DNA from: Candidatus Bathyarchaeota archaeon
GTDB lineage: Archaea > Thermoproteota > Bathyarchaeia > Bathyarchaeales > Bathyarchaeaceae
NCBI GenBank assembly: GCA_030615265.1
Contig: JAUWZP010000010.1
Coordinates: forward strand, 1-38,879
Direction: 5' to 3'
DNA length: 38,879 nucleotides
Shown here: positions 1 through 38,879 of the stretch, one piece after another
Numbering within the stretch: position 1 is the stretch's first letter
Layout of the letters: every line of letters begins with the position of its first letter
Translations under genes and position numbers: made by a program
The notes under the pieces: generated by a model
What the model saw: only the letters and a program-made list of their open reading frames with translations
Told to the model about the DNA's origin: nothing
The model's database searches: none

Positions 1-1
1 A

Positions 2-358
2 GACGATCTGGCATACGCTCATGAAAAGCATCCACGTGAGACCCATCTTGAAGAGATTCTTTGGAGCGACCCTTGGGAAGAATTAACAGGAACCTACGCT
101 TCGCCTAGAGGCGCTGGAAGGCTTTTTGGAGAGAACGAAACAAACAGGTTTCTGAATATGCTTAACGTCAATGTTTTGATTCGGGGACATGAACCAGATC
201 AAAAGGGCTTTAAGATTAATCATAATGGGAAAGTTCTAACGTTATTTTCAAGGAGAGGTTCGCCTTATTTCAACAAGCAGGCGGCTTATCTACAATTGGA
301 TTTGAGCGATACGGTGAAAGATGCGTATCAGCTTAAACGTTTCATAAAACTGTTCTAA
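2..358 (+). CDS. PPP-family serine/threonine protein phosphatase, C-terminal part (5' end outside window)
   Basis: The reading frame is open from base 2 and ends at TAA 358, so only the last 118 codons are present. The translation carries the C-terminal signature of the PPP (PP1/PP2A) metallophosphatase fold: LWSDP at about residues 21-25, SPRGAGRLFG at about 36-45 and LIRGHE at about 58-63. From family knowledge the His of that last motif is a metal ligand, equivalent to RAHQ in PP1. The enzyme should hydrolyse phosphoserine/phosphothreonine in the cytosol using two bound metals. The N-terminal GDxHG and GNHE motifs would lie upstream of the window. No ordinary start exists before the first internal ATG at 158, which would discard the catalytic core, so that ATG is not the start. 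Confidence 0.85.
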   Translation, partial: DDLAYAHEKHPRETHLEEILWSDPWEELTGTYASPRGAGRLFGENETNRFLNMLNVNVLIRGHEPDQKGFKINHNGKVLTLFSRRGSPYFNKQAAYLQLDLSDTVKDAYQLKRFIKLF

Positions 359-399
359 AGCAAATCGGTTATGCGTACATTGTCCCAGTTGACTTGTTG

Positions 400-837
400 T
401 CACTTTTCTTTCATAGCCTTTATAACCCATTTATCCTCAAGCTCCAGCTTCACCCCATAGCGAAATCCTCGTCTGACAAGTTCAAAATAGAGGCGAGGGG
501 ACTCATCGCGGTTAAGCGAGATTTCGGCTTCTTCAAGCTGAGGTTTCAAGAGCTGGTCCTTGAAAGCCACTTGTATCGCTTCTGACTGATTTTCTTCGGA
601 CTGTTTATTATCTGGTTTCTGAACTGAGTGTGAGCGGTGGAAATAGCAGAGGTTTGGGTTTCCCTTGCAATAGTGTTTTATGTCGAATTCGTCTAGAGTC
701 CCATCTAGCCGTTGGTTTGCCATGAGCTTACAGATTTTGTTGTCTGCGACGACTGAGAGATGGAGGCACTCCATTTTCATGACCTTTGTATTCTTGTTGT
801 ACAGTTTTGAAGTTGTACGTAGATACGATATGTCCAT
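400..837 (-). CDS. Small Cys-rich protein, putative zinc-binding N-terminal domain
   Basis: This 145-codon frame is not a family I can name. Its N-terminal half has four well-spaced cysteines: MECLHL (about residue 24), ICKLM (about 36), HYCKGNPNLC (about 57 and 64), followed by YFHRSH. That pattern resembles a small treble-clef or zinc-knuckle domain. The C-terminal half is charged and hydrophilic without membrane segments. The real start may be the ATG at 780 (MKMEC), which follows an AAAGGTC stretch and removes a poorly structured 19-residue leader. The ATG at 837 lies beside an inverted repeat. It is transcribed convergently with the phosphatase gene. Function unknown. Confidence 0.55.
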   Translation of the reverse strand: MDISYLRTTSKLYNKNTKVMKMECLHLSVVADNKICKLMANQRLDGTLDEFDIKHYCKGNPNLCYFHRSHSVQKPDNKQSEENQSEAIQVAFKDQLLKPQLEEAEISLNRDESPRLYFELVRRGFRYGVKLELEDKWVIKAMKEK

Positions 838-848
838 TTTCGGACATA
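829..848. repeat. Inverted repeat overlapping the start of the Cys-rich gene
   Basis: Arms TATGTCC and GGACATA are a perfect 7-bp inverted repeat separated by six bases (ATTTTC). It overlaps the first possible ATG of the minus-strand gene that starts at 837. It could be an operator or a small hairpin at the translation start. No protein binding is proven. Confidence 0.4.
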
Positions 849-1083
849 CAACGATACTAGACCGCTCGGAGCTTATAAGAGTTTCTGAACTGTCACGAAA
901 CCCTAAACCTTAAGAGTCAACAGCGACAAGCCATCCAACCCACTCATGTCACATAAATCATATCAGACACTCAAATTGAAGGTCGTTTTTGACCGTCATG
1001 TAATCTTCTTAAAGAGAAGAGATTTAACCTAATTGCATATTTAGCAACATGACAGATACTAACCCGAGAGGAGTTTGCAATAT

Positions 1084-1974
1084 ATGCGAAATAATACTGA
1101 AATGGGCTTAGTCACAAGAAACGAAAGCGGCTGGTGCTCCACACAACTTCGCAGAGCAATGGAAAAACACGGCATAACACCAGTGTGCTTCAACTTCTCT
1201 CAACTTGTTGCCCGCATCAAGTCGAAACCAGAAGCCCAGATTGGCGAAACAAACATTCTTTCTGACCTATGCGCCTTGATAATACGACCAATTGGGCGTG
1301 GATCCCTTGAAGAAATCATCTTCCGAATGGACCTTCTTCACAGACTTCAACGGTTAGGCATGCTGATCATTAATCCACCCGTATCCATTGAACGCTCAGT
1401 AGACAAGTATTGCACACTCACGCTTCTGGAAGAAAATGGCCTACCGGTTCCCAAAACCATTGTAACCGAGAGCCACGGAGAAGCGTTGAAGGCTTTTCAC
1501 GAGTTAGGCAGCGACGTCGTCATGAAACCCCTCTTCGGGTCGAGGGGAATAGGCTCCACAAGAATTTCTGACCCTGAGATCGCTACAAGAATTTTCAGAG
1601 CGGTTTCCTTTTACCATGGCGTTCTTTACCTGCAAGAGTTCATTCCTCACGGAGTTTCGGATGTACGTGCGTTTGTAATCGGCGACCATGTTGTAGCTGC
1701 TATGCACAGAGTAGCAGAAACATGGAAAACCAACGTAAGCCTAGGTGCAAGGCCGAGACCGCTCAAACTAGACAGAGAAACAGAGGATCTGGCAGTTAAA
1801 GCAGCTAGGGTAATTGGATGCAAAGTGGCTGGAGTCGACATTCTAGAAAGCTCACATGGCCCAGTCTTCGTTGAACTTAACAGTCAGCCTGGATGGCGCG
1901 GACTGCAATCGGTTACATCCATCAACATCGCAGAAGAAATTGTCAAACACGTTCTTTCGGAGTTGAAATCTTAA
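1084..1974 (+). CDS. RimK-family ATP-grasp glutamate ligase (MptN/CofF-like)
   Basis: This 296-aa ATP-grasp ligase belongs to the RimK group. It should use ATP to add an alpha-linked glutamate to the tail of a pterin (tetrahydromethanopterin, MptN) or coenzyme F420 (CofF). Visible motifs are IRPIGRGSLEEIIFRMD (about 67-83), IERSVDKY, the glycine-rich ATP loop VMKPLFGSRGIGSTR (about 146-160), LQEFIPHG, and the metal-binding VELNSQPGW (about 263-271). The start is chosen at ATG 1084 because GAGAGGAG (1066-1073) lies 10 bases upstream; the earlier TTG at 1075 is too close. fdhD follows at once (TAA then ATG), and cofE lies downstream, so a cofactor role fits. Sequence alone does not separate MptN from CofF. 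Confidence 0.85.
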   Translation: MRNNTEMGLVTRNESGWCSTQLRRAMEKHGITPVCFNFSQLVARIKSKPEAQIGETNILSDLCALIIRPIGRGSLEEIIFRMDLLHRLQRLGMLIINPPVSIERSVDKYCTLTLLEENGLPVPKTIVTESHGEALKAFHELGSDVVMKPLFGSRGIGSTRISDPEIATRIFRAVSFYHGVLYLQEFIPHGVSDVRAFVIGDHVVAAMHRVAETWKTNVSLGARPRPLKLDRETEDLAVKAARVIGCKVAGVDILESSHGPVFVELNSQPGWRGLQSVTSINIAEEIVKHVLSELKS

Positions 1975-2787
1975 ATGAACACCACAAAAGAGGTGGAAAT
2001 CTACCGTATAGACGTGAAAGCCCAGAAGTTAGAGCGAAAAACAGATTATGTAGCCGAAGAAACACCGCTTCACATTTTCCTGAACCAAACGCATTATGTA
2101 ACCATCCTATGCTTACCCACATTGCTGAAAGAATTAGCCATCGGAAACCTTCTCTCAGAAGGACTGCTAAAAACAACCGAAGAGATACAAGAAATACGCT
2201 TAAAAAAAGGCGGAAAATGTCAAATAAGACTGAAGCCCGCAGTGAACGTGGAAAAACGAATTTCTGTTGCGCAACCCTTTGCTCGACTTATTGTTTCCGC
2301 CTGCGGCTCACCAGACTATTGGCCCCTCTCCAAGCTGATTGACAGGCTTGAGCTCACCAAAATGCCCTTAAATCTGAAAGTGGAAGCAAAAACAGTTCTG
2401 GAGTCCGTTAGACGACTTAACACTTTGGCAGAGACCTTTAGAAAAACAGGTGGGGTTCACGTAGCAGCATTGTATTCTGCAGAAGGCGAATTGCAGACAT
2501 ACGCTGAAGATGTAGGACGCCACAACGCCGTAGACAAAATTATAGGTGTGGCAGCTTTGAAAAAGCTGGAGTTATCCAAGTGTTTCATTGCTTCAAGTGG
2601 TAGACTCACTGGAGACATCGTGTTGAAGGCGGCAAGAATGAAGGTTCCGATTATAGCTTCTATGACCGCAGCCATCAGTTCCGGAGTTGAAGCTGCTCAG
2701 CGGACAGGATTAACCTTGGTTAGCTTTGCGCGGGGAAACCGCCTAAATGTTTTAACTTACCCAGAAAGAATACTAATTTCTGGTTAA
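1975..2787 (+). CDS. fdhD: FdhD, sulfur carrier for formate dehydrogenase / Mo-W cofactor
   Basis: The protein (270 aa) is FdhD, which passes sulfur from a cysteine desulfurase to the bis-MGD cofactor of formate dehydrogenase-type enzymes. Family signatures are EETPLHIFLN (about 29-38), ELAIGNLLSEGLL, TGGVHVAALY (about 159-168), AEDVGRHNAVDKIIG (about 178-192) and the C-terminal SSGRLTGDIVLKAAR. E. coli FdhD has a CxxC loop; here the equivalent segment is SACGSPD, so only one cysteine is present. The ATG follows the stop of the ligase gene directly, so the two are probably co-transcribed. With mobA downstream it suggests a molybdenum or tungsten oxidoreductase elsewhere in the genome. Confidence 0.93.
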   Translation: MNTTKEVEIYRIDVKAQKLERKTDYVAEETPLHIFLNQTHYVTILCLPTLLKELAIGNLLSEGLLKTTEEIQEIRLKKGGKCQIRLKPAVNVEKRISVAQPFARLIVSACGSPDYWPLSKLIDRLELTKMPLNLKVEAKTVLESVRRLNTLAETFRKTGGVHVAALYSAEGELQTYAEDVGRHNAVDKIIGVAALKKLELSKCFIASSGRLTGDIVLKAARMKVPIIASMTAAISSGVEAAQRTGLTLVSFARGNRLNVLTYPERILISG

Positions 2788-2820
2788 TTATCCATCTCAT
2801 GAGTCTTGTTCCAAAATACT

Positions 2821-2832
2821 TTATTTATAAAT
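2821..2832 (+). promoter_or_regulatory. TATA-box promoter of the HNH gene
   Basis: The AT-rich stretch TTATTTATAAAT matches an archaeal TATA box. It lies 48-59 bases before ATG 2880, with a GGAGGT ribosome site at 2867-2872 between. This separates the HNH gene from the fdhD transcription unit. Confidence 0.5.
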
Positions 2833-2879
2833 CGTGCAATTGGGTAACGTAACCTTGCAAAGATCTGGAGGTAATTGTG

Positions 2880-3476
2880 ATGGTTCAACTATGGCTAAAA
2901 AAATACTTAGGATTCAGAGAAGACACACCAGATGAAATTGTTGAAAAAGAATGGAAACGCAGAACAGAACATGTTTGTAAACCATGCTGGGAATTAAAAT
3001 ATTGCCCATATGGACCTTTGGTAGAGCAATTTCCATTAAATCCAGACGAAGCCGAAAAAGCAGTAGAACTTGGATGGTATGCTAAATTGGTAAAGGGTAA
3101 AGGATGGTTACAATGTAATAAAGATGATATTGAGGCAATCCCAGATATCAACAGAGTTTTCTCAGAATTTGGATCCTTGAGTAAAAATTCGTGTGAGATC
3201 TTTGGACACATCTGCCCAGTTTTCTTTGTCAATGAACCTCTAACAGAAACTACCGAACTGAGAAGAGTTACACGAAACATTTCAAGAGCTATGTTCCTAA
3301 GAGTTGTCCGTAGAGATAATCAAACATGCCAAATTTGCGGCAGAAATCTGAAAGAAGACGAAATTGAAATCGATCATATCATCCCATTCGCTGAAGGAGG
3401 ACCTACTGAAGAAAGTAATCTCAGAGTTCTTTGTAAATCTTGCAACCGTAAGAAGCACTCTTCAGTGGAAATTTAA
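2880..3476 (+). CDS. HNH endonuclease with N-terminal Cys-rich domain
   Basis: The C-terminal third is a clear HNH (McrA-like) nuclease: a CQIC pair (about 152-155), the catalytic IDHIIPFAEGG segment (about 166-176), N at ESNLRVLC and the second zinc pair CKSCNRKKH (about 186-194). The N-terminal part has another Cys cluster, HVCKPCWELKYCPYG (about 31-45), typical of archaeal HNH proteins of unknown substrate. ATG 2880 is preferred over GTG 2877 because GGAGGT (2867-2872) then has a 7-base spacing. It has its own TATA box and higher A+T content than its cofactor-gene neighbours, so it may be an insertion into the operon. Target unknown; a DNA-processing or defence role is possible. Confidence 0.85.
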   Translation: MVQLWLKKYLGFREDTPDEIVEKEWKRRTEHVCKPCWELKYCPYGPLVEQFPLNPDEAEKAVELGWYAKLVKGKGWLQCNKDDIEAIPDINRVFSEFGSLSKNSCEIFGHICPVFFVNEPLTETTELRRVTRNISRAMFLRVVRRDNQTCQICGRNLKEDEIEIDHIIPFAEGGPTEESNLRVLCKSCNRKKHSSVEI

Positions 3477-3558
3477 CATTGTGTAATTTCTGAACAAGGA
3501 GGAGAATATGTTCTTCACATTTTACAGGGAAAATGAAGGGAGAATCTTCTAACCCTCT

Positions 3559-4191
3559 GTGGTGCTCATTTTGAAAAGCTCTGCTATCATTCTCGCTGGG
3601 GGGTTTTCGAAGCGTTTTGGAAGAGATAAAGGGTTAGTTAAGCTGAAGGGTAGACCTCTTGTCATGTCTATACTTGAAGAGGTTGCCAAAGTCGTGGACG
3701 AAAAAGTTATCGTAGTAGGCTCAAAAGCTCAAAAAGATGTGTTTTCGCCTCTGCTTGAACATGTGGCAGACGTGATTGTTGACAAATACAGCGGGCACGG
3801 TCCTTTGATTGGCGCCTTAACAGGCTTTGAAACCGTGCAAAGTGAATACTCCTTGCTGCTTCCATGTGACACTCCTTTCTTGTCCAGCGAAATAGCAGCC
3901 TTGCTTCTCGACTGTTGCCTCGGAAGAAGCGCGGTCATTCCAAGATGGCCCAACGGGTGGATTGAACCTCTTCAGGCCGCATACCACACGAAGTCTGCAA
4001 TTGTCGCCACGAAAAAGGCTTTGGCCAAAGGGAAAATGGACATGCTTTCCATGATTAGCCATCTGCATGGCATACGATACGTCTCAACGGTGGTTTTGCA
4101 GAAACTAGACCCGGAACTGTTTACTTTCTTTAACATCAATACACTTGTAGACCTTAGAAAAGCAGAATCTATGCCGAACCAGACCAAATAG
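3559..4191 (+). CDS. mobA: Molybdenum cofactor guanylyltransferase MobA-like
   Basis: The protein (210 aa) is a nucleotidyltransferase of the MobA family, which joins GMP from GTP to molybdopterin. It opens with the GTP-binding signature IILAGGFSKRFGRDKGLVKL (about 10-29). It then shows GHGPLIGALTGF (about 78-89), the metal-site LLPCDTPFL (about 99-107), a WIEPLQAAYH substrate loop (about 133-142) and the C-terminal FFNINTLVDL. Length is normal for MobA. GTG codons at 3559 and 3562 and TTG 3571 are all usable starts. It lies between the HNH gene and cofE and complements fdhD. A CofC-like guanylyltransferase is less likely given the MobA-type C-terminus. Confidence 0.87.
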   Translation: MVLILKSSAIILAGGFSKRFGRDKGLVKLKGRPLVMSILEEVAKVVDEKVIVVGSKAQKDVFSPLLEHVADVIVDKYSGHGPLIGALTGFETVQSEYSLLLPCDTPFLSSEIAALLLDCCLGRSAVIPRWPNGWIEPLQAAYHTKSAIVATKKALAKGKMDMLSMISHLHGIRYVSTVVLQKLDPELFTFFNINTLVDLRKAESMPNQTK

Positions 4192-4304
4192 TAGATCAAT
4201 TTTAAAATCATGTCCGTTCATGAGTGCCAGCGCATATGGAAACCATAGAAACATTTAGAACAGTATTAGGAGCGATATTCTCTAAGTTGCTGGAGGCTCT
4301 TCAA

Positions 4305-5063
4305 ATGGGCAATGTGCAAATAATCGAAGTTAAGGGCTTGCCAATAATTAAGAAAGGAGACAACTTAGCCAAACTGATCTCCTCAGCGGCGGAACGTCAA
4401 GGAACCTCAATTGAAGACGGAGACCTAATTGTCATTACTCATGTAGTGATTTCACGCGCCGAAGACGCTGTTGTCAACCTCGACGAAGTGACACCATCAG
4501 AGTTCGCGAAAAACGTGGCGAAGCAAGTCGAAAAAGACCCTGCTCTCGTAGAGACCATTTTCAGAGAGTCTAAGAGCATTGTGCGGATGGGCGACAAGCA
4601 TCTAATATGCGAAACTAGACATGGGCTCATTTGCGCTAATGCGGGCATTGACAAATCTAATGTTCCAGGCGAACGAACTGTGGCACTCTTGCCCAGAAAC
4701 CCCGACCGTTCAGCTAGAATCATTCGGCGAAAGATAAGGAAGCTAACTGGAAGAGATGTGGCGGTTATTATCTCTGACACTCATGGACGCCCTCTTCGTG
4801 AAGGTGAAATCAACATAGCCATAGGAGTTGCAGGCCTAGAGCCAATTCGACCTCGAATAGGAGAAACCGACCTCTTCGGATACACGTTAAAAGTGAAAAG
4901 AACAGCAATAGCCGACGAGCTGGCGTCCGCAGCCGAACTAGTCATTGGACAAACAAACGAAGGAATACCCGTGGCAATCATCAGGGGGTATAATTATCCA
5001 AAAGCGGAAAAAGCAAAGGCAAAGGAATTGATAAGAAAAAGAGAGAAAGATCTATTCATCTAA
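4305..5063 (+). CDS. cofE: CofE, coenzyme F420:L-glutamate ligase
   Basis: CofE adds gamma-linked glutamates to F420-0 using GTP. The N-terminus VQIIEVKGLPIIKKGDNLAKLI is diagnostic of the family. Further motifs are DGDLIVITHVVISRAE (about 44-59), CETRHGLICANAGIDKSNV (about 106-124) and ISDTHGRPLREGEINIAIG (about 157-175). Start choice matters: an open frame reaches back to GTG 4224, but ATG 4305 has GGAGG (4292-4296) eight bases before it and gives 252 aa, the usual family size. The 27-residue extension is not family-like. F420 made here could feed the flavodiiron protein at 5.6-6.8 kb. A T-rich terminator follows. Confidence 0.92.
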   Translation: MGNVQIIEVKGLPIIKKGDNLAKLISSAAERQGTSIEDGDLIVITHVVISRAEDAVVNLDEVTPSEFAKNVAKQVEKDPALVETIFRESKSIVRMGDKHLICETRHGLICANAGIDKSNVPGERTVALLPRNPDRSARIIRRKIRKLTGRDVAVIISDTHGRPLREGEINIAIGVAGLEPIRPRIGETDLFGYTLKVKRTAIADELASAAELVIGQTNEGIPVAIIRGYNYPKAEKAKAKELIRKREKDLFI

Positions 5064-5065
5064 CT

Positions 5066-5105
5066 TCTTTCACTTTTTGCCTTTTTCCTTTTTGATTTTT
5101 CTCTA
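5066..5105 (+). terminator. T-rich transcription terminator after cofE
   Basis: Immediately after the cofE stop there are five closely spaced T runs (CTTTTTGCCTTTTTCC, then TTTTTG and ATTTTTC). This is the typical intrinsic termination signal of archaeal RNA polymerase and needs no hairpin. Confidence 0.7.
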
Positions 5106-5170
5106 CACAGAGGACAACGGAAAGCCATACATTCGCCTCCTATAAATTCTAAACTTAATATAGAAAAGAA

Positions 5171-5180
5171 AGTATTTAAA
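5171..5180 (+). promoter_or_regulatory. TATA box of the HxlR regulator
   Basis: AGTATTTAAA is a TATA-like box 48-57 bases before ATG 5228. An AAAAGGGAAAA purine stretch just before the ATG may serve as a weak ribosome site. Confidence 0.4.
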
Positions 5181-5227
5181 CTAAGAAGTTTACAGCATAG
5201 CAGTTAATCTAAAAAGGGAAAATTGCT

Positions 5228-5590
5228 ATGCAACAAGAAAGCGAAGATGCGTGTTTATGTCCTCTAGAAGGCATAATCGATGTTATCAGCAAAAAATGGG
5301 CGTTGTTGACGATAGCCATGATAGGCAACCACAAAAAACTTAGATTCAATGAAATCATGAAAAACTTGAAAGGGATAAGCCCTAAAACTTTGGCTGACCT
5401 CTTAAAACGGCTCGAAGCCATCGGTTTGATACAAAGGAAAGCTTATGTCGAAATCCCGCCAAGAGTTGAATACTCCCTAAAACAAGATGGAGTTGAACTC
5501 AGAAAAGTGATAAGACCGCTGCTTGAATGGGCTTCAACTAAGCAGGGAGAAAGATATCGGGCTTCACCGTGCCTCAAAGAGTCTTCATAA
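5228..5590 (+). CDS. HxlR-family winged-helix transcriptional regulator
   Basis: This 120-aa protein is a MarR/HxlR-type winged-helix regulator. The N-terminal CLCPLEGIIDVISKKWAL (about 10-27) is the family hallmark, with Cys just before the first helix. In bacterial relatives such as YodB and HypR that Cys senses disulfide or quinone stress. The recognition helix region is GISPKTLADLLKRLEAIGLI (about 58-77), followed by the wing PPRVEYSLKQDG. It lies convergent to the flavodiiron/hemerythrin/PDO genes, so regulation of this redox block is a reasonable inference but not shown. Confidence 0.85.
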   Translation: MQQESEDACLCPLEGIIDVISKKWALLTIAMIGNHKKLRFNEIMKNLKGISPKTLADLLKRLEAIGLIQRKAYVEIPPRVEYSLKQDGVELRKVIRPLLEWASTKQGERYRASPCLKESS

Positions 5591-5605
5591 AGTTTGCTGT
5601 CGCAG

Positions 5606-6805
5606 TTAGGTGCTTGTTTCTAATTTAATTTTCTGAGCGATTCGTTTGCCTAGGTTTCTGGCTTTTTCCAAGTCCACCTCTTTAGGTGGACCTCTACACT
5701 CCAAGGTTTCTATGATTTTGAAGCCCGACTGCTTTAGGCGGTCTTCTATTTGGCTGGTGGCTCCTCCGCCCCAACCGTAAGAACCGAAGATTGCAACCAG
5801 TTTAGTCCTAGGCTTTTGACCTCGAACAAATTCAGTGGCAGCCAGAGCTAAGGGGTGAGCTCCGCTAAGATAAGTGGGCGATCCGATGATGATGGCGCTT
5901 GCGTCCACTAGGTCACGGGAAAGATGTGACAGATCGGAAACGGCTAGATTGTAAGGAATGGCTTCTATGCCCTCTGCGGAAATCGCTTCTTCGAACGCTT
6001 TCAATAAGGCTTCTGTGCTTCCCCACATGGAAACAAAGAGGATGACAACCTTCTGTTTGAGGGGGCCTCGAGCCCACATTTCATAAGCATCCAAGATACG
6101 CTTCGGATTTCTGTATACAACGCCATGGCTTGGCGCAATCATCTTGATGTCTAAACCTTTGATTTTATCCAGAGCTCTTTGTACAAAAATTGGGAAAGGC
6201 ATCATTATATCCGCGTAGTATCGTTTGGCTTCTGACATAAGATGGTCGCCAGCTTCATCGTCAAAGAGGCGGCTTATCGCGAGGTGAGCCCCGAAAAAGT
6301 CGCACGAAAAGAGGACGCCGTCTTCAACTAAGAATGTGAAAATCGTTTCAGGCCAGTGAAGCCAAGGAGCTGCGAGAAACCTTAAAGTTTTACCGCCTAA
6401 ATCAATGGTATCGCCTTCTTTAACCTCAAGCATGCGCTCCTCGGGCATATCGTAATAAACCTTAGCCATGCCGATTCCTCTTTTCATTGCAACCAGTTTG
6501 GCGTTTTTGGCAACAGAAAGAACCTTTGGTATAGAGCCTGAATGGTCGGGCTCAGCGTGATTCATCACTAGATAATCTATTTTCTGAGGCTTCACAATCT
6601 TGCCAATTTTGGAAAGAAGCTGGTCTGCAAAAGGTGTCCAAACCGTGTCGATTAGGGCTGTTTTGTTCTCCCCGACAACAAGGTAGGCGTTGTAGGAGGT
6701 TCCGTAGGGTAGGGTGATTAAGCTGTCGAACAGTCTGCGGTGCCAGTCTGAGGCTCCAACCCAAAAAACGCCGGGTACAATTTCATTCAAGCCTTTGGTG
6801 CTCAT
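5606..6805 (-). CDS. fprA: Flavodiiron protein (A-type flavoprotein, FprA-like O2/NO reductase)
   Basis: The 399-aa protein has the two-domain flavodiiron layout. The N-terminal metallo-beta-lactamase-like domain carries the diiron ligands in MNHAEPDHSGS (about 80-90), LHWPE (about 149), SCDFFG (about 168) and PSHGVVY (about 226). The C-terminal flavodoxin domain begins near residue 255 (VVILFVSMWGSTEALL) and binds FMN. Family members reduce O2 to water or NO to N2O; in methanogens the donor is F420H2. Because cofE is nearby, an F420H2 oxidase role is plausible. There is no C-terminal rubredoxin or flavin reductase extension. It is transcribed in the same direction as the hemerythrin and PDO genes upstream, with 38 bases between it and the hemerythrin stop. 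Confidence 0.93.
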   Translation of the reverse strand: MSTKGLNEIVPGVFWVGASDWHRRLFDSLITLPYGTSYNAYLVVGENKTALIDTVWTPFADQLLSKIGKIVKPQKIDYLVMNHAEPDHSGSIPKVLSVAKNAKLVAMKRGIGMAKVYYDMPEERMLEVKEGDTIDLGGKTLRFLAAPWLHWPETIFTFLVEDGVLFSCDFFGAHLAISRLFDDEAGDHLMSEAKRYYADIMMPFPIFVQRALDKIKGLDIKMIAPSHGVVYRNPKRILDAYEMWARGPLKQKVVILFVSMWGSTEALLKAFEEAISAEGIEAIPYNLAVSDLSHLSRDLVDASAIIIGSPTYLSGAHPLALAATEFVRGQKPRTKLVAIFGSYGWGGGATSQIEDRLKQSGFKIIETLECRGPPKEVDLEKARNLGKRIAQKIKLETST

Positions 6806-6843
6806 TTAAATCACATACCTAACGATGAGAAAGAATTCTAGTC

Positions 6844-7413
6844 TTAACCTATTTTTAGTTGTTTCTCTAGTTCCTCAACTAGATGTATATACTCATGGTG
6901 TTTTTCTTCGCCGATTCTCTCTTTTTCAACTTTCTCAAATTTTTCCAACAGTTCTTTCTGGTCTGATGGACCCAGAATTCTGTTGGCAAACGGATACAAA
7001 ATGTCGTCTTCCTTCGGAATGTGCTGAGCGAGAAGTTGCGTGTAGCCTCGAGCACTTTCAATTATAGCTGCTTTGGCATCTCGGTCACCTTGTTCATATC
7101 TTCCAACAGCATCAGCTAAGACTTTAACGAAGTTTCGCCCTTGCTCATGTTCCAAACGCATTACGCCTGTGGGACCTCCCTCTCGTGGAATTCCACGCTG
7201 TTCAACGAGGGGAAACAGGGTTTCTTCCTCTTTTCCATGATGACAGCGGTCAGCGAAAACGCGTATAAAGTCTATTGCTTTCCTGAAAATTTCGGGTGAG
7301 ACTTCGTCTTTTTCCAGCTTTTCACAAGCAACATTCAGTATCGTAAGCATTCTTTTTATGACTCTGTGTTCTTCCTTTAAGATTTCAGTTGGCGATTCAC
7401 CATGTGTATGCAT
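6844..7413 (-). CDS. Hemerythrin-like HHE cation-binding domain protein
   Basis: The 189-aa protein is an alpha-helical hemerythrin/HHE-domain protein that should bind a diiron centre. Ligand-type residues are seen in KEEHRVIKR (about 13-21), CHHGKEEETLFPLVE (about 57-71), RLEHEQG (about 86-92) and AQHIPKEDDILYP (about 128-140), matching the H...HxxxE...H...HxxxD plan. The ATG has GGTGA a few bases upstream. It precedes fprA in the same direction and probably shares its transcript; both would bind or remove O2 or NO. The C-terminal 40 residues are a charged helix. Sensing versus scavenging cannot be decided from sequence. Confidence 0.9.
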   Translation of the reverse strand: MHTHGESPTEILKEEHRVIKRMLTILNVACEKLEKDEVSPEIFRKAIDFIRVFADRCHHGKEEETLFPLVEQRGIPREGGPTGVMRLEHEQGRNFVKVLADAVGRYEQGDRDAKAAIIESARGYTQLLAQHIPKEDDILYPFANRILGPSDQKELLEKFEKVEKERIGEEKHHEYIHLVEELEKQLKIG

Positions 7414-7462
7414 ATTTTCACCAATGTTAAGGATTTATGTTTATACATATGCTCGGTGTTTT

Positions 7463-8101
7463 TCAGGCTTTCAGTACATGGGCGACGAATTGAGCTTCTG
7501 GCACTGAACCTACGAATTCTGTTTGTTCGTTTATAACCGTTTTAGGCACACCCATGACACGGTATTTCTGTCCCAGATCGGGAAACTCGCTAACATCCAC
7601 GACATCAGCTCGCACTAGCTCGTTTTCTAATGCAAGCTTATAGGCTAAACCCGCTGCGGGGGGGCAGTAGCGACACGTCAAAGTCACGAAAACTTGAATA
7701 TGCACTGGCTTGCTGATTGACCCCAGCTTCTTCTTGGTTTCTTCTGTGAGATTTGTTGCTCCATTTGAAATGTTAATTATGCTGTCTATGAAAGCCTTAA
7801 ACTCGTAACCCAAAGGAACACCGTAATATCTCATGCCATAGTCTTTCTTTCCGATCAGGGCTATAGCTGGAACCTTGTCTATCTTGTATTCCTTGGCTTT
7901 TCCGTTGTCTTCAACAAAGTCGTAGATCTCCAATTTGATCTTACTGGAAAGCCCAGCGATCTCCCGCACAAGCTCCTTTGCATCTTTGCAACGGGCGCAT
8001 TCTGTTTCTTGCGTAAAAATAACGAGACGAACTTCATCTTTCAGCTTCGCCTCAAAAGCTTCTTTCAAATGTCGCTTAGGTTCTTCAGGAATAAAGCCCA
8101 A
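7463..8101 (-). CDS. pdo: Protein disulfide oxidoreductase (two thioredoxin folds, glutaredoxin-like)
   Basis: This 212-aa protein has the archaeal PDO architecture of two tandem thioredoxin folds. The N-terminal fold holds a CARC site (TECARCKDAKEL, about 32-43) and the C-terminal fold holds CRYC (TCRYCPPAAG, about 142-151). A cis-proline type segment is seen at VMGVPKTVI (about 182-190). PDO proteins form, reduce or isomerise protein disulfides in the cytosol and accept electrons from thioredoxin reductase. The divergently placed trxB just 68 bases away supports that pairing. The start is TTG 8101 with AGGTGGTC shortly before it. Confidence 0.9.
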   Translation of the reverse strand: MGFIPEEPKRHLKEAFEAKLKDEVRLVIFTQETECARCKDAKELVREIAGLSSKIKLEIYDFVEDNGKAKEYKIDKVPAIALIGKKDYGMRYYGVPLGYEFKAFIDSIINISNGATNLTEETKKKLGSISKPVHIQVFVTLTCRYCPPAAGLAYKLALENELVRADVVDVSEFPDLGQKYRVMGVPKTVINEQTEFVGSVPEAQFVAHVLKA

Positions 8102-8137
8102 ACGTGACCACCTATCATCTGTTAGGCTTTACGAAGA

Positions 8138-8147
8138 CTTAAAAATC
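8138..8147 (+). promoter_or_regulatory. TATA box for leaderless trxB transcript
   Basis: CTTAAAAATC is centred about 27 bases before GTG 8170, the usual archaeal TATA-to-start distance. trxB is therefore probably leaderless. It sits in the 68-base divergent region shared with the PDO gene. Confidence 0.45.
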
Positions 8148-8169
8148 TAGCTACTCTTACACATGATAT

Positions 8170-9153
8170 GTGATACCCTTGAGCCTGCAAGTTGCTTTGC
8201 CACCACTTCAAAGGCTCGGAAGAACCTACGATGCAATAGTGGTTGGTGCTGGTCCAGCAGGAATTGCAGCAGCCATTTATCTTGTAAGAGCCAACTTGAA
8301 AAGCCTGGTATTAGAGGCAGAACAGCCTGGTGGAAAACTTAACATTACACGGCTCATAGAAAACTATCCGGGTTTTCCGTCAACCAGCGGAACGAAACTT
8401 GCACAACGCATGGCTAAGCACGCCGAGACCGTTGGCGTGGAAATTGTGTATCCAGCTAGAGTTATGGGCTTTGAGCTGCACGCGGAACCTAAGATTCTGT
8501 GGACGAGAGAGAATGAATACCGTGCAAGAAATGTCATCTTAGCTATGGGAGTTCAACGGAAAAAACTGCGAATTCCAGGTGCTGCAGACCTCCTGAGTAA
8601 GGGTGTTTCATACTGCGCCATATGCGACGGAAGCTTCTTCAAGGGAAAAGACGTTGCTTTGATCGGGAACGATGAGGAAACAATCGCTGACGGCCTGTAT
8701 CTGTCGGGTATGGCCAACAAGATATACTTAATATCAGGCTTCGGAACCCCAAAATTTAATCAGCAAAGCCTCGAAAGGCTGCTTTCGAAAGGAAATGTGC
8801 AGCATTTTGCTAAATATGAAGTAACTGAAGTCATAGGTGAATCGGTCGTTGAAAAAATGAAGATAAAAAGTGCACATACAGAAACAGACGAGCTTGACGT
8901 TCAAGGAGTTTTTGTTGCCGGAGAAAAAACGCCGATTGGTGCAATACTGGCGAACACTGGTTTGAAAACCGATTCTTCTGGATGCATAATGGTTGACAGC
9001 GGAATGCGCACCAGTCTTCGCGGAGTTTACGCTGCGGGCGACCTAACTTGTGGGAGAAAATATCAGGTTGCAGTCAGTGTGGGCCAAGGGGTCACAGCTG
9101 CATTGAGCATAATTAGAAGCCATGCAGAAGCAAAGGGGAACCAGAAATCTTGA
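8170..9153 (+). CDS. trxB: Thioredoxin reductase (FAD, CxxC)
   Basis: The 327-aa flavoprotein is a low-molecular-weight thioredoxin reductase. Motifs in order: FAD-binding VVGAGPAGIAAAIYLVRA (about 24-41), GGKLNITRLIENYPGFP (about 56-72), redox-active CAICDG (about 153-158), a second dinucleotide site with ALIGNDEETIADGLYLSG (about 167-184), and the C-terminal FAD motif GVYAAGDLT (about 284-292). The second Rossmann loop reads GNDEET instead of the usual GxGxxA/G NADPH motif, so its electron donor is uncertain (F420H2 or NADH are possible). GTG 8170 fits the upstream TATA box. The stop overlaps the start of the next gene, so they are co-translated. Confidence 0.92.
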   Translation: MIPLSLQVALPPLQRLGRTYDAIVVGAGPAGIAAAIYLVRANLKSLVLEAEQPGGKLNITRLIENYPGFPSTSGTKLAQRMAKHAETVGVEIVYPARVMGFELHAEPKILWTRENEYRARNVILAMGVQRKKLRIPGAADLLSKGVSYCAICDGSFFKGKDVALIGNDEETIADGLYLSGMANKIYLISGFGTPKFNQQSLERLLSKGNVQHFAKYEVTEVIGESVVEKMKIKSAHTETDELDVQGVFVAGEKTPIGAILANTGLKTDSSGCIMVDSGMRTSLRGVYAAGDLTCGRKYQVAVSVGQGVTAALSIIRSHAEAKGNQKS

Positions 9154-9776
9154 AGAAACTCTTAGAAAACCTATTAGAAGAGAAAGCACCAGGGCCATAC
9201 TTGTCCTTTTCCATATTTCACCTGATAAAAGCATTGGAACTCATCGCAAAAGAAGGTCCAATTGGCCGAGGCAAACTTTCACAAGAGCTCAAGACTGGTA
9301 AAGGCGCTACCCGCACGCTTATTGAGAGACTCAAAAACGCTGGCTTAACTACAGTTTCCATGCGGGGCTGCTCTCTGACAGATGAAGGAGAGAATGTCTG
9401 GAGCAAGATGCAGCTGCTTTTTCCCCAGAAAGTCAAACTGAAGCCGAACAAACTGGCTTTAGCTACTTGTAATGTTGCAATTAGAGTAAGGGGCTGTGGT
9501 GGTAAGGTTAGGTCTGGGTTGGAACAAAGAGATGCTGCTCTTCTTGCGGGAGCGAAAGGAGCTATAACCCTCTTATACAAAGAAGAGAAATTGGTTTTGC
9601 CTGCAATAAGTGAGGATGTTGCCAAAGACTTTCCCGATGCTTTCAGCGAGATTACCAAGCATTTGCTGTTAGAAGAGAACGATGTGATTGTCGTTGGAAG
9701 TGCCGATAATTGGGATAAGGCTGAATACGGCGCCCTAGCAGCTGCCTGGTCCCTAATTGAGAACGACGGCGATTAG
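9150..9776 (+). CDS. Winged-helix protein with DUF4443-like C-terminal domain
   Basis: The start TTG 9150 overlaps the trxB stop (TTGA), giving translational coupling. The 208-aa protein has an N-terminal winged helix: FHLIKALELIAKEGPIGRGKLSQELKTGKGATRTLIERLKNAG at about 22-64 reads as helix-turn-helix plus wing. A C-terminal alpha/beta domain (about 95-205) contains IRVRGCGGKVRSGLEQRDAALLAGAKGAITL. This layout matches archaeal DUF4443 proteins. They look like ligand-responsive transcription factors but have no proven function. The conserved CGG and RDAAL segments may bind a small molecule. Its coupling to trxB suggests a redox link. Confidence 0.75.
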   Translation: MKKLLENLLEEKAPGPYLSFSIFHLIKALELIAKEGPIGRGKLSQELKTGKGATRTLIERLKNAGLTTVSMRGCSLTDEGENVWSKMQLLFPQKVKLKPNKLALATCNVAIRVRGCGGKVRSGLEQRDAALLAGAKGAITLLYKEEKLVLPAISEDVAKDFPDAFSEITKHLLLEENDVIVVGSADNWDKAEYGALAAAWSLIENDGD

Positions 9777-9931
9777 AGTTCTTAGCTAGCAGTATTTTTT
9801 TGGGGTCTTTCGTTAACAGAAGTTGTTTTGTTCTTCCGAATGGGTAAGGCGACAATTGCGAGCGCGCGTACTGAGAAAAGAGAATGAGTAGGCGAGTTGT
9901 ATTGTGGCAGAGAAACCAAAAGTAGAATTCG

Positions 9932-10690
9932 TTACAAAGACGTGTCATAACTGCCAAATATGCGTTCTAGCGCGGTGTTCAGGTTAATCAATCCGTCATT
10001 GGTTTTCGAGGAAACTGGGATCAGAAGAAATCGTAGGCCTAGTCGATAGATTACGCGCATCATGTCTCGGCTAAGCAGCCGTTTGGTTCCTTGCAGTGTT
10101 TCTTCTATAGCTGTTTCCAACGCTTTCGGGTTAGCTGACCAGTCTACCACTCGGTTGGCATCTTCGGGTGGAAGAAGGTCACATTTAGACAAGATGTATA
10201 CTTGAGGCAGGAAAAAGCGGTTGTAGACGGCTGCTGACAGAAACAGGTTAGAAACGTAGTTTTGCGGGTTAGATGAGAAAACTGAGTCAAAGAGGTATAC
10301 GAGTGCTTTGGGCTCGTTTGTCAATTCAGATGCGATGTAGGGTCCGCTGGCTCTGAAGGAGAAAAGTTCCATCTGCCCCGGTGTGTCTATGAGAACATAG
10401 TCTGATTTGAAACCTGTGATCTCTTCTTCAAGCCTATCAGTCTCCTCGGCAATGAGGTCGGCGGCCATAACCAACGCGCCGTTTGGTCCCAGCCCATACT
10501 CCCTCATGATATCTTCAATTCGGAAGTAGTCGCGAATGTCAATGTTAGGTGTGTAAGGAAGCGTAATGACCCCCGGATCCAAGTTTACAGTAATAACGTC
10601 TTGCTTGGCCATCCGAAGCCACTCAGAGAAAGAGGCTGTGAGAAGAGATTTGCCTGACCCAGCAGTTCCAATGATGAACACAATATACAT
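9932..10690 (-). CDS. GPN-loop GTPase (PAB0955/Npa3-Gpn1 family)
   Basis: The 252-aa protein has a Walker A loop GTAGSGKSLLT (about 8-18), the LDPGV switch segment (about 38-42), the family-defining Gly-Pro-Asn insertion GPNGA (about 68-72), Walker B IDTPGQMELFSF (about 99-110) and the base-recognition motif SKCD (about 170-173). GPN GTPases are homodimeric in archaea; eukaryotic homologues assist RNA polymerase II assembly and nuclear import. Length is normal. It is an isolated minus-strand gene after a 155-base gap containing a T-rich stretch. Confidence 0.93.
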   Translation of the reverse strand: MYIVFIIGTAGSGKSLLTASFSEWLRMAKQDVITVNLDPGVITLPYTPNIDIRDYFRIEDIMREYGLGPNGALVMAADLIAEETDRLEEEITGFKSDYVLIDTPGQMELFSFRASGPYIASELTNEPKALVYLFDSVFSSNPQNYVSNLFLSAAVYNRFFLPQVYILSKCDLLPPEDANRVVDWSANPKALETAIEETLQGTKRLLSRDMMRVIYRLGLRFLLIPVSSKTNDGLINLNTALERIFGSYDTSL

Positions 10691-10937
10691 GCAAGCCTCA
10701 CCACTTAGAGGGATATTTCATTAGAATTCGTCATGCTCTCCTATTTATGTACTAGCAAGCTTTTTGAAAGTTGAGCGTACCTCGGCGCTGCAAATGGACC
10801 ATACTAACTGAAAATCAGATGGCTAAGATTCTCAGATGTCACCAGAATATTAGAAAAATGGAGAATTTGTTTGGATATCTCCACTGTGGTGAGGTTCAAA
10901 TCCCAACAAGACCACCCCGATAAGCGTGGCGGTTGAA

Positions 10938-12719
10938 TCAGAGAGTTTCTTCAAGCATGTCTATGAATTGCTCAGCTTGTTTCATGCCTTTCTCCCAAAA
11001 TGTCTCGTCAGTGATGTCGAGGCCTACTTCGCTGGCAAGTTCACGAGGAGACTTGCTTGAACCTGCTGCCAAGAGTCTCTTCAGCTTGGGAGCAAAGCTC
11101 TCACCCTGTTCTTTGTAGAGTTTGTACAGAGCGAACACAAAGAGTTGGGCAAACACGTAGGGGTAATTGTAGAAGCGATAGTTTGCAATATAATAATGTA
11201 GTTTCATTGTCCACTCCCATTTCATCACGTCCAGCCAATCGACGGCGCTACCGTAGATCTTGTCTCGCGCCGTCACCCATAATTTGGCAACAGTCTTTCC
11301 ATCTAGGAATTCGCCTCGTTTTATGGTGTCATACATGCTTTGCTCAAAGAAAACCCGTGCAGAAACTTGAAACGCTGCCATGCCGAACTCGTCCAGTATG
11401 TTGGCGAGGATTGCCTGTTTCTCTCCCTTTGTCTTGGCTTTGCTGAGCAACAGTTCGGTGAGGAGTAGCTCGCCGAAGATGCTTCCTGTTTCCGCAATAC
11501 AGCTGCCTATCTCCAGGTTGCTTGGTTTCTGTGCTCTTGAACCAAGATACGCATGTACAGCGTGGCCAAACTCGTGAGCTTGAGTGTAGACATCACCCAT
11601 CTTGCCGTTGAAACTCTGAAGGATGTAAGCGCTTTTTCCAGCGGTCCACCCAGCACAGAAGGCTCCTGAGGTTTTGCCTTTCCGAATTTCACCGTCGATG
11701 TGTCGCTTTTCAAACATCTCGTCAACCCAGCCGCCTATCTCCTTATTGAATCCTGTGTATGCGCTGACTACTTCTTTCTGAGCGTCTCTCCAAGTGTAGT
11801 CCATCTTGGGCGCGTTTGTCAATGGAGCGACCACATCGTAGTTTGCCAACTTGTCCAAACCCATAAGCTTGGCTTTCAGCTTTAAGTAGCGCTGATATAA
11901 GTTCACATTCTTCTTAATGGTGTTCATGAGGCTGTTAATGGTCTGTTGGTCAACGTCATTGGCGATCAAACTTTGGGTCATTGCAGTTGGATACTTCCTC
12001 AGTTCAGAAGTCTGCAGATGGTCTTCGCATACTGCGCGGATGGCGCTTGCCCAGATGATCTCATCCTTCCAAAGTTTTTCATAGACTATCTGATTGGCTC
12101 GTTTCCGCAGGTCCCGATCTGGACTCTGATACAGGCCAACTATCTCGCCGTAGGGAAGCGTCTTTGTCTTTCCCTCGATCTCTATGTCAAAGGTTCTGGT
12201 AGACAGCCAGTCACTTTGAAGCATCTCCCAAGCATCAACTCCATTCTTGTCCTTGGTGATTATCAGGCGCTCCTCGGCCTCTGATAGCATGTGGGGCACT
12301 CTCCTCAATATTCTCTCAAGAAAGTGCTTGTACTCCGCTAGTACTAGATCCGTGACTAACGATGGTTTTTCAGCAAGGAGCTTGCCCAACTCGATGTCTA
12401 TGAAGGCTAGTGTTTGGCCAACCTTCATGTATGCCCTGCGTGCAGCATTGTTGAGCTGTTTGGCCACATCATCAGTCGAATTTGCGTAGTACATTAGACG
12501 GCAGTACATGTTGACACCCTCAAACTTGAGCGCATAAGCGTCTTTTGTTTCCAAAAGTTCCAGTAGACCTTTCACATCGAGGCTGGCAATCTTGCCGTGA
12601 TACTTCTCTCTAGTTTTTTCTGCTTCAGCCATCATTGACTCCAGTTTCTTTTGAATTGAGGCGGGATCATTGCTCTTAACAAGTTGCGAGAGATCCCAAA
12701 TCATCTCATCCTTAGTCAT
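10938..12719 (-). CDS. pepF: M3-family oligoendopeptidase F (PepF)
   Basis: The 593-aa protein is a zinc metallopeptidase of family M3. The catalytic HEFGHAVH motif is at about 382-389, and the third metal ligand lies in SCIAETGSIFGE (about 407-418). The C-terminal FEQSMYDTIKRGEFLDGK and PYVFAQLFVFALYKLY blocks are typical of PepF. These enzymes cleave oligopeptides of roughly 7-17 residues in the cytosol. No signal peptide is present. The ATG at 12719 has no strong ribosome site; a near-leaderless transcript is likely. Confidence 0.93.
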   Translation of the reverse strand: MTKDEMIWDLSQLVKSNDPASIQKKLESMMAEAEKTREKYHGKIASLDVKGLLELLETKDAYALKFEGVNMYCRLMYYANSTDDVAKQLNNAARRAYMKVGQTLAFIDIELGKLLAEKPSLVTDLVLAEYKHFLERILRRVPHMLSEAEERLIITKDKNGVDAWEMLQSDWLSTRTFDIEIEGKTKTLPYGEIVGLYQSPDRDLRKRANQIVYEKLWKDEIIWASAIRAVCEDHLQTSELRKYPTAMTQSLIANDVDQQTINSLMNTIKKNVNLYQRYLKLKAKLMGLDKLANYDVVAPLTNAPKMDYTWRDAQKEVVSAYTGFNKEIGGWVDEMFEKRHIDGEIRKGKTSGAFCAGWTAGKSAYILQSFNGKMGDVYTQAHEFGHAVHAYLGSRAQKPSNLEIGSCIAETGSIFGELLLTELLLSKAKTKGEKQAILANILDEFGMAAFQVSARVFFEQSMYDTIKRGEFLDGKTVAKLWVTARDKIYGSAVDWLDVMKWEWTMKLHYYIANYRFYNYPYVFAQLFVFALYKLYKEQGESFAPKLKRLLAAGSSKSPRELASEVGLDITDETFWEKGMKQAEQFIDMLEETL

Positions 12720-12914
12720 GGTTAGTTATTCCAACCATTCCACAATTTTTGCAGTGTCTTATTAAATTATGCGTTGCGGTTGCTCGGTGAACACGAAACA
12801 TTACTCTGACGGTATTCTCTGGGCTGAAACTCGCTGCGCCTCTGAACTTGAAGTACATTGTGTAACGTTCATGAGACAATAAAGTAAAATAGTTGTGCAG
12901 CTTTAAGCGATGCT

Positions 12915-13580
12915 GTGAAAAGTGAAGGAGAAGAGAAGAACCTGCATGACAAGCACCATTCTCCGGTCGACACACCATCGGGTAACAGAGCCTCTGGGCA
13001 AGTAGCCGCTTCGGTTCTGGAGTTTCATCCGCTGACTCCTGAGCGATGGGAGGATTTGGAAAAGTTGTTTGGAGAACGCGGAGCCTGTGGAGGTTGCTGG
13101 TGCATGTGGTGGCGACTTAAGCGCTCTGAGTTCGAACGGCAAAAAGGTGAAGAAAACAGAAGGGCTTTCAAAAACATAGTGGATTCAAGTCAAATCCCCG
13201 GGATACTAGCCTACGCCAACGGTCAACCGATTGCATGGTGTTCAGTTGCCCCGAGAGAGACCTATTCAACTCTGCAGCGATCTCGAATCCTAAAGCCAGT
13301 TGACAATGAACCCGTTTGGTCAATCGTCTGCTTCTTTGTTGCCAAACAGTATAGACGTAAAGGCGTAACCGTGAAATTGTTAAAAGCTGCCAAAGAGTAC
13401 GTCGGAATACAAGGCGGCGAGATCCTCGAAGGATATCCACTGGAGCCTAAAAAGTCGAAGATCCCAGATGCATTTGCCTACACTGGTCTAGCCTCCGCAT
13501 TTCGCAATGCCGGATTTGTAGAGGTTCTTCGCCGTTCAGAGACACGCCCAATTATGAGATATGTGATCCGTGAAAAATGA
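12915..13580 (+). CDS. GNAT-family N-acetyltransferase
   Basis: The conserved region starts near residue 33 (LEFHPLTPERWEDLEKLF) and runs to the end. Features are the Cys-rich GACGGCWCMWWRL segment (about 56-68), beta-strand pair ILAYANGQPIAWCSVAPRE (about 91-109), and the acetyl-CoA loop VAKQYRRKGVTVKLLKAAKEY (about 142-162), equivalent to the Q/RxxGxG/A motif. Relatives with CWCMWWR act on unidentified small substrates. The first 30 residues are polar and poorly conserved-looking, so the true start is uncertain; GTG 12915 is only the longest option. It is alone on the + strand between two minus-strand genes. Confidence 0.82.
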   Translation: MKSEGEEKNLHDKHHSPVDTPSGNRASGQVAASVLEFHPLTPERWEDLEKLFGERGACGGCWCMWWRLKRSEFERQKGEENRRAFKNIVDSSQIPGILAYANGQPIAWCSVAPRETYSTLQRSRILKPVDNEPVWSIVCFFVAKQYRRKGVTVKLLKAAKEYVGIQGGEILEGYPLEPKKSKIPDAFAYTGLASAFRNAGFVEVLRRSETRPIMRYVIREK

Positions 13581-13603
13581 GAAACTGATTGCTGCCTTCT
13601 CTG

Positions 13604-15148
13604 CTACTCCCATTCTATTGTCGCTGGCGGCTTATGGGTAATGTCGTAAACAACTCTGACAACTTGGGGGATCTCATTTGTTATCCTCGTAGAGATTCTT
13701 TCTAAGACATCATACGGGATTTTTGCGAAGCTGGCAGTCATGGCTTCTTGACTCTCAACTGCTCGAACAGCAACAGTGTAACCATAAGCCCGAGCGTCGC
13801 CTTTCACACCAGTGGACTTGGTTTCAGTTAAAACGGCAAAATACTGCCAGAGGCTGTGTTTCAAGCCTGCCTTTTCGATTTCTTCAGTTACAATATTATC
13901 TGCTTTTCTGACGATTTCAACTTTTTCTTTGGTGATCTCCCCTGTCACTCTCACTGCTAAGCCTGGACCCGGGAAAGGTTGGCGCCAAACAATCTCTTTT
14001 GGCAGTCCTAGTTGGGCAGCGACTTTGCGTACTTCATCCTTGTAGAGGTTACGTAATGGCTCAACCACAGCTTTAAACTCCATTTTTGTGGGCAAGCCAG
14101 CTACGTTGTGATGAGTCTTTATCTTGTCTGAAAACTTTCTGAAGCCCGATTCAATGCGGTCTGGATAAATCGTGCCTTGAATAAGATATTCTGCGCCCAC
14201 TTGTCTAGCGACTTCTTCAAAAACCCTGATGAACTCTTCTCCCACAATCTTCCGCTTCTTCTCCGGGTCCGCTACGCCTACCATTTTTTGCAGAAAACGT
14301 TCTTGCGCCTCTGCCAAGATAAAGTTTACCCCAAACTTCTCAAACGTAGATTTAACAAATTCTGGTTCACCTTCTCGCACGAATCCGTGGTCAACGAACA
14401 CTGCAGTTAGGTTCTTACCTAGGGCTTTAGCCGCTAATGCTGTGGAAGCGCTTGAATCTATGCCTCCGCTCAACCCGATGATGGCTTTGCTTTCGCCTAT
14501 GCTCCGTTTAATTTCTCTTATGGCGGTTTCTATAAAATCCTCCACCTTCCAGTTAGCTTCGCAATTGGACACTTCAAAGATGAAGTTGCGAAGCATCTGC
14601 GTGCCCTTTTCCGTGTGAACCACTTCAGGATGCCACTGCAAGCCGTAAATCGGCTTTTCTTTATGTCTAAAAGCCGCAACTGGACAACTTCCTGTGTGGG
14701 CTAGGGTTTCATATTCGGCTGGAAGGGCGAGAACGGTGTCGCCGTGGCTCATCCAGACTTTCTCTTTTTTGTCTAATCCTTTCAGAACGCCTACAGGCTT
14801 GTCGATGGTGACATAGGCGATTCCATATTCTCTGTGCTTGGCTGGCTCAACTTTTCCGCTGGCTATTTGAGCAATAAGTTGATGTCCATAGCAGAGACCC
14901 AGGACTGGTAGATTTAGATCTAGAATGTTTGGGTCGCATCTTGGCGCGTTAGGGTCGTAGACGCTGGCGGGTCCTCCTGAGAAGACTAGTCCTTTCACGT
15001 TGAACTTCTTGTTCAGAAGCTTGATTTCTTCGGGTTTTATGTCGTGTGGAACTATTTCAGAGTAGACGTTGTGCTCTCGTATTCTTCTTCCTATGAGGTG
15101 GCAGTATTGTCCACCGAAGTCGAGTACAAGTATGGTGTCGTATGTCAT
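13604..15148 (-). CDS. guaA: GMP synthase, glutamine-hydrolysing (fused GATase and ATP-PPase)
   Basis: This 514-aa enzyme converts XMP to GMP. The N-terminal class I glutamine amidotransferase has the nucleophile in LGLCYGHQL (Cys about 86) and the His/Glu of WHPEVVH (about 172-178). The ATP pyrophosphatase P-loop is GLSGGIDSS (about 224-232), and the C-terminal dimerisation domain ends in DITHKPPATIEWE, the standard GuaA terminus. Many euryarchaea encode the two halves as separate genes; here they are fused as in bacteria and some other archaea. The ATG is about 27 bases after a CATTTATT TATA-like box, suggesting a leaderless transcript. Confidence 0.96.
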   Translation of the reverse strand: MTYDTILVLDFGGQYCHLIGRRIREHNVYSEIVPHDIKPEEIKLLNKKFNVKGLVFSGGPASVYDPNAPRCDPNILDLNLPVLGLCYGHQLIAQIASGKVEPAKHREYGIAYVTIDKPVGVLKGLDKKEKVWMSHGDTVLALPAEYETLAHTGSCPVAAFRHKEKPIYGLQWHPEVVHTEKGTQMLRNFIFEVSNCEANWKVEDFIETAIREIKRSIGESKAIIGLSGGIDSSASTALAAKALGKNLTAVFVDHGFVREGEPEFVKSTFEKFGVNFILAEAQERFLQKMVGVADPEKKRKIVGEEFIRVFEEVARQVGAEYLIQGTIYPDRIESGFRKFSDKIKTHHNVAGLPTKMEFKAVVEPLRNLYKDEVRKVAAQLGLPKEIVWRQPFPGPGLAVRVTGEITKEKVEIVRKADNIVTEEIEKAGLKHSLWQYFAVLTETKSTGVKGDARAYGYTVAVRAVESQEAMTASFAKIPYDVLERISTRITNEIPQVVRVVYDITHKPPATIEWE

Positions 15149-15393
15149 GGGTGCATCTTCTCAAGACTATGGAATAAATGCTTTGTTGCAACTAGTTAAT
15201 TAGGAGTTTCCTTTTTTGACTTTTCAGGGACGTAGAGGATTACGGATATTGATTTCTACTATTATGTGGCTCTCCACCTACATCGTACATGTAAAAAAGA
15301 GAAGAATCATAGGTTAATTCTAGATGACCTAGAATCCCTAAACTATTTATCGATCCAGTGGGCATGTTCTCTGGTGGAAAAAAGCCCTAACAG

Positions 15394-15612
15394 TCACTCT
15401 TGAAGAGCTTCGTTCCACTTTTCAATAAGGACTTTGTCGTCTCCAACTTTAAAGGATATCTTTAGCTTTCTCGAGGAATCAGTTTTGAATGGAAACATGC
15501 TGTCCTCCGCCAAATCTAACGGAACATAGATCAGGTACTTGCCATCTTTCCTTCGAAACAATCTTCCTCTGCCCTCATTAACCATGGTGCCTTTCACCTC
15601 TATTAAACTCAA
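15394..15612 (-). CDS. Small conserved hypothetical protein, beta-rich
   Basis: The 72-aa protein reads as a compact beta-strand protein (KGTMVNEGRGRLFRRKDGKY, then YLIYVPLDLAEDSMFPF). The KDGKYLIYVPLDLAEDSMFPF stretch resembles swapped-hairpin AbrB-type or small archaeal regulator proteins, but I cannot assign it firmly. It lies alone, 245 bases upstream of guaA and in the same orientation. Confidence 0.6.
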   Translation of the reverse strand: MSLIEVKGTMVNEGRGRLFRRKDGKYLIYVPLDLAEDSMFPFKTDSSRKLKISFKVGDDKVLIEKWNEALQE

Positions 15613-16247
15613 AGTAAACTAAAAGACATTAACTCGTAATATAAGTTGTGGAAAGCTCCGACACAAGTTTGAGCCAAATGAACTGTAGGCTGAACTTTTT
15701 GTGAATCACTTTGCTTGAAATAAAGGAATTTGTGAATCTATGAGCTCTATATTTCGCTATTCATCTGAGGAAAAGTGACGGCTGAGATTATCGGCGTTTT
15801 GGAATACATTAACCTGAACTAGCGTCACCAAAGAAGAGAACTAAACTTAGGAAAAAGTAGAAGCTCAAAGAAGTCGCATAAGTTCCTGTGGGTCTATCAA
15901 TGCTTCTCACATTTACTTTCACTGAACAGTCTGAACTATTTCAAAATATGTTTCGCAGAGAGTTTTAAATGGCTACAGCTAGAATCTCTCTCTGTTATCC
16001 AAGCCGTCAATATCTCCTCCTCTCTGAAAAGGTATTGTTGTGGGGGAAACAGAAAGCGGGTAACTTTCGATGACTCTCCCACTTCTCCGCAAAAGAAGAA
16101 TGAGACAGTTAGATGCTTAGCCCGATGCAGGGACTAAATAGAACAAAATTCAAGAACACTGTTGAACCTCAGAGAAATTTTCGCCTTATCTAAAGCAAGA
16201 CTTAATTGAAAGCATAAAATTAGGGAATAAAGTAACCATCCTGAAAT
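15613..16247. other. Gene-poor stretch before tRNA-Leu
   Basis: I find no convincing protein or RNA gene here. Frames are short, stop-rich and lack ribosome sites. The final 100 bases are AT-rich and should contain the tRNA promoter. Confidence 0.5.
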
Positions 16248-16332
16248 GCGGGGGTTGCCAAGCCAGGTTAAAGGCGCAGCCCTGAGGCGGCTGTCCCGTA
16301 GGGGTTCGTGGGTTCGAATCCCACCCCCCGCA
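16248..16332 (+). tRNA. tRNA-Leu(GAG)
   Basis: An 85-base class II tRNA. The acceptor stem GCGGGGG pairs with CCCCCGC before discriminator A. The anticodon arm is CAGCC-CTGAGGC-GGCTG with anticodon GAG, which reads CUC/CUU leucine codons. A long variable arm (TCCCGTAGGGG) and a T arm GTGGG-TTCGAAT-CCCAC follow. No CCA is encoded and no intron is seen. Its 3' end is 33 bases from the stop of an integrase remnant, so it is a likely old integration target. Confidence 0.95.
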
Positions 16333-16364
16333 CTATTGGACGAACCCCCCACACTTTTTGGGCT

Positions 16365-16820
16365 CTATTTGCGCTTTCTAAAGATCTTGATCCTATCCAT
16401 TTCACAGACGTATTCAAAGCCAGCCTCAACCAGTTCGCAGGCTTCTTTAACTGTTTTTGCTACCTTTGAGACGTAATCGTCGTCCTGTAGGTCTACGAGC
16501 TGCGTGTAGATTAAGGTGTTCTTGATGTTCTTGTGTCCGAGGATTTGCATTACGTGAAGTATGTCTTTCGTTTTGTGGTATTCCATTGTGGCTTTGAAAT
16601 GTCTGAAGGTGTGAAAGCTTATCCTCATTATTCTAGAGCTCTGGAGCTTTCTTGCGATTTTTCGGCGTTGTTTGCAGAAGAGCCTTGCTTGGCTTTTAAG
16701 CGATTTTCCGAATATTCTGTCTGATTGTGATTTTCCTTGTCTGACAGTGAGCATCGCCATCAACTTGTTGGAAATCTTGAGGATTCTAGAGTTGCTCCCC
16801 TTTTCAAGCGTTTGGCTCAT
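16365..16820 (-). pseudogene. Tyrosine recombinase (integrase) C-terminal remnant
   Basis: The 151-codon frame carries only the C-terminal catalytic half of an archaeal integrase: HTFRHFKATMEYHKTKDIL (HxxR box, about 70-88), LGHKNIKNTLIYTQL (GH box and nucleophile Tyr, about 94-108), and a family tail ending FRKRK. The first catalytic Arg and the N-terminal core-binding domain are missing, so it is inactive or part of a split gene. It ends 33 bases from the tRNA-Leu 3' end, as expected for a tRNA-targeting integrase. A related remnant lies at 20134-20379 in the opposite direction. Confidence 0.8.
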
Positions 16821-17042
16821 TTTGATAATGTTCTTGATTTTAATAACGTGCGCGTAGCAGAATGGGAGGCAACATTCGCATCATCAAAGAAGAACTTCTA
16901 GTATTTGGCTTTTTACTGGTACAATGGAGACATCACCTGCTTACCCCTGCACATTCCCTTTTTTTATATTCATATCCTGGTTCCTAGCTCTCTGATAACA
17001 GTTAACGAATTGTAGTGTTTACTTCATCTTGCTTGATTCATT

Positions 17043-17486
17043 CTACTTCTTAACAGACAGCCTATCTCCAAATATAGGTCGTAGCATATTCTCGTATTTT
17101 TCTCCCACATCCTTCCATGCTCCTTCAACATACCATTTTGTTTTTCCATATTTCTTGCCTGTTTTGATATTGAGTTTAGCCCCTCTCACATACTTCTTTA
17201 GCTCAACTTTTGTGATGTCGGAGTTGGGTATCCCATAGTTGTTCTTGTCAGCCTTCAAGATGTCTTCCAGAGATAACTCAAGTTGTTCCTTTTCCTTCTT
17301 TCTTGCTTTGCGAGCGGTAATAACAGCCTCAGCAGTAGCACCAACTGCACCAAACATCATTCCAATTCCACCTGAACCTTTTCTTGCTACAATCGTTCTA
17401 TCTGGGGTAAAATACAAGATTTCAGCGATTTGCTTCATGAAAGCTGGTCTAAATACTCCAATAGTGCCTAAAACTTTTTCACTCAT
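17043..17486 (-). CDS. Hypothetical protein, possibly a PH-like domain protein
   Basis: The 147-aa frame has a strong ribosome site (GAGGAGGTG) before its ATG, and a TATA-like TTTTATAAAC further upstream, so it is very likely expressed. It begins with GTIGVFRPAF and ILYFTPDRTIVARKGSG (about 23-39). A small Gly/Ala-rich segment GGIGMMFGAVGATAEAVI (about 39-56) may be an amphipathic or short membrane helix, and a basic KARKKEKEQ linker follows. The YFTPDRTIVAR strand pattern resembles bacterial PH-like/SHOCT-associated proteins, but I cannot assign a function. It lies in the decayed integration zone. Confidence 0.7.
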   Translation of the reverse strand: MSEKVLGTIGVFRPAFMKQIAEILYFTPDRTIVARKGSGGIGMMFGAVGATAEAVITARKARKKEKEQLELSLEDILKADKNNYGIPNSDITKVELKKYVRGAKLNIKTGKKYGKTKWYVEGAWKDVGEKYENMLRPIFGDRLSVKK

Positions 17487-17592
17487 GGTATTGCACCTCC
17501 TCTATTCCCATGAAGTGTTCTCCCTTCAATATACTTGACTGGTGTCCTAGTTTATAAAACTTTAAATTTCGATTAATAATTTAATTTGTATG

Positions 17593-17617
17593 AATAATTT
17601 AAGAAGAAATGTTCTAG
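17593..17617 (+). repeat. 25-bp direct repeat, copy 1 (AATAATTTAAG box)
   Basis: It begins AATAATTTAAGAAGAAA and ends GTTCTAG, and matches 23 of 25 bases with the stretch at 18007-18031. The AATAATTTAA core also occurs at 17575-17584 and 17730-17739. Copies at 17730 and 18007 lie about 35-47 bases before start codons, so the core probably works as a TATA box. Confidence 0.5.
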
Positions 17618-17774
17618 AGAGTGTTATGCTTGCATCCAGTTCATAATATTCCATGCATGCAGCATTAGGTTTATTGGGTTTTAACAGTTATTCCTTAACA
17701 GTTACTTCACATTCTTTTCAAGTTGCATTAATAATTTAAGGCACACACACATTTCTGTGGTGGAGGAGAACCCA

Positions 17775-17984
17775 TTGAGGAAGGGAATGCAAATAACTGT
17801 CGTGCTTTGGACTTTGGCAGCACTGTCATGGCTGGTGATTTTCTTCCTCTTAAGCAAATTTGAATATGAATCACCAAGTGATATCGGGATGTTTTTATTT
17901 GGCGTCCAAGTTACTCTTGGCGTTGGAGCTTGGACAGTTGTATATTTTGTATATAGAATAGCCAGATGGGCAAGCCATCAATAA
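17775..17984 (+). CDS. Small two-helix membrane protein
   Basis: The protein (about 69 aa from TTG 17775; GTG 17757 is the longest option) contains two predicted membrane segments, ITVVLWTLAALSWLVIFFLL and MFLFGVQVTLGVGAWTVVYF, joined by an acidic loop and ending in a basic tail. TTG 17775 is preferred because GGAGGAG (17762-17768) lies six bases upstream. An AATAATTTAAG promoter-like box (17730-17740) precedes it. Function unknown; the next + strand gene has the same type of promoter box. Confidence 0.6.
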   Translation: MRKGMQITVVLWTLAALSWLVIFFLLSKFEYESPSDIGMFLFGVQVTLGVGAWTVVYFVYRIARWASHQ

Positions 17985-18006
17985 CAAAGAACCTATGTGT
18001 ATGCTT

Positions 18007-18031
18007 AATAATTTAAGGAGAAAAGTTCTAG
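18007..18031 (+). promoter_or_regulatory. 25-bp direct repeat, copy 2, promoter-like
   Basis: It begins AATAATTTAAGGAGAAA and ends GTTCTAG, nearly identical to 17593-17617. It lies about 23-47 bases before the TTG start at 18054, so the ATTTAA core is well placed as a TATA box for that small gene. Confidence 0.5.
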
Positions 18032-18053
18032 GAATACGCAAGGTGATGTTGAG

Positions 18054-18218
18054 TTGAAAGAATGGAAATGTGTGCAACTTGGGCACCATAAGAACGTCGG
18101 TGAAACAATTGAGGAATGGCAAAAGAATGGCTGGCATCTCCACACCTATGTTTGTGCTGGAAACGCCAACATGGGAATGGGAACCGTTCACTACTTGCTG
18201 TTTGAAAAGGGCGAGTGA
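18054..18218 (+). CDS. DUF4177-like small protein (54 aa)
   Basis: This short frame begins at TTG 18054, six bases after AGGTGAT (18041-18047), and ends at TGA 18218. The translation starts LKEWKCVQLG, continues ETIEEWQKNGWHLHTY and ends VHYLLFEKGE. That is the DUF4177 plan of a strand, a helix with a GW motif, and a final YLLF strand. DUF4177 proteins are small alpha/beta proteins of unknown function. An AATAATTTAAG promoter box lies upstream and a T-rich terminator follows. It is short enough to be missed by length-filtered gene finding. Confidence 0.7.
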   Translation: MKEWKCVQLGHHKNVGETIEEWQKNGWHLHTYVCAGNANMGMGTVHYLLFEKGE

Positions 18219-18235
18219 GTGGGACACGCCGATTC

Positions 18236-18256
18236 TTAACTTTCCCTTTTTTTTAT
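18236..18256 (+). terminator. T-run terminator after the DUF4177-like gene
   Basis: CTTAACTTTCCC followed by an uninterrupted run of eight T residues lies 18-36 bases after the stop codon at 18218. This matches archaeal T-rich intrinsic termination. Confidence 0.55.
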
Positions 18257-18292
18257 CCAACTCCGTTGCATGTATGCAGAAGCGCGGACATC

Positions 18293-18523
18293 TTACTTTG
18301 AGAAGTGAGTATTTGGATCAGTTAACTTGAAAGATCTTGGAAAGCCCAACACAAACGCCAATTCATAGATTTTCCTTGTTTCTCCGCACTCTTGGCACTC
18401 ATAGGTTTCCTCCGCAACCTCATTACCAGGCGCATAAAAGGTTTTGATTAGAACATGCCTTGTTCTTCCCACGCATTTCTCGCATCTAAGAAAAGTTACT
18501 GGCGTGTAGATTAGAAAGTCCAC
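18293..18523 (-). CDS. Small zinc-ribbon protein
   Basis: The 76-aa protein has a four-Cys zinc ribbon: RCEKCVGRTRHV (about 13-24) and YECQECGETRKIYEL (about 41-55), separated by a beta hairpin. GAGGAGCGAAC precedes the ATG. Such ribbons are common in archaeal mobile elements and in transcription-related small proteins. No specific function can be given. Confidence 0.7.
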   Translation of the reverse strand: MDFLIYTPVTFLRCEKCVGRTRHVLIKTFYAPGNEVAEETYECQECGETRKIYELAFVLGFPRSFKLTDPNTHFSK

Positions 18524-18712
18524 TGTTCGCTCCTCTTCCTATATGTCTAGTTTGCCTTCAGAAATAAAGCATTATGAACAAGCGATACAGTTTCAGAGTG
18601 TGTGCATTCTCGCACATTTGTTTCATTCCTCTGTATTTTTCAAACACTAAAATGGCAAACGTTTGAATCATTAGAGACAATGTTTTGATGTGTCTGGAAA
18701 GTTTTTGCATGC
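18524..18712. other. Intergenic region left of hairpin element copy A
   Basis: No gene is visible. The segment is AT-rich with scattered stops; similarity to the right-hand copy of the hairpin element fades out near 18713, which sets the approximate left boundary of the repeat. Confidence 0.4.
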
Positions 18713-18740
18713 ATACAGTCCACGAAAAAACTGACGTGGG

Positions 18741-18748
18741 ATATATAT
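18741..18748 (+). promoter_or_regulatory. TATA-like box of hairpin element copy A
   Basis: ATATATAT, in the conserved context ATATCAAAAATGCAAAATCG, lies about 50 bases before the hairpin. The same context appears in inverted orientation in copy B (AATATGTATC on the minus strand at 38534-38543). A transcript would begin near 18770. Confidence 0.4.
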
Positions 18749-18769
18749 CAAAAATGCAAAATCGTTTTA

Positions 18770-18890
18770 TGTCAGATTACGTTGACAACAAAGCATGGGA
18801 TTCGTAGCAGAACAACTGCGTGAGAGACTTATGTCTCCATTGTCAGTTTTCAATATTCTGCTACGAGTCCTATACCTACTTACGTTTGCG
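18770..18890 (+). ncRNA. Candidate structured RNA / hairpin element, copy A
   Basis: Bases 18798-18870 form one long nested hairpin. The outer stem pairs GGATTCGTAGCAGAA (18798-18812) with TTCTGCTACGAGTCC (18856-18870), 15 pairs with one T-G. The middle stem pairs AACTG (18814-18818) with CAGTT (18844-18848). The inner stem GAGAC/GTCTC (18824-18828, 18833-18837) closes a TTAT loop. A second copy lies inverted near 38.4-38.5 kb, roughly four fifths identical over the hairpin, and the similarity extends through a TATA-like upstream region. The strand is inferred from G-U pairs that become C-A mismatches on the other strand. It runs convergently into the HTH gene ending at 18963. No known RNA family is recognised; a MITE-like element is the alternative. 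Confidence 0.5.
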
Positions 18891-18962
18891 GTCCTTCTCC
18901 GTTAACTGCCATATCGCCTCTATTACGAAATGACCTAGACGCTTCAACTTCTCAAACATAGT

Positions 18963-19673
18963 TTACCACCAGCTTCTCGACGTCTGAACAATGTTAAAAC
19001 CGCCAATATCTGCTGTGAATTCTCGTCCTTCATAGCAACCTTTGACGTGGACCCTCACTTTGTACGGATAAGCCAGGGTTTGACGTCCTTTAGGAATGAA
19101 AGTGACTTTAGGGATGCCATATGGATCCAGTTGAGTCAAGTCGAGAAAGATTATTTGATAGTGTCTTTTGTATTCACGTGTTTTGAAACGCTCATGTTGT
19201 TCTATCATAGCGTCTGTTAAGATCTTGATTCGTTGCCACAGGGTTTTACCTTGTAGCTTGAAATTCATTTCTTTAATTCTTTCTTGCTCTAATCTGCTAA
19301 AGTAAGCGCGACTCATACGGAAATAGTAAGGCTTGATCTTGTTCATGTCACGGATAACGGTTCTCCGGCTTATACCTAGCATCTCAGCTATTTCAGATTC
19401 CTTGTATTTCCCAGAGAGCAACCAGCAAAGTTTTCTTCGTAGCCTTTCCTTCTTGTATTGCTTGATTGACTTGTAATATTTTTTTATGCGTCTGTAAGTT
19501 GCTTTTCTGCGTGTTTTCAGCTTCCTTTCAGGCGTTTTTGTGTCCGAAACGCCACTGAACTGTGTGTTATCTGCAGTTTGAAAACTTTGAAAATAGCCTA
19601 TTTTCCGCAAAGCGTCAACTAACTCGCTTATTTCCTTAGCGTGACCCCCATTCTCTAACATTAAAAGTGACAT
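18963..19673 (-). CDS. HTH-domain protein of a mobile element
   Basis: The 236-aa protein has a basic N-terminal half rich in Lys/Arg (KLKTRRKATYRRIKKYYKSI). It is followed by a helix-turn-helix of resolvase/sigma-like type, YKESEIAEMLGISRRTVIRDMNKI (about 91-114). The C-terminal domain (about 150-236) is beta-rich and not recognised. ATG 19673 gives the whole frame; a second ATG four codons on is possible. It looks like a DNA-binding regulator or replication-associated protein left by an integrated element. Its 3' end faces hairpin element copy A. Confidence 0.7.
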   Translation of the reverse strand: MSLLMLENGGHAKEISELVDALRKIGYFQSFQTADNTQFSGVSDTKTPERKLKTRRKATYRRIKKYYKSIKQYKKERLRRKLCWLLSGKYKESEIAEMLGISRRTVIRDMNKIKPYYFRMSRAYFSRLEQERIKEMNFKLQGKTLWQRIKILTDAMIEQHERFKTREYKRHYQIIFLDLTQLDPYGIPKVTFIPKGRQTLAYPYKVRVHVKGCYEGREFTADIGGFNIVQTSRSWW

Positions 19674-20013
19674 TTTTCATCATCAGCGTCTATGCTGTTT
19701 TCGAGGGTTTTTGCGGGTTGTGTCATACTTTTTGTCACCTGCCACAAATCTACGGAGAGGAGCCCTACATGCAGTCTGTACACCACTATGAGTGGTAAAC
19801 ACTTTCCATAATAAAGGTTTTCATCATAAGAATTGCGACGTGTGCGCCTGCGTATTTATCAAAACAAGAAAAGTAACACCTGATCTATTGACCAAAGTCT
19901 TCTCTTCAAGCGGTGTCTACCTATATTGGGTTAACGGTTCAATCTTGAAGTAGAGTTTCACGATGAATAAATGTGCCAACGCGCCTGTGTCTCAGACCTT
20001 TTGCTTGTCTTGT
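19674..20013. other. Gene-free stretch within the decayed integration zone
   Basis: No convincing gene is seen. It contains the promoter region of the minus-strand HTH gene and short open fragments only. Confidence 0.4.
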
Positions 20014-20130
20014 TCATACTTTCATTGTAGCCTCTTTTTTAGGCCTCTTGCTTCGTCTTATTATGACAATTCCGCCTACGAGGGCAACGACTATGACTGC
20101 TGCCATGAGGTATATCAACGGCGTTAGAAA
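20014..20130 (-). pseudogene. C-terminal tail of a membrane-anchored surface protein (truncated)
   Basis: Read on the minus strand, this fragment encodes a short linker, a hydrophobic segment LIYLMAAVIVVALVGGIVII and a basic tail RRSKRPKKEATMKV before TGA at 20016-20014. That is the usual C-terminal anchor of archaeal secreted surface proteins. The coding frame is cut at GCATGCATGC (about 20132-20141), exactly where the integrase remnant begins, so the upstream part of the gene has been replaced. A stand-alone 30-residue membrane peptide starting at the internal ATG is possible but less likely. Confidence 0.5.
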
Positions 20131-20133
20131 AGC

Positions 20134-20379
20134 ATGCATGCAACTATGCTCTATCACCAAACGAAAGACATCTTGTACGTCAAGGAGTTTCTAGGCCACA
20201 GGAAAATCGAGACTACTCTAAAGTATGTTCAGCTTGAACAAGCATTATTCGACAAAGACGCTGACTCTTTCACTTGTAGAGTAGCAAAGACACCTGAAGT
20301 AATCAAGCAACTCATAGAGGCAGGCTTCGACTACGTAACTGAGAAAGACGACTTAATCTACTTTCGCAAGCGCAAGTAA
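20134..20379 (+). pseudogene. Tyrosine recombinase C-terminal remnant, second copy
   Basis: About 81 codons of an integrase C-terminus: ATMLYHQTKDILYVKEFLGH (about 3-22), the nucleophile Tyr in TTLKYVQLEQAL (about 27-38), and a tail ending DDLIYFRKRK. It is related to the remnant at 16365-16820 (shared YHxTKDIL, LGH, EAGF-YV, FRKRK) but lies in the opposite direction. The HxxR box and everything before it are missing, and the left edge coincides with the cut surface-protein tail. Confidence 0.75.
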
Positions 20380-20394
20380 CATAGCAAAGAGTCC

Positions 20395-20412
20395 TAGAAA
20401 AAGGGAAAATCG
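20395..20412 (-). terminator. T-rich terminator of DNA ligase
   Basis: On the minus strand, CGATTTTCCCTTTTTCTAGG directly follows the ligase stop codon. The two T runs fit an archaeal terminator. Confidence 0.45.
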
Positions 20413-20414
20413 TG

Positions 20415-22178
20415 CTAGTATCTGGCTTTTTTCCCGTATTGCCTTTCATAGATTTCCCTAACCCTCTGTATAGTGTCTGCTTCTTCTGGGCTTTTGTCTT
20501 CTCGTATTCTCTTTATACGGGCGAAGCGCAATGCCATCTCACATTCGTATTTTGGGCTTTTCTGTATCTCGTTATAGACTACTTCAACCACAACTTTTGG
20601 AGCAACTGTTACGCCGTGAGGCTGCTTCTTAATTGTTAACGCTTTTAGACGTTTAGTCATCTGGATAAATTCTCTGTCAGTTAGTCCCTTGAAGGTTTTG
20701 CCCACAACCAGAAATATTCCCGTTTCAGCGTCACGAGCGGCCAAGTAATAATTAGAAAGCCAGCTGTGTCTTCTTCCATAGCCCCACTCTGCGCCTACAA
20801 TAACAAGGTCAAGCGGCTCCAAAGTTTTCTTTATTTTGAACCAGCGTTTGCCCCGAATTCCAGGCGTGTATGCGCTGTCCAGCTTCTTCGCCATTAACCC
20901 TTCATGTCCAGCCTCTATAGCTTCTTCTAAAAACCGCTTCGCCTCTTTAGGGCTTCTCGTTATCAATTGCTCGGTCAATGGAATGTCGCCACAGACTTCA
21001 CTAAGCTTCTTTCTCCGTTCAACATATGGGAGCGCAATCAGGCTCTTCTCGTCTAAATATATAATGTCAAACAAATACAGTTCAATTGGGATCCGCCTCT
21101 GCATCTCCTCTATCTTGTGAACCCTTCGAAACCTACGCATAAGATGCTGAAAAAGCATAGGGCTTCGGTCTTCTCCCACAGCCACAACCTCACCCTCCAA
21201 AACCGCTTGTCTAGCTTGCACACGAGTTTTAGTCAACTCCACAATCTCCGGCAGGCTTTGTGTAACATCGGTCAATCGCCGACTGAAAATTCTAACTTCC
21301 TCATCATACTTGTGAATCTGAATGCGAGCCCCATCAAGCTTATATTCAAAAGCTGTTTCTCTACCATGCTCCCCCAACACCTCTTCAACGCTCTCGCTGC
21401 TCTGAGCCATCATAGGCCTAAACGGTCTGAAAACTTGAAGCTTAAGTTTCAAAACTCCATCCTTTCCATGCAACTTAGCCATTTTGGCAACTTCGACAAC
21501 GTCCCCACTTAACATGGCTGCCGTTTGAACAACATCAAGTGGAATGTTGAAGGCTTTTGAAACAGCAAGCTCCATTAGACCTTCGTAGAAGCCCGTTCTC
21601 ATCTCACCGATTACGATTTTCACGAGGAATTTTACTTCGAGAGCCGAAGCTTGACTGAACAACGTTTCAAGCAAGCGTTCTTTTCGTTCCCTCGAACCGT
21701 AACCTGAAATTTCAGCAATTGCTTCTAGGGCACGTCTAACCTCAAGAATAGTCAAGGGTTTTTCGAAAAGCGTGGCTTGCTTTCGCATTTTGCTTGATTC
21801 AAACAAGATTTTTGTGGCTGCTCCGATGTCGCCAGTCTTTGCAAAGGCTTCTCTAAAACGTGTCCACTTCACATTGGTTAAGCTTTTAATTACGTCACTT
21901 AAGGTCGCCCAGCTTATCTCAAGCACTCGTTGATCCCATTTTGGAAAGGCCCTTCCTAACATCATTGAAACCGTAGGCTCAACTTCATCTGCGTCTAATT
22001 GGTTCAGGAAATCTGCTGTTAGATCAACCATAACCAGCCGCTTGCTCGTAGCTTCTAATTTCTCGCAAAGCTCTGCAAACACTTGAAATCGAGTTTCCAT
22101 ATCCTTCCCTTTCAGAGACAGCCCTCTTTGCTCTTCTCCTATTGACTCAATCTTATCAAAGGACATAAACATTTTCAC
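20415..22178 (-). CDS. lig: ATP-dependent DNA ligase (archaeal LigI type)
   Basis: The 587-aa enzyme seals nicks during replication and repair. After an N-terminal DNA-binding domain, the adenylation domain starts with motif I EYKLDGARIQIHK (catalytic Lys about 276), then FSRRLTDVTQSLPEI, VLEGEVVAVGE (motif III, about 325-335) and GHEGLMAKKLDSAYTPG (motif IV). Motif V is RGKRWFKIKK, and the OB-fold domain holds ALRFARIKRIREDKSPEEADTI (motif VI, about 545-566). Length is typical for archaea. It starts at ATG 22178. It is a host gene bordering the decayed integration zone. Confidence 0.96.
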   Translation of the reverse strand: MKMFMSFDKIESIGEEQRGLSLKGKDMETRFQVFAELCEKLEATSKRLVMVDLTADFLNQLDADEVEPTVSMMLGRAFPKWDQRVLEISWATLSDVIKSLTNVKWTRFREAFAKTGDIGAATKILFESSKMRKQATLFEKPLTILEVRRALEAIAEISGYGSRERKERLLETLFSQASALEVKFLVKIVIGEMRTGFYEGLMELAVSKAFNIPLDVVQTAAMLSGDVVEVAKMAKLHGKDGVLKLKLQVFRPFRPMMAQSSESVEEVLGEHGRETAFEYKLDGARIQIHKYDEEVRIFSRRLTDVTQSLPEIVELTKTRVQARQAVLEGEVVAVGEDRSPMLFQHLMRRFRRVHKIEEMQRRIPIELYLFDIIYLDEKSLIALPYVERRKKLSEVCGDIPLTEQLITRSPKEAKRFLEEAIEAGHEGLMAKKLDSAYTPGIRGKRWFKIKKTLEPLDLVIVGAEWGYGRRHSWLSNYYLAARDAETGIFLVVGKTFKGLTDREFIQMTKRLKALTIKKQPHGVTVAPKVVVEVVYNEIQKSPKYECEMALRFARIKRIREDKSPEEADTIQRVREIYERQYGKKARY

Positions 22179-22604
22179 GATTCACAACACAAAAACTTGA
22201 ACAGCCGAGCGAAACAAACCGAACTCCTTATAGTTCAAAAACACAAAAAGTGGCCACACTTTCAGATTCGAGAAATCATGCTTTCCCTTCTTGAAAGTCT
22301 CGCGATCGGATGAGATAATTCTCTCTGAGAATGATTACTTTGCTTTTTGTGGCAGTCTCCTACGTTGATTTAGTTGCGAAAGAAGTCGAAATGGCCGTTT
22401 TTTAGCTAAATATGTCATTCTCAATCTTTCACCTTCGGAACGAATGTTCATTATTGCGTTGAACATGTTTTCCCATTGTCAGTTAACGTAAGAATATCTA
22501 TCGTACAGGGATGTAGCCTTGAAAACGCATAGTTGAGATCACATTCTACAATTTTGGCTTGGATAGACCCGAAAAGAAAAAAAGAGAACACTGATTGCTC
22601 TTGA
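22179..22604. other. Intergenic region between ligase and kbl
   Basis: No gene is visible in 426 bases. It holds a short hairpin (ATTCTC-TCT-GAGAAT, 22318-22332), the ligase promoter region at the left and a T-run terminator for kbl at the right. Confidence 0.4.
22571..22586 (-). terminator. T-run terminator of the tdh-kbl operon
   Basis: On the minus strand a CTCTTTTTTTCTTTTC tract lies about 20 bases after the kbl stop codon. This matches an archaeal T-rich terminator. Confidence 0.55.
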
Positions 22605-23816
22605 TCAGATTAATCCGAGTTTCTTGCCGCCTTCCCTCAACGCTTCGATAGCCTTGTCCAGCTGCTCTTCCGTATGCTTCGTACACAACTGGGTTCGAAT
22701 CCTCGCCTTGTCACGCGCTACCATAGGATAGACAATTGGAAGCGCAAAGATGCCTTTCTTCCAAATGAAATTGGCAAGATCCTTCGCTGTTTTGCTTTCA
22801 CCGCACATAACTGGCACAATTGGCGTTTCGCTGTTGCCCGTGTCAAAACCGAGGTCTTTCAGTGCTTTTATGAAGTACTCGCGGTTCTCCCAGACTTTTC
22901 TCACATGCTGGGGCTCAGATTCTAAGACATCGATTGCTGCAATGCAAGCGGCAGCCACCCCAGGAGGCACTGCTCCACTGAGCAGCCAAGTCCTAGATTT
23001 ATTGTAGGCGAAGTTTCGCAGGTCTTCGCCACCCGTGATGTGTCCACCTATAACTCCGAAAGCCTTAGAGAAAGTTCCCATTTCAACATGCACCTCTTCC
23101 CTGCTGAGGTTAAAGTGACTAACAATGCCACGCCCGCCTTCTCCGAGTACGCCTTCGCCGTGAGCATCGTCCACATATACGCCTGCGCCATGCTCCTTGG
23201 CGATTTTGGCAATTCCAGCTAGCGGAGCGAGGTCACCGTCCATACTGAAGACGCCGTCAGTGAGAATCCAAATGTGCTTATACGCAGGTTCATGTTTTTC
23301 CGCCTCATCCATAACACGTGCAAGGTCCTCCACATCCTTATGCTTGAAGATAGCGCGATCTGCATGACTCAGCCGCACACCGTCGATGATGGAGCCATGG
23401 TTCAACTCGTCGGAAACGTAGAGATCTCCTCTGCCGCAGAGTTGAGGAATAAGACCCTCATTAGCCATGAAACCTGTCTGATAAGTCAGCGAAGCAGGGG
23501 CCTGTTTAAACTTTGCAAGACGACGATCCAATTCTTCATGAACTGTCATGTTACCTGAAATTGAGCGGTCGCTGCCTGCGCCGGCACCGTATTTTCTTGT
23601 TTCTGCAATCATTGCTTCCACAAGTTTGGGGTGAGTTGACAAATTAAGATAGTTGTTGGCGCAGAGCATAATGACCTCTCTGCCGTCGACGGTGCAGACG
23701 GGTTCATTTGCGCCTTGGAGTTCTCTAAGCTCCCAGTTCAGGTTTTCACGGACTAAGCGCTGATACTCTTCGCCTAGATATCTTGTCGGATGCCTCTTAA
23801 TTGACATACTAATCAC
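22605..23816 (-). CDS. kbl: Glycine C-acetyltransferase (2-amino-3-ketobutyrate CoA ligase)
   Basis: The 403-aa PLP enzyme of the alpha-oxoamine synthase group cleaves 2-amino-3-ketobutyrate with CoA to glycine and acetyl-CoA. Motifs: CANNYLNLSTHPKLVEA (about 51-67), GAGAGSDRSISGNMTVHEELD (about 77-97), DELNHGSIIDGVRLS, VYVDDAHGEGVLGEGGRG (about 211-228) and the PLP-lysine segment GTFSKAFGVIGGHITG (Lys about 251). Length matches E. coli Kbl. It follows tdh by 53 bases, so the pair forms a threonine-to-glycine operon. Confidence 0.94.
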   Translation of the reverse strand: MISMSIKRHPTRYLGEEYQRLVRENLNWELRELQGANEPVCTVDGREVIMLCANNYLNLSTHPKLVEAMIAETRKYGAGAGSDRSISGNMTVHEELDRRLAKFKQAPASLTYQTGFMANEGLIPQLCGRGDLYVSDELNHGSIIDGVRLSHADRAIFKHKDVEDLARVMDEAEKHEPAYKHIWILTDGVFSMDGDLAPLAGIAKIAKEHGAGVYVDDAHGEGVLGEGGRGIVSHFNLSREEVHVEMGTFSKAFGVIGGHITGGEDLRNFAYNKSRTWLLSGAVPPGVAAACIAAIDVLESEPQHVRKVWENREYFIKALKDLGFDTGNSETPIVPVMCGESKTAKDLANFIWKKGIFALPIVYPMVARDKARIRTQLCTKHTEEQLDKAIEALREGGKKLGLI

Positions 23817-23869
23817 CTTATGAGTAGCCTACACGTTTCTCTATTCCAACGATGTTTCTCTTAACTTTT

Positions 23870-24937
23870 TCACCATTTCGGCTCAAGCGAAACCTTGCCA
23901 GCCTGCTTAGATTTGATCAGGTCTATGCCTTTGGCTATGTTCCGCATGGGCAACCTATGTGTTATTATCCAACTCATCTTCTCTCTAAAACGAGAATTCG
24001 CAAGTAAACCCTTCACTTGAAACCAAGTTTGAAACATCCTTCGGCCAGTTATACCAAAAACAGTTGCAGCCTTAAAAATAACGGAATCAGTCAAGTCGAG
24101 TTCAACGGGTCTTTCAAAGATGCCCAAAAGAGAAACGCGTCCGCCTGGGGTTAGAATTTCAAAAGCCTGCTTAACAGCAGCCGTAGCTCCCGACATCTCC
24201 AATGCAACATCTACACCCTTGCCATCGGTTGCGTCCCGTATGATCTTAACAATGTTTTTGCCTTCTTCTCTGGCACTAAGAACCATGTCCGCACCCATCT
24301 TCTTGGCGAGTTCCATGCGAACCTTGTTGAACCCGCCTGCGGTGGCAAGAATTTTGGATGCACCTAGCTCTTGAAGAACAGCTATTGCCATTAATCCGAT
24401 TGGTCCGCAGCCTAAGACTGCAACGTCTTTTCCAGCAATATCTTTAATGTAGTCTTTAGGTATAACAGCTTGCACAGCGTTTCCAAGCGGTTCTTGAATA
24501 GACGCAATCGCTGGATCCAGCTTCGGGTCGTTTTTCCAAGCGTTTCTTTCGGGTAACACAAAATATTCGGCGAAAACGCCGTCGGTGTCGACGCCCAAGA
24601 TTTTTAGGTTTTGACAAATGTGCATACGGTCGGTTCTACATTGGTAACAAGTGCCATCTACAATGTGCGTTTCCGCTGAAATCATATCGCCTTCTTGTAG
24701 GCTTGTAACGTTTCGACCTAGTTCCACAATTTCACCGGCAACTTCATGACCAAAAACCATTGGTAACTTCTTTATGCGGTTTTGTGCCCATTGGTTCCAG
24801 TTCCATATGTGAACGTCTGTTCCGCAGATAGAGGCTGCTTTCACTTTGACAACAATTTCGTTTTCTCCAGCCTTTGGGACTTCTAAGGCTGTAATTTCCG
24901 CTCCTAGTTTTGGATATTTTTTAACAATTGCATGCAT
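23870..24937 (-). CDS. tdh: L-threonine 3-dehydrogenase
   Basis: The 355-aa zinc-dependent medium-chain dehydrogenase oxidises threonine to 2-amino-3-ketobutyrate with NAD+. Catalytic zinc ligands are in SICGTDVHIWNWN (Cys about 38) and FGHEVAGE (about 62-69). The Rossmann fold has VLGCGPIGLMAI (about 172-183). The structural-zinc loop reads HIVDGTCYQCRTDRMHIC: three Cys are kept, but the first ligand, Cys in hyperthermophilic TDHs, is Asp here. Its promoter TATA lies inside the 30-bp direct repeat at 24975-25004, the proposed left attachment site. Confidence 0.94.
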   Translation of the reverse strand: MHAIVKKYPKLGAEITALEVPKAGENEIVVKVKAASICGTDVHIWNWNQWAQNRIKKLPMVFGHEVAGEIVELGRNVTSLQEGDMISAETHIVDGTCYQCRTDRMHICQNLKILGVDTDGVFAEYFVLPERNAWKNDPKLDPAIASIQEPLGNAVQAVIPKDYIKDIAGKDVAVLGCGPIGLMAIAVLQELGASKILATAGGFNKVRMELAKKMGADMVLSAREEGKNIVKIIRDATDGKGVDVALEMSGATAAVKQAFEILTPGGRVSLLGIFERPVELDLTDSVIFKAATVFGITGRRMFQTWFQVKGLLANSRFREKMSWIITHRLPMRNIAKGIDLIKSKQAGKVSLEPKW

Positions 24938-24974
24938 GTTAACTCAACCTTGGCTCTTGCGATCGACGCATGTG

Positions 24975-25004
24975 GCTTAAAGATTAGCAATTTATTAAAC
25001 ACTT
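24975..25004. repeat. Putative attL (30-bp direct repeat)
   Basis: It begins GCTTAAAGATTAGCA and ends TTTATTAAACACTT. It agrees with 30998-31027 at 26 of 30 positions without gaps. The TTTATTAAA core, read on the minus strand, is a TATA box about 58 bases before the tdh ATG. Confidence 0.5.
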
Positions 25005-25161
25005 TGGAATAGTTAAGCAATTGTTTCATTCAAACATTGCGTATAGTTAAGTGTTTTGCGCATATTGGGCGCCGTGATCTAAACCCATGCGTAAGAGGCT
25101 GTTTTTTCGTTGCATGCATGTCTATTTGGACGAAACTTTCCTCTTCTTTCATTTCTTTTCC

Positions 25162-25359
25162 TCACAGATCCTCTAACGTTAAGTCATTTTTGATCGGTTT
25201 TCCTATACGGATGATGTTATGTTCGCGTTCACATTTGGGGCATTTAACCCATTTACCTATTGCCCTGGGGACGATGGTGAGTTCCTTAAGCGAAGCCTTC
25301 CATTGATGCCCACAGTCTGGACACTCGAAGCCATATAGGTCAGTTTCTTCATCTGTCAT
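25162..25359 (-). CDS. Small zinc-ribbon protein of the integrated element
   Basis: The 65-aa protein has a classic zinc ribbon: FECPDCGHQWKASL (about 12-25) and WVKCPKCEREHNI (about 37-49), within an acidic frame. GGGAGGTGAGATC precedes the ATG 25359, giving a strong ribosome site. It is third in the leftward transcription unit of the element. Ribbons of this size are frequent in archaeal viruses and plasmids; function unknown. Confidence 0.7.
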   Translation of the reverse strand: MTDEETDLYGFECPDCGHQWKASLKELTIVPRAIGKWVKCPKCEREHNIIRIGKPIKNDLTLEDL

Positions 25360-25458
25360 TTTATGATCTCACCTCCCGAAATGGTTTTTGAGGTCTGCAT
25401 GAAGTGATTAACATGGACACCTTCACGAACGGTGGCGATATTCTCCATGCAGACTTTC

Positions 25459-25746
25459 TCAACCGACCACTATTACAGACACATACTTCACATTCAGCAA
25501 CCGGGCGTACTTGCTTCGTAACCGTACCGCAAAATGCGGTATCGATTCCAGATTACTCCCACTCAACAATGGTTCACTCACGACAGCCGTTATGCAAACC
25601 TTCATGGGGCGTCCAACATAGGATCGTGCCTTGCGCTTTCTCTCGATCTCTTCCTGGGTAGGCTGCTTTTGGTCTGTAAGTGTCGACTGATCCTTCTCGG
25701 ACGTCCAGGGAGCTATCCGCGCAAGTTTCTTACTTTTCTCTGTCAT
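25459..25746 (-). CDS. Hypothetical protein of the integrated element
   Basis: The 95-aa frame begins at an ATG that overlaps the stop of the wHTH gene (ATGA), so the two are translationally coupled. The N-terminal half is charged and Gln/Lys rich (QKQPTQEEIERKRKARSYVGRP); the C-terminal half is beta-like (PMKVCITAVVSEPLL, VKYVSVIVVG). No family is recognised. Coupling and orientation argue that it is real. Confidence 0.6.
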   Translation of the reverse strand: MTEKSKKLARIAPWTSEKDQSTLTDQKQPTQEEIERKRKARSYVGRPMKVCITAVVSEPLLSGSNLESIPHFAVRLRSKYARLLNVKYVSVIVVG

Positions 25747-26009
25747 TTCTGTTCAAGCTCCCGATAGTAGCGTAACCGTTGAATCCCTCTATTCGTGATT
25801 TTATACACAAACGGAGGCTTTCTCCACTTTCCGAAAGAGGCCCCTTTTATTCTATATGCTAAACCTTGTTTGAAGAGTTTTAACAAGCACATTCCAGCAT
25901 TATGCACATCGATGGCTAAGGCTCCGGCGATATCGCTACTTGTCAGATCTCCTTGTGTTAGCAGCTCTAAAACTTCCTTTTTCAGTTGATTCCAGGACCT
26001 ACTCGGCAT
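25743..26009 (-). CDS. Winged-helix DNA-binding protein of the integrated element
   Basis: The 88-aa protein is a compact winged helix: VLELLTQGDLTSSDIAGALAI (about 13-33) leads to the recognition helix VHNAGMCLLKLFKQGLAYRI and a wing ending FVYKITNRGIQRLRYY. AAGGTGAT lies six bases before the ATG and a TTCTTAAATG TATA-like box about 35 bases up. It is the first gene of the leftward unit, divergent from the ribbon-helix-helix gene at 26214, like a phage-type two-regulator switch. The direct repeats at 26058-26105 lie just upstream of its promoter. Confidence 0.72.
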   Translation of the reverse strand: MPSRSWNQLKKEVLELLTQGDLTSSDIAGALAIDVHNAGMCLLKLFKQGLAYRIKGASFGKWRKPPFVYKITNRGIQRLRYYRELEQK

Positions 26010-26057
26010 TTTAGATCACCTTAACCTTATGGAGTTTTCACATTTAAGAATGTCGTA

Positions 26058-26105
26058 AGTAAGTGCTAGCATCTAACAAAGTAATAGTAAGTGCTAGTGC
26101 TTACT
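26058..26105. promoter_or_regulatory. Repeated operator-like sites in the divergent control region
   Basis: AGTAAGTGCTAG occurs at 26058-26069 and again at 26086-26097, 28 bases (nearly three helical turns) apart. The second copy is part of a dyad AGTAAG...CTTACT (26086-26105). They lie just upstream of the leftward TATA box and are good candidates for regulator binding sites. Confidence 0.5.
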
Positions 26106-26129
26106 TAAACATGCTACGGTTTACGTCAG

Positions 26130-26172
26130 TAATGCGCAAAGGTGTTAATCTAGGGCTAAAAAGTAATGCGCA
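26130..26172. promoter_or_regulatory. Paired TAATGCGCA sites before the rightward promoter
   Basis: TAATGCGCA occurs at 26130-26138 and 26164-26172, 34 bases apart; the second is part of the palindrome AATGCGCATT. The same octamer AATGCGCA recurs near 29259 in the element's other large intergenic region. The sites sit directly upstream of the TATA box at 26184-26194, so binding there would affect rightward transcription. Confidence 0.5.
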
Positions 26173-26183
26173 TTCACATGAAA

Positions 26184-26194
26184 GATTATAAATA
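26184..26194 (+). promoter_or_regulatory. TATA box of the rightward unit (leaderless)
   Basis: GATTATAAATA is centred about 25 bases before TTG 26214, the exact distance expected when the transcript begins at the start codon. An upstream AAA may serve as the BRE. Confidence 0.6.
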
Positions 26195-26213
26195 CTCCTG
26201 TACGTACACATAA

Positions 26214-26450
26214 TTGGTTACTTTGCAAGAATACAAGACGTCCACACTTCCGCGAATCAGGATAACTCCTACGATGCGAAGAAAACTCAGGGAGTTTGCT
26301 GAGAAAAACGGTAGAACCATGGCCGAGATCGTTCGAGCTGCACTTAGAATGGAGCTAGAGTTCAACGTGACTGAAATGATGGACGATATCAAGCTTCTGT
26401 TAAAAGAGGGAGAAGCTGTAACCGGAATAAAGGAGATCAAAAAGACTTGA
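26214..26450 (+). CDS. Ribbon-helix-helix (CopG/MetJ-like) regulator
   Basis: The 78-aa protein has an N-terminal ribbon-helix-helix fold: the DNA-contacting strand LPRIRITPTMRRKLREFAEKNG (about 12-33) is followed by the helix RTMAEIVRAALRMELEF (about 34-50). A C-terminal acidic helix follows. It starts at TTG 26214, placed by the TATA box for a leaderless message. Its stop overlaps the TTG of the next gene (TTGA). The duplicated TAATGCGCA sites just upstream could be its autoregulatory operators. Confidence 0.75.
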   Translation: MVTLQEYKTSTLPRIRITPTMRRKLREFAEKNGRTMAEIVRAALRMELEFNVTEMMDDIKLLLKEGEAVTGIKEIKKT

Positions 26451-27736
26451 CAGAGAAACTATCCACAACCGAGAAAGAAGTTTCTCCGGAGGTCCTTCAA
26501 GAGTCGGACGAACAACCGACTACCGTTGAAAGTAAGGAAAACAATGGTGTAGAGCAAGGTATAGAGGAAACCGTCCATCCGTCCGAACCGTCCGAGATAT
26601 CCCCAGAAGCACAGAAGATCATAAACCATATCATAAAACGGAAGGTTGTCGACAAAGCTTCATGGGCCACGATAGCGAAGGAAGTCAATATTCCGAAATC
26701 TACGCTTTTCGACAAGTTTGGAGCTATGACGAATCAACTAGCGAAAGAGAGAGAAGCTAGGCTAATACAAGAATCACAACCGCAAGCGCAATTTGAAGAG
26801 AATGTTCCACGTGGAACAATAGAAGAGGCTCCTTTAATCCTTCAAGGGCCTACTTTGCCACCTGGAGGCATTATTTTGACTCAAGACTTGATAACTGCTA
26901 TTCGACAGGGTTTAAGCGCAACACAGAAACGAGTTTTTGATAGTGCTTTATCGGTTGCAGCTCAGAGACAAATCCAAACTTTGCGTAATAATGGTGGCGA
27001 AGGATTACCGATAGGAGCGCGAAACCCGGAAGACGCTTTCTGGATTGAAATGGCAAAGTCTGAGAAAATAGAGCGTGCTTTTCGTATGAGGGATCGTATG
27101 CAAAGAGGCCCACAAAACCCCTTACAAGGTAACGCTCTCAAGACAACTCTTGAAGCTATCAAGATAGGTGTCGGTCTAGCTGGTTCCGGAGGTCCTGATC
27201 CTCTAAAGGTTTATCGAGATGGACGAAAAGATGAAGGTGCAACTCAGCAAGCGATAAGGCAAGCTGGAGGCACAAGAGGCGGATCAACAAATCAATATGA
27301 TTTAAACCTAGAAAAGCTCCGAGAAAGCCACGACATTGACATGATGAAGCTCGATTGGGAAATGAAGAAGTATTTTTTGGGGTTGGAGGCAGATAAGGAC
27401 AAGTGGAGCAACATAACTAAAACCTTTTCTCCATTCTTTGAAATGGCAGCACCACAAGTTAAGAAAACCATGCAAAAAGTAGGTCAGTCGATAGGCCAAA
27501 ACATTGAGCGTATAGCAGCCGGACAAGGCAACCCTAACCTTAGTGGCCCAACAGAACCGTTCACGTGTCCAGACTGTAAAGCTGGCTTTTCTATTCCCAA
27601 ATCAGCCCTTGTAAATAGGGAAAACGCCAAAGTAGTATGTCCAGCGTGTAAGGCCGTACATAACTTAGCTCTCGAGGAAGAAACAGAACGTAGGGAATTG
27701 AGACCGAAAAGCCGTTTGGAGCCAACTTATAGTTGA
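26447..27736 (+). CDS. Large element protein with HTH segment and C-terminal zinc ribbon
   Basis: At 429 aa this is the biggest protein of the element after none but the integrase. Residues 1-55 are acidic and Ser/Thr/Glu rich, likely disordered. A helix-turn-helix lies at about 64-90 (KRKVVDKASWATIAKEVNIP, then KSTLFDKFG). The middle (about 140-345) is Gln/Arg rich and mainly helical (ATQKRVFDSALSVAAQRQIQ). The C-terminus holds a zinc ribbon with TCPDCKAGFSIP (about 375-386) and VCPACKAVHNL (about 399-409). The start TTG overlaps the RHH stop. No family is recognised; a replication, partition or DNA-packaging role is speculative. Confidence 0.7.
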   Translation: MTEKLSTTEKEVSPEVLQESDEQPTTVESKENNGVEQGIEETVHPSEPSEISPEAQKIINHIIKRKVVDKASWATIAKEVNIPKSTLFDKFGAMTNQLAKEREARLIQESQPQAQFEENVPRGTIEEAPLILQGPTLPPGGIILTQDLITAIRQGLSATQKRVFDSALSVAAQRQIQTLRNNGGEGLPIGARNPEDAFWIEMAKSEKIERAFRMRDRMQRGPQNPLQGNALKTTLEAIKIGVGLAGSGGPDPLKVYRDGRKDEGATQQAIRQAGGTRGGSTNQYDLNLEKLRESHDIDMMKLDWEMKKYFLGLEADKDKWSNITKTFSPFFEMAAPQVKKTMQKVGQSIGQNIERIAAGQGNPNLSGPTEPFTCPDCKAGFSIPKSALVNRENAKVVCPACKAVHNLALEEETERRELRPKSRLEPTYS

Positions 27737-27745
27737 GGGAGAGAT

Positions 27746-27931
27746 GTGTCGTTTGAAAAAGCTAAGAAAACATCATATCATGGGATGCCTTCGAGAAATG
27801 CGTGTCTTGACTGTGGAAAATGTTGTGGGAGTAACCGTTCTTACTGTCCGAAATGCACCTGGAATCACGGCCAAATATGGCAGCTTAACATGGATTCATG
27901 GCGTTGGAGTATGGTGAATAAAGGTGACTGA
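27746..27931 (+). CDS. Small Cys-rich protein of the integrated element
   Basis: The 61-aa frame from GTG 27746 has seven Cys, arranged ACLDCGKCCGS (about 19-29) and YCPKCTWNHG (about 33-42), which suggests one or two bound metals. GGGAGAGATGT precedes the start. It overlaps the next gene by eight bases, in keeping with the packed rightward unit. Confidence 0.6.
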   Translation: MSFEKAKKTSYHGMPSRNACLDCGKCCGSNRSYCPKCTWNHGQIWQLNMDSWRWSMVNKGD

Positions 27932-28349
27932 AAAAAAAGACTCTGATATACTGCCGATCATTGTTGGAACCATAGCCCTTGCTGCCGGTGTGACCGTGGG
28001 GTATTTTGTTCTCCCAGAGGTCGTAAAACTGCTAAGTCCGCAAAAGAAAGAAACCGTTACCATGAAGAAGCCCAACCCAAACCCAGAGCCGAACCCTACA
28101 CCAGAACCAGCTCAGTTGAGGCCTAAATTCACTAGGAGACTTCAAGGTCGATACGCGCATAGTGGAACGTCCTACGATTCCCAGAGCCTAGCGCAAAACG
28201 CGCGGGATCGTGAGGTTACACGACTAGCAGACGCGGTTAGGCAAAGCGAACAGAGAAACTGGACCCAACCAGAGATCAAGTTATCGCCGGATAACAAAGC
28301 TAGGTTCAGAGAGCCTCCGAGAAAATCTAGAGTGTGGAAGATTAAATAA
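27924..28349 (+). CDS. Single-pass membrane protein with Pro-rich stalk
   Basis: The 141-aa protein starts at GTG 27924 inside the preceding gene. After a short acidic N-terminus there is one membrane helix, ILPIIVGTIALAAGVTVGYF (about 9-28). A Pro/Asn-rich spacer PNPNPEPNPTPEP (about 50-62) and a basic, polar C-terminal region follow. This layout resembles small structural or envelope proteins of archaeal viruses, but there is no specific match. The 90-aa protein at 29354 has a similar design. Confidence 0.62.
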   Translation: MTEKKDSDILPIIVGTIALAAGVTVGYFVLPEVVKLLSPQKKETVTMKKPNPNPEPNPTPEPAQLRPKFTRRLQGRYAHSGTSYDSQSLAQNARDREVTRLADAVRQSEQRNWTQPEIKLSPDNKARFREPPRKSRVWKIK

Positions 28350-28365
28350 TGATGGAGACAAAAAC

Positions 28366-28488
28366 ATGGTAGAAAGGAGCGATGGGAGCTTGCTAAAGGC
28401 TCCCCCCCACAAGGACGAACTCGATAACATAATCGTAGGGCAAATAACGATATTTGCTTATCCCCAGGAGGTTGCTCCTAGTGGGTAA
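28366..28488 (+). CDS. Possible 40-aa protein in the rightward unit
   Basis: ATG 28366 follows a GGAG (28354-28357) by eight bases and opens a 40-codon frame ending at TAA 28488. The frame overlaps the next gene's GTG start by eight bases and contains its ribosome site, as with other junctions in this unit. The peptide has no recognisable domain (MVERSDGSLLKAPP near the start), and the DNA also forms a hairpin there, so coding status is uncertain. Confidence 0.35.
   Translation: MVERSDGSLLKAPPHKDELDNIIVGQITIFAYPQEVAPSG
28384..28404 (+). repeat. GC-rich hairpin in the rightward unit
   Basis: GGGAGC (28384-28389) pairs with GCTCCC (28399-28404), extended by two T-A pairs with one bulged G, and is followed by more C residues. 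It could slow transcription or shape the mRNA between the membrane-protein gene and the zinc-ribbon gene. Confidence 0.45.
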
Positions 28489-28831
28489 TTCTCTTTCTGC
28501 TAATAAAAGGGTTTCGCCACATGTTTTTCGGATAAATCCAAACGTATCCGTGAGCGTCCTAAACCTTTGGAATAAGAAAAAGTGCAAGTGTGGCACTCGA
28601 CTTAATAGCCGGAATAAAACGGGGTTCTGCCTCAAATGTAGAGCCAAACTGCTACGGTCCAATGGTGGCGCCAGGTTCAAACCGTTAGCCGAATGTTTGA
28701 ACACAAAGAAACTATTACTTCAAAACCTCGATCAAGAACTCTCCTATCCGATTTATCGGCAACTAACCTTAGTGAATTTGCGTCCTCTTCAAGAGGAAGT
28801 TAGAGAGAAACTAGGGAGGTCTAAGCCTTGA
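28481..28831 (+). CDS. Zinc-ribbon protein of the integrated element
   Basis: GTG 28481 is preferred because AGGAGGT (28466-28472) lies eight bases upstream; an upstream in-frame TTG (28454) has no such site. The 116-aa protein has a ribbon KKCKCGTRLNSRNKTGFCLKC (about 32-52), then a Leu-rich basic helix region. Its stop overlaps the TTG of the following HTH gene, so the two are co-translated. It is probably a nucleic-acid-binding partner of that protein. Confidence 0.62.
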   Translation: MGNSLSANKRVSPHVFRINPNVSVSVLNLWNKKKCKCGTRLNSRNKTGFCLKCRAKLLRSNGGARFKPLAECLNTKKLLLQNLDQELSYPIYRQLTLVNLRPLQEEVREKLGRSKP

Positions 28832-29103
28832 CACGGCTAAGACTCTCTCTAATGCCACGTGAAAGTGCAGCCTACGTCATGTTGAGAAGGCAAGGCCAAA
28901 GTATCAGCAACATTGCAAAACTGTTCGGACGATCCACAAGCCTTGTCCACCGTTATCTACGGTTAAATCTACTTCGTATAGACCTAAGAAAACTGCCAAA
29001 CCGCGTTAAGAGATTGTCTTGCGCAAGGCAATGGAGAACCATACTGAAACTGTGGAATGAGTGGCAACGATTCGCCACAAGTGAAGAGGGTGAGCCTCCA
29101 TAA
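28828..29103 (+). CDS. Helix-turn-helix protein of the integrated element
   Basis: The 91-aa basic protein starts at TTG 28828, overlapping the previous stop. The HTH is RQGQSISNIAKLFGRSTSLV (about 21-40), close to the resolvase/Hin type. The rest is Arg/Leu rich (KLPNRVKRLSCARQWR). It closes the coupled cluster just before the origin-like repeat region at 29.1-29.3 kb. Confidence 0.65.
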   Translation: MTRLRLSLMPRESAAYVMLRRQGQSISNIAKLFGRSTSLVHRYLRLNLLRIDLRKLPNRVKRLSCARQWRTILKLWNEWQRFATSEEGEPP

Positions 29104-29128
29104 CCCTTGATTCTCCCCTATCTCCATG

Positions 29129-29148
29129 CTAGATCACTATTGATCTAG
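29129..29148. repeat. Perfect palindrome CTAGATCA-CTAT-TGATCTAG
   Basis: Eight-base arms with a four-base spacer, 26 bases after the HTH gene stop. It is followed by a purine-rich tract (GAGAAGAAGAAGAAGAG) and by two direct repeats. It could be a terminator, a binding site or part of a replication origin. Confidence 0.55.
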
Positions 29149-29179
29149 TGTGGAGAAGAAGAAGAAGAGTAGTAAAGTA

Positions 29180-29241
29180 GTAGTAGCGTAGTATCACTAA
29201 CACTACATATTCATCTTTTTTAGGTGTAGTAGCGTAGTATC
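29180..29241. repeat. Two perfect 16-bp direct repeats (iteron-like)
   Basis: GTAGTAGCGTAGTATC occurs at 29180-29195 and 29226-29241, spaced 46 bases start to start. The spacer is AT-rich and ends with a T run (CTTTTTTAGG). With the palindrome at 29129 and the AATGCGCA site near 29259 this 250-base gap looks like an origin or control region of the element. Confidence 0.6.
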
Positions 29242-29353
29242 TTTCTTTTATGTAGATTAATGCGCAATGTTGCGGTGGAACTACCTTTCCCACCGCATTA
29301 GATCAAGCACGAAACGATTATTAATGCATGCGCTAACTTTACTGTGATGTATC

Positions 29354-29626
29354 ATGTCTAAAGGTTCATGGGAATTTGGTGCCTTCGTAATTGGTGCAGC
29401 TCTAGGTGTCGGAGGCCTATGGCTATACAACGAATACGTAGCCCCTATAATGATAGGACGCGCGCGGTTAGCACGTAGACCGCGAAGGAGACTTCCAACT
29501 CCACAACCGTATGGTATAAGACCGGGACTAAGGAGTCGAGTTAGATACGCACCTGAAATGCGCGTGGTTACTGCCCCGAAATTTATCCCTGGGGTTCTAC
29601 GACCTAAATATCAGCATGGCGCCTAA
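29354..29626 (+). CDS. Small membrane protein with basic Pro/Arg tail
   Basis: The 90-aa protein begins at ATG 29354 and has one N-terminal membrane helix, FGAFVIGAALGVGGLWLY (about 8-25). A strongly basic segment ARLARRPRRRLPTPQP and a Pro/Arg-rich C-terminus follow. The design parallels the 141-aa protein at 27924. It might be a virion or membrane-complex protein. No homologue is recognised. Confidence 0.6.
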   Translation: MSKGSWEFGAFVIGAALGVGGLWLYNEYVAPIMIGRARLARRPRRRLPTPQPYGIRPGLRSRVRYAPEMRVVTAPKFIPGVLRPKYQHGA

Positions 29627-29826
29627 TGCATGCATGCATAGTACGCATTAACGTTGTAAAGCGCAAGTATTCTACGAAGTAGCTCCATAAGGGAAAACAG
29701 AGCCTCCATTACAACACTATATTTCTCGACTGTTTACCCTACTTTTTGCCTAAAACTTTTTGAGCATGTCCCTGAGTGGCGATTGCAATATGGCGAAGCA
29801 CTAGGAAGAACCCAAGGACATGTTTC
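29627..29826. other. Convergent gap between membrane protein and integrase
   Basis: 200 bases without a gene, starting with the alternating stretch TGCATGCATGCATA. It separates two convergent transcripts; on the minus side it is downstream of int. Confidence 0.35.
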
Positions 29827-30948
29827 TCAAGTTTTCTCTTGTTTTTTGTCTAAGTCTGCCGGCTTCCATTCCTTTCCTTGACGCAACCTTTCTTGCATAG
29901 CATCATACTCTTTAAAGCACACCACCAGGAAATCTACTTTATCCTGCAGGGCTGCTATTTTCTCTTCGTATTCAGCTCTTAGCTTTTGAACGTCCTCTCT
30001 TACTTCTACCTTGTAGATCCTAAGGTTTTCATAGGCTTCTGCATATTCTTCTCGGTGTCTCTCAATGTCTCTACTGACATAATGCGTCTGTGTGGTTTTA
30101 TGTCCCAGCCAAAACTCTCTGAAGGCTGTATCGCACTTAATGTTGTTCATAAAGTATTTTCGCAAACAGTAAAGTCTGATATCTGCCGGTTTTCCCTTCT
30201 CGGTTCTCTCCGTGATTCCCAGCTTCATGGCAATAGTAGAAAACTTCTTTGTGAAGCTTGTGGGGCTTACAAACGCTAGTTTCTGATCGCTTCTTTCAGG
30301 AGCGAAAACAAGGTCTTCATCGCCTAATTTGCCGCGAGTGTCCAGGTATGACTCGAGTGCTTTTAATGCGTCTTCTCCTATGAATGTCCAACGGGCGCCT
30401 ACGCGATCCTTTAGCAGCTTGCTCGGAAGGTCTATGAGCATAGGCATTCTATGAGCCTCAAAATCCTTCTTAATGTGCTTGTATCGTAGTTGCACAAGTG
30501 TGTAGGGCCTTAATCCACTCTCAGCCATCATAAGAAAGAAGGCTCTGTCTCTGATAGAAGCACGTTCAACTATTCGCTGGATCTCTTCTTTCTTAATGTC
30601 TCTGTTATGGTAAGTGACATAGACATGCCTCTTCCGAGAAGGGTTCACATTGATACCATGATGCTTAAAGAAGCTCACGACTATCGTTAATTCTTGCATA
30701 AGAGTTGTTGGAACAAGACCTTCTAATCCGTAGACATAGGCCTCTATTTTCTTCGTCCATTGCCTTAGAAACCTTTTCTCGGCTCCATAAGTCTCTATGC
30801 TTTCAAATTCTGAAACTAGAGTGTCCGGGTTCACATTAGCAAACTTGAAGAAAGGTTTTATGCGGTTCTCATATTCTCTCCTTGTCGTTTCTGAGCCACA
30901 TGCTTTATTTAGCCAAAACACGACACTATTAACTTGAGTGTGTTTCAT
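29827..30948 (-). CDS. int: Tyrosine recombinase / integrase of the integrated element
   Basis: From ATG 30948 the protein is 373 aa. An N-terminal core-binding domain (about 1-130) is followed by the catalytic domain with Arg I in MAESGLRPYTLVQLRYKHI (about 161-179) and the CLRKYFMNN box in place of HxxR (about 263-271). The FWLGHKTTQTHYVSRDI segment (about 281-297) holds the His and the nucleophile Tyr. A C-terminal coiled coil (VREDVQKLRAEYEEKIAALQ) resembles archaeal viral integrases. ATG 30948 has GGAG nine bases upstream, and the TATA box GCATTTATATG overlaps the earlier ATG 30987, which rules that one out. It lies beside the putative attR. Confidence 0.9.
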   Translation of the reverse strand: MKHTQVNSVVFWLNKACGSETTRREYENRIKPFFKFANVNPDTLVSEFESIETYGAEKRFLRQWTKKIEAYVYGLEGLVPTTLMQELTIVVSFFKHHGINVNPSRKRHVYVTYHNRDIKKEEIQRIVERASIRDRAFFLMMAESGLRPYTLVQLRYKHIKKDFEAHRMPMLIDLPSKLLKDRVGARWTFIGEDALKALESYLDTRGKLGDEDLVFAPERSDQKLAFVSPTSFTKKFSTIAMKLGITERTEKGKPADIRLYCLRKYFMNNIKCDTAFREFWLGHKTTQTHYVSRDIERHREEYAEAYENLRIYKVEVREDVQKLRAEYEEKIAALQDKVDFLVVCFKEYDAMQERLRQGKEWKPADLDKKQEKT

Positions 30949-30984
30949 AGTGTTTGTCTCCAGACCTATGATACACGCTCCACA

Positions 30985-30996
30985 CATATAAATGCT
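30985..30996 (-). promoter_or_regulatory. TATA box of the integrase gene
   Basis: On the minus strand GCATTTATATGT lies about 40 bases before ATG 30948. It overlaps the earlier in-frame ATG (30987), so transcripts cannot include that ATG. Half-repeats AATGCTTGC and AATACTTGC (30991-31029) flank it and may be integrase or regulator sites. Confidence 0.45.
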
Positions 30997-30997
30997 T

Positions 30998-31027
30998 GCT
31001 TATAGGTTAGCATTTTATTAAATACTT
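30998..31027. repeat. Putative attR (30-bp direct repeat)
   Basis: It begins GCTTATAGGTTAGCA and ends TTTATTAAATACTT, matching 24975-25004 at 26 of 30 positions. Its TTTTATTAAATAC core lies about 50-60 bases before the start of the NAD-kinase-like gene and serves as a TATA-like box for it. Confidence 0.5.
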
Positions 31028-31071
31028 GCCTATTAACACGATGTACAAGACTTTGATAGGTGTGAGCAGAC

Positions 31072-32190
31072 TTGAAGATGGGCTTCATTGTCAACCCAAT
31101 CGCTGGCATGGGCGGAAGAGTTGGGCTCAAAGGAACAAACGGCGTGTTGAAAGAGGCTCTTGCTCGAGGAGCAGAACCTATTGCACCAATCAAAGCAAAG
31201 GAATTTCTCGAAAAGCTGAGAGAACTGCAACTCGAGTCTTCAATTCAATTTCTAACCTGTCCAGCTCCGATGGGCGAAGAACACATAAGGGCTACGGGGT
31301 TGAAGGCGCAAATTTTACCGATGTCTCTTGACTCTGAAACCACACTGGAAGACACCAAGTTGGCTGTTCGATTTTTGGTGAAGTCTAAGGTTGATTTGAT
31401 AGTTTTTGTTGGCGGAGACGGCACAGCCCGAGACATACTAGACGCCATGCAAGAAGTAAACAACGTACTGGCTTTAGGGGTTCCTTCAGGCGTCAAGATG
31501 TACAGTGGCATATTCGCTGCAAGCGCATTAGATGCTGCAGAAGTTGTTCAAGCCTTCCTAGAAGGATCTGCTCAAACAATGGATTTTGAAATAATGGACG
31601 TCGATGAAACCGCAGCTCGGCAAGACCGCCTTTCAGTGAAGCTTTACGGCTTTCTTAAAGGACCGTTCGTACCAATGCGTCTCGTAGGCAGCAAGCAGGT
31701 GAGTCCAGAAACGGTTGATGAGCATGAAAATCAGATGGCCACTGCCCGTTTTGTAGTGGAAAACATGGATTCCAAAGCCGCGTATATCCTTGGTCCCGGC
31801 ACAACAATCAAATGCATCGCTGAGTTGCTTGGTGTAGAGAAAACCTTGCTGGGCGTTGACATTTACCGAGACAAAACCCTGATTAAAGATGTAAACGAGC
31901 AGAAAATACTGCAAGAGATTAAGGATAGGCGAAACGTTTGGATTATAGTGTCGCCTATTGGGCGTCAAGGCCTGCTGCTCGGAAGAGGAAATCAGCAGAT
32001 AAGTCCCGAAATAATTAAGCGCGTTGGAAAGGAAAAGATTATAGTTGCAGCTACAAGGAGCAAGATTCAGGGAATTGAAGGAAACGTTCTGCGAGTGGAT
32101 ACAGGAGACCGGGAAGTCGACAGCACGCTAAGAGGTTACATTAGAGTTGCCACAGACTACCGAGAATGGAGACTAATACAAGTACAATAA
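31072..32190 (+). CDS. ATP-NAD kinase family protein (COG3199 type)
   Basis: The 372-aa protein belongs to the archaeal/bacterial NAD kinase-like family that would phosphorylate NAD to NADP. It begins MGFIVNPIAGMGGRVGLKGTNG (about 3-24). It has the nucleotide-binding VFVGGDGTARDILDA (about 116-130), GVPSGVKMYSGIFA (about 137-150) and the ILGPGTTIKCIAELL block (about 240-254). TTG 31072 has AGGTGTGA six bases upstream; ATG 31078 is an alternative. It is a host gene that was probably divergent from tdh before the element inserted between them. Confidence 0.88.
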   Translation: MKMGFIVNPIAGMGGRVGLKGTNGVLKEALARGAEPIAPIKAKEFLEKLRELQLESSIQFLTCPAPMGEEHIRATGLKAQILPMSLDSETTLEDTKLAVRFLVKSKVDLIVFVGGDGTARDILDAMQEVNNVLALGVPSGVKMYSGIFAASALDAAEVVQAFLEGSAQTMDFEIMDVDETAARQDRLSVKLYGFLKGPFVPMRLVGSKQVSPETVDEHENQMATARFVVENMDSKAAYILGPGTTIKCIAELLGVEKTLLGVDIYRDKTLIKDVNEQKILQEIKDRRNVWIIVSPIGRQGLLLGRGNQQISPEIIKRVGKEKIIVAATRSKIQGIEGNVLRVDTGDREVDSTLRGYIRVATDYREWRLIQVQ

Positions 32191-32247
32191 CCTTACAAGC
32201 GAGGTTGTGTTGCAGAGTAACTTTTTCTCAGTAACACGAATCAGAGT

Positions 32248-32652
32248 CTATTCACCTATCACTTGAACTACAATCGTTCTTTGTCTCGGATACACGTCGG
32301 TTTCAACAAAGACCAAGGATTGCCATGTGCCCAGAACAACGTGGCCGTCAATTATAGGCAAGGTTCTGTCTGGACACAGAAATACTGATCGAAGATGAGA
32401 ATGGGCGTTTGATGGATGCCTGTAAGACGTGCGTTTTGGGATAAGTCTTTCTAGGGTATCTTTCAAGTCTGCCATCAGGCTGGGTTCGTATTCAGTTAGG
32501 ATCAAGATGCCAGTTGCATGGGGCGCAAAAACGTGGGCTAAGCCGTTTTTAACGCCTGAGTTCGCCACTATATCTTGAACCTTACCTGTGAGGTCTACAA
32601 GGTCGATTTCACCCTTTGTTGAAAACTTGAAACTTTCGTTGAAGACTTTCAT
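32248..32652 (-). CDS. YjbQ/UPF0047 family protein
   Basis: The 134-aa single-domain protein matches the YjbQ family, some members of which have weak thiamin-phosphate synthase activity. Signatures are HVFAPHATGILILTEYEP (about 42-59), a DL pair in LMADLKDTL, NAHSHLRSVFLCPDRTLPI (about 82-100) and GTWQSLVFVETD (about 107-118). The conserved His residues form a probable metal site. Length is standard. The cellular role is unclear across the family. Confidence 0.9.
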   Translation of the reverse strand: MKVFNESFKFSTKGEIDLVDLTGKVQDIVANSGVKNGLAHVFAPHATGILILTEYEPSLMADLKDTLERLIPKRTSYRHPSNAHSHLRSVFLCPDRTLPIIDGHVVLGTWQSLVFVETDVYPRQRTIVVQVIGE

Positions 32653-32814
32653 CTTCCAAGTCCTCCAAACACAGCTTGGATTAATACTTCTGAAAGGATA
32701 AAACTATTGTGAATGTTTTCTTGCGGCTCGTTTGTCTCTCTTTCTAAACAGATGAGATGAGAGTTTTCTCTGCTGGACAAGCGAGGCAACCGTGTTTGAA
32801 CTTTGTTTAGATAG

Positions 32815-32832
32815 CTTATGCAAATGCATAAG
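32815..32832. repeat. Perfect palindrome CTTATGCA-AA-TGCATAAG
   Basis: Eight-base arms with a two-base centre, isolated in a 540-base intergenic region. It may be a dimeric-regulator operator; no neighbouring gene start lies within 150 bases. Confidence 0.45.
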
Positions 32833-33153
32833 AAGGAATCTGTTGATGCTTTTGTATCCGGTGAAAAATCCTGAAGGCTTTAGTGAGCATTAGTGATGAT
32901 ACATGCTATTGTTAATACGTGTCCCACTAACGTCACCCACATGTGTTTCTCTAATATTCATGAATGGACAAATCATATGTGTTTGCCTACATAAAATGGT
33001 TAAGAATATATCAGTCACGTTAAAGCGCCTTGAATTAAGCTCCTTTTATTCGCTCGTTGCTTTCAAAATTCGTGGTGAAATCTGGTGGGAACCGTCACTG
33101 CCATGCGCTTTCAGTGGATACAGAAGCATATACACGCGCTGTTCTTTGAGATT

Positions 33154-33166
33154 ATTTTATAAATCT
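33154..33166 (+). promoter_or_regulatory. TATA box of the CBS-domain gene
   Basis: ATTTTATAAATCT is centred about 37 bases before ATG 33197, giving a leader of about 10 bases. Confidence 0.5.
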
Positions 33167-33196
33167 AAACAAAATATCATAGGCTTGGTGTATTCT

Positions 33197-33652
33197 ATGT
33201 CGCTTAAAGTTGAAGGTGCTATGGTTAAAAACGTAGTCACGGTTGATACCGACGCCACAGTGAAGAAAGCAGTGGAGATCATGAATAAACATGAAATTGG
33301 CTGCTTGGTTGTGATGAAAGGAAACAGACTGGTTGGCATTTTAACCGAACGCGACATACTGAAAAGAGTTTTAGGCGAATCCAGAAACCCAGAGAAGACA
33401 AAGGTAAGCGAAATAATGACCACCCCTGTCATAACAGCCTCACCTACAACTAACCTCGAAGAAGCAGCTAAACTCATGTTTGAAAAGAACGTGAAAAAGC
33501 TTCCCGTAGTGTCGGAAGGAAAACTTGTTGGCTTAATCACGCTTACAGACTTAGCCCGTTTCCAACCCGGAATCATCCGCTTACTTAGGCGAATTATAAA
33601 TGAAAACACGCCTAAAAGAATGAAAAAGGTTGTCGACTACTACATAGTCTAA
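33197..33652 (+). CDS. CBS-domain pair protein
   Basis: From ATG 33197 the 151-aa protein consists of two CBS domains: GAMVKNVVTVDTDATVKKAV to GILTERDILKRVL (about 7-59), and VSEIMTTPVITASPTTNLEE to GLITLTDLARF (about 70-121). CBS pairs bind adenosine nucleotides such as AMP, ATP or SAM and act as energy sensors. The C-terminal tail is basic. The ATG is fixed by a TATA box about 37 bases upstream; the longer frame to 32903 is not gene-like. Confidence 0.88.
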   Translation: MSLKVEGAMVKNVVTVDTDATVKKAVEIMNKHEIGCLVVMKGNRLVGILTERDILKRVLGESRNPEKTKVSEIMTTPVITASPTTNLEEAAKLMFEKNVKKLPVVSEGKLVGLITLTDLARFQPGIIRLLRRIINENTPKRMKKVVDYYIV

Positions 33653-33932
33653 AGAACTGTTAATGTTTCAAATTTGCTTCTAAGCGCATACGTATACATA
33701 ATATGTTCTTAAGTGATCTAAGTGCGCGGGTGTGTGCAAGTGTGTCATTTGTACAGCGTTTTGCGTTTTTAGTGGTTTTCAACGCGTTTTTTGCAATGTC
33801 CATAGATTTTGGTACACTCTTTTAATGAAGCTACCATAATCAGTAGGGGTTAATTTGTACACAAAAATGTGTCTATGTTACGAGTGGGTATCTTTTCATG
33901 GTTTAGTAGGGGGAGTATTTAGTGCAAAAATG
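33653..33932. other. Convergent AT-rich gap
   Basis: 280 bases between convergent genes. T-rich tracts such as TTTTTAGTGGTTTTC may end transcription. I see no gene. Confidence 0.35.
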
Positions 33933-34556
33933 CTATGTCATTTGTTGGTCCATGAAGTCTAAGGCTTTCTTTTGTTCTTTTTTGCTTGTTCCCAGGTATT
34001 CGTCTAAGACTCTTGCACTTTTTATTCCACTGAAACTTTTTAGCCTTAGTAAACTTGCTGTTGGATCGCTGCCTATTTCGGATAGTCTGTTGAGCCTCAG
34101 AAAGTGCGGATAGTATTTCTTGCCTAAAACCTTCTTTATGATCTCCCATGCCTTTGTGCTTTGAATGTTTGGAAAAACCCATCTTGCTTTCTTCACCAGT
34201 CTTGTGCGCTTCTTATCTTCATAGACATAAACTGCTTTACGGTGTGGCTTTCGCTGCTTAGCCTTCTTAACAACCTCAACAATCTTATCTACACCAAACC
34301 AGTAAAGAGGCAGCTCAATAGGGTCCACAGTAGCACCACCTTTCTTTCTCTGATGAAAGTCAACTATCAAGTGTGTCTCGTTTATCGTAAAGTCTTCTGC
34401 TATTCTTTCGTAGGCTTCACTCTTACGGACACCACAATAATAGAGTAGTATGAAATAGGCTTGCTCTGAAATTGACAGCTTTGTGTCTATGACTTTCTGT
34501 TTTACTTCCTGGAAGCTCATTATATCGTGCTGCTTACCATACTTGTATATCGGCAT
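33933..34556 (-). CDS. Short tyrosine recombinase, catalytic domain only
   Basis: The 207-aa protein has the catalytic core of a tyrosine recombinase: YYCGVRKSEAYERI with Arg I (about 39-52), PHFLRLNRLSEIG (HxxR, about 151-163) and FSGIKSARVLDEYLGTS with the nucleophile Tyr (about 175-191). The usual second His is Lys here (GIK). The N-terminal core-binding domain is absent or very short. It may be a minimal archaeal integrase or a shortened remnant. It is divergent from the Hjc-like gene across an AT-rich promoter region. Confidence 0.75.
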   Translation of the reverse strand: MPIYKYGKQHDIMSFQEVKQKVIDTKLSISEQAYFILLYYCGVRKSEAYERIAEDFTINETHLIVDFHQRKKGGATVDPIELPLYWFGVDKIVEVVKKAKQRKPHRKAVYVYEDKKRTRLVKKARWVFPNIQSTKAWEIIKKVLGKKYYPHFLRLNRLSEIGSDPTASLLRLKSFSGIKSARVLDEYLGTSKKEQKKALDFMDQQMT

Positions 34557-34673
34557 ATGTTACAAACCTCTTACCATGAAAAATTCTTGCGAATACTATA
34601 GCCATAATATCCGTTTTCCCTTAATATGCCTTACCTTTCTCTTATGCACTCTGAAAATTAGACCCTTATATGA

Positions 34674-34687
34674 ATTATATATAATAT
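34674..34687 (+). promoter_or_regulatory. TATA box before the Hjc-like gene
   Basis: TTATATATAATAT is centred 25 bases before position 34705, where the conserved Hjc reading frame begins. It suggests a transcript starting almost exactly at the ATA codon there. Confidence 0.5.
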
Positions 34688-34704
34688 AGTAGATAGGGAG
34701 AAAA

Positions 34705-35115
34705 ATAAAAAGAGGTGCGAAAGCCTATAAGAATCCTCAAATTGACAAAAGAGAGCTGTTACAGAAACACGGTTACAGCGCGGTGCGGGTCCCCGTCAGC
34801 AACCCAAGTCTTAATCCTCTACCAGACATCATAGCACGACGCGGTGAATACATCTATGCTTTTGAAGTGAAAAACGTCAACTATTACGCTTATGTTCCGA
34901 AAAGGCAAATTGACAAACTGTTTCGTTTTCTGGACGAGTTTATTCCTATTTCGAGAGAATCCAAGCACGCGGTATCAGCTGCGCATATGGGGAAGAAATG
35001 GATATTCAAAGAGATACTGTGGGCAAAATGGGAGAAGGGGAAACTGCCTGAGAAAGAGCGTATTCTAAAGAGAGACAAAGGCAACTTTAACATGGAAAAA
35101 AGTGGCAGAGAGTAG
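34705..35115 (+). CDS. hjc: Hjc-like Holliday junction resolvase, non-standard start
   Basis: The conserved frame reads KRGAKAYKNPQIDKRELLQKHG near its start. It continues with PDIIARRGEYIYAFEVKNV (about 50-68), giving the Hjc active-site series E...D...ExK. Hjc cuts four-way DNA junctions. There is no ATG, GTG or TTG in frame between the upstream stop (34690-34692) and GTG 34783. Starting at that GTG would remove the first catalytic Glu. ATA 34705 has GGGAG just upstream (34696-34700) and lies 25 bases after a TATA box, so it is my best start. A frameshift or sequencing error in the A-rich AAAAATAAAAAG stretch is the alternative. The C-terminus extends about 30 charged residues beyond typical Hjc. 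Confidence 0.7.
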   Translation: MKRGAKAYKNPQIDKRELLQKHGYSAVRVPVSNPSLNPLPDIIARRGEYIYAFEVKNVNYYAYVPKRQIDKLFRFLDEFIPISRESKHAVSAAHMGKKWIFKEILWAKWEKGKLPEKERILKRDKGNFNMEKSGRE

Positions 35116-35116
35116 T

Positions 35117-35128
35117 TTCATTTTTTTG
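35117..35128. terminator. T-run between hjc and arsR
   Basis: TTTCATTTTTTTGTTAC-type T run directly follows the hjc stop and can end its transcript. On the other strand it lies just after the arsR stop, as an A run. Confidence 0.4.
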
Positions 35129-35518
35129 TTACTTTCTGAATTTAACGTTCAGCTCCTCAAACTTCTTCAGTATGTGAAAGACCATGTCATTTGACATTGA
35201 ATAGAACATCCATTTTCCATGTCTTTCCCCATGGATTAGCCCAGCGTTTTCTAGGATATTTAAATGATGAGAAATTGTAGGTTGCGAAGTGTCAATTGCC
35301 AGATTTAACTCGCAAACACACATCTTTCTATGGGTCAGAAGCTTCAGAATTTTCAATCTCGTAGAATCTGAAAACGCTTTGAAAAGTCTAGTCTCCTCCT
35401 TCAGTTTCTTCAAGGAAATGCTTGCTGAAAGTGATTGAAGCTGCTTAATATACTCCGATGCACTTTCTGCGGGACAGATTCCAGAGGCAATCAATCTTTC
35501 AACAGCTTCTTTACTCAA
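35129..35518 (-). CDS. arsR: ArsR-family transcriptional repressor
   Basis: The 129-aa winged-helix protein has the ArsR core: FKAFSDSTRLKILKLLTHRKMCVCEL (about 46-71) carrying the metal-binding CVC pair. The recognition helix IDTSQPTISHHLNILENAGLI (about 75-95) and the wing HGERHGKWMFYSM follow. Another Cys near the N-terminus (SGICPAES) could complete an As(III) site. The start is TTG 35518, preceded by GGAGCTGAT. It is divergent from the acr3 locus, with a perfect dyad between them, the usual arsenic-module arrangement. Confidence 0.9.
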   Translation of the reverse strand: MSKEAVERLIASGICPAESASEYIKQLQSLSASISLKKLKEETRLFKAFSDSTRLKILKLLTHRKMCVCELNLAIDTSQPTISHHLNILENAGLIHGERHGKWMFYSMSNDMVFHILKKFEELNVKFRK

Positions 35519-35540
35519 CCTATCAGCTCCATTCTAAAAG

Positions 35541-35557
35541 TATCTATCAAATAGATA
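35541..35557. promoter_or_regulatory. ArsR operator
   Basis: TATCTAT-CAA-ATAGATA is a perfect inverted repeat with seven-base arms, 23 bases before the arsR start. Further TATCTAT half-sites follow at 35568-35578. It overlaps the divergent promoter region, so ArsR binding would repress both arsR and the acr3 genes. Confidence 0.65.
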
Positions 35558-35561
35558 TTTT

Positions 35562-35576
35562 TAAATATATCTATCT
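35562..35576. promoter_or_regulatory. Divergent TATA region of arsR and acr3
   Basis: TAAATATATCTATCT can serve as TATA box on the + strand, about 40 bases before ATG 35611. The overlapping ATATTTAAAAATA on the minus strand serves arsR. Both sit inside the dyad region. Confidence 0.45.
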
Positions 35577-35610
35577 ATTACCCTCTTCTCTCTTGCAAAG
35601 GGAACACGCA

Positions 35611-35748
35611 ATGAGTATCAAAAGGAGAGAAACTCTAGGAATTTTCGAGAAATATCTCATATTGTGGATTGCTATATGCATAGTTGTCGGGTTTCTATTG
35701 GGAAGATTTCTTCCCGGGTCTGGTCGATATCTTGACTCTCTAAGATAG
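35611..35748 (+). pseudogene. N-terminal remnant of an acr3 paralogue (45 codons)
   Basis: The ATG at 35611 opens a 45-codon frame beginning MSIKRRETLGIFEKYLILWI and containing VVGFLLGRFLPG. It matches the first 40 residues of the intact Acr3 gene just downstream (LGKWEKYIYVWI, IGILLGRFLSG) but ends in TAG after YLDSLR. The most likely reading is a tandem duplication in which the first copy was cut down. Lying in the leader of the ars unit it might still be translated as a one-helix peptide. Confidence 0.65.
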
Positions 35749-35801
35749 AATGGAATACGATGGGGGTCATTCAAGAACTCGTTCAGGTTGGTGATTAGAA
35801 T

Positions 35802-36845
35802 ATGACAGAACAGAAAGTTGCCCTTGGAAAGTGGGAGAAGTATATTTATGTTTGGATTCTTCTGTGCATGGTTATTGGGATCCTTCTAGGCAGATTTCTA
35901 AGCGGGTTTCTGCCGGTGTTTGAGCTGCTTCTTGAGACATGGACGGTTTACGGCCTGTCAATTCCAATAGGCATTGCCTTGTTCCTCGTGATGTACCCAA
36001 CAGTAGCTGAAATAGAGATTAAAGAAATAAAAAAGGCTACTAAAAAACCCAAACCGTTGCTGCTCACGTTAATCGGCAATTGGCTCATTGCCCCAATAAT
36101 CATGACACTCTTAGCCAACTTCTTCTTAGCGGGCTACCCAGAGTTTATCGCAGGCGCGATTTTGCTGGGAATAGCGCCCTGTACCGCCCTTGTTCTATTT
36201 TGGATTAAGATGGCTCGAGCTGACTTGGGTCAAGGGATAGTAAACACAGCGATTAATTCGTTGACACTCTTAGGCCTTTATGGGTTCTCCGCAGGCGCCT
36301 TTTTAGGAGTCAGCGGAATTCCTGTTCCGTGGGAGCTAATTGCCCTTGGTGTAATTCTCTATATCGCCGTACCAATAGGCTTGGGAATAATCTTAAGGAT
36401 AGAGTTAACGAAGAGGAGAGGAAAAGCGTGGTACGACAATAAGTATTTGCCCATCATGCGCCGTTTAGCGATAGTCGGATTGGTGTTTGACTTAATACTT
36501 ATTTTCGCTTACGGGGGAGAGCCGATCATTAACAACCCCGCTGTAGTTGGGTTGATTTCCATCCCTCTACTGATTCAATACGGCATAATGGTTACGCTAT
36601 TGTACGGGGTCGCATGGCTTTTCAACTGGGATTACGAAACCTCGGCTTGCAGCGCCCTCATAGGTTCAAGTAGTCATTTTGAAGTCGCTATCGCGGTGGC
36701 GATAACGTTATGGGGCGTCAGGTCAGGCGCAGTTCTGGCGACGGTGATTGGGCCCCTTTGGGAAGTCCCACTCATGATTATGGCTTCGAAGCTGTTTTTA
36801 AGAAGCAAACACTTCTTCCCACGGAAATCTAAGGTTGGAGGTTGA
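35802..36845 (+). CDS. acr3: Acr3 arsenite efflux permease
   Basis: The 347-aa protein is a ten-helix membrane carrier of the Acr3/BASS superfamily that exports arsenite. Helices run from YIYVWILLCMVIGILLGRF (about 14-32) to VLATVIGPLWEVPLMIMA. The transport-site GIAPCTALVLFW (about 124-135) contains the conserved Cys, and the helix-broken SACSALIGSSSHFEVAIAVAI (about 281-301) is the second crossover motif. GGTTGGTGATTAGAAT precedes ATG 35802. Length is normal. arsR and its operator upstream complete the module. Confidence 0.94.
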   Translation: MTEQKVALGKWEKYIYVWILLCMVIGILLGRFLSGFLPVFELLLETWTVYGLSIPIGIALFLVMYPTVAEIEIKEIKKATKKPKPLLLTLIGNWLIAPIIMTLLANFFLAGYPEFIAGAILLGIAPCTALVLFWIKMARADLGQGIVNTAINSLTLLGLYGFSAGAFLGVSGIPVPWELIALGVILYIAVPIGLGIILRIELTKRRGKAWYDNKYLPIMRRLAIVGLVFDLILIFAYGGEPIINNPAVVGLISIPLLIQYGIMVTLLYGVAWLFNWDYETSACSALIGSSSHFEVAIAVAITLWGVRSGAVLATVIGPLWEVPLMIMASKLFLRSKHFFPRKSKVGG

Positions 36846-37046
36846 AAAAATGGGCCAAAAGGAGCCAAGCTTGGCAAGAAATAAAGGGAAGTGTGAACAT
36901 GAATGGAAGGCAAACATAATTTCTTTTATATGTAGCAGTTTGTGACGCGTGAATTTTTGAGGGAAACTAGCTTAAATAGAAAAACTAAGTGAATTAAATT
37001 ACACAGATTTTGTCAATCCTTTCCGCAAAAATGTTTTATGCTGAAT

Positions 37047-37769
37047 TTACTGCAAAAATTTTGTTAATTTATGCTTTTCAGATTTGATTTTTATAGAGAA
37101 ATGTGTTAGTAAATGTGTGTGGGCTGGCAGTTCATTTAGAAAGTTTTGGATCTTTAGTATGGGTACTATTGGGACTTTGTTGTGGAATTTGAAGGGTCCT
37201 TGTGTAAGTGATAATACCGTTGGAGTGAATATGGCTTGTTTCCATGTTTCCAGTCCTATTTTTTCATAGACTATGGGAAAGGCGTCTGCCAGGGCTTCAG
37301 TTCGGTTTGTCTGCATCTCAACGACTCTAACTATAGCTGCTCTACTCCAGCCATGATGCCAATGCTTACAGTCCACGCAAACGATTAGGGGCTCCATACG
37401 TGCTAAAAGGTCTATTTCAAATCTCTTTCCTGCATGTTTAAAACGGAAATTGTTCGAAACGCTGTAACCGTTAGCCCTGAAAGCCTCAGCAGCCAGGTTT
37501 TCAAACTCCTTCCATTGAAGAAAATTGCACACGCGTTCAAAGTCTGCGCCCAACTGAATAGCACGAACTGCAATCTTTACACGTTGAATCGATGTCGCCT
37601 CAACTACTCCTCGCCTTTGTTGACAAAGCATGCTTTGGCAAAGTTTCTCTAAAATTTCATCGACAATCGGCATCGAAACCCGGGCATCCTTGCCGAGAAG
37701 TTCTTTCCGAAATGGTCCCTGCCTCGTCAGTTTTAACAGTGAAACGAGAATTTGCTTTTCAATCATCAT
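37047..37769 (-). CDS. wHTH plus restriction-endonuclease-fold protein (archaeal Mrr/Hjc-like)
   Basis: The 240-aa protein has an N-terminal winged helix (LLKLTRQGPFRKELLGKDAR, then MPIVDEILEKLC, about 9-44). A PD-(D/E)xK nuclease core follows: WKEFENLAAEAFRANGYSV (about 86-104), the acid RFEIDLLARM (about 115-124) and CVDCKHWHHGW (about 130-140), the last giving the D-x-K step. This matches the archaeal group of predicted endonucleases distantly related to Hjc and Mrr. DNA repair or defence is likely; no methylase is nearby. It is transcribed alone. Confidence 0.8.
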   Translation of the reverse strand: MMIEKQILVSLLKLTRQGPFRKELLGKDARVSMPIVDEILEKLCQSMLCQQRRGVVEATSIQRVKIAVRAIQLGADFERVCNFLQWKEFENLAAEAFRANGYSVSNNFRFKHAGKRFEIDLLARMEPLIVCVDCKHWHHGWSRAAIVRVVEMQTNRTEALADAFPIVYEKIGLETWKQAIFTPTVLSLTQGPFKFHNKVPIVPILKIQNFLNELPAHTHLLTHFSIKIKSEKHKLTKFLQ

Positions 37770-37995
37770 CTTTACTCAGAGTTAATTTGGAGCGCTCCTA
37801 TTTTACGGTTGACTTGATGAGAGCTCATTCTGTCCATAGAAGGGAAAGCTGGCCTGTTTTTATTGGTTTACTGTAAGTGTGATTACGGTATATTCTGTGT
37901 TTTGGAATATTTTTCGGTTGGGAACGCCCCTTTTAGGGTCAGGTGTCTTATGTTATAGATGAATGATATAGAAAAAGCTTAGCGAGGATTATGAC

Positions 37996-38268
37996 TTGGT
38001 TGACGGTTCCTTTGATGGTTCGCGTAAGCGTCGAGACCGCTCGGGTATTATGGCTGAAATCTTGGAGGTAGCCAGAGATGGCGTGCTTAAGACTCAGATC
38101 ATGTATAGGGCAAATTTGAGCTTTGCACAGTTGAACGAGTACTTATCTCTACTTTCAGACTTGAATCTTCTTGAAGCTGTGAATACGTCTAAGAGAACCA
38201 TCTACAAAACAACTGAGAAAGGCCTACGATACCTTCAGAGCTACATAGAAATTAGAAAAATGCTTTGA
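37996..38268 (+). CDS. Archaeal winged-helix protein (PF14947-like)
   Basis: The 90-aa protein starts at TTG 37996 and contains a single winged helix: MAEILEVARDGVLKTQIMYRANLS (about 19-42), FAQLNEYLSLLSDLNLLE (about 43-60), then a wing KRTIYKTTEKGLRYLQSY. This matches the small archaeal wHTH family that regulates mobile or stress genes. Its 3' end faces hairpin element copy B about 150 bases away. Confidence 0.78.
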   Translation: MVDGSFDGSRKRRDRSGIMAEILEVARDGVLKTQIMYRANLSFAQLNEYLSLLSDLNLLEAVNTSKRTIYKTTEKGLRYLQSYIEIRKML

Positions 38269-38400
38269 AAAAGGCAAAGAAGCAACATTAAAACGCGGAC
38301 TAGGCACGTTCAGTTGAAGTTTTAACACGAGTTAGAGATATTAAAGCTACAGATAACTAGAGTGACTAATCCGTGAATGCTTAACTGATCTGGATCGTAA
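38269..38400. other. Gap between wHTH gene and hairpin element copy B
   Basis: No gene is visible. It ends where similarity to element copy A begins, near 38401. Confidence 0.35.
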
Positions 38401-38513
38401 ACGCGAGTAGGTAGAGGACTCGTAGCAGATTGAGTAAACCGACTAAGGAGACATGAGTCTCTCAAGCAGTTATTCTGCTACGAATCCCACATATTGTTGC
38501 TAGCATAATCTGA
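38401..38513 (-). ncRNA. Candidate structured RNA / hairpin element, copy B
   Basis: Inverted copy of the 18.8-kb element. On the minus strand GGATTCGTAGCAGA pairs with TCTGCTACGAGTCC (38416-38487 overall). The middle stem AACTG pairs with CGGTT (one T-G pair where copy A has T-A). The inner GAGAC-TCAT-GTCTC repeats the same nested form. A TATA-like AATATGTATC (38534-38543) lies upstream on that strand, and similarity to copy A continues to about 38568. It points into the 3' end of the wHTH gene ending at 38268, just as copy A points into an HTH gene. Confidence 0.5.
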
Positions 38514-38568
38514 TGAAACGATTTTGCATTTTTGATACATATTGCCTGTCAGTTTTTTTGGTGGACTA

Positions 38569-38879
38569 TGTGAAATTCCACGAAAAGGGTAAGTTTGTGG
38601 AATTTTCCTTAGAAAATGCGCGTAGATGTTACCCTAAGAAGGGTATGTGTGTTCCCTTCCTGTCACAAGGGGGAAGCACACGATTCGCGCTGTGCGCTTA
38701 ATTCTGATTCTTTCTGCAAAACAATATTAAACTTATGAAGCAAGAATCAACATTCATGCGCGCGCAATCTGCGAAGGAAATTGCTGATTTTGCCGGAGAA
38801 ATCCAAGGAGACTGAAAAACAGAAATCGTGGGGGTTTACTCGTAGTAGATTAGTTCTTCTTTTTCAAGTCTTTCATGAA
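38569..38879. other. Right edge of window, partial third repeat copy possible
   Basis: No protein gene is convincing here. The stretch TTTACTCGTAGTAGATTAG at about 38834-38852 resembles the first arm of element copy B (CTCGTAGCAGATT), suggesting another copy that continues beyond the window. Confidence 0.3.

Follow-up and report, generated by a model that had tools for sequence, protein, structure and literature searches.

A single genome can carry small regulatory RNAs in several near-identical copies. Prokaryotic MITEs and REP-like repeats, which are known in several archaea, are shorter than 500 bp, AT-rich, intergenic and dispersed, and the production of small RNAs by MITEs has been raised as a possibility (PMC10969869). 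Integron attC sites are also known in archaea (PMC9668308). In this work, we analyzed a window of 38,879 nucleotides from a Candidatus Bathyarchaeota archaeon (contig JAUWZP010000010.1), which carries a hairpin element in two inverted copies, A and B (Table 1); two further copies, C and D, lie elsewhere in the same genome.

Like multicopy small regulatory RNAs, the element has its own promoter-like region, a strong stem-loop, several diverged copies and unrelated flanks, but it differs from them in lacking a clear terminator, in being restricted to one sampled genome and in that its transcript is predicted. With MITEs and REP-like repeats it shares a size below 500 bp, AT-richness and an intergenic, dispersed location, and its transcript would form a stable stem-loop (PMC10969869); in contrast to them, neither terminal inverted repeats (TIRs) nor target duplications were found in it, its best-kept part is internal and contains a promoter-like box, and there are only four copies, all full length. 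As in integron attC sites, a gene has an imperfect hairpin at its 3' end at loci A and C, whereas no complementary R-box pair, cassette array or integron integrase was seen and the hairpin sequence is nearly invariant. The element family is new, but its kind, a dispersed hairpin or candidate small RNA confined to one lineage, is a familiar one; it probably represents a small RNA gene or a hairpin repeat, in either case young and lineage-specific.

Copies and distribution of the element

Copies A and B are 80.2% identical over 192 nt (18717-18905 versus 38567-38381, E=6e-41), which bears out the four fifths estimated by hand in the initial annotation, and the pair was also recovered as three ungapped inverted blocks with 82-87% complementarity. 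The homology proved somewhat longer than first described, as the upstream box common to B and D reaches 38599. This box, CACAAACTTACYCTTTTYGTG, is kept in B and D, partial in C and mostly lost from A. The source genome (1.86 Mb in 119 contigs, about 96% complete) contains exactly four copies by sequence search and the same four by covariance model, contig C44 carrying C (96% identity to A) and contig C7 carrying D (77% identity). All of them are intergenic and approximately full length (about 200 bp), none is truncated, and a common core is embedded in unrelated flanks. Between A and C the homology extends past the end of copy A, to 18959, and on the side of the upstream box it ends 0-4 nt from a TGCATGCA palindrome. 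As previously noted for A and B, no protein is consistently encoded: no reading frame, in any frame, is common to or conserved among the four copies.

Table 1 Features of the hairpin element and of locus A (window coordinates)
Feature	Position	Strand	Remark
Hairpin element copy A (promoter-like part, leader, hairpin, tail)	18713..18905	+	homologous to C up to 18959
TATA-like box GATATATATC, copy A	18740..18749	+	invariant at 8/10 positions in four copies
Hairpin of copy A, 75 nt	18797..18871	+	
Outer helix of copy A, 15 pairs	18797-18811/18857-18871	+	
Inner helices of copy A with tetraloop	18814-18828/18833-18848	+	
Spacer, hairpin A to facing HTH stop codon	18906..18962	.	within block 95% identical to C
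HTH_11-type DNA-binding protein gene, 236 aa, convergent on hairpin A	18963..19673	-	
5' leader of HTH gene	19669..19740	-	94.4% identical over 72 nt to C-locus HTH leader
Palindrome TTTACCACTCATAGTGGTGTA upstream of HTH gene, probable operator	19779..19799	-	
Hairpin element copy B, including upstream box common to D (38577-38599)	38381..38599	-	
Hairpin of copy B, 74 nt	38415..38488	-	
TATA-like box AATATGTATC, copy B	38534..38543	-	

Outside this genome, no copy was detected by BLAST in 100 relatives or by the covariance model in 200 relatives, 257 genomes of the class and the 27-genome family (own genome included), and none was found in viral contigs, plasmids or phages; absence from the genus is not firm, since both same-genus genomes are only 64-71% complete. 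The initial annotation had made its proposal depend on further copies in related genomes and on preserved stems. The outcome is split: two more copies, with their stems preserved, are present in the same genome, and none appeared in any relative by either method. The one weak covariance-model match in genome G015 (E 0.34) was discarded as it lies inside a membrane-protein gene and has a different fold, and the exact stem pattern retrieved from the GTDB genome collection only two chance palindromes in unrelated bacteria. Rfam 15 holds no match to the element at or above the gathering score, in agreement with the earlier remark that no described RNA family has this form; the best sub-threshold matches are miRNA models (E 0.2-1.1), and the only Rfam match within the window is a tRNA-Leu.

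A lineage-specific dispersed repeat whose copies come from one genome only is also the expected product of a mobile element. The copies could accordingly represent a non-autonomous, MITE-like or REP-like mobile hairpin, spread in trans by a transposase or recombinase and keeping its stem as a DNA recognition site, a reading that we consider rather unlikely though the most serious of the alternatives. The criteria of a short, dispersed, multicopy, intergenic and stem-loop-forming sequence do describe the four copies of about 200 bp with their strong hairpin and unrelated flanks. Furthermore, the genome is rich in other short dispersed repeats; the earlier statement that no other noncoding repeat of this scale exists in the window stands for that length, but shorter ones are present (17584-17617/17995-18031, and TGCATGCA). 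The stretch from the tRNA-Leu (16248-16333) to a DNA ligase gene (20415-22178), which includes copy A, is island-like; here, copy A is flanked by two C-terminal integrase fragments (16365-16820 and 20134-20379) that represent decayed tyrosine integrase genes, and a full tyrosine integrase gene is found at 29827-30987; the recombinases nearby are fragments or XerA_Arch matches far below the model cut-off. As a candidate att duplicate of the tRNA-Leu near copy A, only a 13-mer at 22690 with typical T-loop sequence was found, and it was rejected.

On the other side, end-to-end alignment against shuffles gave no evidence of TIRs of about 4-30 bp (p 0.36-0.97), although very short ones could escape as the ends were set by loss of homology, and no target-site duplication of at least 6 nt was found at the copies, only two chance-level 5-mers, with the caveat that old copies may have lost theirs. 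Besides, no autonomous element with matching ends was found, and four copies, all about full length, are few for such an element. If it is nevertheless mobile, the element would join, as one more MITE-like repeat, the many short repeats already dispersed over this genome.

Uneven conservation of the hairpin and the promoter-like part

The nested hairpin that had been described under each copy is borne out in A and B: 15 pairs form its outer helix, the inner helices end in a TTAT/TCAT tetraloop, and its folding z-scores against shuffles are -5.4 (A) and -3.3 (B). In A, B and C, the named strand gives a better fold than the complementary one, both strands being equal in D. Across the four copies, 97.4% of the pair cells stay paired, versus 36-43% with slid partners. 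Six pairs are changed, three of which keep pairing and three of which break, two of the latter in the weak middle helix; the three pair-keeping changes are one-sided and G-U compatible on the named strand only (U-G/U-A, C-G/U-G and U-A/U-G). A check for covariation, suggested at the outset, gave no compensatory double change in any pair of the four copies, whose stems are kept. This may be explained by the four copies being too alike, and it means that the conservation may be of sequence rather than of structure. The four-copy data thus support a constraint on the hairpin, short of proof of RNA structure by covariation.

Invariant columns are concentrated in two parts of the element. They make up 52/58 of the hairpin-paired columns versus 28/67 of the other transcribed ones (Fisher p=1e-8); inside the hairpin alone the figures are 52/58 paired versus 8/17 unpaired (p=0.0005), and the promoter-like part (38/57) exceeds the leader plus tail (20/50, p=0.007). 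Conservation is therefore maximal in the hairpin and in the promoter-like part and not at the element ends, which argues against a MITE, since a mobile copy in neutral decay would change more evenly and the ends of a MITE would be its best-kept parts. The TATA-like box included in the original alignment was confirmed in both copies, about 45-50 nt before the hairpin in A and B.

Small RNA gene as the favored reading

We tentatively favor the interpretation that the four copies are a family of small noncoding RNA genes with their own promoter, to which we give a somewhat less than even chance, over that of a MITE-like mobile hairpin, which we regard as clearly less probable. The preference is based on the promoter-like part and the hairpin being the best-kept regions, on a spacing like that of archaeal transcription units and on the poor conservation of the linkers. 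Of the two readings initially put forward, a structured RNA or a MITE-like hairpin, the first is thus preferred, given the conservation of paired columns, the promoter-like part, the G-U changes and the lack of an Rfam match, and the second is left without TIRs. Both are not mutually exclusive because MITEs could produce small RNAs.

According to the small RNA gene reading, a conserved promoter formed by the TATA-like box and upstream boxes would start a transcript about 25 nt before the hairpin; in copy A the start would lie near 18766-18772, about 25 nt after the TATA-like box, and in copy B near 38513. The resulting RNA is predicted to be about 100-125 nt or longer, and its functional part would be the stable hairpin of 74-75 nt. 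As the paired bases are near-invariant and not swapped for other pairs, recognition by sequence plus shape, for example by a protein, seems most likely, and the RNA would work in trans, in a regulatory or protein-binding role. At A and C, where an HTH regulator gene faces the hairpin, the RNA would also run toward this gene, to whose 3' end it could be antisense. Promoter activity, transcript ends, action at the RNA level and the partner of the hairpin RNA are all points that we infer from sequence features. If transcribed, the element would constitute an undescribed RNA family with a strongly constrained hairpin sequence, in a group of archaea represented here by assembled genomes alone. An H/ACA guide RNA was also considered and rejected, as inspection showed no ACA box after the stem.

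Neighboring genes

No single gene partner accompanies all four copies. Copies A and C face HTH genes, copy B a winged-helix gene (HTH_45), and copy D lies in line behind a zinc-ribbon gene, a relative of which in genome G002 has no hairpin behind it, as would also be expected of a mobile hairpin. A multicopy small-gene region adjoins D (C7:5053-5680) and recurs at the ends of contigs C77, C112, C113 and C115, which makes this region a probable breakpoint of the assembly.

In every copy a stop codon is found within about 90-155 nt of the hairpin, the gene being convergent in A, B and C, and the A/C homology spans the interval between hairpin and stop codon. This arrangement is what would be seen if the hairpin were a 3'-end element of the neighboring genes, either a bidirectional terminator or an mRNA-stabilizing hairpin behind stop codons. 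We nevertheless judge such a role improbable: the neighbors of A/C, B and D are unrelated, no T-run terminator follows the hairpin, the better fold belongs to the strand opposite to the neighbor genes of A, B and C, and such a role would leave unexplained the conservation of the TATA-like box and of the upstream part, which lie beyond the hairpin as seen from these genes.

The most unusual point is the apparent coding-sequence-swap mosaic at A and C, in which near-identical outer parts enclose diverged regulator genes. A paralogue of the A-locus HTH gene faces hairpin C in the same position (C44:11446-12192). The DNA of A and C is 94.7% identical over 244 nt that start at the hairpin and come as close as 4 nt to the stop codon, and the leaders are similarly close (Table 1), whereas the HTH proteins share only 36% identity and their coding DNA about 59%. 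The A-locus protein is closer to that of genome G019 (65%) than to its C-locus paralogue, the G019 orthologue has no hairpin beside it and its leader is visibly more diverged. As the outer parts are about 95% identical and the coding sequences diverged, the former would have been exchanged or copied after the coding sequences had split. The mosaic would be a concrete case of regulator swapping. Antisense pairing between the hairpin RNA and the HTH leader was rejected, the complementarity being no better than in shuffles.

Such a mosaic could be produced by an attC-like DNA recombination site, with the hairpin (3' end of the HTH gene) and the leader (5' end) as anchors for the replacement of the coding sequence; both the near-identity on either side of the coding sequences and the affinity of the A-locus protein to G019 are in line with it. 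However, ordinary gene conversion between the flanks would account for it as well, an HTH gene of this kind is missing at B and D, and inspection revealed no attC R-box pairs, so that we regard this possibility as very unlikely. A genuine attC site, expected to show complementary RYYYAAC...GTTRRRY boxes where the hairpin has its base, was rejected since GTTAACT follows hairpin A with no RYYYAAC at the mirror position and D has neither motif; an integron cassette system was likewise discarded, the hairpins being single and 20 kb apart or on other contigs, with no integron integrase seen. More remote still, it is tempting to speculate that the hairpin RNA and the HTH regulators form an exchange unit, in which the near-identical outer parts let regulator coding sequences be swapped and, as part of the same highly doubtful proposal, a common hairpin RNA works with interchangeable DNA-binding proteins.

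A palindrome similar to the one upstream of the A-locus HTH gene precedes its homologues at C (C44:11418) and in genomes G019 and G149, and the palindrome TTTACCACTnnnAGTGGTGTA, found upstream of HTH homologues in different families of the order (L028 and L029), is a probable operator. No hairpin of the same kind was present beside other HTH-gene homologues in the loci that could be reliably read (L028, L029, L032, L035 and L036).

Other dispersed motifs in the window and the genome

This archaeal family shows a strong over-representation of the palindrome ATGCATGCAT, which is patchy between genera, with 104 occurrences in the source genome and 191 and 138 in two relatives versus 0-2 for the reversed control. 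This resembles the HIP1 phenomenon of cyanobacteria and may be a more general finding than the hairpin element. In the window, TGCATGCA was observed 7 times versus 0.6 expected, the palindrome sites being at 17654, 18706, 20135, 24929, 25111, 29627 and 29631. Sites of the TGCATGCA type occur at joints, namely the truncated start of the integrase fragment at 20134-20379 and the left edge of copies A (18706-18713) and C, and probably, as deduced from NHAC residues in the frame, the joint of a metallo-beta-lactamase/chaperonin hybrid frame (L005:5742-6233).

The motif TTAATAATTTAAGGAGAAAAGTTCTAG is dispersed in the window (17593-17617, 17728-17741 and 18005-18031), at some sites just ahead of small genes; genome-wide, 36 exact matches to its 14-base core were counted versus none for the reversed control, and the motif is also found in relatives. 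A second short dispersed motif, GTTTACTTCATCTTGCTTGAT, occurs at 17013-17042 of the window, at C44:22289-22323 and at C7:4287-4325 and 11484-11521. Finally, relatives of the DNA at 18040-18255, which surrounds a small reading frame (18054-18218, MKEWKCVQLGHHKNVGETIEEWQ...), are found in many family genomes, and several occur in the source genome.
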